Source: Myxococcota bacterium (lineage in GTDB: Bacteria > Myxococcota_A > UBA796 > UBA9615 > JAKLKC01). From it: a stretch of DNA of 64,000 bases. Made by a program: the position numbers and the translations under genes. This document shows positions 1 through 64,000 of the stretch, in pieces. Below the pieces are notes generated by a model. The model searched no databases. It was not told where the DNA came from and saw only the letters and a program-made list of their open reading frames with translations. The stretch is from the NCBI GenBank assembly GCA_023150875.1, contig JAKLKC010000034.1:1-64000 (forward strand). Direction: 5' to 3'. Positions within the stretch are counted from its first letter, which is position 1, and every line of letters starts with the position of its first letter.

Positions 1-41
1 CCCCGATCTGTGCCAAAAGCCACATGGGGTAGGCCCTATGG

Positions 42-73
42 CAAATCGTCGGCGCGACGCGCCCGACGATTTG
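42..73. terminator. Perfect 11-bp inverted repeat at window start
   Basis: Bases 42-52 (CAAATCGTCGG) are exactly complementary to 63-73 around a ten-base loop. The region 1-196 holds no convincing gene. The hairpin may end transcription of a gene lying left of the window, but no run of T follows, so an operator role is equally possible. Confidence 0.35.
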
Positions 74-196
74 GGCCCTCACACACCCCTTGACGGGACG
101 CGCGCCTCCGCTCCCCCGAACAGCCGCTTCTGACCATCCGCGGGGCTGGGGGTGGGTGCCGGCACTCGTTGAGGGCGGGCGTGCGAGCGGGACCGG

Positions 197-232
197 TTGA
201 TCTTCTAAATGAAATTGATTATCGTTTTCGTG
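197..232 (+). promoter_or_regulatory. Sigma-70-like promoter overlapped by Fur-box-like site
   Basis: A -35 (TTGATC, 197-202) and -10 (TATCGT, 220-225) are separated by exactly 17 bases. Bases 210-224 (TGAAATTGATTATCG) match the 7-1-7 Fur consensus (TGATAAT-N-ATTATCA) at 11 of 14 positions and cover the spacer and -10. The AT-rich patch is conspicuous in a very GC-rich region. The geometry suggests iron-dependent repression of the methyltransferase gene at 273. Fur binding is inferred from the motif only. Confidence 0.55.
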
Positions 233-272
233 ATGCCGCGCTGCCGCGGCCCTCGTCACCAGGAGCTGCAAC

Positions 273-1094
273 ATGAAGTCCATGACCCTCCGAACCGGGG
301 CGCTCCCCGGGGCCGATCTCGACGTGACCCGGATGCCGGGCCACTGGCTGCTGGCCCGCCTCGGCAAGCGGGTGCTGCGGCCCGGGGGCCGGGAGCTGAC
401 CGAGCGGATGCTCGCGGACCTCGCCATCTCGCCGGCGGACGACGTGGTGGAGTTCGCGCCGGGGCTCGGCGTCACCGCACGGCGCGCGCTCGCGGCACGT
501 CCGGCGAGCTACACGGGCGTGGAGCGGGCCCCGGAGGCCGCGGAGATCGTGCGCGGCTACCTGCCCGCGTCGGGGGCGCGGTGCGTGGTGGGGCACGCGG
601 AGGAGACCGGCCTCCCCGGCGGGTCGGCCACGGTGGTGTACGGCGAGGCGATGCTCACCATGCAGACCGCCAAGGGCAAGGTCCGGATCGTGGACGAGGC
701 GCGGCGCCTGCTGCGCGCGGGGGGACGCTACGGCATCCACGAGCTCGCCCTGACGCCCGACACCCTCGACGAGGGCCTCAAGGCGGGGATCGAGCGCGAA
801 CTCTCCCAGGCGATCCACGTCGGTGCACGGCCCCTCACCGAGTCCGAGTGGCGGCAACTGCTGGCGGACCAGGGCTTCGCCGTGACGACGATGACGACCT
901 CACCGATGCACCTGCTGGAGCTGCGGCGCATGATCCAGGACGAGGGCATCCTGGGCGTCCTGAGGATCGCGTGGAACGTCCTGTGCGACCGACAGGCCCG
1001 CGCCCGGGTGCTCGAGATGCGCCGCGTGTTCCGGAAGCACGCCCGGCACCTGTCGGCCATCACCATCGTGGCGACCCGGACTCCGGCTTCCTGA
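273..1094 (+). CDS. Class I SAM-dependent methyltransferase
   Basis: A 273-residue cytoplasmic protein with a Rossmann-type methyltransferase domain. The SAM-binding motif I reads VVEFAPGLG at residues 58-66, an acidic residue follows the second strand (TGVERAPE), and later strands match the UbiE/type 11 pattern (LLRAGGRYGIHEL). The C-terminal 70 residues are Arg-rich and helical and may form the substrate cap. The ATG follows an AGGAG at 260-264. It stands alone in its transcription unit behind a Fur-box-like promoter, so an iron-starvation role is plausible. The substrate cannot be read from sequence. Confidence 0.8.
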   Translation: MKSMTLRTGALPGADLDVTRMPGHWLLARLGKRVLRPGGRELTERMLADLAISPADDVVEFAPGLGVTARRALAARPASYTGVERAPEAAEIVRGYLPASGARCVVGHAEETGLPGGSATVVYGEAMLTMQTAKGKVRIVDEARRLLRAGGRYGIHELALTPDTLDEGLKAGIERELSQAIHVGARPLTESEWRQLLADQGFAVTTMTTSPMHLLELRRMIQDEGILGVLRIAWNVLCDRQARARVLEMRRVFRKHARHLSAITIVATRTPAS

Positions 1095-1223
1095 TGTGGC
1101 GTGGAGGGGGCGCCGCCAGCCCGCCGGGACGGATTCGTTCTTTAAGCTGGCGTCCGAACGGCGATGGTTCCCTTGGTGACTCCCCCCCGGTTCCCGGCAG
1201 CTTCCGTGCCGACGAGGTCAGCG

Positions 1224-2225
1224 ATGCTCCCAAGACCACGACCGCTCGCGATCTTCCTGTTCTCGGCGATCGCCCTTTCCGATCCCGCCCACGCCGAGGA
1301 GTCGCCCCTCCCTGGTCTTCGACTGGAGCCCGGACGCGAACTCGTCCTGGCCGGCTCGATGCGCGTAGAAGCCAGAGGGGCGACGGAGTGCTCGGGGGAT
1401 TGGACGCTCGATAGCCGATGGCTGGCCCTGGGAACCGGCGATCCCCTCGCGCCGCCGTCGAGTCCCGGTGCCGACGCGGGCTGGACGTTCCTCATCCGTG
1501 AGTCCGCCCACCACGCCAGGCACGAAGGGACGGGCTGCAGCACGTCTGGGAAAACGTATATCGGGTCGGACACATTCCACCCCGGGTCGACGGTCATCCG
1601 GAGGCGCCCACCGTCGTCGGCACCGTTCAAGGTCTCCAGCGGGTGGTCCCCGCTCAACCCCTACGTTGCCGCGGACGCTACCCGGCGCACCGACAAGAAG
1701 GACTCCGTGGAGGTCGTCCCCGGATCCTACGTGAGCACCCTCTGGCAGCGCTCGGTGGAGCAGGGGGAGAAGGGCTCCGTCGTGGTGACCGTCCTCGGTG
1801 CGTCACCGGTTCCCTTCGACGCCCACCCCGAGGCGACCCTCCTTTCCTTCCGGGATGCCGTCGAGGTCGAGCCCGCCACGGGCAGCCTCGTCGGGTGGTC
1901 CCGATCCACCACATGGCGCGTCCAGGAGGGGCCGGGGAAGGTGGCGGAGTGGAGCCTGGCCATGACCCTCGCGCCGACCTCCCAGGGGACCCTCGACGCC
2001 GCCACGGTCCAGAGCATCCGGGAGGGCTACAAGGAGTTGGACACGCTCAGGGCGCTCGCCAAGTCCGATTCCGGGGCCGCCCTCCTCCGGGCCCGGGCGG
2101 CCGCCCCGCGGTACTTCGGGACGATGCTCGAGGAACGGTTCCGCCGTCAGATCCAGTCCCTGGAGGAGGGGGACCGGCAGGAGAGACCGAAGTCCGGCCA
2201 GCCGGTCGAGGGCGCCCATCTCTGA
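1224..2225 (+). CDS. Secreted protein of unknown function
   Basis: A 333-residue protein. The frame is open from an ATG at 1164, but the ATG at 1224 starts a good signal peptide (MLPRPRPLAIFLFSAIALS, cleavage likely after AHA), so that start is chosen. The mature part is rich in beta-type segments. Its final third is helical and charged (EGYKELDTLRALAKSD and a Glu/Arg-rich tail). No catalytic motif or known domain was recognised. It lies 129 bases after the methyltransferase and 182 before the FG-GAP lipoprotein, and no shared pathway is evident. Codon use and composition match its neighbours. Confidence 0.65.
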   Translation: MLPRPRPLAIFLFSAIALSDPAHAEESPLPGLRLEPGRELVLAGSMRVEARGATECSGDWTLDSRWLALGTGDPLAPPSSPGADAGWTFLIRESAHHARHEGTGCSTSGKTYIGSDTFHPGSTVIRRRPPSSAPFKVSSGWSPLNPYVAADATRRTDKKDSVEVVPGSYVSTLWQRSVEQGEKGSVVVTVLGASPVPFDAHPEATLLSFRDAVEVEPATGSLVGWSRSTTWRVQEGPGKVAEWSLAMTLAPTSQGTLDAATVQSIREGYKELDTLRALAKSDSGAALLRARAAAPRYFGTMLEERFRRQIQSLEEGDRQERPKSGQPVEGAHL

Positions 2226-2407
2226 CAAGAAGGTCGGCCGAGACCGGAGGCGAGGTGCCCGGAATCGGGCAGGACACGGACGCGAGCACCAGATGGAGTG
2301 GCCGACGGCGCCGGGGGTCCTGCCTGGAAGCGGGCGGAGAGGCGAGAGCCCCCGCCCGCCGGGCCATTGACGGATACTGAAGCCCTCCCCCCCGCCCGAG
2401 AGGCCCG

Positions 2408-4384
2408 ATGCCCGTCCCGCGCCCGCCCCTCGCCTTCGCGCTGATCCTCGCCGTCTCCGCGTGCAGCGACACGAGCCTGAGCCGCCCCGACGACGACGTG
2501 GACGTCGATGACGACACCACGCCGCCGCCGGGGGACGACGACACGACGCCGCCGGACGTCGAGGACCTCTGCGACGGGACCGACGACGATGGGGATGGGC
2601 TGGTGGACGAAGGCTACCCCGACACCGACGCCGACGGGATCGCGGACTGCGTCGACACCGCCTGCGACCTGGACGAGCCCGAGCCGGGGCCGGTGGAGCA
2701 GGTGGAGGCGTGCGAGGGGGAGGTCTTCGCCGTCCCCGATCCCTGGGACGTCATCGTCGAGTGGCGGTGGGCCGGCACGGCGGGGGGGATCGTCGACGTC
2801 TACGGGGTGCCCGCCGTCGCCTACCTGGAGGACACCGACGGCAACGGCGTTCCGGGGCCCGGAGATCTCCCCTCCGTGGTCCTGGCCGCCGGACTCACTT
2901 CGGGCGCCGCCAGCGCCGTCGTCGCCCTGCGGGGCGATGGGAGCCCCCTGTGGGAGCTCCCGGGGAGCGTCTCTCGCCCGATCTCCGGCGGCCAGAGCCC
3001 GGGGATCGGCGACGTGGACGGCGACGGCTGGCCGGACGTGGTGGTGTTCGAGACCCGGGCGGTGACCGCCCTCGACCGGACGGGGACCCCGATCTGGCGG
3101 ACCGCCATCGACTCCAACGAGGACTACCCCACCGCCGTGGTCGCCGACCTCGACGGGGACGGCACCTCGGAGGTCGTCACCCACACCCGCGTCTTCGACG
3201 GCCCCACGGGCGCGGAGCTGGCCACCCACTCGTCCTACCCCGCCGCCGCAGTCGCCGTCGGGGACCTCGACGGGGACGGGGTCCAGGAGATCGTGATGAA
3301 CGGGTCGGCCTACGACTGGGGCGGCACTCCCCTGTGGACGACGGCCGCGGCGTCCGAGATCTGGCCCGGGGCCGCCATCGGGAACGTCGACGACGACCCC
3401 GAGGCCGAGGTGGTGGTGTCGACCGGCTCGTCGGTCCACCTCGTCGAGCACGACGGCACCGTCACCTGGTCCCAGAGCGGCACGAGCTGCGGCGGCGCCG
3501 CCATCGCGGACTTCGACGGGGACGGCCGCGCCGAGATCGCCGCCCCCATGGGGACCCGCCTCGCCCTGGTGGAGGGGGACGGGACGGTCGTCTGGGAGGC
3601 CCCGATCTCCGACGCCAGCGGCCTGGCCAGCGCCTCGGCCGCCGACCTGGACGGCGACGGCCTCCCCGAGGTCCTCCACGCCGACGAGGACTGCTTCCGG
3701 ATCCTCGACGGCGCGACCGGCGCCACCCGCCACCAGGACTGCGCCATGGGGGGAGGCACCCTCTGGGAGTACCCGGTGGCGGCGGACGTCGACGGGGACG
3801 GAGCCGCGGAGGTGCTCGTCCCCAGCAACGAGTGGGGCCAGACTCCGACGCCGGGCATGACCGTCTACGGCCACGGCGGCACCGGCTGGACGGCCACGGG
3901 GGTGACCTGGGGGGCCAACGCCTTCGCGTCGGGGATGATGACCGACGACGGCACCCCCCAGCCGGCGGCGTCGGCGACCTGGCTCGCCGAGGGCCTCTTC
4001 CGCGCCTGGGGCTCCCTCGCCGGCCCCCAGGCGGAACTGCGGATCCTGATCTGGGACGTGTGCGCCGTCGCCTGCCCCGACGGGGTGATGGAGGTGGCGG
4101 TCCAGGTGAGCAACCACGGCTTCCGCGAGGCGCCCGCCGGGACCCCCGTGAGCCTCTACTCCGAGGCCGGGGGAGTCCGGACGCTGCTCGCCACCCTTCC
4201 CCTGGGCGAGCCCGTCCCCCCGGGCGAGAGCTCCGGGCCCCTCGTCTTCCTCGCTCCGGTCCAGGGCTTCGGCGAGGGGCTGGTCGCCGTGGCCGACGAC
4301 CCCGGCACCGGGGGCTGGGGCGTGAACACCGAGTGCGACGAGGGCAACAACGAGGCGTGGTGGACCGAGCCGCCCTGCCCCTAG
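2408..4384 (+). CDS. FG-GAP repeat surface lipoprotein
   Basis: A 658-residue lipoprotein. The signal peptide ends in a lipobox (AVSAC, Cys19), followed by an Asp/Pro-rich linker (DDDVDVDDDTTPP type, 2487-2556) and a short calcium-binding-like segment (DGTDDDGDGLVDEGYPDTDADG). The core carries about seven FG-GAP/VCBS-type motifs (GDVDGDGWPDVVV, ADLDGDGTSEVVT, ADFDGDGRAEIAA and similar), which normally build a calcium-stabilised beta-propeller. The last 110 residues resemble a CARDB-like Ig domain ending in paired Cys. It is probably an outer-surface binding or structural protein. The ligand is unknown. Confidence 0.8.
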   Translation: MPVPRPPLAFALILAVSACSDTSLSRPDDDVDVDDDTTPPPGDDDTTPPDVEDLCDGTDDDGDGLVDEGYPDTDADGIADCVDTACDLDEPEPGPVEQVEACEGEVFAVPDPWDVIVEWRWAGTAGGIVDVYGVPAVAYLEDTDGNGVPGPGDLPSVVLAAGLTSGAASAVVALRGDGSPLWELPGSVSRPISGGQSPGIGDVDGDGWPDVVVFETRAVTALDRTGTPIWRTAIDSNEDYPTAVVADLDGDGTSEVVTHTRVFDGPTGAELATHSSYPAAAVAVGDLDGDGVQEIVMNGSAYDWGGTPLWTTAAASEIWPGAAIGNVDDDPEAEVVVSTGSSVHLVEHDGTVTWSQSGTSCGGAAIADFDGDGRAEIAAPMGTRLALVEGDGTVVWEAPISDASGLASASAADLDGDGLPEVLHADEDCFRILDGATGATRHQDCAMGGGTLWEYPVAADVDGDGAAEVLVPSNEWGQTPTPGMTVYGHGGTGWTATGVTWGANAFASGMMTDDGTPQPAASATWLAEGLFRAWGSLAGPQAELRILIWDVCAVACPDGVMEVAVQVSNHGFREAPAGTPVSLYSEAGGVRTLLATLPLGEPVPPGESSGPLVFLAPVQGFGEGLVAVADDPGTGGWGVNTECDEGNNEAWWTEPPCP

Positions 4385-4420
4385 GCGAAGCTGGCCCCGA
4401 ACCCGGTCCCGGGCGTGGGA

Positions 4421-6226
4421 TCAGTGCAGCGCGGGGCGCGGGCGGCCGGGAGGGGCCGCGGGGGGTGGCGGCGCCCCCGCCCGGGGGTACCGGAGTCGCG
4501 GGCGCCCCCCGCCGGGGTAGAGGCGGTCCATCACCCCGAGGGAGTGGGGCGGGAAGACGGCGGCGAGGCGCCGGTCCACGTCGGCGCGCGCCTCGCGGAC
4601 GTCATCGGCGCGGGTCCACAGCCGCGCCAGCGCCACCGTCGCAAGGAGCGCTTCCTTGAAGTGTTCCCGGGCGGACCCGAGGAAGGGTTCCCAGGACCCG
4701 CCGCCCGCGGGCAGCGCCGCCGCGCTCCTCCGCGCCGCCCCGAGTGCGTCCGCGGCCCGGTCCCGGCGCCACCGCACCTCCCGGGCGTCGGCATCCACGT
4801 CCCCCTCACCGACCCCTCGCGCCGGGCGCGCCCTCACCGCCGGCACCAGCGCGTCGACCCTGCGGTCCACCCCGAGGGTCAGGACGGCTTCCATCCCCTC
4901 CCAGACCCGCTCCTCCAGGGGCTCGGCGGGGCTGGGCACCCGCCCGCTCGCGTTCAGCTCTCGGGCTGCGTCCAGGACGTGCCACAGGCACAGCCACGTC
5001 TTCGCCTGGGCGCCCTCGTCCGCCGTCCACACCCAGTCGTCCCCGCTCTTGAGGAGGCGGGCCAGGAAGACGATGCGGTCCTCGGCGCCCATCCTCCCCG
5101 GGTCCAGGTCCAGGGCGACGTACCAGCCCGCGGGGTGCGGCAGGGCCAACGGGAAGGCGAGGGCGGGCAGCAGCCAGTCCACCAACGCCGCCGCGAACCG
5201 CCCCGGCATCCAAGGGGCGTCGGGGTGGTCCCGGTGGAAGGCGCCGACCGGGGTGCCCGCGACCCTCCCCTCGCCGAGGGCGGGGAAGTGGCCGTCGACG
5301 CTCAGGATCGGGGCGCTCCCGGGCCACCACGACACCCGGTCGAACGAGAGCCGCGGCAGCACGCGGGACTTCTCCAGGACCTGGGCCGTGTCGAGGTAGT
5401 CGCCGAGGGTGACGAAGTGCACCGTGGCGAGGCCCTCGTCCCTGACCTGCGACCACGCCTTGCCCATGGCCTCCATCATGCCCTCATCGCAGTCCGCCAG
5501 GCCGGTGTCGGGGAGGGAGAGCAACAGCCCCCCGTCGGGGCAGGCCCGCACCGCCGCCCCGAGGGACTCGGCGTAGCGAGCCCTGGACTCGGGGCCCTCC
5601 ATGAGCCCCTGGGAGATCCCGCGGTGACGGGGCAGGGCCAGGAGCCCGTCGATGACGAACGCGCGCCAGGTCACGTCCCCGCCGCTGGGGGCGATCCGTA
5701 CCGGGGCGGGGACCGCGGACACGTCGGGGAACACCACGTACTCGCACCCCGCCGCGCGATATCCGTCGATCCCGTCCGCCTCCACCGCCGCCCAGGGGGG
5801 CAGGGCGCCCGGGTGGCGGGGTTCGGGAACCGCCATGATCTCGTGCAGGTATTCGCGGTTGAGTCGGACCTCGTCGGCGATCTCCTCGGCGGTGAGGAGG
5901 GCGGCGTGGCCGGCGTGGGCGTGACCGTACAGGGAGTGGATCCGGCCGTCCCGGTAGGCCGAGCGCAGCGCACCATAGGCTTCCCCCGCGCTCCGGCGCA
6001 GCGTGGCGAGCCACTCGTTGCTCGCCTGGAGGGTGACGGGGGCCGACAGGGCCTCGCCCAAGGCCAGGAGGCGCTCCACCCCGGCGACGGCGGCGGCCAG
6101 GCCGTCCTCCCCCACCGCGGGGACCGCGGCCAGCTCCGCGTCTCCGGAGAGGTCCCGGAGCCGCGCCGCGAGGCCAGGGAAGGAGGTGTGGGCGTGGAAG
6201 GCGAGCGCGACGTGGACGGTCTTCAC
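4421..6226 (-). CDS. GH57-like glycoside hydrolase family protein
   Basis: A 601-residue protein whose N-terminus (VHVALAFHAHTSFPG) resembles the first conserved strand of glycoside hydrolase family 57. Residues around 110-140 (GRIHSLYGHAHAGHAALL, then a helix) match the second GH57 region. The usual 'G-W-x-x-E' region is present only loosely (PPWAAVEADGIDGYRAAG). No signal peptide is seen. It starts 49 bases downstream of treZ on the same strand, so action on alpha-glucans or maltooligosaccharides is likely. The catalytic residues are not clear enough to promise activity. The C-terminal 150 residues are Arg/Ala-rich helices. Confidence 0.6.
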   Translation of the reverse strand: MKTVHVALAFHAHTSFPGLAARLRDLSGDAELAAVPAVGEDGLAAAVAGVERLLALGEALSAPVTLQASNEWLATLRRSAGEAYGALRSAYRDGRIHSLYGHAHAGHAALLTAEEIADEVRLNREYLHEIMAVPEPRHPGALPPWAAVEADGIDGYRAAGCEYVVFPDVSAVPAPVRIAPSGGDVTWRAFVIDGLLALPRHRGISQGLMEGPESRARYAESLGAAVRACPDGGLLLSLPDTGLADCDEGMMEAMGKAWSQVRDEGLATVHFVTLGDYLDTAQVLEKSRVLPRLSFDRVSWWPGSAPILSVDGHFPALGEGRVAGTPVGAFHRDHPDAPWMPGRFAAALVDWLLPALAFPLALPHPAGWYVALDLDPGRMGAEDRIVFLARLLKSGDDWVWTADEGAQAKTWLCLWHVLDAARELNASGRVPSPAEPLEERVWEGMEAVLTLGVDRRVDALVPAVRARPARGVGEGDVDADAREVRWRRDRAADALGAARRSAAALPAGGGSWEPFLGSAREHFKEALLATVALARLWTRADDVREARADVDRRLAAVFPPHSLGVMDRLYPGGGRPRLRYPRAGAPPPPAAPPGRPRPALH

Positions 6227-6275
6227 GGAGGTCCTCCCCCGGGGCGCGGGACGGTCCGGCGGGGGTTGATGGGGA

Positions 6276-8102
6276 TCATGCCCGGCGCAGCACGGCGAAG
6301 TGGTAGGGCGCCAGGGTCACCTTCGAGTGGGGGACGAGCTCCTGGGGCAGGCGGGCCCCCTCGGCGGCGCAGTCCAGCAACGCCGTCCAACGCCCATCGG
6401 GGAGGGGCAAGGCCAGGGGGGTCCTCTCCCCCTCCAGCGAGGCCACCACCACGGCGTCCGGCCCGCCGTCGGGGGCGCGCCGGTGGACGACGAGGACGTC
6501 GATGGCACCGGGGCGCATCTCGTGGGCCATTCCCCGGTCCAGGCAGCGGAGGGCCGGGTGCTCCCGCCGCAGCTCCAGGAGGCGCCGGTAGGTCTCGGCC
6601 AACGCCGCCCCGGCGACCTCCCCCGCCGGCGGGTCCAGCACCGAGGCCCGGAAGGTCGCCTCGTCCTGGGGATCGGGCACCTCGTCGTCGAAGCCCAGGG
6701 CCCGGCAATCCGCCGTCCTCCCCGCCCGGACCGCCCGTCCCAGGTCCTCGTCGGGGAAGCTGGTGAAGAACAGGAAGGGACGGACCTCGCCCCTCTCCTC
6801 GCCCATGAACAGCAGGGGCAGGTAGGGGGAGAGGATCGCCAGCCCCGCCGCCAGGGGCAGGGCCTCGGGGGGCACGAGCGAGGCAAGCCGCTCCCCCCGG
6901 GGACGGTTGCCCACCTGGTCGTGGTTCTGGCAGAAGACCACGAACCGGCGGGGGGGGATCCTGCGGGAGTCGGTGCCGTGCCGGTCCCCCCGGAACACCG
7001 AGTAGTCCCCCTGGAACGCGAAGCCCTCGCGCATCGCCCGCGCGAGCTGCTCGAAACGGCCGAAGTCCGCCAGGATCCCCTGCCGCTCCCCGGTCAGGCA
7101 GGCGTGGAGGGCGTGCCGGAAGTCGTCGTTCCACTGGGCGTCGCAGCCCCAGCCCCCCTCGCCCCGGGGGCTCACGACCTTCACGTCGTTGAGGTCGCTC
7201 TCGGCCACGACGTGGACCTCGCGGCCGAGCTGAGGGCCGAGCTCCTGCACCGCCGCGGCGATCTCGGCGACGACGTGCACCGGCGAGCCGTCGACGATCC
7301 CGTGGATGGCGTCGAGGCGGAGGCCGTCGATGCCGTGCTCGGCGATCCAGTACCGGGCGTTGTCCACGACGTGGCGACGCACCCCCGCGCTGCCCGGGCC
7401 GTCGAAGTTCACCGCCGCGCCCCACGGGGTCTTCCGCGCCGGGTCCAGGTAGGGCCCGAACTCCGGGAGGTAGTTCCCCTCGGGACCGAAGTGGTTGTAG
7501 ACGACGTCCAGGAACACGGCGAGGCCGGCGCGGTGGGCGGCGGCCACCAGACGGCGCAGCGCCCCGTAGCCCCCGTACGCGGCGTGGGGGCAGTAGAGCA
7601 GGACGCCGTCGTAGCCCCAGCCCCGGGGTCCCGCCCACTCGGCGACGGGCATGAGCTCCAGGGCCGTGATCCCCAGGTCCCGGATCCTGGGGAGCTGCCG
7701 CTCCAGGGCGGCGAAGGTGCCCTCGGCGGTCGCGGTCCCTACGTGGACTTCGTAGAAGACCAGGTCGTCGAGGCGGACGCCCCGCCAACCCTCCGCGAGG
7801 TCGTCCCTCGGGGGCGGCGCCACCACCACCGACGGTCCGTGGACGCCCCGGGCCTGCCGGCGGGAGCAGGGATCCGGGCGAGGGGGACCGCCGTCCAGGG
7901 AGAACGCGTACTCGGTGCCGGGGCCGAGTCCCGCCGCGACGAGCCGGTGGATCCCGTCCCCGTCGGGCTCCAGGGTCAGCCGCCTGCCGCCGTCCGCGGG
8001 CAGCACCACGTCCACCCGCCTCGCTTCCGGCGCCCACACGGCGAACGAGACGTGTCCCGGGCCCGGAAAGGCTCCCAATCCCAGCGGCGTGCGGTCGCGC
8101 AC
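6276..8102 (-). CDS. treZ: Malto-oligosyltrehalose trehalohydrolase
   Basis: TreZ releases trehalose from the reducing end of maltooligosyl-trehalose (GH13). The 608-residue protein has an N-terminal CBM48-like domain (SFAVWAPEARRVDVVL) and the TreZ signatures GWGYDGVLLYCPHAAYGG, DVVYNHFGPEGNY, DGLRLDAIH (nucleophile Asp), VVAESDLND (acid Glu) and QNHDQVGNRPRGERL. The frame stays open to 8654, but that extension is antisense to the Asp repeats of the next gene. The GTG at 8102 fits the family length and follows an AGGGGGG. A GH57-like gene follows. The treY that normally makes the substrate is not in the window. Confidence 0.92.
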   Translation of the reverse strand: MRDRTPLGLGAFPGPGHVSFAVWAPEARRVDVVLPADGGRRLTLEPDGDGIHRLVAAGLGPGTEYAFSLDGGPPRPDPCSRRQARGVHGPSVVVAPPPRDDLAEGWRGVRLDDLVFYEVHVGTATAEGTFAALERQLPRIRDLGITALELMPVAEWAGPRGWGYDGVLLYCPHAAYGGYGALRRLVAAAHRAGLAVFLDVVYNHFGPEGNYLPEFGPYLDPARKTPWGAAVNFDGPGSAGVRRHVVDNARYWIAEHGIDGLRLDAIHGIVDGSPVHVVAEIAAAVQELGPQLGREVHVVAESDLNDVKVVSPRGEGGWGCDAQWNDDFRHALHACLTGERQGILADFGRFEQLARAMREGFAFQGDYSVFRGDRHGTDSRRIPPRRFVVFCQNHDQVGNRPRGERLASLVPPEALPLAAGLAILSPYLPLLFMGEERGEVRPFLFFTSFPDEDLGRAVRAGRTADCRALGFDDEVPDPQDEATFRASVLDPPAGEVAGAALAETYRRLLELRREHPALRCLDRGMAHEMRPGAIDVLVVHRRAPDGGPDAVVVASLEGERTPLALPLPDGRWTALLDCAAEGARLPQELVPHSKVTLAPYHFAVLRRA

Positions 8103-8325
8103 GATCCCCCCCTTTCGGCCGCCGCGGGCCGGCGGGTCACGCTTCCATAGGCCGGGGCCGCGCGCCGACCAGCCACCGGGCCGGGCATCGATGTGCCCGG
8201 GTGGCGAGGAGTCGGCACCGGTACTCTCCCCCCGAGGGGAGCCGCGCCGCTCCGCTCCGGGGACGGCGCGGGGGCTCTGGCGGGGCCGCAGGGCCGCGCC
8301 CTCCCGACCGGACAGGAGTTGAGAG

Positions 8326-9141
8326 ATGACCACCTGGCGAGACGGATGGATCCTGGCGGCGGCGGTGGCCCTCGCCGCACCCGGCTGCACCGAGACCGCG
8401 GCGGACGACGACACGGCGCCCGCCGAGGACGACGACACCACGCCCGCCGACGACGACACCGGCCCCGCCGACGACGACACCGGCCCCGCCGACGACGACA
8501 CCGCCGACGACGACACCGCCGACGACGACACCGCCGACGACGACACCACGCCGACCCCCGACGACGACGCCGCCGCCACGGAGCGGGCCTTCCACCTGAA
8601 CCTGGCGGAGGCGACGGTCACCGATCCCCCGGGCCTCGACGCCCTCCTGGACACGTACCTGGTGGACTACCACCTGCTGATGCAGCCGTCGGACTTCCAG
8701 GCCGACAGCCTGGACCTCCTCTTCGCCCTGGGCGCCGACGACGGCGCGGGGGGCTACGTCCAGGACATGACCTTCGCCACCGTGGCGGTGACCGACGCCG
8801 GGTGGGACGACCCCCGCTTCGTCCTCGAGGAGCCCATCGACCTCTCCATCGACCTGGGCGGCGGCCTGAGCGTGGAGCTGGGTGACGCCATCCTCGACGG
8901 CTTCTTCGTGGACGCCGGCACGGCCGTCGCCGGGGCGACCCTGGAGGCCCAGATCGACTCCCGCGACTTCGACTTCATGTTGGGGGGCGAGGAGGGAGCG
9001 GTCTGCACGCTCCTCGCCGCCCTGTCCATCCCCTGCCAGCCCTGTCCCGACGACGGCCAGGACTTCTGCCTGCACCTGGCCGCCGACGGGATCACCGGCA
9101 CCCTCCTCCCCGCCCTGACCCTCACGCCGGTTCCTTCCTAG
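8326..9141 (+). CDS. DDDT-linker lipoprotein, unknown function
   Basis: A 271-residue lipoprotein with lipid attachment at Cys21 (LAAPGC). Residues 26-84 are almost entirely DDDT units with Ala/Gly/Pro spacers, a long acidic unfolded tether. The globular part (about 85-271) starts FHLNLAEATVTDPPGLDALLDTYL and ends with a Cys cluster (CTLLAALSIPCQPCPDDGQDFC). No known domain was recognised. The ATG lies a few bases after a purine-rich GAGAG. The gene is divergent from treZ with 223 bases between starts, and no promoter is convincing there. It is convergent with the FHA gene, with only 13 bases between stops. Confidence 0.75.
   Translation: MTTWRDGWILAAAVALAAPGCTETAADDDTAPAEDDDTTPADDDTGPADDDTGPADDDTADDDTADDDTADDDTTPTPDDDAAATERAFHLNLAEATVTDPPGLDALLDTYLVDYHLLMQPSDFQADSLDLLFALGADDGAGGYVQDMTFATVAVTDAGWDDPRFVLEEPIDLSIDLGGGLSVELGDAILDGFFVDAGTAVAGATLEAQIDSRDFDFMLGGEEGAVCTLLAALSIPCQPCPDDGQDFCLHLAADGITGTLLPALTLTPVPS
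8401..8570 (+). repeat. In-gene tandem repeat coding for DDDT units
   Basis: Eight DDDT tetrads occur here. Between about 8456 and 8550 the DNA is nearly perfect tandem copies of the 15-mer GCCGACGACGACACC. Copies with this identity can gain or lose units by slippage without a frameshift, changing linker length. Confidence 0.85.
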
Positions 9142-9154
9142 GATCCGGTCGGGA

Positions 9155-9844
9155 TCAGCCGCGGCAGTGGAAGGCGAGCACCTGTCCCCCGACGCTCACC
9201 AGGTCCCCGTCCGCCAGCAGGCGCTGGTCGATGGGCCGCTCGTTGACCTGGACCGAGCCGCGGGGACCGAGGCGGGTCAAGGCGAAGCGGCCTCGCCGTG
9301 ACTCCACCGCCGCCAGCGGGGGCGAGGGCGGTCCGCACAGGGGCAGCACGACGTCCGCGTCCCGGCCGGGGCCCAGGGTACGGCGGCGGGCGTCCAGGAC
9401 GACGACCCGCTCCGCGCCCCTCTCCTTCCAGGAGAGGCAGGGATCCCGGAGCGACCACGACGGGGCGACGGAGGGCGTGTAGGCCGGCAGTACCACCGTG
9501 GGGCCGTCCGACGGCACGACGGGGGGCTCGGCGCAGCAGGTCGACGGCAGGCCGATCCCGCCCAGGCAGAGGCGCAGGTGGTGGCCCCCCAGGCGTACCG
9601 TGGTCCCGTGGTGGAGGACCACCCGCTCCACCTTGCGCTCCCGGATCACGATCCCGTTCTTGTGGGAGACGTCCTCCATGACGAACTCGCCGTCCCCGAC
9701 GTGCAGCCGCGCGTGCTGGCGCGACACCAGGGGATCGTCGAGCACGATATCGCAGGTGGGGTCCCGGCCGATGGTCAGCTCGCCGGGGCGGAGGGGCTGC
9801 GTCGCGACGAGGCTGCGGTCCCGGAAGATCTCGAGCTGGAACAT
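9155..9844 (-). CDS. FHA domain protein
   Basis: A 229-residue cytoplasmic protein. An N-terminal FHA domain has all the phosphothreonine-binding landmarks: GRD near residue 27, SRQHA near 41-45 and KNG near 59. After a Pro-rich linker with adjacent Cys residues, a second and much weaker FHA-like fold follows (LGPGRDADVVLPLCGP, VQVNERPIDQRLLADGD) without the Ser-His signature. The ATG at 9844 is preferred because GAGG stands nine bases upstream; an ATG at 9853 is also in frame. FHA proteins read out Ser/Thr kinases, and two kinases lie in this window, though not adjacent. Confidence 0.85.
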   Translation of the reverse strand: MFQLEIFRDRSLVATQPLRPGELTIGRDPTCDIVLDDPLVSRQHARLHVGDGEFVMEDVSHKNGIVIRERKVERVVLHHGTTVRLGGHHLRLCLGGIGLPSTCCAEPPVVPSDGPTVVLPAYTPSVAPSWSLRDPCLSWKERGAERVVVLDARRRTLGPGRDADVVLPLCGPPSPPLAAVESRRGRFALTRLGPRGSVQVNERPIDQRLLADGDLVSVGGQVLAFHCRG

Positions 9845-10025
9845 CCGCGTCATCCTCGCCCGGACTCGTAGGGCCCATCGGACGGGCGCCGGCACTCCTG
9901 AGCGCGGTCGCGCCCCGCAGCCGTGGTCGCGGCCGCGAGGATAGTCAGGTCTTCACCACAAGGAAAGAGCGCAGGACGGGTTCCGACAAGGGGCGGGACC
10001 GGGAGGCCCCCGTCCCACCGCGGCT

Positions 10026-10811
10026 TCACCCCACCACCGCGGGGTCGAGGTCCACGCTGACCGGGCAGTGGTCGGAGCCCTGCACCTCGGGGTGGATCCG
10101 GGCCCCCCGCAGGAACTCCTTGGCCGCCGGGGAGGCCAGGACGTAGTCGAGGCGCCAACCCACGTTCCGCGCCCGCACGCCGAAGCGCTGGCTCCACCAC
10201 GAGTAGTGCCCGCCGCCCCTCTCGAAGACGCGGAAGGTGTCGGTCCAGCCGCTGCGGATCCAGCGGTCGAGCTCCTGGCGCTCCTCCGGCAGGAAGCCGC
10301 TGACCTCGCGGTTCTCCCTTGGACGGGCCAGGTCGATCTCGGTGTGGGCGGTGTTGAAGTCCCCCATGACCAGTACCCTCCCGCCCCCCCGCCTCTCGGG
10401 CTCCAGCACGTCGAAGAGACGCCGGTAGAACCCGAGCTTGAAGGGGACGCGGCCGTTGTCCCGGTCCTTCCCGTTCCCGTTGGGGAAGTACACGTTGGCG
10501 ACGGTCAGCCGGCCGAACCGCGCGATCTGCACCCTCCCCTCCGCGTCGAACTCCGGCGCCCCCAGCGAGGTGAGCACGGCGTCGGGTCGGCGACGGCTGT
10601 ACAGGGCCACGCCGCTGTAGCCCGCCCTCTCGGCGGAGGACACGTCGAAGTGCCACCCCTCCGGCGCGTCGAGCTCCGGGGGGACCTGGTCCCGTCCGGC
10701 CCTCACCTCCTGGAGACCGACGACGGCGCCCCCGCAGCCGTCGAGCCAGGCCCGCAGCCCCTTCCGGGCCGCGGCCCGGATCCCGTTCACGTTCCACGAG
10801 TAGATCCGCAT
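10026..10811 (-). CDS. xth: Exodeoxyribonuclease III / AP endonuclease
   Basis: A 261-residue member of the EEP nuclease family that cleaves DNA at abasic sites and removes 3' blocks during base excision repair. Landmarks are WNVNGIRA (N-terminal Asn), LQEVRA (metal Glu), NVYFPNGNG, VMGDFNTAH (catalytic Asp and Asn), GWRLDYVLAS and the terminal GSDHCPVSVDL (catalytic Asp-His). The frame is open far upstream, but the ATG at 10811 gives the canonical MRIYSWNVNGIR start and follows GAGAGG. It ends 181 bases upstream of the FHA gene on the same strand; a shared transcript is possible. Confidence 0.95.
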   Translation of the reverse strand: MRIYSWNVNGIRAAARKGLRAWLDGCGGAVVGLQEVRAGRDQVPPELDAPEGWHFDVSSAERAGYSGVALYSRRRPDAVLTSLGAPEFDAEGRVQIARFGRLTVANVYFPNGNGKDRDNGRVPFKLGFYRRLFDVLEPERRGGGRVLVMGDFNTAHTEIDLARPRENREVSGFLPEERQELDRWIRSGWTDTFRVFERGGGHYSWWSQRFGVRARNVGWRLDYVLASPAAKEFLRGARIHPEVQGSDHCPVSVDLDPAVVG

Positions 10812-11004
10812 GCGCCTCTCCCCGGGGGGGCCCTCCGCGCGCCGCGCGGCCCGTGTGGGACGTTCGCAGAGGGAGGCCGGGGTGTAAAGGGGAGCGCCGG
10901 GAGCCTCCCGCGATCCGCCGCTTGCGCGGCGCGGCGCCCCCTGGTACGTTCCCCCCGACCTCGGCGGCGGTCGGCGCTCCCGGGGTCGTTCGAAAAACCG
11001 AATC

Positions 11005-11190
11005 GAGCGGATGCGGTGCCCCAAGGATGGGGTGAAACGGGAAGCCGGTGAGCCGGGGGAACCGCCCCCAGCGAGACCGGCGCGGCCCCCGCCACTGTGA
11101 CCGGGGACGGGCGCACACGATGCCACCGAGGGCAGCTCGGGAAGGCGTGCGTCCCGGCAGATCCGGAAGCCAGGAGACCGGCCGATCCGC
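11005..11190 (+). ncRNA. Cobalamin riboswitch
   Basis: The hallmarks appear in order: a GGTGCC...GGGGTGAAACGGGAAGCCGGTGAG region (about 11014-11053), CCCGCCACTGTGA (11087-11100) and the B12 box GGAAGCCAGGAGACCGGCC (11165-11183). The element lies 19-150 bases upstream of a TonB-dependent receptor gene, the classic btuB arrangement, where bound adenosylcobalamin lowers expression. Whether it works by termination or by hiding a ribosome-binding site is not decidable by eye. The boundaries are approximate. Confidence 0.93.
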
Positions 11191-11322
11191 GGCGTTGTCG
11201 TCCTTCGGGTGGAGGGGCGCGCGCTCGGACTACGCTCCCCGCCAGGAACGCTCCGAGCCCGCGCGGCGAAGGCCCAGCCGGGCCCCGCCGCTCCGCCTCC
11301 CGAGGCGCGGCCGGGGCGTCCC

Positions 11323-13509
11323 GTGGTCCTCCCGTCCTCCCCACTCCTCGCTCTCCTCCGCCGGGTCGCCGGCCGGGTGGCGGCGTGCCTCGTCCTCGCC
11401 CCCGGGGCGATGGCGGGCGAGGCCGAGGGATCGGAGGACGCCGACTCCGGAGCCCCGGGGATCGCCCGCGCCGCCGACGACACCGTGGACGTCGTCGCCG
11501 AGGCCGAGGAGGGAGCCGCCCCCGATCCCGCCGACACCTCCGGCGCGGTCACGGTGGTCCGGTCCGACGACCCCACGCTCCCGCCCGGCGCCGACCTCGG
11601 CGACGCCCTCTCCGCGGCCCCGGGCGTCCACGTCCGCAGGCTCGGGGGGCTGGGCGACTACACCACCGCCACCATCCGGGGCTCCACCGCGCGCCAGGTG
11701 GAGGTCTTCCTGGACGGCGTCCCCCTCAACCCCGACGGCCTCGGGGTCGTCAACCTCGCCGAGCTGCCCCTGTCGGGGCTGGAGCGGGTGGAGGTCTGGC
11801 GGGGCGGCGCTCCCGCGTGGCTCGGCTCGGCGGCCATGGGGGGCGTGGTCAACCTCGTCACCCCCACCGGGGACCGCCCCCCGACCCGCATCGAGGGCGC
11901 CTACGGGCAGTACGTCACCCGCCGCGTCCACGCCTCGGGGGGCACGGACCTGGGCCGGGGGGCCGACCTGCGTCTCTCCGTCGACTCCTTCGGCACCCGC
12001 GGCGACTTCGCCTACTTCGACGACCGGGCCACCCCCTACAACCTCTTCGACGACCGCACCGTCACCCGCGAGAACAACGACAAGCAGGACATCTCGGTGC
12101 TCGCCCGGGTGCGGGGCGGTTCGGACCGGCTCTCCCTGACCTTCCAGGACGGCTTCTACGCCCGGGACGAGGGGATCCCGGGCAACGCCCACGACCCCGC
12201 CCTGTCGGCCCACCTCTCCACGGTCCGGAACCTGGCCCACCTGGCCCTGGGGGTCCCCCTCCCCCGGGCGGGCCGCGTGGACGCCCGCCTGTACCACCAG
12301 TACCGCCGGGAGCACTACACCGACCTGGGGGGCGAGGTCGGCTGGGGGGTCTACGACCAGGTCTACCGCTATCACGACCTCGGGGGGACCGCGCGGGTCC
12401 GGCTGGTCCCCCTCCCCTTCCTGGCCGCGGACGTCTCCGCCGCGCTGCGGGTCGACACCTACCAGCCCTACAGCCTCCTGGAGGATCCCCCCACCGACGG
12501 CACGCGGTGGCGCGGCACCGGCCGCCTCTCCGGCGAGGCTTCCCTCTCGCTTTGGGGCGACCGCCTGAGGGTCTCCGCCGTCCTGGAGGGGCGGATCGTC
12601 GACGACCGCTTCCTGGGGGAGGTCCCCTACAGCACCCTCCGGGTGAACGAGGGGGCCGAGCCCGTGCGGTTCCCCTTCACGCCCCGGCTGGGGGTGCGCT
12701 TCCGCCCCGTCGCCGCCCTGACCCTCAAGGCCAACGCCGGCCGCTACGTCCGCCTGCCGGACTTCATGGAGATCTACGGCAACCGCGGCGCCCTCATCGG
12801 CAACTACGACCTGCGCCCCGAGTCGGGGACCACCCTCGACGCGGGGGCGCGGTTCGAGGGGACGGTGGGCAAGACCCGGGCGGCCGCGGAGGTGGTGTTC
12901 TTCCACACCGCGAGCGAGGACCTCATCGCCTACGTCACCAACGCCCAGCGCCAGGCGATGCCCATCAACCTGGGCGCCGCCCGGGTCTCGGGGGTGGAGG
13001 CGGGCGTCCAGGCGACGGTGCTGGGCCTCCTGCACCTGGGCGCCGACCTGACCTGGGCCGACTCCCGCAACGACTCGCCGGACGACGCCTACGCCGGCAA
13101 CCGGATCCCCCACCTCCCCGAGTGGGAGGTCCAGGCCCGGGTGGCCCTGGTCTGGCCCTTCCTGCGGCTGGGTTGGAGCGTGAGCCACACCGCGGGCACC
13201 TTCGAGGACGCCACCAACTGGTACCTGGAGCCCCCCCGCACCGTCCACGGCGCCCACCTCCGGGTGCAGCCCGGCCGCCGCTGGCCCTTCCTGGCCCTCG
13301 AGGTCCGGAACCTCACCGACGAGCGGGTCGCCGTGGTGCCCGCCAACCCCCTGGACCCCACCGGCGACGCCCGCGCCGTCAAGGCGCTGACCGACTTCAC
13401 GGGCTACCCCACGCCCGGACGCACCTTCCTCGCGACCATCGGCCTCACCCTCCCGGGGCCGTCCCCCCACCCCCGACCCGAAGCGCCCCCAAGCGGGGCC
13501 AAGGAGTAG
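11323..13509 (+). CDS. btuB: BtuB-type TonB-dependent cobalamin receptor
   Basis: Outer-membrane receptor for vitamin B12 uptake. The plug domain is clear (DLGDALSAAPGVHVRRLGGL, STARQVEVFLDGVPLN, LERVEVWRGGAPAWLG, GGVVNLVTP). It is followed by a 22-strand-type barrel with receptor signatures (YVRLPDFMEIYGNRG, LRPESGTTLDAG) and a C-terminus typical of the family (YPTPGRTFLATIGLTL). The riboswitch just upstream supports the substrate. The frame is open from a GTG at 11209 without a ribosome-binding site; the GTG at 11323 begins a better signal peptide (cleavage after AMA) and is preferred, giving 728 residues. It heads a three-gene operon. Confidence 0.9.
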   Translation: MVLPSSPLLALLRRVAGRVAACLVLAPGAMAGEAEGSEDADSGAPGIARAADDTVDVVAEAEEGAAPDPADTSGAVTVVRSDDPTLPPGADLGDALSAAPGVHVRRLGGLGDYTTATIRGSTARQVEVFLDGVPLNPDGLGVVNLAELPLSGLERVEVWRGGAPAWLGSAAMGGVVNLVTPTGDRPPTRIEGAYGQYVTRRVHASGGTDLGRGADLRLSVDSFGTRGDFAYFDDRATPYNLFDDRTVTRENNDKQDISVLARVRGGSDRLSLTFQDGFYARDEGIPGNAHDPALSAHLSTVRNLAHLALGVPLPRAGRVDARLYHQYRREHYTDLGGEVGWGVYDQVYRYHDLGGTARVRLVPLPFLAADVSAALRVDTYQPYSLLEDPPTDGTRWRGTGRLSGEASLSLWGDRLRVSAVLEGRIVDDRFLGEVPYSTLRVNEGAEPVRFPFTPRLGVRFRPVAALTLKANAGRYVRLPDFMEIYGNRGALIGNYDLRPESGTTLDAGARFEGTVGKTRAAAEVVFFHTASEDLIAYVTNAQRQAMPINLGAARVSGVEAGVQATVLGLLHLGADLTWADSRNDSPDDAYAGNRIPHLPEWEVQARVALVWPFLRLGWSVSHTAGTFEDATNWYLEPPRTVHGAHLRVQPGRRWPFLALEVRNLTDERVAVVPANPLDPTGDARAVKALTDFTGYPTPGRTFLATIGLTLPGPSPHPRPEAPPSGAKE

Positions 13510-13512
13510 ACC

Positions 13513-14691
13513 ATGCGTGGACCTTCCTTCGAGACCGCCTGGCTCGCCACCGCCCTCCTGGCCGTGGCCGCCGGCTGCACCCCCGCCAGCGACGATGACG
13601 ACTCCGCGGGCGCGGACGACGACTCCGCGGGCGCGGACGACGACACCGCCGGCGACGACGACGTCGCGGCGGGCGCCACCCACGCGGTGGTGACGACGAC
13701 GGACTACTCCGTCGGCTCCCTCGCCCTGGTGGAGCTGGACGGCTGGGCCGTCCAGGACGAGATCGTCACCACGTCCGGCGATCCCTCGGTGACCGTGGAC
13801 GACGGCACGATCCTGGTGGTCAACGCCTTCGGGGCGGACAACCTCACTGCCTACGACCCCGAGGACTTCTCGGCCCCCCTGTTCCAGGTCAGCACCGGCG
13901 CCGGCAGCAACCCGCGGCGGGTGGCCTCGTGCGGGGGAGCCTACTTCGTGACCCGCTACGAGGAGGCGTCGTTGCTGGTGCTGGACCCGGGGACCGGCCA
14001 GACCGTGGGCACCGTCGACCTGTCGAGCTGGGACGACGGCGACGGCACCCCCGAGGCGTTCTCGGCCCTCGCCCTGGGCGACACGCTCTACGTGAGCCTC
14101 CAGCGGTTCGAGCGCGCCGGCTACGTGTGGACGCCGGCCGCCGACGGCGGGCGGATCCTGGAGATCGACTGCGGCACCCGGACCGTGCTGAGGGAGTTCA
14201 CCACCGGCCCGTCCCCGACCCTGGCCCGCCACCCCATGGACCCGGGCAAGCTGCTGGTCTTCGAGGGCGTCTACTACGACGAGACCTTCGCCGTGGCCCA
14301 GGACGGCGGTGCCCGGGTCTTCGATCCCGGGACCGGCGCCCTCGACGCGGGCTACACCTGGCCGGAGGCGGAGGTGGGGGGCAACCTCGCCGGCTTCGGC
14401 GGCCTGGCCAGCGGCAAGGGGATCCTCGCCGTCGGCACCGACGGGGGCTCGCGGATCTACTGCGCCGACCTCGCCGCCGGCACCGCGACCCTGCTGGACG
14501 AGAGCACCTCATTCGTCAACGACGTCGCGGCGGACGACCGCGGGGACGTGTGGGTGGTGCAGCGGGTGTCCTGGCTGGACCCCGACTCCGACGCCGGGCT
14601 GAGGGTCTTCGAGGCCGAGACCTGCACCGAGCGGACCGCCGGGGGGTGGATCGCCACGTCCCTCGAGCCCTACGCGGTGGCCTTCCTGTGA
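13513..14691 (+). CDS. BtuG-like beta-propeller surface lipoprotein
   Basis: A 392-residue lipoprotein (VAAGC, Cys22) with a short DDDS/DDDT acidic linker (residues 26-50). The rest is repeated four-strand blades of YncE/quinoprotein type, for example VTTTDYSVGSLALVEL, ILVVNAFGADNLTAYDP and YVSLQRFERAGYVWTP. It starts three bases after btuB and so falls under the cobalamin riboswitch. In Bacteroidota, BtuG is a surface beta-propeller lipoprotein that binds B12 and caps BtuB; the gene order and fold here suggest the same job. Homology to BtuG itself is not shown. Confidence 0.7.
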   Translation: MRGPSFETAWLATALLAVAAGCTPASDDDDSAGADDDSAGADDDTAGDDDVAAGATHAVVTTTDYSVGSLALVELDGWAVQDEIVTTSGDPSVTVDDGTILVVNAFGADNLTAYDPEDFSAPLFQVSTGAGSNPRRVASCGGAYFVTRYEEASLLVLDPGTGQTVGTVDLSSWDDGDGTPEAFSALALGDTLYVSLQRFERAGYVWTPAADGGRILEIDCGTRTVLREFTTGPSPTLARHPMDPGKLLVFEGVYYDETFAVAQDGGARVFDPGTGALDAGYTWPEAEVGGNLAGFGGLASGKGILAVGTDGGSRIYCADLAAGTATLLDESTSFVNDVAADDRGDVWVVQRVSWLDPDSDAGLRVFEAETCTERTAGGWIATSLEPYAVAFL

Positions 14692-15044
14692 TCCGACACT
14701 CCTCCCCGACCCGCGCCGCCCCGGGGGGCGCGGGACTCCTGGCCGCCCTCGCGTCGCTGGCGGGCTGCCACCCCACCCCCGCCTGCGACGCGATGTGCGA
14801 GCCCGCGGCGGCGCGGTTCGAGGCGTGCCTGGACGAGTGGGGCCTCGGGTGGGGCGAGACGTCGGGCTACGAAGACCGCGACGACCACCTGGGCTGGTGC
14901 GCCACCTGGGTCCAGGAGCAGCGGGCCCTGGCCCGGGACGACGGGGGAGCCGGCGCTTTCGCGGCGCTGGAGAGTCGCTGCGGAGGGATGATGGAGACCT
15001 TCTCGGAGGGGGGGTGCGACGCGTACTACTCGGCCTGGCAGTAG
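14688..15044 (+). CDS. Small Cys-rich lipoprotein in cobalamin operon
   Basis: A 118-residue protein starting at a GTG that overlaps the previous stop by four bases (GTGA), so it is probably translationally coupled. The signal peptide ends in LAGC (Cys27). The mature part has six further Cys in an even spread (PAC, AMC, EAC, GWC, SRC, GGC), consistent with three disulfides, in a mostly helical acidic domain. No known family was recognised. As the third gene behind the riboswitch it may assist B12 capture or stabilise the BtuB/propeller complex, by inference from position only. Confidence 0.65.
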   Translation: MIRHSSPTRAAPGGAGLLAALASLAGCHPTPACDAMCEPAAARFEACLDEWGLGWGETSGYEDRDDHLGWCATWVQEQRALARDDGGAGAFAALESRCGGMMETFSEGGCDAYYSAWQ

Positions 15045-15063
15045 CGAGTCCTCGCCCCCCCGC

Positions 15064-15711
15064 CTACTTCGGCATGCCTCCGGTGGCGGGGGGCAGGTCG
15101 AACTCGGGGGCGGCGGGGCCGGTGGGGTCCGGGGCCGTCGCGGCGTCTCCGGGGCGGAGGTTAGGCCGGCGCTCCTCTCCTTCCTTGACCACGTCCACCA
15201 GCAGCCCGTTGGCGAAGTACACCAGCTTGTCGAAGCTCTCGTTCCGGTAGCCGCTCGGGCTGTCGGGGAACGACACGAACTCCCGGCCCTTCTTGTCCTT
15301 CTCCCAGCGGTAGTACAGCACGTCCACGTAGACGCCATCCTCGACGTCCTTGCGGATCTTGTAGGCCTTGCCCCAGGCCATGTACAGGGCGTCCCGGTCG
15401 AACCCGGGGAGGACCCGGCCCAGGGCGATGGCCTGCTGCTGCTCGGGCTGGAGGCGCTCCCACTTCTGCCAGTACCCCGTGTCCTCAAGGAACTTCTGCC
15501 GCTCCTCCGGCGTGCGGAGGTTGCTCAGGTAGACCGTCTGCTCTTCCTCGGTCATGAAGATCCGCAGGGCCATGAACACGGCGCGCTCCGCCTCGGGGAG
15601 CTTCTTGGCGAGCTTGTCGAGGTTGGCGGCCCAGGCGGCGGTCGCCAGGAGCGTGGAGAGGATGAGGGTGGCCAGCCCGGCCAGCCCGGCGGAACGGATC
15701 GCGCGTCGCAT
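15064..15711 (-). CDS. Secreted protein, possibly GWxTD-like
   Basis: A 215-residue exported protein. The ATG at 15711 follows GAGG with seven-base spacing and begins a signal peptide (MRRAIRSAGLAGLATLI, cleavage after AWA). The mature part is helical: LPEAERAVFMALRIFMTEEE, TPEERQKFLEDTGYWQKW, then FDRDALYMAWGKAYKIRKD, which loosely resembles the 'tDRGxxYxxxGxPdeI' core of GWxTD proteins. The C-terminal 40 residues are Pro-rich and disordered. It follows batE by 123 bases on the same strand and could be the last gene of that operon. The family call is tentative. Confidence 0.55.
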   Translation of the reverse strand: MRRAIRSAGLAGLATLILSTLLATAAWAANLDKLAKKLPEAERAVFMALRIFMTEEEQTVYLSNLRTPEERQKFLEDTGYWQKWERLQPEQQQAIALGRVLPGFDRDALYMAWGKAYKIRKDVEDGVYVDVLYYRWEKDKKGREFVSFPDSPSGYRNESFDKLVYFANGLLVDVVKEGEERRPNLRPGDAATAPDPTGPAAPEFDLPPATGGMPK

Positions 15712-15834
15712 CGCTGTCCTCGTCTCCAGTCGCACCCGCGGGTCCCCGCGGATGGCCTCGCATCGTACACCCCAGGCCCGGCCGGGGTAAAGGAACGCCC
15801 CCGGGGACGCGCCCATGGGGGCCGGCATTCGGCC

Positions 15835-16617
15835 CTACCACTCCACGATGCCCACCGCCCCCTCGTCCACCCACCCCCTCTTGCCGTCCGGGAGCTCCAC
15901 CAGGAGCCAGCCCGAGTCCCTCTTCCGAACCGTCACCTCGGCCCCCTCGTGGAGTTTGAAGAGGTCGGTGCTCGCCCGGTCGCGGCCCGAGCGCACGGTG
16001 GCCTCGGGCAACAGGACCACCCCCGGGGGGGCGGAGCGCATTCCCGCCGACCGGACCACCGCGCCCCCCAGGAACGCCGCCGTCAGCACCGCCGCCGCCG
16101 CCACGGCGAAGGTCAGCCTCTCGCTCCGGCGGAAGAGGCGAGCCGCGGCCAGGGTCCAGAGCAGCACGTTCAAACAGACCGCGGCGGTCCACAGCTCCCG
16201 CGGGGAGAGGCCGTCGTACCAGAACAGGAGGGTGCGCCGCAGGGCCGAGCGCTCCGCCTCGGGGGAGGCGAGGGCGTCCTTGCGCTGCTTGCGCGCGGTC
16301 TCGATGTTGGCCGCCAGGTCTCCGTCCCGGGGCAGGTCGATGCCGGCGTGGCGCCACGCCAGGATCGATCCCCCCAGGTCCCCCAAGCGGTAGCGGGCGT
16401 TGCCCAGGTCATAGAAGAGGTGCCCGTTCCGGATCCCCCGGGCCACCAGGGAGTCGTAGCAGGAGGCCGCCTGTTCGTAGTCGCCGGCGTCGTACAGGCG
16501 GTTGCAGGCGTCGAAGACCTGTTCGGGGCTGTCCTCGGCGGCGGTGGCGACGACCGCGCCGGCGGCGAGCCGGAGGACCACCAGGGCGGCGACCCGCGTC
16601 GCTCGGCCGGACTTCAA
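15835..16617 (-). CDS. batE: BatE-like TPR/SH3 membrane protein
   Basis: A 260-residue membrane-anchored protein. An N-terminal signal or anchor is followed by TPR units (ACNRLYDAGDYEQAASCYDSL, LFYDLGNARYRLGDLGGSI). Two membrane segments lie around residues 125-180, and a C-terminal SH3b domain ends the protein (VVLLPEATVRSGRD, KLHEGAEVTVRKRDSGWLLVEL, KRGWV). The start is a TTG overlapping the batD stop (TTGA), with GAGAAGAGG just upstream. BatE proteins belong to Bat (Bacteroides aerotolerance) operons and are thought to act in a periplasmic complex with the VWA proteins. The exact biochemical role is unknown in the family. Confidence 0.8.
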   Translation of the reverse strand: MKSGRATRVAALVVLRLAAGAVVATAAEDSPEQVFDACNRLYDAGDYEQAASCYDSLVARGIRNGHLFYDLGNARYRLGDLGGSILAWRHAGIDLPRDGDLAANIETARKQRKDALASPEAERSALRRTLLFWYDGLSPRELWTAAVCLNVLLWTLAAARLFRRSERLTFAVAAAAVLTAAFLGGAVVRSAGMRSAPPGVVLLPEATVRSGRDRASTDLFKLHEGAEVTVRKRDSGWLLVELPDGKRGWVDEGAVGIVEW

Positions 16618-18419
16618 AGCCTCTTCTCCAGGCGGTTCAGGAGGTCCGCGACCTCGTCCAGGAAGGAGATCGGATCGACGCCGGACGCCCCCGGGGCGTA
16701 GCGTCCGGCCTCGGCCCGGTCCAGCAGGCGCCGCACCTCCTCGGGCAGGCCGTCGCCCACGCCCGCCTCCTCCAGGATCCGCCCCGCCTCGACGGGGGTC
16801 AGCGCCTCGCCGGCGACCCCGAGGCGGTCGCCCAGGAAGCCCCGGAGCGCCGCCGACCCGCCGTCCCACGCCGCGTCCCCCTGGCCGGCGGCCTGCTCCC
16901 GGCACGCCTTCAGGGCGGCCCGGGCCCGTCGTCCGGCGCCGCCGATCCGCTGCCGCCCCACGTCGGCGCGGCGGCGTCGATGGATCCGGGCGAGCACCCC
17001 CACGCCGAAGAGCAGGGGAGGCGCCGCCAGCCCGGCCAGGACCGCGGGGTGGTCCCCCACCGCCCCGTCCCGCAGCGCCCCCCGCCCGGTGTGGATGGGC
17101 AGGATGTCGTCGGCCAGCAGCTCCACCCTCCTCTGGTCGACCCGCAGAGCGGGGCTCCGCATGGAAGTCGCGGCCCCGGGGGCGCCGGGGGCCACCTCCA
17201 CCTTGAAGGGTCCGGCGGTCGCGGTGCGATAGGCCTTCGTCGCGGGGTCGAACCACGACAGGCTCACCGCCGGGACCACCAGCGCCCCCTCCACCGACGG
17301 CACGATGGCCTTGCGGATCACCGAGGTGCCGTGCAGGCCCGCCCCCTCCAGGTTCAGCTCGGTGACCGGCTGGTCCTCGTAGACCTTGTACCCTTCGCCC
17401 TCGGGCATCTCGATCCGCGCCGCCGAGACGTTCCCGAAGCCCTCGACCCGCAGCGTGAGGGTGACGGACTCCCCCAGGGCCACCCGCTCCTCCGACAGGG
17501 AGCCCTCCAGCGAGAAGCGCCCCACCAGGCCGGTGAACCCCGGCGGGCGGCCCTCCTCGGGCAGGGCCTTGACCTTCACCTTCACCCCGGGGGCCCGGAC
17601 CACCCGGGCCTCGGCGTTGCCCAGCCCGCCGAAGGGCAAGTTGCGGAAGAACGGATCGGAGCCGAAGGGGTCGGCGAAGCCGCCCCGCCGCGAGGTCGCC
17701 ACGTCGATCCGCGCGCCGGCCTCGGAGATCTCGTACTCGCCGGGGCGCATGGTGAACACCGGGATCCGGGCCTGCCACACCTGGTAGGTCCGGCCCCCGA
17801 TGGCCTGGGTGGTCTGGGACTGCTGGGGCTCGATGGAGGTCTCCCGCAGCAGGCCGCCGAGCTCGGGCAGGTCCCACCGGGGCTCGGACGAGGGCAGGGA
17901 GCTGGCCACCTTCAGGGTGTAGAGCAGGGGCTGGCCCACCCAGGCCTCCTCGGGCTCCACCGCCGCCCGGGCGAACAGCGGCGCCTCCTCCTGGCCCGAC
18001 GTGGCGGCGGAGTCCACCACCACCGTCAGCGCCTGGCTCGCCATGGGCACCCCGTCCACCCTCACCTTCACCGGGGGGATGGTGAGGGTGCCGGCCCGCT
18101 TGGGGAAGAGGTACCAGGTGAACACCACGCTGGCGGAGCGCCGGAAGTTCACCACCTCCACCCGGGTCTGCTGCCCCCCCTCCACCACCGAGAAGTCGGG
18201 CAGGCGGGGCAGCTCCGGCCGCCGGGCCTCGCCGGAGCCGGACACCACCAGCTCGTAGGTCAGGGACTGCCCCACCTCCCCCCGATCGGGCTCCACGGTG
18301 GCGTGGACCCGGGCCGGCGCCGCCGCCACCGGCGCGGGGGCGAGGCCGAGGGCCGCCACGGCCAGGGCGAGGCCCGCCATCGCCCGCCACCGCCAGGTCC
18401 CGCTCCTCCGTCCGCTCAT
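16614..18419 (-). CDS. batD: BatD-like protein
   Basis: A 601-residue exported protein. A signal peptide (cleavage after VAAA) is followed by the typical BatD opening (VHATVEPDRGEVGQSLTYELVVSG) and several Ig-like repeats, each starting with the same 'V-x-x-x-E-V-x-L-G-E-x-V/L-x-L/Y-x-L' pattern (EPEEAWVGQPLLYTLKV, LSEERVALGESVTLTLRV). One membrane helix near residue 480 (VLAGLAAPPLLFGVGVLA) precedes a cytoplasmic helical tail. It sits between batB/C (24 bases upstream) and batE (overlapping). It is likely a periplasmic scaffold for the BatA/BatB VWA proteins. Confidence 0.88.
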   Translation of the reverse strand: MSGRRSGTWRWRAMAGLALAVAALGLAPAPVAAAPARVHATVEPDRGEVGQSLTYELVVSGSGEARRPELPRLPDFSVVEGGQQTRVEVVNFRRSASVVFTWYLFPKRAGTLTIPPVKVRVDGVPMASQALTVVVDSAATSGQEEAPLFARAAVEPEEAWVGQPLLYTLKVASSLPSSEPRWDLPELGGLLRETSIEPQQSQTTQAIGGRTYQVWQARIPVFTMRPGEYEISEAGARIDVATSRRGGFADPFGSDPFFRNLPFGGLGNAEARVVRAPGVKVKVKALPEEGRPPGFTGLVGRFSLEGSLSEERVALGESVTLTLRVEGFGNVSAARIEMPEGEGYKVYEDQPVTELNLEGAGLHGTSVIRKAIVPSVEGALVVPAVSLSWFDPATKAYRTATAGPFKVEVAPGAPGAATSMRSPALRVDQRRVELLADDILPIHTGRGALRDGAVGDHPAVLAGLAAPPLLFGVGVLARIHRRRRADVGRQRIGGAGRRARAALKACREQAAGQGDAAWDGGSAALRGFLGDRLGVAGEALTPVEAGRILEEAGVGDGLPEEVRRLLDRAEAGRYAPGASGVDPISFLDEVADLLNRLEKRL

Positions 18420-18443
18420 GCCGGGCTCTCCTCGCGCGCCACC

Positions 18444-20378
18444 CTACCAGTCCTTCCCCCGGGAACGGGAGCCCCTGGGCCGCCCCTGGTACTTCCGCCG
18501 GTCCTCCTTGAGGCTCTGGAGCAGGCGTTCGGCCTCCTCGGGGGTGAGCTCCCCCTCGGCCAGCGGCGGCTCGTCGGCCTCGCCGGGGGGGGGCTCCTCC
18601 TCCCCGGTGGGCTCGGGGGAGGCGTCGGCGGGGGCGTCCCGCTCGCCCTCCCCCTCCCGCGGGGGAGGAGGCGGCTCGCCCTCGGCCTGCCGGGGGTCCC
18701 GCGGGCCGTCCCGCCGCTCCTGCTCCGACCCGTCGGGCGGCGGCTCCCCCTCCTCGCCCTTGCCCGCCTGCTGCTCCGGGCTCTGCTCCTGCCGGTCCTT
18801 CTTCTGCTGCGAGGACTCCGGCGGCTTCTGCTGGGCGGTCTGCTTCGCCTGCTCCATGCGGCGCTTCAGCTCCTCCCTCGCGTACTCCAGGTTGTGCTTC
18901 GCGTCCTCGTCCGCGGGAGCCAGCTCCACCGCCCGCTGGTACGCCTCGATGGCCTCCTCGAGGCGCCCCTGCTGGAAGCGGGCGTTGCCGATGTTGTACG
19001 TCGCCTTCTGCTCCAGCCGGGGATCCCGGGCGGCGCGGGCGTACGCCTGCTCCGCCTCGGCCCAGGCCCCGTTCCGGTAGTGCCCGGCCCCGACGTCGTA
19101 GTCCAGGCGCGGGTCCTCGGGCCGCTCCACCTGCGCGCCCAGGAACCCCTCCAGCGCCTTCTGGAAGAAGCCCTTGGCCCCCTCCTCGTCCCCCGCCTTC
19201 CTCGCGGCCTCCCCCCGCTGGTAGGCCGCCCACCCCTCCCTCAGGGACTTGCCGGTGAAGGGCGGGTCCTCCGCCAGGGCGGAGGCGGGCGAAGCGACGG
19301 CGGCGGTCAGGGCGAGCGCGGCCCACGCCGCCGCTCCCCGGGACGGCGCCCTCGCGGGGACCGACTCCAACCCCGCTCCCGCCCGGCGCCGCCGGGCGCG
19401 CCCCAGCCAGCTCTCGGCGAAGAGCAGGGCCAGGGCGGCGGCGAGGGGCCACTGGAAGCGCTCCTCCCACCGCTTCTGGCGCGTGGAGGCCAGGTCCCGC
19501 TGCTCCATCCGCTCGCGGATGTCCCGCAGGTAGATCTCCTGCAGGTCCATGTCCCCGGACACCGAGCGGACGTAGGCGCCCCCGGTCTCCAGGGCGATCT
19601 TCTGGAGGGCCGACTCGTCCAGGCGCGACATGACCATCTCGCCGCCCCGAGCCTTGTGGAAGCCCCCCCCCTCCGCGGCGGGGATGGGGGCCCCCTCGCC
19701 TCCGCCGATCCCCACCGTGAAGATCCGCACCCCCGCCTCCTTGGCCTTCCTGGCGGCCTCCAGGCCACGGCCCTCGTTGTCCTCGCCGTCGGTGATGAGG
19801 ATCACGGCCTTTCCGGTGTGGGAGGCGGGGTCGAACGCCTTGACCGCCGCGTCCACGGCCGCCCCCAGGTCGGTCCCCTGCACCGGCACCAGGTCGGTGT
19901 CCAGGGCGTCCAGGAAGACGTGGAAGACGCCGTAGTCCAGGGTGAGGGGCACCTGCACGTAGGCGACCCCCGCGAAGGCCACGAGGCCCACCCGATCCCC
20001 CTGCATCATGTCGATGAGGTCCTGGATCTCCCTCTTCGCCCTCTCCAGGCGGCTGGGCTGGACGTCCTGGGCCAGCATGGAGCGGGACAGGTCCAGGGCC
20101 ACCACGACGTCGACCCCCTTCCGGCGGATCTCCTCCCACTGGAAGCCCCAGCGCGGGCCCGCGGCGGCGAAGGCCAGCAACCCCACCGCCAGGAGGAAGA
20201 GGGTGGCTCGGGCGGCGTGCCACGAGGGGTTGGCGCCGGTGAGGAGCTCCCGGAACTGCTCCATCCGGGCGAACCGCTCCATGGCCCGGCGCCGCCGGCC
20301 GTGGGACCACACGCCCAAGGCCAGCAGGACCGGCAACAGCCACAGCAGCGCGAATGCCCAGGGGTGCGTGAACTGCAT
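18444..20378 (-). CDS. batB: Fused BatB-BatC: VWA domain plus TPR protein
   Basis: A 644-residue protein joining two usually separate Bat proteins. The N-terminus has a membrane helix (FALLWLLPVLLALGVW), a second helix near residue 60, and a VWA domain with an intact MIDAS (DLSRSM, later TDGED) and a third helix near 305. After a second signal-like segment (WAALALTAAVASPASALA) comes a periplasmic BatC part. This has TPRs (YRNGAWAEAEQAYARAARD, GNARFQQGRLEEAIEAYQRA) and a long Gln/Glu/Pro-rich low-complexity tail ending in a basic RGRPRGSRSRGKDW-like segment. The order batA-batB/C-batD-batE is conserved for the family. Confidence 0.88.
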   Translation of the reverse strand: MQFTHPWAFALLWLLPVLLALGVWSHGRRRRAMERFARMEQFRELLTGANPSWHAARATLFLLAVGLLAFAAAGPRWGFQWEEIRRKGVDVVVALDLSRSMLAQDVQPSRLERAKREIQDLIDMMQGDRVGLVAFAGVAYVQVPLTLDYGVFHVFLDALDTDLVPVQGTDLGAAVDAAVKAFDPASHTGKAVILITDGEDNEGRGLEAARKAKEAGVRIFTVGIGGGEGAPIPAAEGGGFHKARGGEMVMSRLDESALQKIALETGGAYVRSVSGDMDLQEIYLRDIRERMEQRDLASTRQKRWEERFQWPLAAALALLFAESWLGRARRRRAGAGLESVPARAPSRGAAAWAALALTAAVASPASALAEDPPFTGKSLREGWAAYQRGEAARKAGDEEGAKGFFQKALEGFLGAQVERPEDPRLDYDVGAGHYRNGAWAEAEQAYARAARDPRLEQKATYNIGNARFQQGRLEEAIEAYQRAVELAPADEDAKHNLEYAREELKRRMEQAKQTAQQKPPESSQQKKDRQEQSPEQQAGKGEEGEPPPDGSEQERRDGPRDPRQAEGEPPPPPREGEGERDAPADASPEPTGEEEPPPGEADEPPLAEGELTPEEAERLLQSLKEDRRKYQGRPRGSRSRGKDW

Positions 20379-20398
20379 GGTTCAGGTCCGCCCGCGGA

Positions 20399-21400
20399 TC
20401 ACGGGATCCGCCGGAAGCGGGTGTTGGCCAGGCCGAACTCCGCCAGCAGGAGCAGGAGCCCCAGCGCCAGGGGCGTGGGGTAGAGCTCCTCGTAGCGGGT
20501 GAACTCCCGGGTCTTGATCTCGGTCTTCTCCATCTGGTCGATGGTCCGGTAGATCTCCAGCAGGCTCTGGGTGTCGGTGGCGCGGAAGAAGCGCCCCCCG
20601 GTGACCTCGGCGATCCGGGCGAGGGTCTCCTCGTCGAGGTCGGCGTCCTGGTAGACGATCCGCCGGCCCAGCAGGCCGTCCACCAGGAAGGGCGCCTTGC
20701 CCCGGGTCCCCACGCCGATGGTGTAGACCTTCACCCCGTAGGTCCGGGCGATCCGCGCCGCCTGCTCGGGCTCGATGGCCCCGGCGTTGTTCCTGCCGTC
20801 GGTGAGGAGCACCACGATCCGGCTCTTGCTCTTGGCGTCCTTCAGCCGCTGGACCGCGGTGCCCAGGGCCGTGCCGATGGCGGTCCCGTCGCCGACCATG
20901 CCGATCCGCAGGTCGTCCAGCAGGGTGAGGAGGATCCCGTAGTCGATGGTGAGGGGGCACTGGGTGATGGCGTCCAGGCCGAAGACCACCAGCCCGATCC
21001 GGTCGTTGACCCGCCTCTCGATGAAGTCCCGGACCACGTTCTTGCTGACGTCCAGGCGGGTGACGGACTCGCCCCCCACCTGGAAGTCCAGGGCCTTCAT
21101 CGAGCCCGAGGTGTCGACGACGAGCTGGATGTCCACCCCCTCGGAGATCACCTCCTCCTGCTTCGTCCCCCCCTGGGGGCGAGCCCAGGCGACCACGAGC
21201 AGGGCCAGCGCCGCGAAGCGCAGGGCGGTCAGGCCGTGGCGGGCGAACCAACCCGGGCGGCGGCCGACCTGCCGCAGCAGGGACACCGCGGAGTAACGCA
21301 CCCGCCCGCTCCCCGTCCCCCGGAGCACCCGGACCAGCAGCGGGATCAGCGCCAGCAGGGCGAGCAGGGCGAGGGGGTCCTCGAAGCGCCAGGTGTTCAC
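20399..21400 (-). CDS. batA: BatA-like VWA domain membrane protein
   Basis: A 333-residue inner-membrane protein. Two N-terminal hydrophobic segments (ALLALLALIPLLVRVL and LTALRFAALALLVVAWA) flank the typical BatA opening. The VWA domain has a complete MIDAS (VVDTSGSM, GTAIGTAL, LLTDGRNNAG), and a C-terminal membrane helix (PLALGLLLLLAEFGL) ends the protein. The GTG start overlaps the stop of the upstream gene by four bases (GTGA), indicating coupling. VWA-MIDAS domains bind protein partners in a metal-dependent way, often together with MoxR ATPases such as the one encoded first in this operon. Confidence 0.88.
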   Translation of the reverse strand: MNTWRFEDPLALLALLALIPLLVRVLRGTGSGRVRYSAVSLLRQVGRRPGWFARHGLTALRFAALALLVVAWARPQGGTKQEEVISEGVDIQLVVDTSGSMKALDFQVGGESVTRLDVSKNVVRDFIERRVNDRIGLVVFGLDAITQCPLTIDYGILLTLLDDLRIGMVGDGTAIGTALGTAVQRLKDAKSKSRIVVLLTDGRNNAGAIEPEQAARIARTYGVKVYTIGVGTRGKAPFLVDGLLGRRIVYQDADLDEETLARIAEVTGGRFFRATDTQSLLEIYRTIDQMEKTEIKTREFTRYEELYPTPLALGLLLLLAEFGLANTRFRRIP

Positions 21401-22445
21401 GCCCCCCCTCCGGGGACCCGCCGGACCGCGGCCTCCGCCCGGACCGGCTCCTCCGGCTCCGGGACGGGCGCCGTGGCCTCCACGAGCTGGCGCGCCGCCC
21501 GCGCCCACCCCTCGACCTCGGCCGCGGGGCGGACCTGCTCGGCGAACTTCACGAGGTCGGATCCCACCAGGGTGGCCCGCACCACCTCCTCCCGGGCCGC
21601 CCCCAGCTCGGGGGCCGCCTGGGGGAGCCGGCTCAGCAGCTCCTCGGTGGTGGACTCCACCGCCGGGAACGCGAAGCGGTCCTCCAGGTAGCGCCGGAGG
21701 ACCTCGCTCAGCCGGAAGGCGAACTCCTTCTGCCGGCCCGTGGCCAGCAGGTCCGAGCGCAGGAGCCTGTCCAGGTCCCGGAGCGCCACCTCGTGGGGAG
21801 GAGGGGGAGGCGCCTCCGGGGTCCGCCGCCGCCGCCGCGCCCAAGCGTAGGCCAGCGCGGCCAGCGCCAGCGCCGCCGCCACGGCCCCCACCGCCCAGGC
21901 CACCCAGCGGAGATCGGGGTCCGGCGCGATGGGGGGGGCGATGTCCCGCAGCCCTTCCCGGGCCGGGGCGCCCTCCTCATCCCCTTCCCGCCCCTCGGGC
22001 GCGGCGGGGCCCGCGACCTCGATGAGCACCTGGCCCGAGTGGGCCTCCCCCGCCGTCCCGTCGGCCAGGGTGTAGGGGACCGGCACGGGGGGGACCGCGT
22101 AGGTGCCGGCCGCGTCGGCGGTGACGACGTAGCGCTTCTCCACCCGGTGGCGCCCCCCCTCCACCCGGGGCCCGTCGGTGGCCTGCTCCGCCACCTTCGG
22201 CCCGGCGACGGCGGCGCCGAACTCCGGCACCTCCACCGTCACCCCCTCCGCCCAGTCGACGACGAAGGTGAGGGTGGCCCTCTCCCCCGGAGCGAGGCGG
22301 GCCCGGTCCACCCGGGTCTCCACCCGCACGGGCGGCTCCGAGGGGATGCCCGCCGGAGGCTCTCCCGCGGCCCCTCCGGCCCCGAGGCCCGGCGTCGCCA
22401 GGGCGATGCTTGCGGCCAGCACCCCCAGCGCGGCCCACCCGGCCC

Positions 22446-22449
<4 letters not shown>
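21397..22449 (-). CDS. BatD/DUF4381-like membrane protein
   Basis: A 350-residue protein of the moxR-bat operon. A signal peptide is followed by an Ig-like domain of BatD type (VRVETRVDRARLAPGERATL). An acidic linker, one membrane helix (residues about 180-205, VAWAVGAVAAALALAALAYA) and a cytoplasmic helical domain follow (LRDLDRLLRSDLLATGRQ, FRLSEVLRRYLEDRFAFPAV, STTEELLSRL), which is the pattern of DUF4381 proteins. It overlaps both neighbours by four bases (GTGA on each side). The function is unknown; by position it links DUF58 and the VWA protein BatA. Confidence 0.75.
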
Positions 22450-23405
<956 letters not shown>

Positions 23406-23424
23406 GGCTCGGGCTCCCGACGGA

Positions 23425-24417
23425 TCAGGGCACGGGGACGCGGGCGAGGATCCTCTCGACGACGGCGTCGGGGGTGAGCTCCTCGGCCTCGGCCTCGTAG
23501 GTGAGGATCACCCGGTGGCGCAGGACGTCGGCGGCGATGGACTTGACGTCCTGGGGGGTGACGAAGGCCCGCCCCTGGAGGAAGGCCCAGGCCCGCGCCG
23601 CGGTCTGGAGGTAGATCGAGGCCCGGGGCGAGGCGCCGAACTGGATGAGGCTCGCCAGGTCGCCGAGCCCGAATGCCTTGGGGTCGCGGGTGGCGTGGAC
23701 GAGGTCCACGATGTAGTCCACGAGGCGGTCGTCCAGGTGGACCCTCCCCAGGGCCTCCCGGGCGGCCAGGATGGCCCCGGGGTCGATCACCGGCTGGACC
23801 TCGGGGAAGCCGGCGCCGGCGCGCTTGACGATCTCCTTCTCCTCGGCGCGGGTCGGATAACCGACCCGGAGCTTGAGCATGAAGCGGTCGACCTGGGCCT
23901 CGGGCAGGGGGTAGGTGCCCTCCTGCTCGATGGGGTTCTGGGTCGCCAGCACCAGGAAGGGATCGGGCAGGGGAAAGGTGGTCTCGCCGATGGTGACCTG
24001 CCGCTCCTGCATCGCCTCCAGCAGGGCGGACTGGACCTTGGCCGGGGCGCGGTTGATCTCGTCCGCCAGCACGATGTTGGCGAAGATCGGCCCCTTCTTG
24101 ATGGTGAACTCCCCCCGCTGGGGCTGGTAGACCTGGGTGCCGACCAGGTCCGCGGGGAGCAGGTCGGGGGTGAACTGGATCCGCCGGAAGTGGGTGTGGA
24201 TCGCGGTGGCCAGGGCCTTGACCGCCGTGGTCTTGGCCAGGCCCGGCACCCCCTCCAGCAGCAGGTGGCCCGACGTCAGCAGGCCCAGCAGCAGGCGGTC
24301 CATGAGGTAGGACTGGCCGACGACGACGCGGCCCAGCTCCTGGCGGAGCCGGCCGAGGAAGGCCCCGGCCTGGGCCACCTCCCGGTTCGCCTGGTCCAGA
24401 TCGAATGCAGGGTTCAC
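23425..24417 (-). CDS. MoxR-family AAA+ ATPase
   Basis: A 330-residue ATPase heading the bat operon. Walker A is EGVPGLAKTT and Walker B is VLADEINRA. Sensor 1 (VLATQNPIEQEGTYPLPEAQ) and the arginine-finger region (DRFMLKL) are intact. The GTG at 24417 follows AGGAG with six-base spacing; an ATG at 24519 is in frame but lacks this site and would add a non-conserved tail. MoxR ATPases assist folding or metal insertion of partner proteins through VWA co-factors, here probably BatA, BatB/C and DUF58. The upstream 170 bases hold no clear promoter. Confidence 0.92.
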   Translation of the reverse strand: MNPAFDLDQANREVAQAGAFLGRLRQELGRVVVGQSYLMDRLLLGLLTSGHLLLEGVPGLAKTTAVKALATAIHTHFRRIQFTPDLLPADLVGTQVYQPQRGEFTIKKGPIFANIVLADEINRAPAKVQSALLEAMQERQVTIGETTFPLPDPFLVLATQNPIEQEGTYPLPEAQVDRFMLKLRVGYPTRAEEKEIVKRAGAGFPEVQPVIDPGAILAAREALGRVHLDDRLVDYIVDLVHATRDPKAFGLGDLASLIQFGASPRASIYLQTAARAWAFLQGRAFVTPQDVKSIAADVLRHRVILTYEAEAEELTPDAVVERILARVPVP

Positions 24418-24588
24418 GCGGGCTCCTGAAGGGCTGGCCCCGGCAGGTCGGGGGCCGACAACGGCGCATGGTACGCAGCCAGGGGCTCGTTGAACACCCG
24501 AGGGCGCCGGGACTTCCACGGTCGCCCCCGGGCGGCCGCCGGCGGGACGCCCCTCCCACCGCCCCTACGGCGAAGCGGACGGCGTCCG

Positions 24589-25731
24589 CTAGCCGAAGGT
24601 CTTGTCCAGGAAGTCCCGGAGGGCGCCCTTGCCCTTGCCGGACCGGCCGCCACGGCCCAGCGGGGTGCCGGGGCCCTCGATCTCCGCGAACTCCTGGAGC
24701 AGCTCCTTCTGCCTCTCGGTGAGGCGGGTGGGCGTCCGCACCGAGAGCTGCATGACCTGGTCGCCCCGGGCGCCCCCCCGCACCGACGGGATCCCCTTGC
24801 CCCGGAGCCGGAAGACCTCGCCCGCCTGGGTGCCGGGGGGGATCTTCAGCTTGTCCTGGCCGTCGAGGGTGGGCACGTCCACCTCGGCCCCCAGGGCCGC
24901 CTGGGGGAAGCTGACCTCGACGGTGCACAGCACGTCGTCCCCCCGCCTCTCGAAGAGGGGGTGGGAGCGGACGTGCAGGAATACGTAGAGGTCGCCGGGG
25001 GGGGCGCCGGAGTCGCCGGGCTCCCCCTCCCCCTGGAGGCGCAGCCGCATCCCGGTGTCCACCCCCGGGGGCACGGTGACGGTGAGCTTCCGGGTCCGGG
25101 CGACCTTCCCGGAGCCCCGGCACGAGTCGCAGGGATCGCTGATCACGCTCCCCCTGCCCCGGCAGTGGGGACACGCCGTCTGCATCTGCACCATGGCGAT
25201 GCGCTGGAACACCACGCCCCGGCCCCCGCAGGTCTGGCAGTTCCGGGGGGAGGTGCCCGGCCGCGCGCCGCTGCCCGAGCAGGTGCCGCAGGGCTCGTCC
25301 CGGGTGACGTCGATCTCCCGCGTACACCCGAAGGCGGCCTCGTTGAACTCCAGCTCCAGGTCGAAGCGCAGGCTCTCCCCCTGCCGAGGCCCCCCGCGGC
25401 GCCGCCCGCCGCCCATGCCCCCGAACCCGAACATCTCCCCGAACAGGTCCCCGAAGCTGGCGAAGATCTCGTCGACCCCTTGGAACCCTTGGAAGCCCTG
25501 GTTCCCGAGCCCCTCGTGCCCGAAGCGATCGTAGGTCTGCCTCTTCTCGGCGTGGGAGAGGACCTCGTAGGCCTCGGCCGCCTCCTTGAACCGCTGCTCC
25601 GCTTCGGCGTCCCCGGGGTTGCGGTCGGGGTGATGCTCCATCGCCAGCTTGCGGTACGCCTTCTTGACCTCGTCCGGGGTCGCGCCCCGGCTCACGCCCA
25701 GGACCTCGTAGTAGTCTCGCTTGCCGGCCAC
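24589..25731 (-). CDS. dnaJ: Chaperone protein DnaJ
   Basis: A 380-residue type I Hsp40 that stimulates DnaK ATPase and delivers substrates. The J domain ([20 protein letters not shown] with the HPD motif) is followed by a Gly/Phe region ([19 protein letters not shown]). The zinc domain has all four CxxCxGxG repeats ([32 protein letters not shown]), and the C-terminal substrate-binding domains follow. The GTG at 25731 gives the canonical [12 protein letters not shown] start and follows GGGAG. It lies 189 bases downstream of dnaK on the same strand, the usual order. Confidence 0.96.
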
Positions 25732-25920
25732 TCGGGCGCTCCCAGCGGACCGCCGCCCCCCCCCGCGACCCTTCGGGATCGCCTGGGGGCCAGGTCCGCG
25801 CGTGGAAAAGGGGCGACGGCGACCCGCCGCGGACCGCCGCCGCCCCAAGCTCTTCTCGTCGTGGTCCGCCGCGCCGGGGGACGCGGGGAAGCACCCCGTT
25901 CCCCGGGCCCGGCCCGCCGA

Positions 25921-27825
25921 TCAGGCCTCCTCGTACTCCGCGTCGATCACGTCGTCGGGTCCCGCCCCCGGCCGCCCGCCAGCGCCCGCGGTCGCCCCCG
26001 GACCGGCCTGGCCGCCCTCCGCCTCCGCGGCGCCCTTGTACATCGCCTCCGCCATCTCGTGGAGGGTCTTCTCGAGGGCCTCCTTCGCGGCCACGATGCG
26101 GCCGGCGTCCTCCCCCTCGAGGGCCTTGCGGGCGTCGGCGACCTGGGCGTCGATGCGGCTGCGCACCTCCGCCGGCAGCTTGTCGCCGTGCTCCTTCACC
26201 TGCTTCTCGGCGCCGTAGACCATGTTGTCCAGCAGGTTGCGCTGCTCGATCTGCTCCCTGCGGGCGCGGTCCTCGGACTCGTGCTCCGAGGCCTCCCGCA
26301 CCATCCGCTCCACCTCCTCCTTGCCCAGGCCCGAGCTGGCGGTGATGGAGATCTTCTGCTCCTTGCCGGTGGCCTTGTCCTTGGCGCCGACGTGGACGAT
26401 GCCGTTCACGTCGATGCTGAACTTCACCTCGATCTGGGGCACGCCCCGGGGGGCGGACGGGATCCCCACGAGCTGGAACCGGCCCAGGGTCTTGTTGTCC
26501 CGGGCCATGGGCCTCTCGCCCTGGAGCACGTGGATGTCCACGGCGGTCTGGCTGTCGCTGGCGGTGCTGAAGACCTCGGACTTGTCCACGGGGATCCGGG
26601 TGTTGCGGGGCACCAGCACCGTCATCACGCCGCCCAGGGTCTCGATGCCCAGGCTGAGCGGAGTGACGTCCACCAGCAGCACGTCCCGGACCTGGCCCGA
26701 GATCACGCCCCCCTGGATGGCCGCGCCCACGGCGACCACCTCGTCGGGGTTGACGCTCTTGTTGGGGGCCTTGCCGAAGAAGTCCTGGACCACCTGCTGG
26801 ACCTTGGGGATCCGGGTGGAGCCGCCGACCAGCACCACCTCGTCGATCTGGCTGGGCTGGAGCCCGGCGTCCTTCAGGGCCTTGCGGCAGGGCTCGATGG
26901 TCCGCTGGATGATGTCCTCGATCATCTGCTCGAACTTGGAGCGGGACAGGCGGACCTGGAGGTGCTTGGGGCCCGAGGCGTCGGCGGTGAGGAACGGGAG
27001 GTTGATCTCCGTCTCCTGGGCGCTGGACAGCTCGATCTTGGCCTTCTCCGCCGCCTCCTTCAGCCGCTGGAGCACCATCTTGTCCCGGCTGACGTCCAGC
27101 CCCGTGTCCTTCTTGAACTCGGCGTTGAGCCAGTCGATGATCTTCTGATCGACGTCGTCGCCGCCCAGGTGGGTGTCCCCCGAGGTCGACTTCACGTCGA
27201 CGACCCCCTCGCCCACCTCGAGGATGGAGATGTCGAAGGTGCCGCCGCCGAAGTCGTAGACCGCGATGGTCTCCTCCTTCTTCTTGTCCAGCCCGTAGGC
27301 GAGGGCGGCGGCGGTGGGCTCGTTGATGATGCGGCGCACCTCCAGCCCGGCGATCTTCCCGGCGTCCTTGGTCGCCTGGCGCTCGGCGTCGTTGAAGTAC
27401 GCGGGGACGGTGATCACGGCCTCGGTGACCGACTCCCCGAGGTACTCCTCCGCGGCCCTCTTGAGCTTCTGGAGGATCATCGCCGAGATCTCGGGGGGGG
27501 AGTACTTGCGGCCCTGGATGTCCACGGAGGCGTCGCCGTTCTCGCCCGGGACGACCGTGTAGGGGACCCGCTTGACCTCGCCGGGGACGTCGGCGAAGCG
27601 CTGGCCCATGAAGCGCTTGATGGAGAAGACGGTGTTCAGGGGGTTGGTGATGGCCTGGCGGCGGGCGACCTGCCCGACGAGGCGCTCCCCGTCCTTGGTG
27701 AACGCGACCACCGACGGGGTGGTGCGGCCCCCCTCCTCGTTGGTGAGCACCTTCGCCTCGGTGCCTTCCATGACCGCGACCACGGAGTTCGTGGTCCCGA
27801 GATCGATGCCGATGATCTTCCCCAT
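25921..27825 (-). CDS. dnaK: Chaperone protein DnaK (Hsp70)
   Basis: A 634-residue Hsp70 of standard length. The ATPase domain starts [20 protein letters not shown], with phosphate loops [14 protein letters not shown] and [13 protein letters not shown]. The substrate domain ([20 protein letters not shown]) and the lid follow, ending in [11 protein letters not shown], which matches the EEVD-like acidic tail of bacterial DnaK. The ATG at 27825 follows AGAGGAG. An in-frame ATG ten codons earlier (27855) lacks a ribosome-binding site. No grpE is seen in the window. Confidence 0.97.
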
Positions 27826-27897
27826 CGCTGCTCCTCTCGCCGGCGCGGTCCCCACAGGATTCCCGGGCCATCGCCCGCCATCTCGGACTGAGAGTGG

Positions 27898-27952
27898 GAC
27901 GCGCCATATGGCCGGCGCGTCGGGAAGCTAATCACCCACCCCCCCCTGTCAA
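27898..27952 (-). promoter_or_regulatory. dnaK promoter with palindromic operator-like site
   Basis: On the minus strand a -35 TTGACA (27947-27952) stands 16 bases from a weak -10 TAGCTT (27925-27930). Immediately downstream, spanning the expected start, is a perfect inverted repeat: GACGCGCC (27898-27905), eight bases, GGCGCGTC (27914-27921). It is not a CIRCE element (no TTAGCACTC), so it would be a different heat-shock operator if functional. The rest of 27826-28188, the divergent dnaK-groES spacer, holds the groES promoter and no gene. Confidence 0.6.
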
Positions 27953-28064
27953 GAAAGCGCGCGGGCCCGTCGGCATCGCGCCCGCGGGAGGCCGTCCGGA
28001 CGGTGAGGCTCCGGGTTCCTCCGTCCCGGTGATTTATGTATCACGCGCGCGCGCGACGCTCTGA

Positions 28065-30266
<2,202 letters not shown>

Positions 30267-30338
30267 CCGCCCCTCGCGTCTCCCGGGTCGTCTCCGGGGG
30301 CTCCCCGCCCCCGGGGGCGTCCCGGCCCGGACGGATCG

Positions 30339-30379
30339 CCGCCCGCCGGCACCCCCCAAAGGGGTGGGCCGGCGGGCGG
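30339..30379. terminator. Bidirectional GC-rich hairpin after groEL
   Basis: CCGCCCGCCGGC (30339-30350) pairs perfectly with GCCGGCGGGCGG (30368-30379), and C-runs and G-runs extend the stem towards a small A-rich loop at 30358-30360. It lies between the converging groEL and nitrilase-like genes and so probably ends both transcripts. The T content after it is modest (TGCTCGTTCT). Confidence 0.65.
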
Positions 30380-30430
30380 TGCTCGTTCTGGGGGGGCCGC
30401 GCCCCGGAAGGCGGCCCTCGGGCCTCCCGG

Positions 30431-31747
30431 TCAGTCGACCGGCTCGCCGCCCAGGGAGATCTCGGCCCACACCACCGAGTGGATGTAGTGGTTCTCGATG
30501 TCGGCGCCCGATCCCGGCGCGAGGGCGGCGGCGGTGGCGGAGAGGATCTCGCGCCGCTGGACCAGGGAGAGGGTGGGATCGGCGACGCCCGGGTCCTCGA
30601 CGGCCCAGGGGCCGACGACCGCCAGGGCGTCCTGGGGCTCGGCGCCCGCGGCCAGGGGGGTCGCGGCATCGGACAGCTCGTGGTTTCGGCGGGCGATCAT
30701 GGCCTGCCCGTCGAAGGCGTGGTCGAAGAGGTTGCCGGTGAGCACGGGGGAGGCGATCCAGAGCAGGCCCGGCCAGATCTCCCAGGTCATCGCGTCCACG
30801 AGGGTGCCCTGGGCGGCCTGGGGGACCCAGGTGTCCCCCGCCCCGTCCCCGTCCAGGTCCTCGCCGGTGTATGCGCACCAGGGTCCCCAGCTCGCCCGGG
30901 GGTTCAGCACCACGGCGACGCCGTCGCCGTTCAGGCGATCGAGGACCTCGCCGGAGCCGGCGTCGGCGCCCACGGCGATCCCGACGCGACCGAAGCCCAG
31001 GGTGACTCCCGCGACCCCATCGAGGTCGCCGCCCGAGAGCCCCAGCAGCGCCACCTCCTCGGGCCCTGGGGAGATCTCCTCGGCGGTCAGCAACTCCTGG
31101 CCGTCGGGACCCCAGAGCGTGCAGCGGGAGCGGACCTCGGGGCTCCGGGCGACCCACACCGCTTCCGGGGGCGAAGCGAGGTCGGGGTCGGCGAAGACCG
31201 CGACGTCCTCGGGGGCGGGGCTGGACTCCACGTCGGGAAGGGGGGCGCAGGCGACGAGGTGGATCCCGTGCTCCCGGGCGAGGGCGGGGAAGGTCCCGTA
31301 CCAGGCCCGGGCGAGGGTGTCGGACGCGGCCAGGAGCGGGTTCGACGCGCCGGCCTCCCCGGCGAAGCGGGCCTCGTACTCGGCGCGGGGGGTGGCGTAG
31401 GCGTCCCCCAGGGCGGCGAGGGCGGAGGCGAGGGTGGGGGCGCTCCGGGCGGCCTCGCCGCGGCTCCCGGCGAAGGCGGCGATCAGGCCAACGTGCTCGG
31501 GCAGGACGACGAGGTTCTCGAAGGGCTGGCCGCTTCCGTCCTCCTGGAGGGACAGGAAGGGCGCCGCCCGGCCCACGACGACGGCCATCTCGGCGGCGAA
31601 GGCGTCGAGGCTGGCAGCGGCGGCCAGGTCCTGCCGGTTCGACACCGCCATGACCCTCACCACGGTGGGGTAGGACCACTGCACGCACGCCGTCCCGGCG
31701 GCCAGGAGCAGGGCGGGGGGGATCGCCGCCGCGAGGGGGAGTCTCAT
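30431..31747 (-). CDS. Nitrilase-fold protein lacking catalytic Lys and Cys
   Basis: A 438-residue protein with an N-terminal signal peptide or anchor. The body follows the carbon-nitrogen hydrolase pattern: LVVLPEHVG keeps the Glu (residue 84), AREHGIHLVACAP and LWGPDGQELL match core strands, and GRVGIAVGADAGSGEVLDRL matches the strand-elbow that normally reads 'G-x-x-I-C-Y-D'. Here the nucleophile Cys is Gly (about residue 260), and the catalytic Lys region reads TAEEI. It is therefore probably a pseudo-enzyme or a diverged member. It is convergent with groEL and divergent from htpX. Confidence 0.6.
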   Translation of the reverse strand: MRLPLAAAIPPALLLAAGTACVQWSYPTVVRVMAVSNRQDLAAAASLDAFAAEMAVVVGRAAPFLSLQEDGSGQPFENLVVLPEHVGLIAAFAGSRGEAARSAPTLASALAALGDAYATPRAEYEARFAGEAGASNPLLAASDTLARAWYGTFPALAREHGIHLVACAPLPDVESSPAPEDVAVFADPDLASPPEAVWVARSPEVRSRCTLWGPDGQELLTAEEISPGPEEVALLGLSGGDLDGVAGVTLGFGRVGIAVGADAGSGEVLDRLNGDGVAVVLNPRASWGPWCAYTGEDLDGDGAGDTWVPQAAQGTLVDAMTWEIWPGLLWIASPVLTGNLFDHAFDGQAMIARRNHELSDAATPLAAGAEPQDALAVVGPWAVEDPGVADPTLSLVQRREILSATAAALAPGSGADIENHYIHSVVWAEISLGGEPVD

Positions 31748-31794
31748 CGGGGGCTCCAGGGATTGCAGCGCGCTGGGGACGCCCGCGCGCGCCC

Positions 31795-31822
31795 TTTACA
31801 GCGGGAAGTCTAACCCTATCTT
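31795..31822 (+). promoter_or_regulatory. htpX promoter
   Basis: TTTACA (31795-31800), 16 bases, TATCTT (31817-31822), with the expected start about 43 bases before the htpX ATG. Confidence 0.55.
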
Positions 31823-31871
31823 GAGGATGTCCGTCCGGCCCGGACATCCGGCACCCGGAGCGGAGGAGACC

Positions 31872-32756
31872 ATGTACGCCATCAAGACCACGCTCCTGCT
31901 GACCTTCCTGACCGCCCTCCTGGTGGGCGGAGCCTACGCGGTGACCGGCGATCCGGGCGCCGCGGGGATCGCGCTGCTCTTCGCCGCCGTCCTCAACTTC
32001 TTCACGTACTTCTTCAGCGACCGCATCGTGCTGCGGATGTATCGGGCCCGGGAGGTGTCGCCCTCGGAGGCTCCCCAGCTCCACGCCGTCGTGGACGAGC
32101 TGGTGGGGCGGGCGGGGATCCCCAAGCCCCGCGTCTACGTGATCCCCGATCCCTCCCCCAACGCCTTCGCCACCGGCCGGAACCCGCGGCACGCCGCCGT
32201 GGCGGTGACCGAGGGCCTGGTGCGGATCATGTCCCCTAGGGAGCTGCGGGGCGTCCTGGCCCACGAGCTGGGGCACGTGACCAACCGCGACATCCTCATC
32301 TCCACCGTCGCCGCCACGGTCGCCGGCGCCGTCGGCTGGATCTCCAGCATGGCCCGGTGGGGGATGATCTTCGGAGGCGGCGGGCGGGACGACGAGCGGG
32401 GGAGCAACCCCCTCGGCGCCGTGGCCATGATCCTGTTCGCCATGTTCGCCGGCCTCGCCGCGGCGCTGATCCAGATGGCCATCAGCCGCGCCCGGGAGTA
32501 CTCCGCCGACCTGACCGCGGCCCGGCTCACCGGCGACCCCGTCTCCCTGGCCGACGCCCTCCGCAAGCTGGGCACCTACAGCGCCCGGGTCCCGCTGGAC
32601 GCCCACCAGGCGACCGCCCACATGTTCATCGTCAATCCCCTCCGGCCCGGCGAGGCCTTCGCCCGGATGTTCAGCACCCACCCTCCCCTGGAGGACCGCA
32701 TCGCCCGCCTCGAGACCCTGGCCTACGGCGGGGCGCTGGACCGCCGGGGCACCTGA
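31872..32756 (+). CDS. htpX: Membrane zinc protease HtpX
   Basis: A 294-residue M48B inner-membrane metalloprotease that degrades damaged membrane proteins. Two N-terminal helices (TTLLLTFLTALLVGGAYAV and GIALLFAAVLNFFTYFF) precede the catalytic domain with the zinc motif HELGH near residue 136 and the family segment PNAFATGRNPRHAAVAVTEG. The third zinc ligand (REYSADLTAA) lies after a third and fourth membrane segment. The ATG at 31872 follows GGAGGAG. It has its own promoter and sits beside the chaperone genes, which fits a stress role. Confidence 0.96.
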   Translation: MYAIKTTLLLTFLTALLVGGAYAVTGDPGAAGIALLFAAVLNFFTYFFSDRIVLRMYRAREVSPSEAPQLHAVVDELVGRAGIPKPRVYVIPDPSPNAFATGRNPRHAAVAVTEGLVRIMSPRELRGVLAHELGHVTNRDILISTVAATVAGAVGWISSMARWGMIFGGGGRDDERGSNPLGAVAMILFAMFAGLAAALIQMAISRAREYSADLTAARLTGDPVSLADALRKLGTYSARVPLDAHQATAHMFIVNPLRPGEAFARMFSTHPPLEDRIARLETLAYGGALDRRGT

Positions 32757-32844
32757 GCTGCGCCGCGGCACGGGTGGCCCGGAGACAGGCCCACGCAACT
32801 CCGCGTAACGGCACACTTATTGTCCGCACCACCCCGTCCGGTGT

Positions 32845-32873
32845 TTGACAGCGTGGGTCCGCTCGTCTAGTCT
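32845..32873 (+). promoter_or_regulatory. Promoter of the tandem membrane-protein cluster
   Basis: TTGACA (32845-32850), exactly 17 bases, TAGTCT (32868-32873). The predicted start is about 32 bases before the ATG at 32912. Confidence 0.6.
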
Positions 32874-32911
32874 GCCGGGGGCCGTCTCGGACGGGTCCCT
32901 CGGAGACGCGG

Positions 32912-33559
32912 ATGTCCCTTCGTGGCCTGCACAAGCGCCTTGCGGCCCTCCTCGCGGCGCTGCCCCTGCTCCTGACGCTGGAGACCTATGCGCTCGCCCG
33001 TCCCGCGGGGGGAGGCGCGCCCGCCGTCCGCGTGGGGGAGGCCCCGGGACCCGCACCGGCCCCGGCGCCAGACCTCGCCCCCCCGCGGTTCGGATCCAGT
33101 GAATCCGTCCGCCTGGCGGCGGCCTCCTTGAGAGGAGGGGGGCCGTCCCTGCCGCCCATGGGCCGGCACCCCGCGACGGCGGGGGAGGGCTCCGACTCCG
33201 ATCCCGCCGCCGACGCCGCGCTGAAGCTGACCATCGTGTACGGAGCGGTGTCCATCGGGTGCCTGGCGACGGCGGCGGCGTTCATCCCCACCGGGGCCTA
33301 CTACTTCTTCAAGGCCGTGGCCTACGACGCCGCTGGGGGGACCCCGGTGTTCCTGCCCCAGATGCCCCTCTTCTTCATCGGTCTGGGCCTGCTGGTCCCG
33401 GGCTTCGTGTTCCTGTCCAAGGGCCTGGACCAGCTCCGCCTCTACCGCAGCCTTACTGCCGGCCTGGATCCCCGCGGCGGCGGGCGGATGTTCGCGGGCC
33501 TGCCCCTCTCGCCCCGGGACGTGTACCTCGCCGGGGACGTGGTGCTCTTCACGTTCTGA
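32912..33559 (+). CDS. Two-helix exported protein, tandem paralogue 1
   Basis: A 215-residue protein with a signal peptide (LAALLAALPLLLTLETYALA), a Pro/Ala-rich low-complexity stretch to residue 100, then two membrane helices (LTIVYGAVSIGCLATAAAFI and MPLFFIGLGLLVPGFVFL) and a short tail ending LFTF. The two genes that follow share this plan: the loop between helices contains an aromatic cluster, the second helix is followed by a charged helix, and all end in [L/I]-F-x-F. No known domain was recognised. This copy is the most divergent of the three. Function unknown. Confidence 0.65.
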   Translation: MSLRGLHKRLAALLAALPLLLTLETYALARPAGGGAPAVRVGEAPGPAPAPAPDLAPPRFGSSESVRLAAASLRGGGPSLPPMGRHPATAGEGSDSDPAADAALKLTIVYGAVSIGCLATAAAFIPTGAYYFFKAVAYDAAGGTPVFLPQMPLFFIGLGLLVPGFVFLSKGLDQLRLYRSLTAGLDPRGGGRMFAGLPLSPRDVYLAGDVVLFTF

Positions 33560-33608
33560 TCGGGCCCCCGGGGCGGCCCGGGCCGCCCGCACCGCCCGGA
33601 TCCGACGG

Positions 33609-34148
33609 ATGGGGGATCTCTTGCACCGCTTGCTTCCCTCCCTCTGCACCCTCCTCGCCCTCACGCTCCTCCTCGGAGGGGCGCCGTCCCGCGCCTTCGC
33701 GGGGCCGCCGGCCGGGACCACCCGGGTCGCCTCCACCGAGGCCAAGGGCCGGGACGCCGCCGCCAAGGCGCAGTTGGACCTCGCCCGGGACCGGAGCACG
33801 GCGGGCATCGTCATCGGCGCCGTCCTCCTCGGGGGAGGCGCCGCCATGACGGGGATCGGGGCGGTGCAGTGGGGCCTGACCACCCGGGAGGCCGAGGGCT
33901 TCGACTACCGGAGCGCCCCTTGGGTCTACGTCACGGCGGCGGGCCTCTCGGTGGTCTTCGTCGGGGTGGGCTTCCTCATGTTCGGCCTGGACCAGCGGGA
34001 GGTCGCCAAGAAGATCGAGAAGACCCTCGCCCTGGGCCCCTCCCTCCCTCCCCTGGACCCCGCCGCCGTCCCGGCCCTGGCAAACGCGCCGCTCCTGGGT
34101 CCGGCCGATCCCGGCCTGGCGCTCTCCGTGCCGCTGTTCCGCTTCTGA
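33609..34148 (+). CDS. Two-helix exported protein, tandem paralogue 2
   Basis: A 179-residue protein. A signal peptide (cleavage after AFA) is followed by a Lys/Ala-rich region, helix 1 (GIVIGAVLLGGGAAMTGIGA), a loop with EGFDYRSAPW, helix 2 (AAGLSVVFVGVGFLMFGL), a charged helix (DQREVAKKIEKTLAL) and the end LFRF. EGFDYRSAPW lines up with GGFNYFSIPW in paralogue 3. The start is 49 bases after the previous gene, suggesting one transcript. Function unknown. Confidence 0.65.
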   Translation: MGDLLHRLLPSLCTLLALTLLLGGAPSRAFAGPPAGTTRVASTEAKGRDAAAKAQLDLARDRSTAGIVIGAVLLGGGAAMTGIGAVQWGLTTREAEGFDYRSAPWVYVTAAGLSVVFVGVGFLMFGLDQREVAKKIEKTLALGPSLPPLDPAAVPALANAPLLGPADPGLALSVPLFRF

Positions 34149-34313
34149 ACCGGATCCGACGACCGCCCTTCCGGGGCCCCCGGCAACCCCTTCGCCGGAT
34201 CCTCCCGGCTCCCCCGTCAGGTTCCCGCGCCACCCGCCGATAGGCACGGGGGGCACCGGGGACGCCGCGGGGGGATCCCCTGCGGCGGATGGAGGTGGCC
34301 CGGAGGTCGCGAG

Positions 34314-35021
34314 ATGACCCGTCCCCCGCGCCGCCCCGCCGGCTGCCTGCTGGCCGCCTGGCTGGTCCTCATCATCGGCCTGGAGCAGCCCGCGCTGGCC
34401 GCCTCCGCCGCCCCGCCGGCCGGCCCGGTCCTCCCCGCGGCGATCGCCGGGACGGAGGCGGCCTCCGCCGCCCCCCCCGCCACGCCCGCGGGGCTTCCGG
34501 ATCTGGCCGCCCCCACCTTCGGCGCCCCGGGTTCGGTGGCGGCAGCGCGGCTGGCGTTGCGCGCGCTCGACGCGTCCTCGCCGGCGCCCGCGCCCGAGGC
34601 CCGCCGGGAGTCCGCGGCCGGGGTGGCGCGGGCGCGGGTGCGCCACGACCCGATCCTCCTGGAGAAGCGCCACGCCATCGCCAACGCCGTCGTCTCGGGG
34701 GTCTTCCTGGGCGGTTCCGGAGTGGCGTTGGCCTACGGCCTGACCGGCGTGAGCCTGCTGACGGAGGGCGGGTTCAACTACTTCTCGATCCCCTGGCTGG
34801 CGCTGTCGGCGGGGGGTGGGATCCTGTTCGTCATCGGGTTCACGGCGCTGATGGTGAGCCTCTCCCACTTCGGCAAGGCCCACCGCCTGGCGGTGCGGGC
34901 GGCGCTGGGATCCCCCGAGTGGGAGCGGCGGGTCGAGGCCGAGGCCCTGGCGGGGCCCGATCCGGAGCCGGGCGATCGCCTGGCTCCGAGGGTGCGGGCG
35001 ATCCCCATCTTCGAGTTCTGA
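34314..35021 (+). CDS. Two-helix exported protein, tandem paralogue 3
   Basis: A 235-residue protein: signal peptide (LLAAWLVLIIGLEQPALAA), Ala/Pro-rich region to about residue 105, helix 1 (ANAVVSGVFLGGSGVALAYG), loop with GGFNYFSIPW, helix 2 (ALSAGGGILFVIGFTALMVS), charged helix and the end IFEF. It shows clear similarity to paralogue 2 through both helices. It lies 165 bases after that gene and 135 before pal. A role in the cell envelope is inferred from topology and from the pal neighbour only. Confidence 0.65.
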   Translation: MTRPPRRPAGCLLAAWLVLIIGLEQPALAASAAPPAGPVLPAAIAGTEAASAAPPATPAGLPDLAAPTFGAPGSVAAARLALRALDASSPAPAPEARRESAAGVARARVRHDPILLEKRHAIANAVVSGVFLGGSGVALAYGLTGVSLLTEGGFNYFSIPWLALSAGGGILFVIGFTALMVSLSHFGKAHRLAVRAALGSPEWERRVEAEALAGPDPEPGDRLAPRVRAIPIFEF

Positions 35022-35156
35022 CCCGGCCCCGACCACCTCCTCCGGGGCCCCAACCCGTGGACCGGGTGAATGCGCGGACCTCCTCGCGTGTTCTGATGCG
35101 TCGGGGCTGGCCGGCCGGCGACGGGCGCCCAGCTTGATGGTCTACAAGGAGGACTC

Positions 35157-35723
35157 ATGCCCCGGTCCCGCTCCGCTCCGCCCGGGCGCCTCGCCCCGGG
35201 CCTCGCCGCCGTGGTCCCCTTGGGGATCGCCCTCGCTCTCGCCGGCTGCACCAAGCAGGTGCAGGTCAAGGACTACGGATCCCCCCTCGATGGGGCGGGG
35301 GACCGGGCCGGCGACGGCGCCAGCGCCGGCTCCACCCGAGTCGAGGACGTCCCCGACGCCGTGATCGACGAGCTCCGCGCCAACTTCGAGAAGGTCTACT
35401 TCGAGTACGACAGCCACGACCTGACCCCCGACACCCGATCCGTCCTGGAACGGAACGCGACGATCCTCAAGCGCTACGCGACGTTGCGGGTCACGCTGGA
35501 GGGCCACTGCGACGACCGGGGCTCGACGGAGTACAACCTGGCCCTGGGGGAGAGGAGGGCGTCGTCCGTGCAGGAGTACCTGGTCGGCCTCGGCGTCCGC
35601 CCCGAGCAGCTCGAACGCGTGAGCTACGGCGAGGAGAGGCCCGAGGTGCCCGGCGAGGGCGAGGGCACGAGGTCCCGCAACCGGCGCGTGGAGTTCGTCG
35701 CCACCGTGCATCAAAGGAGCTGA
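35157..35723 (+). CDS. pal: Peptidoglycan-associated (OmpA-like) lipoprotein
   Basis: A 188-residue outer-membrane lipoprotein (LALAGC, Cys31). After an acidic Gly/Ser linker comes an OmpA C-terminal domain: VYFEYDSHDLTPDTRSVLERNA, LEGHCDDRGSTEYNLALGERRA and the end SRNRRVEFVA. The Asp and Arg that bind diaminopimelate are present (CDDRGSTEYN, ERRA). AGGAGG stands just before the ATG. Pal normally works with Tol proteins, none of which is seen here. The domain also fits other OmpA-like lipoproteins, so the symbol is by closest fit. Confidence 0.88.
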   Translation: MPRSRSAPPGRLAPGLAAVVPLGIALALAGCTKQVQVKDYGSPLDGAGDRAGDGASAGSTRVEDVPDAVIDELRANFEKVYFEYDSHDLTPDTRSVLERNATILKRYATLRVTLEGHCDDRGSTEYNLALGERRASSVQEYLVGLGVRPEQLERVSYGEERPEVPGEGEGTRSRNRRVEFVATVHQRS

Positions 35724-35937
35724 GCCGAGGCGAGACCGCGCCCGCCGCCCCACCCAGGCGAGGCGAAGCCGACCCGCGGCGCCGGCCATGGACGTCGGAC
35801 CCGTTGCGGCGAGACGCGATGGGACCATGTTTCCGCCCGGCACCGGGTCGGGTCACAGAACGCGGGGCCGCCCGGGCGCCCGCCCCCCTTCCGCGGGGAT
35901 CCTCTGGGGCGAGCCCGCTCCGTTGCCGGAGTTCGCC

Positions 35938-35966
35938 TTGACGTCCTTGCCCCCGCTGATTACCAT
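35938..35966 (+). promoter_or_regulatory. infA promoter
   Basis: TTGACG (35938-35943), 17 bases, TACCAT (35961-35966), giving a leader of roughly 107 bases to infA. The rest of the 356-base pal-infA spacer holds no recognisable gene or RNA. Confidence 0.6.
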
Positions 35967-36079
35967 CCGCGCGCCTGTCTCCTCCGCCAGGCGTCAGGGT
36001 CGCCGGCAAATACGGAGATCAGGCCCCGCCACCCGATCCCTGCTGGCCCCATCGACCCGTCCCCGCACGAAAGGACTCC

Positions 36080-36298
36080 ATGAGCAGCAGCGATCAGATC
36101 GAACTGGAAGGCACCGTCACCGAGGTGTTCCCGGGCGGCGTCTTCCGGGTCGAGACCGAAGCGGGGCACTTCGTCCTCGCCCACCTGGGCGGCAAGATGC
36201 GCAAGTTCCGGATCCGCGTCCTCCTCGGCGACAAGGTGATCGTCGCGGTGTCTCCCTACGACCTCACACGTGGGCGTATCATCTACCGGCAGCGCTAA
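36080..36298 (+). CDS. infA: Translation initiation factor IF-1
   Basis: A 72-residue OB-fold protein that binds the ribosomal A site during initiation. It has the usual length and motifs: [39 protein letters not shown] and [14 protein letters not shown]. It lies away from ribosomal protein genes and just upstream of an RNA-binding protein gene. AAAGGA is a few bases before the ATG. Confidence 0.96.
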
Positions 36299-36383
36299 GG
36301 CTGCAGACCCCTTCCACCGAGAGGAGCCAGGCCAGTCTCGCACGGATCCGGACCGACGAATCCCGGGCATCCTGGAATCTTCG

Positions 36384-37283
36384 ATGTCAACCCCCCCCAT
36401 CACCAAGCTCTTCGTCAGCCAGCTCCCCTACTCCACCGACGAGGATCAGCTCCGCGACTTCTTCGCCCAGTCCGGGTGGAACGTCGTGGACGTCCGAGTG
36501 ATCTTCGACCGCGCCACCGGCCTCAGCAAGGGCTTCGGCTTCGTCGAGCTGGACACCCCCGAGAACGCGGTCCGGGCCCGCGACCAGATGAACGGCGCGA
36601 CCCTGAAGGACCGCCGCCTCATCGTCGACCTCGCCCGTCCCGCCGCGGGGGGAGGACCCGGCCCCCGACCCGGCCCGCGGCCGGGCGACGCCGGCGGCGC
36701 GCCTTACGGGCGGAGGGAGTTCGAGTCCCGACGTCCCGGCGGGCCCGGCGGGCCCGGCGGGCCCGGCGGTGGATACGACCGCGGCGGACCCGGCGGCGGC
36801 GGATACGACCGCGGCGGGCCCGGCGGCGGCGGATACGACCGGGGCGGACCCGGGGGTGGCGGCGGGTACGGCGGACCGCCCCGGGGCGGTGGATACGACC
36901 GGGGCGGACCTGGGGGTGGCGGCGGATACGGCGGGCCGCCCCGGAGCGGCGGATACGACCGGGGCGGACCCGGGGGTGGTGGCTACGGCGGACCACCCCG
37001 GAGCGGCGGCTTCGACCGCGGCGGACCGGGCGGCCCCGGGGGCGGTTTCGGCGGGCCGCCCCGGGGCTTCACGGGCCCCCCGCCGCCTGGAGCGGCGGAA
37101 GAGGGCAGCTTCGGCACCAAGAACGAGTTCGGCGACCGCCGCCGGTCCTTCGAGCCCCGCAAGAAGAAGCCCACCGACTACGGTCGGGGAGACGAGTTCG
37201 GCGCGAAGGGCGGGCGCCGAAGCCGCCCGGAGGACTACGAGGTCGACCCCGACGCCTATGATGACGTCGAGGACGATGGGTGA
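36384..37283 (+). CDS. Gly-rich RRM RNA-binding protein
   Basis: A 299-residue protein with one N-terminal RNA-recognition motif: RNP2 is LFVSQLP near residue 9 and RNP1 is KGFGFVEL near 50. The middle (about 125-235) is low-complexity Gly/Asp/Arg/Tyr sequence built from units such as GGYDRGGPGGG and GGPPRGG. The tail is charged. Bacterial RRM proteins are known as cold-induced Rbp proteins. The RGG-like region should add non-specific RNA binding and could drive condensation. It starts 85 bases after infA, so co-expression is possible. Translation of the start (MSTPPITKLFVS) fits the family. Confidence 0.88.
   Translation: MSTPPITKLFVSQLPYSTDEDQLRDFFAQSGWNVVDVRVIFDRATGLSKGFGFVELDTPENAVRARDQMNGATLKDRRLIVDLARPAAGGGPGPRPGPRPGDAGGAPYGRREFESRRPGGPGGPGGPGGGYDRGGPGGGGYDRGGPGGGGYDRGGPGGGGGYGGPPRGGGYDRGGPGGGGGYGGPPRSGGYDRGGPGGGGYGGPPRSGGFDRGGPGGPGGGFGGPPRGFTGPPPPGAAEEGSFGTKNEFGDRRRSFEPRKKKPTDYGRGDEFGAKGGRRSRPEDYEVDPDAYDDVEDDG
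36739..37062 (+). repeat. Coding repeats of Gly/Tyr/Asp/Arg units
   Basis: Imperfect tandem copies of GGCGGATACGACCGGGGCGG-like DNA encode GGYDRGGPGGG units in the RRM protein. Several 30-45 base blocks are almost identical, so the tail probably grew by duplication. Confidence 0.7.
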
Positions 37284-37313
37284 GCCAGGTGGGGACCGCC
37301 GCGGCGCGTCCCC

Positions 37314-38357
37314 TCATCCGCCACCGCCGGTCACGAAGCTCCAGCCCAGGTCCAGTTCCTCCCCGGCGACGACGATCCCCAGCGTCACCCGGTAGCGTGC
37401 GCCCTCGGCCAGGGGCTCCGTGGGCAGCAGCGCCACCGCGTCCAGCAGGTGGGGATCCGCCCCGGGCTCCAGCAACAGGCTCTGGACCGGCCGCCCCGCC
37501 GCGTCCTGGATCCCGCTCCGGGAGAGGTCGACCTCCAGCGCGTAGGGATCGGACGGGTCCTCGCCCCACTGCGCGGCGCCGAACGTCGCGGTGACGGGGA
37601 AGCCCACGACCCCGTGGTCCGGGGCGGGATCGGGGCTCTCCCGATCCGAGTCCAGGGAGACGGGGACTCCCGACTGGCCCTCGGCCGGATACAGGCCCCA
37701 GGTCAGGGATCCCCCGCCGCCGGCCTGGGAGGTGTCCCAGCGGCCCACCACCACCGCCACGGCGTAGGAGCCCCGGATCCCCAGGCCCAGCTCGGTGGCC
37801 AGGGGGTGGAGGAGGGGGAGGCGGTGGTAGACGGTGGAGATCCACAGGTCCACCGCCCCGGAGGCGGACATGCCCCCATCATCGAAGGCGATCGCCTCGT
37901 CCAGGCGGTGGGCGGCGAGGTCCGCGGGGTAGTCGGCGGCGAGGACCCGCGCCAGCGCGTCCTCCCCGGTGAAGCGCGGGTGGGAGGCGTCCGCCTCGTC
38001 GTGGCCGTAGAGCCCCGTGGCGTCCATGTAGTCGGCGTGGGCCTGGGCCGCGGCCTGGAGCGCCGGGGAGAGAGTCAGGATCGAAAGGCCAGCGGCCTGG
38101 CGGTGGCAGGCGAGGCGCGCCGCGGCGGCGAGCTGGGCCTCGGTCGCGTCGGGATCTCCCGACACGGGAGGCGGATCGGCGCAGAGCGCGTCGACGGCGG
38201 ACGTCTCCTCGCCGGATCCGTCGGTCGAGGCGGCGTCGCTTCCCGAGAGCAACGGCCCCCCGGGCGCCGACATGCCGCACGCGGCACCCAGGACCAGGAA
38301 CGGGGCGTGGATGCCCACGACGGACGGACGGCGGGCGGAGGCGGGGCGGAGGGTCAT
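37314..38357 (-). CDS. CAP/SCP-domain lipoprotein with Ig-like C-terminus
   Basis: A 347-residue lipoprotein (LGAAC, Cys27). After an Asp/Ser-rich linker a CAP (SCP/YkwD-like) domain spans about residues 65-215: LSPALQAAAQAHADYMDATG, GHDEADASHPRFTGEDALAR and WISTVYHRLPLLHP keep the family's paired His and Glu positions. The C-terminal 110 residues look like an SbsA/Big5-type Ig domain (TEPLAEGARYRVTL). CAP proteins of bacteria are secreted, with roles from wall remodelling to lipid or protein binding. The gene is divergent from a NeuA-like gene. Confidence 0.75.
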   Translation of the reverse strand: MTLRPASARRPSVVGIHAPFLVLGAACGMSAPGGPLLSGSDAASTDGSGEETSAVDALCADPPPVSGDPDATEAQLAAAARLACHRQAAGLSILTLSPALQAAAQAHADYMDATGLYGHDEADASHPRFTGEDALARVLAADYPADLAAHRLDEAIAFDDGGMSASGAVDLWISTVYHRLPLLHPLATELGLGIRGSYAVAVVVGRWDTSQAGGGGSLTWGLYPAEGQSGVPVSLDSDRESPDPAPDHGVVGFPVTATFGAAQWGEDPSDPYALEVDLSRSGIQDAAGRPVQSLLLEPGADPHLLDAVALLPTEPLAEGARYRVTLGIVVAGEELDLGWSFVTGGGG

Positions 38358-38510
38358 CGGGGACGTTCTCGGCGCGACTCCCTCCCCCGTTCGTCATCGG
38401 TCGCCCCCCGGAGGACTTGACCGGCCGACGGCGCCGACGGCAGGGAGGGGCCTCAAGGACCGGGCCCGGAGCGCCGATGGGGACGGGAGAGGAAGGCCAG
38501 GGAGGTTTCC

Positions 38511-39203
38511 GTGCACCACAAGGACTCGTCGATCTGCGTGATCCCGGCGCCGGGGTGGGATCCCGCCCTGCCGGGGAAGATGCTCCGGGAGGTCGCGGGG
38601 ATCTCCCTCCTCGCCCGGGCCGTCGACACCGCGTTGGCATCGGGGGTGTTCGGGCGCGTCGTCGTCGCCACCGACGACCGGCAGGTAGCCCGGGCCGCCC
38701 GCGGCCTCGGCGCGTCGCTGGCGGTCCTGCCGGGCGCCCTCGGCCGGAGCGGAGCCGGCGCCTCCGTGGTCGTTCTGGGCGCGGTCCGCACCGCCGGAAG
38801 GTACGGCTGGCCCGCGGACACGGTCTTCGCCATCGCCCCCGAGTACCCCCTGCTCACCCCCGAGGTGGTCCGCCGCGCGGCGCTGCGGCTCTCCCTCGGC
38901 GACGTCGACTCGGTGACCACCGTCTGCCACGACCGCTCCTGGTCCGCCAACGGCCCCCCGGACGCCACCGTCCCCGAGGCGCCGGACCTCCGGGAGATCG
39001 GCGCGGTCCTCGGCACCTCCACCACGCGACTCGTGGAGACCGGGCACCTCCTGTCGGGCCGGCGGGGCTACGTCGTGCTCCCCGCCTCCCGCTCCATCGG
39101 GATCCGCTGCCTGGAGGACCTCGGCCGGGCGAGCCGCGTCCTGGAGCGGGTCGCGGCGGTGGAGCGGGACGCGCCCGATCTCGCGCGGGCGGTGGGACGC
39201 TAG
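38511..39203 (+). CDS. NeuA/KdsB-like cytidylyltransferase family protein
   Basis: A 230-residue protein with the fold pattern of CMP-sugar cytidylyltransferases: ICVIPAPGWDPALPGKMLREVAG at the N-terminus, VVVATDDRQVARAARGLGA, and APEYPLLTPEVVRRAALRL in place of the usual 'PTSPLRTxEDI'. The nucleotide loop normally reads P-A-R-x-x-S; here it is PAPGWDP, so the catalytic Arg is missing. Activity may be lost or altered. The start is a GTG with GGAGG nine bases upstream. No sialic acid, Kdo or legionaminic acid genes are nearby. Confidence 0.65.
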   Translation: MHHKDSSICVIPAPGWDPALPGKMLREVAGISLLARAVDTALASGVFGRVVVATDDRQVARAARGLGASLAVLPGALGRSGAGASVVVLGAVRTAGRYGWPADTVFAIAPEYPLLTPEVVRRAALRLSLGDVDSVTTVCHDRSWSANGPPDATVPEAPDLREIGAVLGTSTTRLVETGHLLSGRRGYVVLPASRSIGIRCLEDLGRASRVLERVAAVERDAPDLARAVGR

Positions 39204-39261
39204 GCTCCCCTGCGCGGGCGGGGCATGTGACCCCGCCGGACGGTGAGGCGCGATGTTGCCC

Positions 39262-39291
39262 TTGTGGGTGACGGGCAAGCCCTGATACGCT
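39262..39291 (+). promoter_or_regulatory. Possible promoter of first DDDT lipoprotein pair member
   Basis: TTGTGG (39262-39267), 18 bases, TACGCT (39286-39291). A small inverted repeat TTGCCC/GGGCAA (39256-39261 and about 39273-39278) overlaps the -35. Weak evidence. Confidence 0.35.
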
Positions 39292-39315
39292 GCGCGCACC
39301 TCAAGGAGCCTCCAC

Positions 39316-40308
39316 ATGCGCTGCACCGCCCTTCAGGCGTTCGTCCTCACCCCTTCGCTGGCGGCGCTGCTCGCCGTCGTCGCGCCCGGCTGCACGAACA
39401 TCCAGCCTGAGCCCACCGACGACGACGACGGGGAGGACGACGACGACACCACCGGCGACGACGACACCACCGGCGACGACGACACCACCGGCGATGACGA
39501 CGACACCGCCGACGACGACACCGCCGACGACGACACTGCCGACGACGACACCGCCGACGACGACACCGCCGACGACGACACCGCCGACGACGACACCACC
39601 CCTGTGGGCAACGTCGAGGACTCCTGCAACACCTGGGATCCCGTGGACTTCCACGGCGGGCGGTGGGAGTACGACGTCACCCGGAACTTCCCCCAGGTGG
39701 GGGACCAGTCGTTCACGGAGACCGTGACCTCGTCGGGCACGAGCACCTACGAGGGCCACAGCGCCGAGTTCCTGGGCGCCACGCTCAACACGGTGTCCTA
39801 CGGCACCCTCTACGGCACCTACTGGAAGGCCTGCACCGGCACGGGGCAGTTCTCCTACGGGTTCCAGACGAGCTACAGCGGCGGCGGGACCGCCATCAAC
39901 ATCGACACCGTGGACAACCCCGGGTTCAGGTACCTTCTGCCGGAGGCGGACCTCACCGACGGAGCGAACTGGACCACGGCCTTCAACCAGTCCTACCTGA
40001 TCAACGGCACCGCCGCCCTCGCCATCGACGTCAGCGCCAGCCTCACCGTCGCGTCGATGTCCGAGAGCGTCACCGTCCCCGCCGGCACCTTCAACGCCCT
40101 CCATGTCCACGGGACCTACAGCGAGACCGAGACCACCGCAACCGGGACCATCGGCTCCTGGACCGGCGCCTACGACGCCTGGTACGCCCGGGGCGTGGGC
40201 ATGGTCAAGCTCCGCCGCACCGGCGACGACGGCCTCGGCGGCGGCGAGCGGACGCTGGTGTACGGCGAGCTGGTCTCCTACGGCGGCGGCCTGCTCCCCC
40301 TGCCCTGA
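39316..40308 (+). CDS. DDDT-linker lipoprotein, tandem paralogue A
   Basis: A 330-residue lipoprotein (APGC, Cys26) with an acidic tether of about 60 residues made of DDDT units. The globular part (about 95-330) starts CNTWDPVDFHGGRWEYDVTR and ends SYGGGLLPLP. It contains SESVTVPAGTFNALHVHGTY and DAWYARGVGMVKLRR, a pattern seen in DUF3108-like lipoproteins that fold as a beta-sheet cup. The next gene is a clear paralogue. AAGGAG stands before the ATG. Function unknown; probably surface-exposed. Confidence 0.75.
   Translation: MRCTALQAFVLTPSLAALLAVVAPGCTNIQPEPTDDDDGEDDDDTTGDDDTTGDDDTTGDDDDTADDDTADDDTADDDTADDDTADDDTADDDTTPVGNVEDSCNTWDPVDFHGGRWEYDVTRNFPQVGDQSFTETVTSSGTSTYEGHSAEFLGATLNTVSYGTLYGTYWKACTGTGQFSYGFQTSYSGGGTAINIDTVDNPGFRYLLPEADLTDGANWTTAFNQSYLINGTAALAIDVSASLTVASMSESVTVPAGTFNALHVHGTYSETETTATGTIGSWTGAYDAWYARGVGMVKLRRTGDDGLGGGERTLVYGELVSYGGGLLPLP
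39418..39600 (+). repeat. In-gene DDDT tandem repeat
   Basis: Around ten Asp-rich tetrads. 39513-39599 is a run of near-identical 15-mers GCCGACGACGACACC preceded by ACCGGCGACGACGAC variants. Same repeat family as at 8401-8570 and 40507-40857. Confidence 0.85.
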
Positions 40309-40420
40309 TCACCCAGACCGTCTCCCTCCCCGCCTTCGCCGCCGAAGTGAACGCGCCGCGCGCTTTCGGCGGATCTCGGCTATCGTGTAGGAACGCCCCC
40401 TTCTGGAGGTCGTGTCCCCG

Positions 40421-41536
40421 ATGAGCCCGTACCGGTCCCTCTTGCTCGCCTCCCTGTTCGTCCTGGCGGTGGACCCCGGGTGTACCGATCAGAGCGGCGT
40501 CCTCGCCGACGACGACGCTTACGGGGAGGACGACGACACGAACCTCGTCACCGACGACGACACCGCCGACGACGACACTGCCGCCGACGACGACACCGCC
40601 GACGACGACACCGCCGACGACGACGACACCGACGACGACGACGACACCGCCGACGACGACACCGCCGACGACGACACCGGCTCCGACGACGACACCGGCT
40701 CCGACGACGACACCGCCGACGACGACGACACCGGCTCCGACGACGACACCGCCGCCGACGACGACACCGGCTCCGACGACGACACCGCCGCCGACGACGA
40801 CACCGCCGACGACGACGACACCGGCTCCGACGACGACACCGCCGACGACGACAGCACGCCGACCGATCCCCTCGATGGCGTCTGCAATCCCTGGGATCCC
40901 TTCGACCTCCCCGGCGCGACGTGGGAGTACGACGTGACCCGGCAGTTCCCCGACGTCGGCGAGGTCGCCTGGACCGAGCACCTCACCTCCCTCGGTGCCG
41001 GCACCTTCGACGGGCGCGCCGCGTGGGAGCTGGGGGCCGAGCTCTACGCCTACGGGGGCGGCCCCTACGACGGCAGCTACTGGAAGTCCTGCGGCCCGTC
41101 CGGCGTGGACACCTGCGGCTTCCAGGGGACCTACTCGGACTACGACGTCGTCGTGACGGACGATCCAGGCTACCGCCACCTCCCCGCCGCCGCGGCCGTC
41201 GCCGTCGGCCACACCTGGGTGACGGAGTTCGTCCAAGACTACTCCGGCTACTTCTCGACGGACGTCCGCGCCGAGCTGGCGGTGGTCTCGACCTCGGAGT
41301 CCATCACCGTACCCGCGGGCACCTTCGACGCCCTCCACGTCTCCGGCACCTGGACGGAGGCCGAGACCGGGGGAGGCTGGGGTGCCTACTCCGCGGAAGG
41401 CACGCTGGACGCCTGGTACGTCCGGGGCGTGGGCTTGGTGAAGGTCACCCGCGTCGCCGACGACTGGCCCTGGGACACCACCGTCCACCAGGCCACCCTC
41501 CAGTCCTACGGCGGCGGCCTCCATCCCCTGCCCTAA
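40421..41536 (+). CDS. DDDT-linker lipoprotein, tandem paralogue B
   Basis: A 371-residue lipoprotein (DPGC, Cys21) with the longest tether of the window, about 115 residues of DDDT/DDDTGS units. The globular part is a paralogue of the preceding gene: CNPWDPFDLPGATWEYDVTR, SESITVPAGTFDALHVSGTW, DAWYVRGVGLVKV and the end SYGGGLHPLP all align. An extra Cys (DTCGFQ) replaces FSYGFQ. The ATG at 40421 is preferred over a GTG at 40412 because GGAGG (40405-40409) then has normal spacing. Function unknown. Confidence 0.75.
   Translation: MSPYRSLLLASLFVLAVDPGCTDQSGVLADDDAYGEDDDTNLVTDDDTADDDTAADDDTADDDTADDDDTDDDDDTADDDTADDDTGSDDDTGSDDDTADDDDTGSDDDTAADDDTGSDDDTAADDDTADDDDTGSDDDTADDDSTPTDPLDGVCNPWDPFDLPGATWEYDVTRQFPDVGEVAWTEHLTSLGAGTFDGRAAWELGAELYAYGGGPYDGSYWKSCGPSGVDTCGFQGTYSDYDVVVTDDPGYRHLPAAAAVAVGHTWVTEFVQDYSGYFSTDVRAELAVVSTSESITVPAGTFDALHVSGTWTEAETGGGWGAYSAEGTLDAWYVRGVGLVKVTRVADDWPWDTTVHQATLQSYGGGLHPLP
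40507..40857 (+). repeat. Long in-gene DDDT/DDDTGS tandem repeat
   Basis: About 20 Asp-rich units coded by 12- to 18-base blocks such as GACGACGACACCGCC and GGCTCCGACGACGACACC. It is the longest member of the repeat family in this window and lies 900 bases from its nearest sister array. Confidence 0.85.
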
Positions 41537-41559
41537 CCATCCTCAGGCAATCCACTGAA

Positions 41560-41686
41560 CGTTCCTTGCGTGCCCGAGCCCGAACCCGTGCCCGATCCGT
41601 GGTGGGCAACGGCACCGTGATCGGATGTCCCCGCCGGGCACGGGCGCGGGCACCGGCCTTCGGCCTGGGCTCGGGCACGAGGGAAC
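41560..41686. other. Nested inverted-repeat element in lipoprotein-peptidase spacer
   Basis: The 247-base spacer between stop codons of two converging genes contains a multi-level palindrome. CGTGCCCGAGCCC (41569-41581) pairs with GGGCTCGGGCACG (41667-41679), extended by GTTCC/GGAAC. Inside, CCCGTGCCCG (41585-41594) pairs with CGGGCACGGG (41635-41644), then ATCCG (41595-41599) with CGGAT (41622-41626) and GGTG with CACC. A side hairpin GGCC-TTC-GGCC sits near 41655. It may be a bidirectional terminator, a structured RNA, or a dispersed palindromic repeat. Confidence 0.5.
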
Positions 41687-41783
41687 GCGGGAACGCGGGA
41701 CGGATCCGCTCCGAGGCCGTTCCCCTCCATCTCGTGGCCTGAGGAGGCTCAAGCCCCACCCTGCCCCGGGAGAGGCGAGGCGC

Positions 41784-43835
41784 TCACTCCCCGTCCCCCT
41801 CGCCCATCAGCCCCAGCGCATGGTCCAGGAACGAGGCGATCCGAGGGTAGAGGCGAAGCCGGTTCGCCCGCTTGGCGATCCCGTGGCCCTCGTCGTCGAA
41901 GCGCAGGTACTCCACGAACTGCCCCCGCCGCCTCATGGCGGCCACCACCTGCTCCGCTTCCTCCACCGGCACCCGGGGGTCGTTGAGCCCGTGTACCACC
42001 AGGAGCGGCGCCTGGATCGCCTCGATCCGGTGGAGGGGCGACAACCGCCGCAGCAGCTCCGCGTGCTTCGCGGGATCGCCGTACTCCGCCGCCCTCAGCG
42101 CCCGCCGCCAGGGCCCGGTGCGTGCCAGGAAGGTCTCGAAGTCGGCGATCCCCACCACGTCCACCCCGGCCCGGAAGAGGGAAGGGTGGTTCACCAGAGC
42201 CGCCAGCACCACGTATCCGCCGTAGCTGCTCCCCATCACCGCCACCCGGGTCGGATCGGCGATCCCGGCGGCGACGAGGTGGCGCACCCCTTCGGCGAGG
42301 TCCCGAACCGAGTCCTCCCGACGCTCCACGTCGTCCAGGTGGCTGAACGCCTTCCCGTAGCCCGTGCTCCCCCGCACGTTGGGGAGGAGCACCGCGTAGC
42401 CCCGCCTCACGAAGTACTGCGTGACGGCGTCGAAGCCGGGGCGCGCCTGCCCCTCGGGGCCACCGTGGACGAGGGCCAGCAGGGGATGGGGCGCCCCCCG
42501 GCGCGGGGGGACGTACAGCAGCCCGGGGATCTCCAGGCCGTCGAAGCTCCTCCAGCGCAGCGGCCGGGCGTCGGCGAAGCTGCTCTCGGGCACGCCCGCG
42601 CGGCTGGAGCGCAGCAGGGGCCGCGCCGTCCCCTCCAGCACGTCGACGATCCACACGTCCTGGGGGAGCCTCGGGCCCGAGACCGTCAGGGCCAGCCGGC
42701 GGCCATCGGGGGAGAAGACCGGGCTCCCGTACACCCCGCGGGGCAGGTCGGGCGGCGCGGTGGGCGGCCCGCCGGCCAGGTCCCGCAGCTCCAGCCGGGA
42801 CCACCCGTCCACGTTGGAGACGACCGCGGCGAGGCGGCGGTCCGGGCTGAGGGCGAGCTGCTCCCGGTCGAAGGGGCCCTCCTCCACGAACCTGGGTCGG
42901 GGCGATCGGCCGCCGAGGTCCACCCGGGCCAGTCCCACGAAGTCGCGGCCCTGGTCCGAGAGCACCCACACGGACCGCCCATCCCCCGACCATCGCGGGG
43001 AACGGTACCGCGCCGCCCCCTTCCCCGCGCCGAGCGCCCGCCTCTCGCCGGTGGACACCCGGGCCACGAAGAGGTCCTGGTCGAAGCCCGACCGGGAGCG
43101 GACCACCAGCAGGCGGTGACCGTCGGGGGAGAACTCCCCCGCCGACCAGTGCCCCACCTCCTCCACCACCCGGTGCACCTGGCCGGACCCCAGGTCGAGC
43201 ACCCGGACGTCGAAGGTGGCGGCGTCCCGGGCGTTGGTGGACCAGGCGATCCGCCGGCCGTCGTCCGACCAGTCGCCGAAGGTGTGGATCGCCCCCGGGT
43301 CCACCGCCACCGGGTGGATCCACATCCCGTCGTTGGAGGCGCGGTAGAGCCGGGTGCGCTCGTCGCCGCCCCGGCCGAGGGCCAGCACCATCACGTCCCC
43401 CACGGGGCTGGTGGCGAAGTCGGCGACGTCGTCTTCGAAGAAGGTGACCTGCTGGGGGATCCCGCCCTCCCGGGGGAGGGACCACACCTGGTTCGTGCCG
43501 CTGGTGCGGGTCAGGTACAGGACGCGCTCGCCGTCGGCGCTCCACTGGGGGCGGCCGGAGGAGAGGACGTTCAGGTACCGGTGGATCGGCGGCAGGGGTT
43601 CCCGGGGATCTTCGGCCCTGGGCAGGGGATCGGGGAGCACCTCACCGCCCGCCCGGGCGGCTGGGGGTGCGCCGAGGCCCACGCAGAGCACCCACGCGGC
43701 GAGCGCGACGGATCGGGATGCTCCGCGCCCGGGACGCCCCGACGGCAGCGGGAACGAAAGTCCCGAGGGAGTGCAACCGTCTGGGGGACCGTCCGTAGAC
43801 GGCTGTGGATGGCGGACCGGGGCACGCTCCCCCAT
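41784..43835 (-). CDS. S9-family prolyl oligopeptidase-type serine peptidase
   Basis: A 683-residue exported peptidase. A hydrophobic segment at residues 43-63 (VALAAWVLCVGLGAPPAARA) acts as signal. A seven-bladed beta-propeller follows (repeats such as SPRWSGDGRSVWVLS and SPVFSPDGRRLALTVSG), and then an alpha/beta-hydrolase domain. The catalytic triad is visible: Ser in GSSYGGY, Asp in GLNDPRVPVEEAEQ and His in DEGHGIAK, with the oxyanion HGGPEG. The ATG at 43835 is only 18 bases from the divergent ATG at 43854; no better start is in frame before the signal. Confidence 0.88.
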   Translation of the reverse strand: MGERAPVRHPQPSTDGPPDGCTPSGLSFPLPSGRPGRGASRSVALAAWVLCVGLGAPPAARAGGEVLPDPLPRAEDPREPLPPIHRYLNVLSSGRPQWSADGERVLYLTRTSGTNQVWSLPREGGIPQQVTFFEDDVADFATSPVGDVMVLALGRGGDERTRLYRASNDGMWIHPVAVDPGAIHTFGDWSDDGRRIAWSTNARDAATFDVRVLDLGSGQVHRVVEEVGHWSAGEFSPDGHRLLVVRSRSGFDQDLFVARVSTGERRALGAGKGAARYRSPRWSGDGRSVWVLSDQGRDFVGLARVDLGGRSPRPRFVEEGPFDREQLALSPDRRLAAVVSNVDGWSRLELRDLAGGPPTAPPDLPRGVYGSPVFSPDGRRLALTVSGPRLPQDVWIVDVLEGTARPLLRSSRAGVPESSFADARPLRWRSFDGLEIPGLLYVPPRRGAPHPLLALVHGGPEGQARPGFDAVTQYFVRRGYAVLLPNVRGSTGYGKAFSHLDDVERREDSVRDLAEGVRHLVAAGIADPTRVAVMGSSYGGYVVLAALVNHPSLFRAGVDVVGIADFETFLARTGPWRRALRAAEYGDPAKHAELLRRLSPLHRIEAIQAPLLVVHGLNDPRVPVEEAEQVVAAMRRRGQFVEYLRFDDEGHGIAKRANRLRLYPRIASFLDHALGLMGEGDGE

Positions 43836-43853
43836 CCCTCCATGGAGTTCACG

Positions 43854-44597
43854 ATGACTTCCCACCTGATCCGTCCTGCCCTGCTCGCGAGCGCGATGGG
43901 CTTCGCGTTCGTGACGACCGGCTGCGGCCGGCTCGTCTGGACCAACGAGGCCCCGGAGATCCGCTCGGTGACCTTCACGCTGGAGCGGGGCAACTCCCTG
44001 ACCTGGGACATCGAGGTGCAGGTCTACGACGACGACGACTTCGAGTTCCTCACCGTGGAGGCCGCCGTCCTCGACAGCCGGGGGGCCGAGGTCGTCAGCC
44101 CCTCCCTGATCGACCTGCTGGGCGGCGGCGGCAACACCTACCACTTCTCGGCTCCCGTCGACTACTTCCCCGAGCTCGACCCGACGCGGCCCTACGAGGT
44201 GCGCGTCACCGTCACCGACCTGACCGGCGCGCAGGACGAGGCGATGGGCCACTACGAGCCCGTGGACCTCTTCCCCCCCGAGGTCCTGGACTTCGGGTGG
44301 GAGTGCGCCGCCGCCGGCCCCGACATGGTCTTCGTCGCCTGGGCGGACATCCAGGACGCCGACGGACCCGCCGACGTCGTCGAGGCGGGGATCTCCTTCT
44401 ACTCCGCCGGCTCCGGCTTCGGCCAGTCCCTGGCCTCCTTCCCTCTGGAGTACGACCTGGACGTCGGGCTGTTCCAGTACGAGGAGTTCGACGAGTACCT
44501 GCCGTCGGGCGTGCGGTGCGACGAGGACATGGACGCGGTGATCTGGGCGTTCGACTCCCTGGGGCTCTACGACGAGGTGGTCTTCGAGGCCCAGTGA
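43854..44597 (+). CDS. Lipoprotein of unknown function
   Basis: A 247-residue lipoprotein (VTTGC, Cys24). The first domain resembles an Ig/PKD-like fold (NEAPEIRSVTFTLERGNSL, DIEVQVYDDDDFEFLTVEAA, YEVRVTVTDLTGA); the second half repeats a similar layout with acidic residues and paired Cys. The ATG at 43854 has GGAG six bases before it; an in-frame ATG at 43842 is possible. The gene is divergent from the S9 peptidase, and a hairpin follows it. No known family recognised. Confidence 0.65.
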   Translation: MTSHLIRPALLASAMGFAFVTTGCGRLVWTNEAPEIRSVTFTLERGNSLTWDIEVQVYDDDDFEFLTVEAAVLDSRGAEVVSPSLIDLLGGGGNTYHFSAPVDYFPELDPTRPYEVRVTVTDLTGAQDEAMGHYEPVDLFPPEVLDFGWECAAAGPDMVFVAWADIQDADGPADVVEAGISFYSAGSGFGQSLASFPLEYDLDVGLFQYEEFDEYLPSGVRCDEDMDAVIWAFDSLGLYDEVVFEAQ

Positions 44598-44612
44598 TCC
44601 GGCACGGTTCCT

Positions 44613-44644
44613 GCTGCCTCCGGGGGCCGTTCCCCGGAGGCAGC
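44613..44644 (+). promoter_or_regulatory. Perfect 13-bp hairpin hiding the ribosome-binding site of usp
   Basis: GCTGCCTCCGGGG (44613-44625) is exactly complementary to 44632-44644 around a six-base loop (GCCGTT). The 3' arm contains the GGAGG (44636-44640) that serves the universal stress protein gene, and the stem ends one base before its ATG at 44646. It could terminate the upstream lipoprotein transcript, block translation of usp until melted, or both. Confidence 0.6.
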
Positions 44645-44645
44645 C

Positions 44646-45095
44646 ATGGTATTTCGCCGCATCCTCGTCCCCGTCGACTTCTCCGAGACCTCTGGCCGGG
44701 CCCTCGACCTCGCCGCCCGCCTCGCCCGGGATCTGGGCGCCTCGATCGTGCTCCTTCACGTCGGGGCCGTCCCCGAGTACCCGATGGCGGTGATCCCCCC
44801 CGAGGTCGGCACCGTTCCCCAGGTGATGATCGAGATGTACGAGCGCCTCGCCGCCCAGCAGCGGGATGCCCTCGAGAAGGTGGCCCAGGACCACGTCCAG
44901 GGGGTCGCCGAGTACAAGCTGAGGACCCGCGAGGGCTTCCCGCCGGAGGAGATCCTGACGGAGGCGGCGGCCGAGGGGTGCGACCTCATCGTCATGGGGA
45001 CCCACGGACGCACGGGCGTGTCCCGGGTGCTGATGGGCTCGGTGGCGGAGAGGGTCCTGCGAGCCAGCCAGGTGCCGGTCCTGGTGGTGCGCTGA
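44646..45095 (+). CDS. Universal stress protein UspA family
   Basis: A 149-residue cytoplasmic protein. It opens FRRILVPVDFSETSGRALDLAARLARD and closes with the ATP-binding type signature IVMGTHGRTGVSRVLMGSVAERVLRASQVPVLVV (G-2x-G-9x-G-S). It therefore belongs to the nucleotide-binding Usp group. It is preceded by the hairpin that covers its ribosome-binding site and is convergent with the M48 peptidase gene, 54 bases away. Confidence 0.92.
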   Translation: MVFRRILVPVDFSETSGRALDLAARLARDLGASIVLLHVGAVPEYPMAVIPPEVGTVPQVMIEMYERLAAQQRDALEKVAQDHVQGVAEYKLRTREGFPPEEILTEAAAEGCDLIVMGTHGRTGVSRVLMGSVAERVLRASQVPVLVVR

Positions 45096-45149
45096 TCGGA
45101 TGAGTGCCATTCCGCATAGGGATGTGTGCGTAATGACACACACCCCGGC

Positions 45150-47045
45150 TCAAGACGGGCCGATGACGATGCGGGACACCCTCCATCCCCCGGCATCCCC
45201 TCCCCCTCCTTCCAGGAAGACGGCGAGGCCGAGGGATGGGTACACCAGGATCCCGAACCCCATGGTGGGGTCACGGGCGACGGACGTAGGGGTGCCGTAG
45301 AGGGACTGGACCCGAGCCTCGTCCGCGCCCACCGTCAATCCGCGGGACGTTCCCCCCGCCGCCGCCGACGACGCCTCGACGGAGAACACCTGTCCGTCCA
45401 GGACGGCCGCCGCGAGGGCCCGGTCGACCCAGGACCAGAACTCCACGCCCCCCTCGTCGCCGGAGCGAGCGGGGGGCGGGAGGCGGGACAGGACCGCCTC
45501 CGCCTCATCCCCCAGGGTCAGGCCCCCCAGGCTCCGCTCGGGCTCCCCGAAGGTCCCGCCGACCGAGACCACGTCCTCGGCATCCCCTCCCTCCAGTTCC
45601 GCCAGCCCGGAGGCCAGCGCCGCCGCCCCCTGGGCGGTGGGGGCGGGCGCTTCGGTGACCGGCGCGCCCAGGGCGGCCAGGTGTCGCGCCGCGTCGTCGG
45701 CATGGCCGGGCACCAGCAGGATCTGCCGCCACTGGGCGACGGCCTTCTTCCGCTGACCGCGGCTCTCGAAGAGGAGGGCGCGGTTGCGGGCGAGGGAGGC
45801 GAGCTTCGCCGGGGAGAGGGAGTCGGCCTTCTTCCACGCCTTCAGGGCCGCGGACGCGTCGCCCTCCACGGCGAGCAGGTTGCCGAGGGTGGCGTGGTGG
45901 CCCGCCCACTTCGGGTCCAGGGCGAGGGCCCGGTCGACGGCGGCGCGGGCGTCGGCGAGCCGGCCCTGGCGGCGGTACAGCACGCTCAGGGCGTCCCAGG
46001 CGTGGGCGCGGTTGGGGTCCACGGCGAGGGCCTGGCGGAGGGCCCGCTCCGCCTCCCGGGCGTGGGCGGGGTCCAGGGTGCGCACCCGCGTGTCGGGCTC
46101 CTCGTAGAAGGCGATGTCGTCGAACAGCTCGTCGAGGGGGGCCTTGGGCGGCATCCCGGCGACGGCGAGGTGCAGGTGGCAGGCTCCCAGGTTCGCCCAG
46201 GCGGCGGCGGAGCGAGGGAAGACCTTCAGGAAGCGCTCGAAGGCGGGGACCGCCTCGCCGCAAGCGCCGGAGCGGGCGAGCTGCACGGCCTCGGCGAAGG
46301 CGGCGTGGTGGGCGCGGATGTTGTCCGCTCCCTTCGCGAGCTGGTCGATGCGGTCGGCGAAGGAGGGGTGGCTGGCCTCGTCGGCCCCGTCCGGCGGCGT
46401 CTCGCCCGCGAAGTCCCGCAGCTTGCCCATCGCCGCCACTCCGGCGCCGAGGGTGCCCCCGGAGCGTAGGGCGTAGAGCATTCCGTGGAGATCGGCCTCG
46501 AACTCGAGCTGACGGGAGTAGCTCCGCTCGATGCGGCCGGCGTGGAGGAGGGCCGCTCCGTCCGGGGTCCTCCCCCCCTCGGGCGCGGCGCCGCCCATGG
46601 CGTGGACGGCGGCAAGGGCCTGCTCGATGTTCCGGGTGGTGGCGAAGTGGCGGAGCTGGACATGGGCGATCTCGTGGCCGATGACGAAGCGCAGCTCGTC
46701 ATCGCTCATCATCGCGAGGATCCCGGAGTGGAGGACCAGGAAGCCGCCGGGCAGGGCCATGGCGTTGGGGTCGTCCTCGGCCAGTACGTAAACGCCGTAG
46801 ACGATGTCCGGCCGGTCGCTGGCGGCGACGACCTCGGCGGCGAGGACCCGCGCCCTCTCCGCCTCGGGGGAGTCCGCGACCACCTTCCCGAAGGCCTGCA
46901 TCAGGTCGACGTAACGGCGACCGAGGGCGTAGTCGTCGGCCTCGGTGATGGCGAAGGTCGGGGCGCCCGTGTCCATCGCCCCCGCGGGCGAGGCGGCGGG
47001 CCAGGCCAGCAGGAGGGCGGACAGGGCGACGAGGCGGCGGGTCAT
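45150..47045 (-). CDS. M48-family metallopeptidase with TPR domain
   Basis: A 631-residue exported protein with a signal peptide (LVALSALLLAWPAASPAGA). The M48C peptidase domain has the zinc motif VIGHEIAHVQLRHFATT, the downstream ligand Glu in RQLEFEADLHGM, and the substrate-strand segment NAMALPGGFLVLHSGIL. TPR units follow (HAWDALSVLYRRQGRLADARAA, HHATLGNLLAVEGDASAALKAW). The final 130 residues contain a beta-rich domain that may be family-specific. The closest known relatives are BepA/YfgC-type periplasmic quality-control proteases. The ATG follows AGGAG. Confidence 0.9.
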   Translation of the reverse strand: MTRRLVALSALLLAWPAASPAGAMDTGAPTFAITEADDYALGRRYVDLMQAFGKVVADSPEAERARVLAAEVVAASDRPDIVYGVYVLAEDDPNAMALPGGFLVLHSGILAMMSDDELRFVIGHEIAHVQLRHFATTRNIEQALAAVHAMGGAAPEGGRTPDGAALLHAGRIERSYSRQLEFEADLHGMLYALRSGGTLGAGVAAMGKLRDFAGETPPDGADEASHPSFADRIDQLAKGADNIRAHHAAFAEAVQLARSGACGEAVPAFERFLKVFPRSAAAWANLGACHLHLAVAGMPPKAPLDELFDDIAFYEEPDTRVRTLDPAHAREAERALRQALAVDPNRAHAWDALSVLYRRQGRLADARAAVDRALALDPKWAGHHATLGNLLAVEGDASAALKAWKKADSLSPAKLASLARNRALLFESRGQRKKAVAQWRQILLVPGHADDAARHLAALGAPVTEAPAPTAQGAAALASGLAELEGGDAEDVVSVGGTFGEPERSLGGLTLGDEAEAVLSRLPPPARSGDEGGVEFWSWVDRALAAAVLDGQVFSVEASSAAAGGTSRGLTVGADEARVQSLYGTPTSVARDPTMGFGILVYPSLGLAVFLEGGGGDAGGWRVSRIVIGPS

Positions 47046-47094
47046 GGCGGCTCCTGGGGGACAGCGGCCGGGCGGCACCCTCCGCGCCGCCCCC

Positions 47095-49533
<2,439 letters not shown>

Positions 49534-49692
49534 GGCGGACACCAGGATCGCGCCACCGCGCCCCTTGATCAACTACCCGGCCCCTTGGGGGACGGGGTCG
49601 GCATCAAGTTCCTGGCGGGTCCGCCGAAGAGCATTGAGGCGGCGAAGACTCCCACGCCCGCCGCCGGCAACGCAGAGAGGAAGGAGTTCCCC

Positions 49693-50880
49693 ATGTCCGC
49701 GAGGGCGAAGGCACCCGTACGCCTGGCCGTTCTCGTCGCGCTCGTCCTGCCGATGGGCGAGGCGTCGGCCAGCTCCCCCCCCGTCAGCCACCGCGAGCCC
49801 ACGCTCCCGGACGGGCTCCCCATCCCCGAGAGCGGCGACGGTGACGGCGGATCCGGCGAGGATCCCGGCGATCCCGGGGACCCGCCGTCCCCCCTGGACA
49901 GCGACGGCGACCTGCTGAGCGACGACCTCGAGCTCGCCGCGGGCCTCCTGCCCTTCGACGCCGACTCCGACGACGACGGCGTCCTCGACGGCATCGAGGG
50001 CTTCATCGACACCGACGCGGACGGCCTGATCGACGCCCTGGACCCCGACAGCGACGACGACGGCCTGCTGGACGGCGTCGAGGCGGGGATCACCCTGGAC
50101 CTCGTCCACCCCGACACCGACGCGACCTCGCCGTCGTTCGCGGCCGACGCGGATCCCCGGGTGACGACCGATCGCCTGGACGGTGACACCGACGACGACG
50201 GGCTCGGGGACGGAGAAGAGGACCTGGACGGCGACGGGGCCCGCGCCCTCCACGAGACGGATCCCGGTCGCTTCGACAGCGACGGCGACGGCCTCGGGGA
50301 CGGGATGGAGCTGGGGGTGGGTCAGAAGGCCGCCTCGGGCACCGACTTCGCGGTGTTCGCGGCCGACCGCGACCCCGGCTCCCTCACCGATCCCCTGGAC
50401 GCCGACACCGACGACGACGGGATCCCCGACGGAGTGGAGGACGCCGACCGCGACGGGCGGGTCTCGGCGCTGGAGACCGACCCCGTCTCGATGGACTCGG
50501 ACGGCGACGGCATCCCCGACTCGGTGGAGCTCGGCCTCTTCGAGCCGATGGGGCTCGACACCGATCCCGCGCTCTTCGTCGCCGACGCCGATCCCGCCAC
50601 CCTGACCGATCCCACCAACCCCGACACCGACCGGGACGGGATCCCCGACGGCGTCGAGGACGCCAACGCCAACGGCGCCCTGGACGCCGGCGAGACCAGC
50701 CCGGTCATGCCCAGCCTGGACTCGGGCCTCTCCCCCGACCCGAGCGCGCCGGAGGTGGTGTCGGACGCCCTGTACCTCGGGGACTACGACGGCGCCTGCT
50801 CCGCGGCCCCCGGCGGTCGCCCCGGTGCCGTCGGACTGCTCGCCCTCCTCCTCGCCACCGCCCTCCGCCGCCGCCGCTGA
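49693..50880 (+). CDS. Thrombospondin-3-type repeat protein with MYXO-CTERM-like tail
   Basis: A 395-residue exported protein. A signal peptide (LAVLVALVLPMGEASA) is followed by an acidic array of TSP3/calcium-binding repeats: DSDGDLLSDDLELAAG, DADSDDDGVLDGIEG, DTDADGLIDALDPDSDDDG, DTDDDGIPDGVEDADRDG and more. The C-terminus has a single Cys (GACSAAPGG), a hydrophobic segment (AVGLLALLLATAL) and RRRR, the architecture of MYXO-CTERM signals recognised by myxosortase. It is probably anchored to the outer surface with Ca2+-stiffened stalks. AAGGAG precedes the ATG. Confidence 0.82.
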   Translation: MSARAKAPVRLAVLVALVLPMGEASASSPPVSHREPTLPDGLPIPESGDGDGGSGEDPGDPGDPPSPLDSDGDLLSDDLELAAGLLPFDADSDDDGVLDGIEGFIDTDADGLIDALDPDSDDDGLLDGVEAGITLDLVHPDTDATSPSFAADADPRVTTDRLDGDTDDDGLGDGEEDLDGDGARALHETDPGRFDSDGDGLGDGMELGVGQKAASGTDFAVFAADRDPGSLTDPLDADTDDDGIPDGVEDADRDGRVSALETDPVSMDSDGDGIPDSVELGLFEPMGLDTDPALFVADADPATLTDPTNPDTDRDGIPDGVEDANANGALDAGETSPVMPSLDSGLSPDPSAPEVVSDALYLGDYDGACSAAPGGRPGAVGLLALLLATALRRRR

Positions 50881-50907
50881 CCTCCCCCCATCCGGACGCA
50901 TTCCCCA

Positions 50908-51786
50908 TCAACCCGCCAGCTCTACCCCCCTCGCCTCCAGCGCCGCCCGCAGGGCCGCGGTCTCCGCCTCCGTCACCGGAGACAGGGGTGGCCTCACGCC
51001 CGTGCTCGCCCCCGGCAGGGTGGTGACCGACGCCAGCCACTTCCACGCCGCCACCTTCGACGACGGGCGGACCTCGTCCAGGGCCGCCAGGGCGGCGTCC
51101 AGCACCCGCTGGGCCTCGGGCTCCCCGCGGCCGGCGCCCGCGACCTCCCCGGGGAAGGCGTTGCCCGCCGCGGACATGGTGCCCCACGCGCCCAGGGCCC
51201 GGGCCCGGGACGCGAGGCGGTCCGATCCCGCCCACACCCGGAAGCCCGGCGCCACCGCGGCGAGCGCGGCGACGGAGGCGGGATCCCCCGAGGAGTCCTT
51301 CGCGCCCATCAGCCGCGGGTGCCCCGCCAGGCGGAGCACCAGCCCGGGGGTGATGGGGACCCGGGTCATCGCCGGGATGTGGTAGAGGGCGACGGGGACG
51401 GGCGAGGCGTCGAGGACAGGCAGGAAGAAGCGCACCAGCCCCTCCTCCGGGGGCGCGGGATAGTAGAACGGAGGGGGCACCAGCACCGCCCGGGCCCCGG
51501 CGTCGGCGGCGCGTCGCACCAGGTCCACCACGTCGGGGAGGGCCGTGCCCCCGCACCCGGCGATCACCGGCAGCCTCCCCGCCGCCTCCACCGCCGCGCC
51601 GATCCATCGGGCCCGCTCCGCCAGCGAGAACGACGGGTACTCGCCGGTGGTCCCCAGCGCCAGCAACCCGTCGATCCCCCCCGCCGCCAGGCGCGCGGCG
51701 TGTTCCCGGGCCGCCCCGGGATCGGGACGGCCGCCGGAGTCCAGGAAGGTGACGGTGGCGCACACGGCGCGGGCGTCGAAACTCAC
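50908..51786 (-). CDS. DapA/NAL-family aldolase (dihydrodipicolinate synthase-like)
   Basis: A 292-residue class I aldolase of the DHDPS/N-acetylneuraminate lyase superfamily. The Schiff-base Lys is K163 (LMGAKDSSGD), the catalytic Tyr is Y135 (VALYHIPAMT), and the substrate carboxylate loop is GTTGEY near residues 45-50. Substrate cannot be assigned: true DapA usually has a different loop around the second Tyr and clusters with lysine genes, which are absent here. The start is a GTG with GAGG five bases upstream. It ends 28 bases from the convergent TSP3 gene. Confidence 0.85.
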   Translation of the reverse strand: MSFDARAVCATVTFLDSGGRPDPGAAREHAARLAAGGIDGLLALGTTGEYPSFSLAERARWIGAAVEAAGRLPVIAGCGGTALPDVVDLVRRAADAGARAVLVPPPFYYPAPPEEGLVRFFLPVLDASPVPVALYHIPAMTRVPITPGLVLRLAGHPRLMGAKDSSGDPASVAALAAVAPGFRVWAGSDRLASRARALGAWGTMSAAGNAFPGEVAGAGRGEPEAQRVLDAALAALDEVRPSSKVAAWKWLASVTTLPGASTGVRPPLSPVTEAETAALRAALEARGVELAG

Positions 51787-51825
51787 GGCGACCTCGGGAG
51801 GAGCGGGCCCTTCCGGGCGCCGGCC

Positions 51826-52539
51826 TCAGCGCTCCTCGAAGCGGTGCAAGAAGCGCCGCGCCGCCGTGTCGATCTCCAGCCAGGACAGGCGCGAGCGGGA
51901 GCAGGTCCCGGAGTTCAGGTAGTGGCCGGCGGGGGTCCGCAGCACCGTGCCCCGGTGGGTGTGGCCCATCACCACCACGTCCGAGATCCGGGCGTCCAGC
52001 CGCGCCAGCGCCGCCCGAACCAGGGCGCCCCGGGGGCTGTCGGAGGGGCTCGGCGTGTGCTTGTAGCCGTCGAACCACTCCAGCACCTCCGCCAGGGGCC
52101 GGAGCCCCATGCGCTCCACCCAGCCGGCGAGCCAGCTCGCGAACTGCCCGTAGCGCGGGTGGCGCTGGAGGAAGGGGTCGTGGAGGTGCCCGTGGGTGAA
52201 GTGCAGCCGGAGGCCGTCGGCCTCCATGTCCACCACCTCGGGCGCCCCCAGCTCCGCCACGGCGACGTGGTCGTGGTTGCCCGCGATGTACAGATATGGC
52301 CCGCGGTCGAAGCGCTCCACCAGGCGGCGGTAGCGCTCCCGGGCGCCGTGGAGCTCCTCGGCCTGGCTGCCCGGCCGCCGGCCGTGGTCGGTCTGGTACA
52401 CGTCGCCGTTGAGGACGATGCGGTCGAAGCGGCGCTCCAGGCGGTCCAGGAAGCGCAGGAACGCCTCCTCGCCGTGGCGGAACTGGTCCACCGCGGAGCA
52501 GGCGCCGAGGTGCAGGTCGGAGATGACGGCGATCTTCAC
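51826..52539 (-). CDS. Calcineurin-like metallophosphoesterase (LpxH/UDP-diacylglucosamine-hydrolase-like)
   Basis: A 237-residue cytosolic phosphoesterase with the full metal signature: AVISDLHLGA, VLNGDVYQTD, YIAGNHDHV, FTHGHLHDPF and VMGHTHRGT. The spacing and the GHLHD/GHTHRG order resemble the LpxH family of lipid A synthesis. LpxH-defining residues cannot be checked by eye, so a general phosphodiesterase is equally possible. The start is a GTG giving MKIAVISDLH. It ends 39 bases upstream of the DapA-like gene on the same strand. Confidence 0.82.
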   Translation of the reverse strand: MKIAVISDLHLGACSAVDQFRHGEEAFLRFLDRLERRFDRIVLNGDVYQTDHGRRPGSQAEELHGARERYRRLVERFDRGPYLYIAGNHDHVAVAELGAPEVVDMEADGLRLHFTHGHLHDPFLQRHPRYGQFASWLAGWVERMGLRPLAEVLEWFDGYKHTPSPSDSPRGALVRAALARLDARISDVVVMGHTHRGTVLRTPAGHYLNSGTCSRSRLSWLEIDTAARRFLHRFEER

Positions 52540-52785
52540 GGTGACGGTTCCAAGACTCCCGCGGGCGGCGGCGCGGGACTCCGCCGTGCCCCGTTGGTGG
52601 GGTGGGACCCGGCCGCCCGCCCCTCGTCCGCGGGGGGACGAGGAGGCACCATAGAACCGTGTCCGGTCCCCGCGCCACCCCCAAGTACGCAGGACGTGTA
52701 GAGTTTTCGTCAAGTTTCCCATCGGACGCGCCCCCGTCGCCGTGAGGGGCGGCGCACGGGGGTCGCGCCGGGGAGGGTCGCGGGC

Positions 52786-53577
52786 ATGGCGGGTCGGCGC
52801 GGGATCGAGGTCCACGACGAGCGCCGGTGGGTGTTCCACCGGGTGGCGGAGGACTACGACCGCCACCGGCCCCCCTGGCCCGCCGCGGCGGTGGACCGGC
52901 TGATCTCCCTGGCGGTCCCCGGCTTGCCGGTCTGCGACCTGGGGGCCGGCACCGGGCTGCTCGCCCTGGACCTGGCCCGCCGCGGGGCGCGGGTGGACGC
53001 CGTCGAGCCGGCCCGGGGCATGGGCGAGGCCCTGGCCGCCCGGGCCGCCGCCGCCGCCCTCCCCGCCACCTGGGTCCACGCCGCGGGGGAGGCCACCGGG
53101 CTCCCCGGGGAGGGCTACGGCCTCGTCACCGTCGCCGACGCCGTCCAGTGGCTGGACGGGGAGCGGGGCCCCCGGGAGGCGGCGCGGCTGCTGGCACCGG
53201 GGGGCACCCTGGCGGTCTTGGGGGTGAGGTGGGAGGGGAACCCCCTCCAGCGGGCCGTCGCGGAGCTGATCGCCCGCCACAACTCCAGGGCCGCGGGGGG
53301 AGGCCGCCGCGGCGACGTCGCCTCGGCCTTCGTCGCCGCCGCCCTCCCCCGCCGTCCCCGGCGGCGGGAGGTCTTCGGCGTGACGGACGCGCTCCCCGAG
53401 GAGACCCTGGTGGGCCTGATGCGCTCCCACTCCTACGTCGGCCCTGCCCTGGGCGAGGAGGGGCTCCGGCGCTTCGAGGACGAGCTGCGGGCGTTGGCCC
53501 GGGCGGTGGCGGGGGAGCCTCCCTGGGCGTGGCCGCGGGTGGTGGAGCTGGTCCACGCCTCGCGCCGGGGGCGGTGA
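52786..53577 (+). CDS. Class I SAM-dependent methyltransferase
   Basis: A 263-residue protein with a Methyltransf_11-type domain: VAEDYDRHRPPWP upstream, motif I VCDLGAGTGLLALDLARRG, acidic VDAVEPARGM, VTVADAVQWLDGE and LLAPGGTLAVLG. 'FHRVAEDYDRHRP' is typical of SAM methyltransferases resembling UbiE/trans-aconitate types. It is divergent from the metallophosphoesterase, with 246 bases between starts and no clear promoter there. Substrate unknown. Confidence 0.82.
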   Translation: MAGRRGIEVHDERRWVFHRVAEDYDRHRPPWPAAAVDRLISLAVPGLPVCDLGAGTGLLALDLARRGARVDAVEPARGMGEALAARAAAAALPATWVHAAGEATGLPGEGYGLVTVADAVQWLDGERGPREAARLLAPGGTLAVLGVRWEGNPLQRAVAELIARHNSRAAGGGRRGDVASAFVAAALPRRPRRREVFGVTDALPEETLVGLMRSHSYVGPALGEEGLRRFEDELRALARAVAGEPPWAWPRVVELVHASRRGR

Positions 53578-53747
53578 GCGGGGGCAATGGCGGGGATCGC
53601 CCGCCGTCCTTCCGTTCCCGGGGAGGAGCCTGTACCTTCTGGGGGGCGCTGCGGGACGCCGCGCCGCCCGGGAGCGCCGGGGGTCGCCGGCAGGGCCCGT
53701 CCCGGGCCGGGGAAGCCCGCCCGGGGCGAGTCGGCGGTGTTCGAACG

Positions 53748-54206
53748 ATGAGCTGGACCTGGACCGGTTTCGAGGTCCGCGCTGCGGCGCGGCTGTGCGA
53801 GGCCCTCTACCCGTCGGAGGTGGAGGGTGACCTCGCGGTCGGCGCCGCCGACGTCGGGATGGACGCCTTCGTCCCGCGCCTCGTGGACATGCTCCCCCAC
53901 TCCTCCGCCCTCCTCCTGCGGCTGGCGGTGTGGATCGTGCTGCTCTCCCCTCCCCTGCTGGGCCTGGGCGCCCGGACCTTCCTCGGGCTGGACGCCGACG
54001 GACGCGACCGCGCGGTGTCGCGCCTGGCGGACCACCGCCTCTACCTGGTGCGGGAGCTGACGATGCTGTGGAAGGCCTTCGCGGGCATGGGCTACGCCGG
54101 GGATCCGCGGGTACGCGCGGCCCTCGGCATCACGCCCACGGCGGACCCCGCGGGCCTGCCATCCGCCTCCGACCCGGTCGCCCTCGGCCGCGGGGAGGGG
54201 CGATGA
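53748..54206 (+). CDS. Small partner protein of GMC oxidoreductase
   Basis: A 152-residue protein with one hydrophobic segment (ALLLRLAVWIVLLSPPLLG) followed by charged helices (DRAVSRLADHRLYLVRELTML, FAGMGYAGDPRVRAALGI). It overlaps the GMC oxidoreductase gene by four bases (ATGA). Its position and size match the gluconate-2-dehydrogenase-subunit-3-like partners of GMC enzymes that anchor or export the catalytic subunit. No twin-arginine signal is seen in either protein, so a membrane anchor role is inferred. Confidence 0.65.
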   Translation: MSWTWTGFEVRAAARLCEALYPSEVEGDLAVGAADVGMDAFVPRLVDMLPHSSALLLRLAVWIVLLSPPLLGLGARTFLGLDADGRDRAVSRLADHRLYLVRELTMLWKAFAGMGYAGDPRVRAALGITPTADPAGLPSASDPVALGRGEGR

Positions 54207-55747
54207 GCCTCCCCCCCTCCCGCCTGGACCTGGCGACGCCCGGACCCGAGGGTGTGGACGAGGCGGACTTCGTGGTGGTGGGCTCGGGGGCGGCGGGTGC
54301 CACCGTGGCCCTGTGCCTCGCCGAGGCCGGGGCCGATGTCGTCGTCCTGGAGGAGGGCCCCCACGTCCCCGTCGAGGCCCGCGCGGGGGACGTGTTCACC
54401 ACCGTGAAGCGCCAGATCCGGGACCGCCTCAGCGGGGGCATGACGGGGAGGGCGATCTCCCCCGTCATCCAGGGCTCCGCCGTCGGGGGGAGCACCCTGG
54501 TCAACTCCGCCATCGTGTGGCGCCTCCCCGAGGACGTGGCGTTCCAGTGGGACCGCCTCCCCGGCCTGAAGGGCGCGTTCCCCTACGACGAGCTGGTGCG
54601 CTACATGGAGCGCATCGAGGACGACCTGGGGGTCGGCGAGGTCCCCCGGGACCGCATGGGGCGGAACGCCACCCTGATGGAAGCCGGCGCCCGGGCCCTC
54701 GGGTTCGCGGGCAACGTCATCCGCAGGAACGTGCAGGGCTGCCAGGGCTCGGGGCGTTGCCTCCAGGGCTGCCCCAACGCGGCCAAGCTCAGCCTGGACC
54801 TGACGTACCTGCCCCGGGCCGTGGGGATGGGGGCGAGGATCTACGAGAACTGCCGGGTCTCGCGCCTGACCTTCGCCGGCGCCGCCTGCCACGGGGTGGA
54901 GGCGGAGCTGCTGGACCCGGAGAGTCGCCGCCCCCTCCGCCCCTTCCGGGCCCGCGCCCGCAGGGGGGTGATCGTGGCGGCCAGCGCCATCCAGTCCCCC
55001 AACCTGCTGCGGCGCAGCGGCCTCGGCCGCGCCCTGCCTCGCCTCGGAGACCACTTCACCTGCCACCCAGGCACCGGCGTGGCGGGCGAGTTCGACGAGC
55101 CGGTGCGGATGTGGAGCGGCGCGACCCAGGCGTGGGAGAGCGCCCACTACCGCCCCGAGGGCTTCAAGCTGGAGGCGATCAACCTGCCCCCCGAGCTGGC
55201 GGTGGTGCGGATGCCCGGGGCGGGGCGCGAGATGATGCATCGCCTGGCCCGCTTCGACCGCATGGCCCTGTGGGGATTCCAGGTCCGCTCCGACGCCCGG
55301 GGAACGGTGCGCCCCATGCCGTTGCTGGGCGGAGACATGATCCGCTTCACCCCCAGCCGGCGGGACATGGGGGTCGCCGCCCGGGCGATCAAGCTGCTGG
55401 GCGAGATGATGTTCGCCGCCGGGGCCCGCAAGGTCTACCTGGGGGTGCACGGCCTCCCCGACGAGGTCCACTCGCCGGACGGGCTCAGGATCCTGGACCG
55501 GATGGAGCTGGACCCCCGCCAGGTCCACATGATGGCCTCCCACCTCTTCGGCACCTGCGTCATGTCCCCCGACCGGTCCACCGGGGTCGTGGACACGGGC
55601 TTCCAGGCCCACGGCCTGCCGGGCCTGTACGTGGTGGACTCCTCGGTCTTCCCCACCAACCTCGGGGTGAACCCCCAGCACTCGATCATGGCGGTGGCCA
55701 TGCTCGCCGCCCGGCGGATCGCCGAGGGCGCCCGGGTGTCGCGGTAG
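54203..55747 (+). CDS. GMC-family FAD oxidoreductase
   Basis: A 514-residue flavoprotein. The FAD motif is DFVVVGSGAAGATVALCLAEAGADVVVLEEG. The GMC signatures include IQGSAVGGSTLVNSAIVWRLP, a Cys cluster (GCQGSGRCLQGCPNAAKLS) that resembles iron-sulfur-type or disulfide-rich inserts of long-chain alcohol oxidases, VIVAASAIQSPNLL, and the C-terminal catalytic segment YVVDSSVFPTNLGVNPQHSIMAVA (His-Asn pair). It oxidises a hydroxyl of an unknown alcohol, sugar or sterol. Long-chain alcohol or cholesterol-type substrates are a fair guess from the Cys insert. It is coupled to the small gene upstream. Confidence 0.85.
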   Translation: MSLPPSRLDLATPGPEGVDEADFVVVGSGAAGATVALCLAEAGADVVVLEEGPHVPVEARAGDVFTTVKRQIRDRLSGGMTGRAISPVIQGSAVGGSTLVNSAIVWRLPEDVAFQWDRLPGLKGAFPYDELVRYMERIEDDLGVGEVPRDRMGRNATLMEAGARALGFAGNVIRRNVQGCQGSGRCLQGCPNAAKLSLDLTYLPRAVGMGARIYENCRVSRLTFAGAACHGVEAELLDPESRRPLRPFRARARRGVIVAASAIQSPNLLRRSGLGRALPRLGDHFTCHPGTGVAGEFDEPVRMWSGATQAWESAHYRPEGFKLEAINLPPELAVVRMPGAGREMMHRLARFDRMALWGFQVRSDARGTVRPMPLLGGDMIRFTPSRRDMGVAARAIKLLGEMMFAAGARKVYLGVHGLPDEVHSPDGLRILDRMELDPRQVHMMASHLFGTCVMSPDRSTGVVDTGFQAHGLPGLYVVDSSVFPTNLGVNPQHSIMAVAMLAARRIAEGARVSR

Positions 55748-55778
55748 GGGCCGCAGGGGAGCGCCGGGGCCAGGACCC

Positions 55779-56990
55779 ATGGAGTTCGAGAGCCACCTGC
55801 TGCTGAGGGACGCCGTGTTCTGGGCGGTGATGGCCGCCGCCGGCGTCGGCTCCCTCGTGGCCTCCCGGCGGGCCCTGGGGCGGGGCGCGGGTGCGCCGGC
55901 CGCCGCGGCGCCCGTCGTCCTGGTGGTCGCGTTGGGGGTGGCGAGCGGCTTCGTCCTGGCCACCGCGGGTCCCGGGCACCCGGCGTTCACGGTGCTGCGC
56001 TACCTGGCCTTCACCGGCCTGGCGGCCCTGCCCGCCCTCGCCGTGGGCCACGCGTTCCTGGCCCGCCGCGCCCTTCCCCGGCTCGCGGCGGCGTGGGCGG
56101 CCCTGGGCCTGACGTCGGCGGCGGTGGGGTTGGAGGCGCTGGTGCTCGGGCCCTCGCGGGTGGAGCGGGTGGAGCACGTCGTCGAGGCCCCCGCCCGTGC
56201 CCGCCTGTCCAGCCCCCTCCGGATCGCCCACGTCAGCGACATCCAGACCGACCGCGTGGGCCCCCGCGAGGAGCTGTGGCTGGGCCGCGTGGCCGCCGAG
56301 AGACCCGATCTCGTTGTGATCACTGGGGATTTCCTCCAGTGCCCCGATCCTGCCCGCTACCGCGAGCAGTCGGAGCGCCTCCGCCCCCTGTTGGCCGCCC
56401 TCGCCGCGTCCGCGCGGTACGGAGCCTTCGCAGTGTGGGGGAACGTGGACCCCCGGGACGGCTTCCCCGACCTGTTGCGGGGGACGGGGCTGGAGTTGCT
56501 GGAGGACGAGAGTCGGGTGTTGGACGCTGGGGGCGTGCCCCTGCGGCTGACGGGCCTGAGCCTGGCGCACGGCTTCGCCATGGACGCCGCCGTGCTCCGC
56601 CCCTTCCTCCCGCCCGCACCGGAAGGGGGTCTCCACCTGGCCTTCGCCCACGCGCCGGACTTCGCGGCGGCGGCCACGGAGCTGGGCACGGTGGACCTGG
56701 CCCTGGCCGGCCACACCCACGGCGGCCAGGTGGTGGTCCCCGGCTTCGGTCCTCCCCTGACCCTCTCCCGCCTCCCCCGCCGTCACGCCTCCGGCCTGAG
56801 CTTCCTGGGCGCCCTCCCCCTGGTGGTCTCCAAGGGCCTGGGCATGGAGCGCTCCACCGCCCCCCGGATCCGCTTCTTCTGCCCCTCCGACGTGACCCTC
56901 GTCTCGTGGGGCCCGCCCGCCGGCCGGGGCTCGGTCACGGCCCCGGGCCGGGCGCAAGATCGCGGGGATGGGCGGACGGGGAAGATGTAG
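55779..56990 (+). CDS. Membrane metallophosphoesterase (YkuE-like), variant GNH motif
   Basis: A 403-residue protein with three or four N-terminal membrane helices (about residues 10-30, 45-65, 72-92, 100-120) and a C-terminal calcineurin-like domain: RIAHVSDIQTD (154), VVITGDF (184), VWGNVDPRD (221-224), FAHAPDF and LAGHTHGGQV. The YkuE/YaeI order is kept, but the conserved His of GNH[D/E] is Val. The two metal-binding Asp and GHTHGG remain, so metal binding is likely while the acid catalyst is altered. It starts 31 bases after the GMC gene. Confidence 0.8.
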   Translation: MEFESHLLLRDAVFWAVMAAAGVGSLVASRRALGRGAGAPAAAAPVVLVVALGVASGFVLATAGPGHPAFTVLRYLAFTGLAALPALAVGHAFLARRALPRLAAAWAALGLTSAAVGLEALVLGPSRVERVEHVVEAPARARLSSPLRIAHVSDIQTDRVGPREELWLGRVAAERPDLVVITGDFLQCPDPARYREQSERLRPLLAALAASARYGAFAVWGNVDPRDGFPDLLRGTGLELLEDESRVLDAGGVPLRLTGLSLAHGFAMDAAVLRPFLPPAPEGGLHLAFAHAPDFAAAATELGTVDLALAGHTHGGQVVVPGFGPPLTLSRLPRRHASGLSFLGALPLVVSKGLGMERSTAPRIRFFCPSDVTLVSWGPPAGRGSVTAPGRAQDRGDGRTGKM

Positions 56991-57026
56991 GACGGCGGCT
57001 GCGTGGCCCCCAGGCCCGTTCCGGAG

Positions 57027-57073
57027 TTGACGTGCCGGTTGCCTGCACACATGATCTCCCCCAGATCATGTGT
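57027..57073 (+). promoter_or_regulatory. Promoter and palindromic operator of HEPN/MNT module
   Basis: TTGACG (57027-57032), 17 bases, CATGAT (57050-57055) forms the promoter. A perfect 11-bp inverted repeat, ACACATGATCT (57047-57057) and AGATCATGTGT (57063-57073) with a five-base spacer, covers the -10 and start. The first gene product contains a ribbon-helix-helix DNA-binding domain, so this is very likely its autoregulatory site. Confidence 0.72.
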
Positions 57074-57089
57074 CCGAACGGGGGATCAC

Positions 57090-57515
57090 ATGCCCAACCT
57101 GACGATCACCATGGATGAGCCTTCCCTCGCGTCGGCGAAGCGGTACGCGGCCGAGAGGGGAACGAGCGTCAGCGCGCTCCTGCGGTCCTGCTGCGATCAG
57201 ATGGGTCGGGAGCTTCGCTGGGGACCCCGCCCTCCTCCGCTGTCGCTGGTGATCCGGACGCTCCGGGAGCGCCGGGGGGACCTTGCCCGGTTGGGCGTCA
57301 AGCACGCGGGGGTCTTCGGCTCGGTGGCCAGGGGGGACGCGGACTTCGGCAGTGACGTCGACGTGGCGGTAGAGCTCGAGCCCGGTCGAGACGTCTTCGA
57401 TCTCGCGAAGCTCGCGGGCTACCTCACGGACGCCCTGGGAGCACGCGTGGACGTCGCGTCCCTCGGGCCCGTCGAACGCTCGAGGGCGGGCGAGGACGTG
57501 GTCCATGCCTTCTGA
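57090..57515 (+). CDS. MNT antitoxin with fused ribbon-helix-helix domain
   Basis: A 141-residue protein in two parts. Residues 1-45 form a CopG/DUF6364-type ribbon-helix-helix (PNLTITMDEPSLASAKRYA, GTSVSALLRS). Residues about 55-141 are a minimal nucleotidyltransferase with GSVARG (77-82) and SDVD (88-91), the metal Asp pair. MNT proteins of the MntA type inactivate their HEPN toxin by adding AMP to a Tyr. The ATG at 57090 follows GGGGATC; an upstream ATG at 57003 is in frame but would run through the operator. It overlaps the HEPN gene by 11 bases. Confidence 0.82.
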   Translation: MPNLTITMDEPSLASAKRYAAERGTSVSALLRSCCDQMGRELRWGPRPPPLSLVIRTLRERRGDLARLGVKHAGVFGSVARGDADFGSDVDVAVELEPGRDVFDLAKLAGYLTDALGARVDVASLGPVERSRAGEDVVHAF

Positions 57516-57882
57516 TCAGGTCGAGCGGCGCCTTCGAAGCATCCTGGACGACGTGGCCAGGATCCGCCGACACCTGGGCGGGGGCGACGTTACGGCTTCC
57601 CTCGCGGACGAGAAGACGTGCGACGCGGTGGAGCGCTGTCTCGAGCGGATCGCCGAGGCGGCTCGGAAGATCGGCGACAGGCTCGACGCGGCCTACCCGG
57701 CGGTCGACTTCCACGCCCTGCGGCAGTTCGGCAGCGTGCTCCGACACGACTACGACGCGATCGACCCGGGCCTCATCGCGTCGGCCGTGGTCCACCGGCT
57801 CCCGAAACTGGAGGCGGCATGTCGGGATGCCCTGGCGCGCGGGGCCGCGGCGGCCCCATCCGAGGGAGAGGGCGGCGGGTGA
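57505..57882 (+). CDS. HepT-like HEPN toxin
   Basis: A 125-residue all-helical protein of the HEPN (DUF86) superfamily. The active segment LRQFGSVLRHDYDAI (72-86) holds H81 and the following Tyr83 of the HXY motif that MntA-type antitoxins modify. The family's usual 'R-N-x-x-x-H' is changed: Gly-Ser occupies the R-N positions while R73 and R80 flank them. HEPN toxins cut RNA. The overlap with the antitoxin gene and the shared operator make a type VII-like toxin-antitoxin pair the best reading. The C-terminal 20 residues are low-complexity. Confidence 0.78.
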   Translation: MPSDQVERRLRSILDDVARIRRHLGGGDVTASLADEKTCDAVERCLERIAEAARKIGDRLDAAYPAVDFHALRQFGSVLRHDYDAIDPGLIASAVVHRLPKLEAACRDALARGAAAAPSEGEGGG

Positions 57883-57928
57883 AGGTGCTGGAACGCGAAG
57901 GGGCCCTCGGGCGGAGCCGAGGTCGGAG

Positions 57929-57965
57929 GCCACGCCCGCCATGAGCGACCGAAGGTCGGCGTGGC
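57929..57965. terminator. Inverted repeat after HEPN gene
   Basis: GCCACGCC (57929-57936) and GGCGTGGC (57958-57965) are exact complements around a 21-base loop, 46 bases after the HEPN stop. A possible terminator; no T-run follows. Confidence 0.35.
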
Positions 57966-58116
57966 GGTCCTGACACCCGCCGCTCACTTCGACTGAGGAC
58001 GCCTCGCGCGAAAGTGCGGATCAGCCCGCCGGGGGCCCGCCTCGCCGGACATGGCTGGCCGACCCCCCTCCCCGCCCCCTCCTCCCTCCCGTGCTATCCT
58101 CCGCGCCGGGTTCACC

Positions 58117-59400
58117 ATGCGCCGTCCGGTCGCCGTCATCGGTCTGCTCGCGTCGCTGTTGGCGCTGCTCGGCGTGTGGGTCGCTCTGGGTCCGGGGGTG
58201 GGAGGGCCGGCGGAGGAGGCTGGCCCGGCGGACGCGGCGCCGGTTCAGGCGGCGGAGGTCCGGGGAGGCGACGAGGCCGAGGGCCCGCCCCCGCTCGCGC
58301 CCGCACTCGAGGCAGGCGAGGAAGGAGAGGGGGAAGCGGACGACGAGCCGGCTCACCCCTCCCCCATCTCCTGCCGGGTCATGGACCCCGCCGGGTGGCC
58401 CGTGGACGCCGAGGTCCGCTGCGGCGAGGACGGCCCCGCGTGCCGGGACGAGGCGGTGGGGGAGTACACCTGCCGGTGCGGCGCGGGGTCCGTGACCCTC
58501 CACGCCCGGGCCGAGGGGATCGGGGAGGGCTCGGTCACCGCCGCCCCCGGGGACCGGGTGGTCATTCGACTGAATGGCTACGGGTTCCTGCGTTTCCGAC
58601 TGGTGGCCGACGCCGCGCTGCCCGCTTCGGTCGTGGTGGACGACCGCGGAGACTCCGCCCTCGGGAAGGAGGCCCAGGGCCCCCGCACCCGCCCCGCCCG
58701 GGTGACGGCCCGGATCGGGAAGGCGGGGCGGGTGGAGGTGCCCCTGCTCCCCGGCGTCCACGACGTCGCGGTGCGGGTCGACGGCTTCGACCCTGCCCTG
58801 TTGGAGCCCTTCGCCCTCGGGGCCGGCGAGGTCCACGATGCCGGCGACACCTATCTCTCACGGCCGGGGATCCTGCTGGGCCTCGTGCTCGACACCGACG
58901 GGCGCCCTGCCGCCCGGTCCTGGGTGGAGGTGTGGGACGGCGCCGGCGGGCGGATCGGGAGGGCGTGGTGCGGCGAGGACGGCTTCTTCAGCCTGGAGGT
59001 CCCCTCGGGGGACGTGGAGGCCCAGGCGTTCCGGGCCGACGGCCTGCTCACGGCCCGCTCCCCGCGCCTACACGCGGTCGTCGGTTCGGGGGGCGAGGCG
59101 GAGCTCAGGCTCGTCCTCCCCTCCCGGCGCACCGGCGGCCTCGGGATCCAGATCGCCTCCGCGGGCGACGGGGTCGCGGTCCAGGGGGTCATCCCCGGCG
59201 GCCCCGGCGAGAGGTTGGGGCTGGAGCCCGGAGACGTCATCGTCGCCGTGGACGGCGCCCCCGTGGACGGCCGGGACCTGGACGCCGCCGTCGGCGCCAT
59301 CACCGGCGCCTCGGGCTCCTCGGTGCGCCTGACCGTGCGTCGCGGCGATCAGGTCACCGAGCACACCGCGCGACGCGAGGAGATCCTCGACAACGGGTGA
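58117..59400 (+). CDS. Exported protein with carboxypeptidase-regulatory-like repeats and PDZ domain
   Basis: A 427-residue protein. An N-terminal signal or anchor (AVIGLLASLLALLGVWVAL) and a Glu/Ala-rich linker precede three beta-sandwich repeats of CarboxypepD-regulatory type (ISCRVMDPAGWPVDAEVRCG, ILLGLVLDTDGRPAARSWVEV). A C-terminal PDZ domain follows (GLGIQIASAGDGVAVQGVIPGGPGERLGLEPGDVIVAVDG). No protease domain is present, so it is a binding or scaffold protein. The ATG at 58117 gives the best signal peptide. Two Cys pairs occur in the first repeat. Confidence 0.75.
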   Translation: MRRPVAVIGLLASLLALLGVWVALGPGVGGPAEEAGPADAAPVQAAEVRGGDEAEGPPPLAPALEAGEEGEGEADDEPAHPSPISCRVMDPAGWPVDAEVRCGEDGPACRDEAVGEYTCRCGAGSVTLHARAEGIGEGSVTAAPGDRVVIRLNGYGFLRFRLVADAALPASVVVDDRGDSALGKEAQGPRTRPARVTARIGKAGRVEVPLLPGVHDVAVRVDGFDPALLEPFALGAGEVHDAGDTYLSRPGILLGLVLDTDGRPAARSWVEVWDGAGGRIGRAWCGEDGFFSLEVPSGDVEAQAFRADGLLTARSPRLHAVVGSGGEAELRLVLPSRRTGGLGIQIASAGDGVAVQGVIPGGPGERLGLEPGDVIVAVDGAPVDGRDLDAAVGAITGASGSSVRLTVRRGDQVTEHTARREEILDNG

Positions 59401-59501
59401 GGGGGCTCCCTGGGCTTGTCGGGGAGCCGCTCCGGGCCGATGATCGGGATCGACCGCCCGCGGCCGACGACGTCGGCCCCCTCCGGAGACCCCCGCGCCG
59501 G

Positions 59502-60995
59502 ATGATCCAAGCCCTCCCCGAGACCCTGAGGGTCCTGCTGGACCCGCCGGCCGACGCCCGCGCCCACCCGCGCCACCCCGGCCTGTGGGTGCGCCGCCGC
59601 GCCGCCGCGGAAGGGGCCAGCCCACCCGCCCGGGGGGACGTCCAGGGCGTGCTGGGCGAGGGGCGGTTCGACTGGCTCTTCCGCCTCCCGGGCTCCGCGG
59701 GCTCCGCGGTCCTGTGGGCCGACGGGAGGCACGCCGTGGTCCGGATCGCCCACGACGACCCCGGGGGCGAGAGCGCGCCCCTGCTCCGCGCCTCCATGGA
59801 GCTCCGCCTGCGCCTGCTCCAGCACCCGCTGATCCCCCACGCCCGCAGGATCGAAGCCCGGCGCCGGGCGGGCGGTTGGCGCCTCCGGGTGGCGGCGGGC
59901 AACGACGAGGCGGAGTGGGGCTCAGGGGAGGACGGCGACCCCCTCCTGGAGACTCCCCACGACGTCGAGGCCCGGACCTCCGCCTTCATCACCGCCGCCA
60001 CCGGCTGGAGGATCGTCCGGTGTGGCGAGTGCGGCGGGACCCGCGCCCATCGCCCGGGGGCCTACGCCCCTCCCCCTCCCTGCGGGCGCTGCGGCGCCGC
60101 CGCGGCGGCCTGGCGATGCGGCGGCTGCGGCCTGCTGCTGGCCGAGCCCCGCCCGACGGGGGAAGGCGTATCCGCATGCGCCGCGTGCCGCCCCCGGGTC
60201 TACGAGGCCGACACCTGGCCCTGGGCCTGGCTCCGCCAGACGGCGGGTCGCCTCGACTCCGCCCTCGCGGGCTTGCTGGCCGCGGGGTCCGCGGTGGCGC
60301 TGGAGGATCCCGCCGCCGCGGCCCGCGCCCTCTCGGGCCTCTACCGCCTCTCCGAGTCGGGACCGGGCTCACCCCCCGACGCCTCCGCCGTCCGCCGCCT
60401 CCTCGCCCGCCCCGGCGCCGAGGGCGCCCTGGGCGCCCTGGTCCTGGGGGCTTGGGGGATCTACCGCGCCCCCGGGGACCTCGCCTCCCTCGCCGCCGAG
60501 GGATCGCCTCCGGCGGTGGTCCGGTCCCTCGTGGGCGCCCTGGCCCCCTTCCACATGGGCGCGCTGCCGGCTCCCCGCGGCCCCGGGTCGTTCGCGCCGG
60601 TGGCCGTGGCCCTGCGCCAGCACCTCCCCGCGGGGGCCGCCCCCTTCGCCGACTGGCTCGCCCGGGGCGCCGGGGAGTCCCTTCCCGCCCCCTTCGAGGT
60701 CGAGGCCGCGGCGTGGACCGGGGCGGTCCAGGGGGACGTCCTCGGCTCCTTCCACGCTTCCGAGGCTCGGGTCCTGGCGGCCTACCTCCACGGCGCCCGC
60801 CTCGGCATCGCCGCCACCGCCCTCCCCGGCACCGTGGAGCACCGCGCCCTGCTCGCCGTCCGGGGCGCCCTCGGCCAGGTGACGCCCCCCGGCCCCGACC
60901 CCGGAGCCTGGCTCGGCTACGCCGTCCGCGCCTACGGCGAGGAGCTGGGCCTGGGCACCGCCGCGGCGGCGGTCGTCGGCGGCAGGAGCGCCTGA
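59502..60995 (+). CDS. Zinc-ribbon protein of unknown function
   Basis: A 497-residue protein without signal peptide. Residues about 170-230 hold four CxxC-type knuckles (CGECGG, CGRCGAAAAAWRCGGCG, CAACRP), consistent with two zinc ribbons in tandem. The N-terminal 165 residues are mixed alpha/beta (RFDWLFRLPGSAGSAVLWADG, ELRLRLLQHPLIPHARRIE). The rest is an Ala-rich helical domain. No known family was recognised. It sits between a PDZ protein and a DUF2892-like gene, with no obvious link. Confidence 0.55.
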   Translation: MIQALPETLRVLLDPPADARAHPRHPGLWVRRRAAAEGASPPARGDVQGVLGEGRFDWLFRLPGSAGSAVLWADGRHAVVRIAHDDPGGESAPLLRASMELRLRLLQHPLIPHARRIEARRRAGGWRLRVAAGNDEAEWGSGEDGDPLLETPHDVEARTSAFITAATGWRIVRCGECGGTRAHRPGAYAPPPPCGRCGAAAAAWRCGGCGLLLAEPRPTGEGVSACAACRPRVYEADTWPWAWLRQTAGRLDSALAGLLAAGSAVALEDPAAAARALSGLYRLSESGPGSPPDASAVRRLLARPGAEGALGALVLGAWGIYRAPGDLASLAAEGSPPAVVRSLVGALAPFHMGALPAPRGPGSFAPVAVALRQHLPAGAAPFADWLARGAGESLPAPFEVEAAAWTGAVQGDVLGSFHASEARVLAAYLHGARLGIAATALPGTVEHRALLAVRGALGQVTPPGPDPGAWLGYAVRAYGEELGLGTAAAAVVGGRSA

Positions 60996-61059
60996 GCCTG
61001 CGGGCCACACCGCGGCCCGGGTCTTGCTCGCCGGGACGGGGAGCGGAGGCCACCGCACC

Positions 61060-61545
61060 ATGGAACGTCGCGTCCCACGGCTCGCGCACCGCGTCCACAC
61101 GGACCGGGTGCGCCGCCACAGTCCACCCCGAGCCAACGCCGCCATCGACCGGCGCCTGGAGGAGAGCGTGCTCGACGCCGCGCCCCTTTCCCGCCAGGCC
61201 CTGGGCCGGCGCATCGACGCCCTGGACCAGGAGTGGGACATCGAAAGGTGGCTGGAGCTCAACGCGGGCAGCCTGGCCCTCGGGGGGCTCGGCCTGGGGC
61301 TCGCGGTGGACCGGCGCTTCCTCGCCCTGCCCGCCGTCGTCCTGCCCTTCCTGATCCAGCACGCGGTCCAGGGCTGGTGCCCGCCCATCGCCCTGTTCCG
61401 GCGCCTCGGCGTGCGGACGCGGCAGGAGATCGACCGGGAGCGCTACGCGCTGAAGGCGCTGCGGGGGGACTTCGACGACGTGGCCGCCGCCGACGGGGAC
61501 GCCCGCAAGAGGGCGGAGCAGGCGCTCCGGGCCGTGTGGCGGTAG
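61060..61545 (+). CDS. DUF2892-like inner membrane protein
   Basis: A 161-residue protein whose centre holds two close membrane segments (SLALGGLGLGLAVDRRF and LALPAVVLPFLIQHAVQGW) followed by PPIALFRRLGVRTRQEIDRERYALKALRG. The WCPPIALFRRLGVRTRQEI segment is typical of DUF2892/YgaP-type transmembrane proteins. The N-terminus is Arg-rich and cytoplasmic. The ATG at 61060 has GGAGG ten bases upstream; an ORF start at 61024 has none. It is convergent with the following kinase gene (six bases apart). Confidence 0.72.
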   Translation: MERRVPRLAHRVHTDRVRRHSPPRANAAIDRRLEESVLDAAPLSRQALGRRIDALDQEWDIERWLELNAGSLALGGLGLGLAVDRRFLALPAVVLPFLIQHAVQGWCPPIALFRRLGVRTRQEIDRERYALKALRGDFDDVAAADGDARKRAEQALRAVWR

Positions 61546-61551
61546 GTCGGA

Positions 61552-62811
61552 TCAGGGCGCGGGCAGGAACTCGAGGGCCAGCCAGATCCCGGCGGCGGCC
61601 CCCACCACGGCCGAAGCCGCCCACCACAGCCACGCCGGGGGGACCGCCCGGCGCCAGGCGGGGGTGTGGGCCCCGTCGCGGCCGAGCCCGGGAGAGGGGT
61701 CCGCCGCCGGCTCTCCCTCCGGGGTACGCTCCCGGCGCCTCCGCGGGGGGCGGGCGGGCAGGTCCGCGGTGACCTCCGCCCCCGGCGGCCGGGGGGCACG
61801 GGCCCGCACCGTCACCGGATCCGGGCAGGTGGCGCACCACCACAGCGTCGTCAGGGCGTCCGCCGCGTCCCGGGGGCGGTCGCCGGGGTCCTTCTCCAGC
61901 AGCCGCATCACCAGCTCCACCAGGGGACCCGAGAGCCGGTCGCCGTCGATGGAAGGGGGCGGCGGGGCCTCGAAGGCGTGGGCCCGCATCAGCTCCCGCG
62001 CGTCCCGGCCCTCGAAGGGGGGGCGACCGGTCAGCATCTCGTACATGACGAGACCCACACCGTAGAGATCGCTCTGGGGCAGCACCTCCCGGGCCAGCGC
62101 CTGCTCGGGGGCCATGTACCGGGGGGATCCTACCGTCTCGCCACGGCGGGTCAGCTCCAGGCCCTCCGGGCCCTCGCCGTCCCTCACCTTCGCCACGCCG
62201 AAGTCCAGGACCTTCACGAAGTCCGGCTCGCCCCGGTCCCGGGTGACGAAGATGTTGTCCGGCTTCAGGTCGCGGTGGACCACGCCCCGGCCGTGGGCCG
62301 CGACCAGGGCCTGGAGGATCTGCCCCGCGATCCGCATCGTCCGGGGGGGCCCCAGCGGCGCCTCCCGCCGGATCAGCCGCGACAGTGGCTCCCCCTCCAG
62401 CAGCTCGGTCACCAGGTAGATCCGCCCCCCCTCCATGACCCCCGCGTCGACGAAGGCCACGATGTGGGGATGTCGGAGCCTCCCGATGGTGGAGACCTCG
62501 CGCCGGAACCGCCGCGCCCGGGTGGAACGGCCCGTGGGGTCCGGCCGGAGCACTTTCACCGCCACCGGCCGCCCGCCCCTCTCCAGCCACGCGGCGCGGT
62601 AGACCACCCCCATGGCGCCTCCCCCCATGAGGGCGTCGAGGCGCCAGCGCCCGTCCAGCACGGCGCCGATCATCTCCTCGGGGAGGGGATCGGCCGCCGG
62701 CACCCCCGGCCCCCCCGAGTCCGAGACGGTGTCCTCCGCCCTCGTCGACCCCAGCACCTCGCCGGAGATCTCCTCGAAGGAGTCGGGGCTCATGGTCTCG
62801 GGGCCGGCCAT
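61552..62811 (-). CDS. Membrane-anchored Ser/Thr protein kinase
   Basis: A 419-residue Hanks-type kinase. The domain from residue about 49 has a P-loop GGGAMGVVYRA, VAVKVL, VVHRDLKPDN, LDFGVAKV (DFG intact), GSPRYMAPEQ and the substrate lobe (PQSDLYGVGLVMYEMLTGRPPF). A single membrane helix near the C-terminus (AWLWWAASAVVGAAAGIWLAL) follows a Pro/Arg/Glu-rich linker, leaving only a few residues outside. The ATG at 62811 is used; an ATG at 62793 is also possible. No extracellular sensor is attached, unlike many PASTA or PEGA kinases. Confidence 0.9.
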   Translation of the reverse strand: MAGPETMSPDSFEEISGEVLGSTRAEDTVSDSGGPGVPAADPLPEEMIGAVLDGRWRLDALMGGGAMGVVYRAAWLERGGRPVAVKVLRPDPTGRSTRARRFRREVSTIGRLRHPHIVAFVDAGVMEGGRIYLVTELLEGEPLSRLIRREAPLGPPRTMRIAGQILQALVAAHGRGVVHRDLKPDNIFVTRDRGEPDFVKVLDFGVAKVRDGEGPEGLELTRRGETVGSPRYMAPEQALAREVLPQSDLYGVGLVMYEMLTGRPPFEGRDARELMRAHAFEAPPPPSIDGDRLSGPLVELVMRLLEKDPGDRPRDAADALTTLWWCATCPDPVTVRARAPRPPGAEVTADLPARPPRRRRERTPEGEPAADPSPGLGRDGAHTPAWRRAVPPAWLWWAASAVVGAAAGIWLALEFLPAP

Positions 62812-62950
62812 GGGCCGAGGATCGCCCGCCCCGGGGAATATTGCCAGGGGTCCCGTGGCCGACCCTCCCCGTCGCGCACGCCGATTGCACGGGACGGGCT
62901 CGTCACCCCCGGGGGGCGCCGCCGGCCTCCCCAGGAAACGGGAGCGCACG

Positions 62951-63148
62951 ATGTCCGAATCGACCATGACCGGACTGACATTCCTGCTGGCCCTCGGGCT
63001 GCTGGCGATCTGGGTGATCGCCCTCGCCACCGGCGTCGCCGCGAGCTGGCTGGCGTGGCTCGTCTTCGTGGCTGGGGTCCTCGCCCTGTTCATCGCCATC
63101 GGTGGCGGCCGGGGGGCGACGCGGGGGCGCGCGGGCCACACACCCTGA
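62951..63148 (+). CDS. Small membrane protein
   Basis: A 65-residue protein with two membrane helices (LTFLLALGLLAIWVIALATG and SWLAWLVFVAGVLALFIAIGG) and a basic Gly-rich tail, similar in layout to small DUF-type (Lmo0937-like) membrane proteins. GGGAG precedes the ATG. It is divergent from the kinase gene, 139 bases between starts. Confidence 0.65.
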   Translation: MSESTMTGLTFLLALGLLAIWVIALATGVAASWLAWLVFVAGVLALFIAIGGGRGATRGRAGHTP

Positions 63149-63307
63149 CGCGGGACGGCATGGGATCGGCCCCGGGTCCGGGGGCGGGCAGACCCGGATC
63201 CCCGGCTGCGGGGCACCTTGCCCCCGGCCATGTCGAGGCGTAACCTCGCGCCGCGTTCGGGGAGGCGAGGGCTCGTCACGCGTCCGCCCTCGGGACGTCG
63301 CCGGACC

Positions 63308-64000
63308 ATGCCCCCATCCCGAGAACCGACCCCCGGCCACCGCGGCTTCGTCATCCCCATTGGCGGCGCGGAGGACAAGGTCAGCGCCCGCGCCATCCTG
63401 CGCCGGTTCGTGAAGCTCGCCGGAGGCCGGCAGGCGAGGCTGGCGGTGATCCCCACCGCGTCCCAGCAGTCCTCCACCGGCGACCGGTACCGGGACGTGT
63501 TCCGTGACCTCGGCGCGGGCGACGTGGACGTGCTGGACTACCGCGACCGGGGGGACACCGAGCGGAGCGACTGGCTGGAGTCCCTGGACGAGTCCACGGG
63601 CGTCTTCATGACCGGCGGCAACCAGCTCCGCCTCTCCACCATCCTCGGCGGGACACCGGTGGCGAGCCACGTCCGCCGCCTCAACGCCCGGGGCGTGCAC
63701 GTCGCGGGGACCTCGGCGGGCGCCGCCTTCGTCTCCGAACACATGATCGCCTTCGGCCGCGAGGGCGCGACACCCATCGCCGGCCAGGTGACCCTCGCCC
63801 CGGGCCTGGGCCTGACCAACCGCGTGATCGTCGACCAGCACTTCCGGCAGCGGGACCGCCTGGGCCGCCTCATGACCGCCCTGGCCTACAACCCCTTCGC
63901 CATCGGCGTGGGCCTGGACGAGGACACCGCCGCGTTCCTCGGCCCGGACAACCGCGTCGAGGTGGTGGGCTCGGGAGCCATCACCATCGTGGACGTCTCG
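63308..64000 (+). CDS. cphB: Cyanophycinase, 3' end outside window
   Basis: 231 codons up to the window edge, open and in frame. Motifs of the S51 peptidase cyanophycinase follow in order: FVIPIGGAEDK, LAVIPTASQQS, FMTGGNQLRLS, GTSAGAAFVSEHMI (nucleophile Ser) and IVDQHFRQRDRLGRL (His). It cleaves cyanophycin (a multi-Arg-poly-Asp reserve) to beta-Asp-Arg dipeptides. The family is around 270-280 residues, so only the last part is missing. No cyanophycin synthetase is seen in the window. Confidence 0.9.
   Translation, partial: MPPSREPTPGHRGFVIPIGGAEDKVSARAILRRFVKLAGGRQARLAVIPTASQQSSTGDRYRDVFRDLGAGDVDVLDYRDRGDTERSDWLESLDESTGVFMTGGNQLRLSTILGGTPVASHVRRLNARGVHVAGTSAGAAFVSEHMIAFGREGATPIAGQVTLAPGLGLTNRVIVDQHFRQRDRLGRLMTALAYNPFAIGVGLDEDTAAFLGPDNRVEVVGSGAITIVDVS

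Follow-up and report, generated by a model that had tools for sequence, protein, structure and literature searches.

The window analysed here is a stretch of 64,000 nucleotides from a Myxococcota bacterium. On its forward strand a cobalamin riboswitch is followed by three closely spaced genes:

10997..11199, + strand: cobalamin riboswitch aptamer (RF00174; cmscan 94.1 bits, E 4e-22)
11200..11322, + strand: presumed expression platform / 5' UTR, between the aptamer and the likely receptor start
11209..13509, + strand: open reading frame of a BtuB-type TonB-dependent receptor (Pfam Plug and TonB_dep_Rec barrel domains)
13513..14691, + strand: predicted BtuG-like seven-bladed beta-propeller lipoprotein, 392 aa (lipobox, family alignment, AlphaFold2 model)
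14688..15044, + strand: small helical lipoprotein of 118 aa with six Cys (GTG start, lipobox LAGC, Cys27)

The first-pass annotation described the riboswitch as complete, and the full RF00174 model of Rfam is indeed matched (all 189 model positions, 1-189) with 94.1 bits, where the gathering score is 31.5. Its start is corrected from 11005 to 10997. It is the sole RF00174 copy in the 6.92-Mb, 98%-complete host genome. In the leader behind it (11200..11322) an intrinsic terminator was looked for and none was found, and a promoter scan was equally uninformative. Shuffled versions of this leader fold equally strongly (z -0.34).

The gene behind the riboswitch shows both domains of the proposed TonB-dependent receptor, with matches above cut-off to Plug (PF07715, E 4e-20) and to the TonB_dep_Rec barrel (PF00593, E 1e-28). 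Its true start is likely the GTG near 11323, which would place it ahead of a signal peptide and the TonB-box-like motif DTVDVVAEA. Models of specific receptors are less informative. Against TIGR01779 (TonB-B12) the protein scores 113.5 bits (E 1e-32) where the curated cut-off is 599.7, so it does not pass this test, and the MxcH (siderophore) model scores slightly above TonB-B12, both being far under cut-off. The receptors found in Desulfobacterota and Gammaproteobacteria (see below) likewise stay under the TIGR01779 cut-off. Since the best specific models are this far under their cut-offs, it is the riboswitch and the relatives that carry the B12 assignment, rather than the sequence of the receptor.

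The propeller gene begins three bases after the receptor, as had been reported (receptor stop 13509, propeller ATG 13513), with AGGAG just before the ATG. The encoded protein has a lipobox AAGC with lipid-anchor Cys22, a repetitive acidic tether (about residues 23-52) and the propeller itself (53-392), which is strongly acidic (net -33). A lipoprotein signal and a linker are features expected of a BtuG-like protein, and both are present: Cys22 is conserved in the aligned members and the tether is acidic. Taken alone, the propeller matches no family in Pfam or NCBIfam and no sequence in the PDB. Searches for the YncE/YVTN sequence family gave no Pfam or NCBIfam match even at E 1, and a weak YVTN-repeat match occurs in one of the 45 aligned members. 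The blades had been labelled 'YncE-type'; no sequence family in Pfam or NCBIfam backs this label, and the nearest fold is BtuG.

To describe the family we aligned the window protein with 44 relatives (45 members in total), which share 25-37% identity with it and about 20 near-invariant positions; together with the conserved gene neighbourhood this is more than chance would give. The lipid-anchor Cys is conserved and the acidic tether variable; the alignment further shows the motifs VDLSxxxDxDGxPE and LxRLDR and, in Myxococcota, four well-conserved Cys within the propeller domain. The Pfam model for BtuG, PF16819, recognises a Prevotella BtuG at E 4e-10 and matches neither the propeller protein nor anything else in the host genome, and DUF4374, the XusB family, matches neither the propeller nor its 44 aligned relatives. 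Searching the PDB with the 45-member profile gives matches at E 1e-5 to 4e-3: an archaeal S-layer propeller comes first, and most of the entries after it are BtuG (E 1e-4 to 4e-3), with YncE and Lp49 interspersed. The comparison with BtuG and YncE families proposed in the first-pass annotation gives a mixed result: neither PF16819 nor YncE matches the single protein, whereas the profile of the family mainly matches BtuG structures. Judged by Pfam and by pairwise sequence comparison, the propeller falls outside the BtuG family. In a tree of propellers most receptor-linked members of the class group together and two unlinked Myxococcota propellers nest among linked ones; the node where BtuG joins has very low support (0.12).

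An AlphaFold2 model, built with the window propeller and 13 relatives as input, has a mean pLDDT of 84.6, with values >90 over most of the propeller. When this model was compared with 350,542 PDB chains using Foldseek, ranks 1-13 were all BtuG (E 7e-14 to 2e-11), followed by the archaeal S-layer propeller 1l0q and more BtuG entries; other families appear from E 4e-9. XusB is high among these matches, at E 7e-9 against 7e-14 for the best BtuG. VIA-align yields Z scores of 28-30.6 for BtuG and 25-26 for YncE (about 25.5), and 1l0q ties BtuG by this measure (29.2). Both the top Foldseek ranks and most of the best VIA-align rows are thus BtuG, and the predicted fold is that of BtuG, at a remote sequence identity of about 14-16%. 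Two residues of the BtuG2 ligand cavity, Trp194 and Trp272, align with non-aromatic positions of the propeller, as far as a weak profile alignment can tell; the binding mode would then differ.

The third gene starts with a GTG at 14688 and overlaps the propeller gene, which ends at 14691, by the four bases noted earlier. Its product is about 90 aa when mature and disulfide-rich, and its structural model is helical (mean pLDDT 86) with high confidence for the mature part. In the alignment of 32 members the lipobox Cys is shared, and Trp55 and another six Cys are invariant. Pfam has no match for the protein, and at Foldseek sensitivity the PDB has no similar fold; Rop and Frizzled came up as weak sequence matches and were judged to be chance.

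Genome comparison shows that the receptor-propeller pair is maintained throughout the class. Propeller homologues occur in 55 of the 58 class genomes, mostly as a single copy (many further low-scoring rows of the class search cover the N-terminus and acidic tether only). At nearly all assessable loci the receptor lies directly upstream, usually overlapping the propeller gene or within about 100 bases of it, and just three loci with enough upstream sequence are without a receptor (L038, L044, L048). By our own tally, a cobalamin riboswitch is located upstream in 35 of the 46 loci whose contig reaches far enough. At the other 11 assessable loci no upstream riboswitch was recognised; eight of these, negative in the strict genome search, were still negative in a normal Rfam scan and are thus without a recognised riboswitch. 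The synteny search that had been proposed therefore recovers the pair class-wide, with the riboswitch in front at most of the assessable loci. A propeller located away from btuB in relatives had been named beforehand as evidence against the reading, and this is not what nearly all loci show.

A number of loci deserve separate mention. In L044 and L048 (genus g8) the propeller adjoins neither a receptor nor a riboswitch, and in genome G009 the riboswitch sits elsewhere, before a different lipoprotein. In genome G051 of the same class (locus L090, JAKLKF010000031.1) the three genes diverge from another cobalamin riboswitch, which heads btuC-btuD-btuF-btuR-cobU-cobT.

The six-Cys gene is distributed more narrowly. 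It follows the propeller in most, though not all, class members, and is missing at all seven Desulfobacterota and Gammaproteobacteria loci and at all 20 loci of other Myxococcota classes. The same genomes also contain paralogues with neither gene of the pair in the flanks examined, which span a few kb, and this weakens the idea of a B12-specific protein. The proposed role of the Cys-rich lipoprotein as an additional part of the capture complex thus finds no support, given its absence from the distant loci and the stand-alone paralogues. It is a class-specific lipoprotein that is co-encoded with the capture genes. Six-Cys lipoproteins recur away from btuB in class genomes (L173-L188), where several of the genes start right behind apparent tRNA gene ends and the upstream frames contain NPRVGGSTPS.

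Relatives of the propeller in the contig collection are retrieved with a 12-sequence alignment; a single-sequence scan finds none. This alignment contains propeller sequences only, and it yielded 16 loci, seven of which are distant ones from Desulfobacterota and Gammaproteobacteria (Gammaproteobacteria, Desulfosarcina, Desulfobacteraceae, Desulfococcus and unclassified Deltaproteobacteria according to the record titles). All seven have a receptor upstream and a cobalamin riboswitch, the latter being cut by the contig end in L098. The propeller-only scan is the decisive control for the pairing with receptor and riboswitch. Adjacency to btuB in a cobalamin-riboswitch locus, another feature expected of a BtuG-like protein, is accordingly present.

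The genes behind the distant propellers also concern corrinoids. In Desulfobacterota the next gene of these riboswitch-led operons encodes a BtuF:CbiZ fusion, in which a BtuF-type binding protein is joined to CbiZ, an amidohydrolase of corrinoid salvage (by domains in L094 and L097, by inspection in L099). In L097 it is followed by another BtuF and then by a FecCD-like permease and an ABC ATPase, which are BtuC/BtuD-like by inspection. The gene after the Gammaproteobacterial propeller is a cobalamin adenosyltransferase. The three Desulfobacterota propellers (L094:5866-7149, L097:3256-4620, L099:5803-7158) are without a clear N-terminal lipobox and have a Gly/Ser-rich end with a CFI motif, behind which a hydrophobic segment is found in L097 and L099. 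Judged from these termini, they probably use a different, C-terminal anchoring signal.

A broader profile matches 105 of 286 Myxococcota genomes at E 1e-10. For loci of other Myxococcota classes, a cobalamin riboswitch is present in 16 of 20, and at two more, L132 and L133, the sequence ends right before the receptor. An adjacent receptor is present in 13 of 20 (downstream in L134). In five loci of another Myxococcota group (L135, L138, L139, L144, L147) the riboswitch leads straight into the propeller gene, no receptor lying between them, and the divergent relatives L145 and L149 are away from both. Behind the propeller, L139 (3538-5657) and L147 (3653-5772) encode a lipoprotein of about 230 aa with no Pfam match, a candidate for a further corrinoid-binding protein. 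Overall, the suggestion that a BtuG-like propeller and a BtuB-type receptor might stand behind a cobalamin riboswitch outside Bacteroidota holds, and in the class studied here this arrangement is the rule.

We also searched plasmid records. The window propeller found none; the Gammaproteobacterial propeller found two Bacteroidota loci, L189 (4366-8053) and L190 (4182-7825), where the gene after a TonB-dependent receptor encodes a propeller lipoprotein; Pfam has no significant match for this lipoprotein, and the loci have no riboswitch. The L190 receptor, the one of the two that was tested, is MxcH-like, and the L189 pair sits among NRPS-like and dehydrogenase genes. Such neighbours suggest a system for metallophores that has a dedicated lid. 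In hhalign comparisons the window family is closer to the L190 propeller than to Prevotella BtuG (E 3e-9 against 4e-4).

Concerning the host itself, a search of the draft assembly with one marker per function revealed no homologue of CbiC, of the FecCD/BtuC permease or of Peripla_BP_2/BtuF, and 41 matches to B12-binding domains. From its gene content the host looks like a heavy user of B12 that, going by the marker tested, does not make the cofactor and has no standard inner-membrane importer. FecCD is missing from several relatives too and present in others; the outer-membrane part is thus kept alongside differing solutions at the inner membrane.

Taking these results together, we consider it quite likely that the propeller sits on the cell surface as a lipoprotein, captures corrinoids and docks on the BtuB-type receptor, working as BtuG does in spite of its remote sequence. 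The analysis shows the riboswitch, the gene order, the lipobox, a predicted propeller fold nearest to BtuG, the conserved pairing and, in relatives, linked genes for the import and salvage of B12; from these we infer surface exposure, corrinoid binding, receptor docking and lid motion. At low intracellular cobalamin the riboswitch would be released and the receptor, propeller and small lipoprotein would be made together. The receptor would act as the TonB-driven pore for vitamin B12 or related corrinoids at the outer membrane, in which the propeller would be lipid-anchored, reaching out on its acidic tether, if surface exposure in Myxococcota is assumed. One face of the propeller would catch the corrinoid and hand it to the receptor, probably as a hinged lid like BtuG on the Bacteroides BtuB, and the six-Cys lipoprotein would be a co-expressed accessory. 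The acidity of the propeller agrees with BtuG2, whose B12-binding face is reported to be acidic; in BtuG this face caps the BtuB barrel (PMC10404256).

Lids of this receptor-propeller type serve more than one ligand (BtuBG, XusAB; PMC13142918), and the ligand is therefore argued here from the riboswitch and the corrinoid genes instead of from the propeller. The pair might alternatively import a metallophore (a cobalt or iron chelate) with an XusB-like propeller, the riboswitch only coupling metal uptake to cobalamin status. Cobalamin riboswitches are known to control cobalt uptake too, XusB is among the better fold matches, and the nearest Bacteroidota propeller relatives stand behind receptors of siderophore type (MxcH-like in L190) with no cobalamin riboswitch, one of them near NRPS-type genes. 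What makes this explanation unlikely is the gene content: with CbiC missing, nothing points to de novo synthesis of cobalamin, for which cobalt would be required, and the neighbours in relatives are BtuF:CbiZ, BtuCDF, BtuR, CobU, CobT and adenosyltransferase with no metal genes among them. Also by fold BtuG beats XusB (E 7e-14 against 7e-9).

Given that the host and some relatives have no BtuF or BtuC homologue, the propeller could instead face the periplasm and take B12 from the receptor in place of BtuF. We regard this as improbable, as L035 and L097 keep the propeller in the same cluster as btuC, btuD and btuF, the fold matches the extracellular BtuG, and the Cys-containing tail in Desulfobacterota points to a different anchor, with no sign of a soluble periplasmic protein. 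Less probable still is an enzyme, for instance of the SMP-30/gluconolactonase-like type, that is merely carried in the operon. The SGL/NHL-type matches of a few relatives that favour it are weak and confined to 3 of the 45 members, the conserved residues form no set recognised as catalytic, and conservation tracks the B12 riboswitch and receptor.

Returning to surface capture of corrinoids, the closest known counterparts are BtuG1/2/3 of Bacteroides thetaiotaomicron (PDB 3dsm, 8bmy, 8bmx, 8blw, 8p97, 8okv), the best PDB fold match. Shared with these are the N-terminal lipid anchor and linker, the propeller fold, the acidic domain and a gene beside btuB in a riboswitch-controlled B12 locus; moreover, the Desulfobacterota order btuB-propeller-btuF is the same as in a Prevotella locus (L191). 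The propeller family described here differs in its occurrence outside Bacteroidota, its low identity and lack of a PF16819 match, its own two motifs, the four conserved Cys in Myxococcota and the cavity Trp residues that are not conserved in the weak alignment. XusA-XusB of Bacteroides likewise combines a TonB receptor with a propeller-lipoprotein lid and ranks high in the Foldseek list, but takes iron siderophores as ligands, belongs to DUF4374 and has the lower fold score (PMC13142918). YncE and PQQ-linked propellers have the YVTN-type propeller fold, though with a lower Z score than BtuG and no sequence family match. BtuB of Escherichia coli (TIGR01779) resembles the receptor in its plug and barrel and in the cobalamin riboswitch upstream, whereas the receptor here scores 113 bits against the cut-off of 599.7; we know of no surface propeller used by Escherichia coli. 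The six-Cys protein can be compared to BtuH, BtuJ (DUF4465) and BtuK of Bacteroides, which are also extra lipoproteins in riboswitch-controlled B12 loci, but differs from these in being small, helical and disulfide-rich with no PDB fold match.

Wexler et al. (2018) found no BtuG homologue outside Bacteroidetes with the BlastP settings they used, and raised the question of why this phylum alone had evolved such a component (PMC6143338); the restriction is repeated in PMC12751083. Homologues of DUF4465 have been reported in Myxococcota and other phyla, often co-located with PF16819 propellers (PMC13398666). The propeller family described here lies outside PF16819. Our literature search, whose coverage excludes most subscription papers and preprints, returned no description of the family, and within the same scope nothing that ties YVTN propellers, Desulfobacterota BtuG homologues or Myxococcota to this arrangement.

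Tentatively, and as a reading that is plausible if somewhat short of probable, the loci may represent a large family, so far unrecognised, of propellers that dock on BtuB and capture corrinoids across Myxococcota, Desulfobacterota and Gammaproteobacteria, with a disulfide-rich class-specific partner in Myxococcota and a BtuCDF-free inner-membrane route in some carriers. Given corrinoid capture by the propeller, unnamed hypothetical proteins in many genomes would gain a function that can be tested, and the riboswitch-marked receptor-lid pairs are offered for structural comparison. If the propeller does capture corrinoids, the premise of a Bacteroidota-only system fails for at least three further lineages, and consequently competition in the gut could not be the general explanation. 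Surface capture of B12 would, if the family reading is true, be a wider and perhaps older design and not an adaptation of Bacteroidota to the gut.
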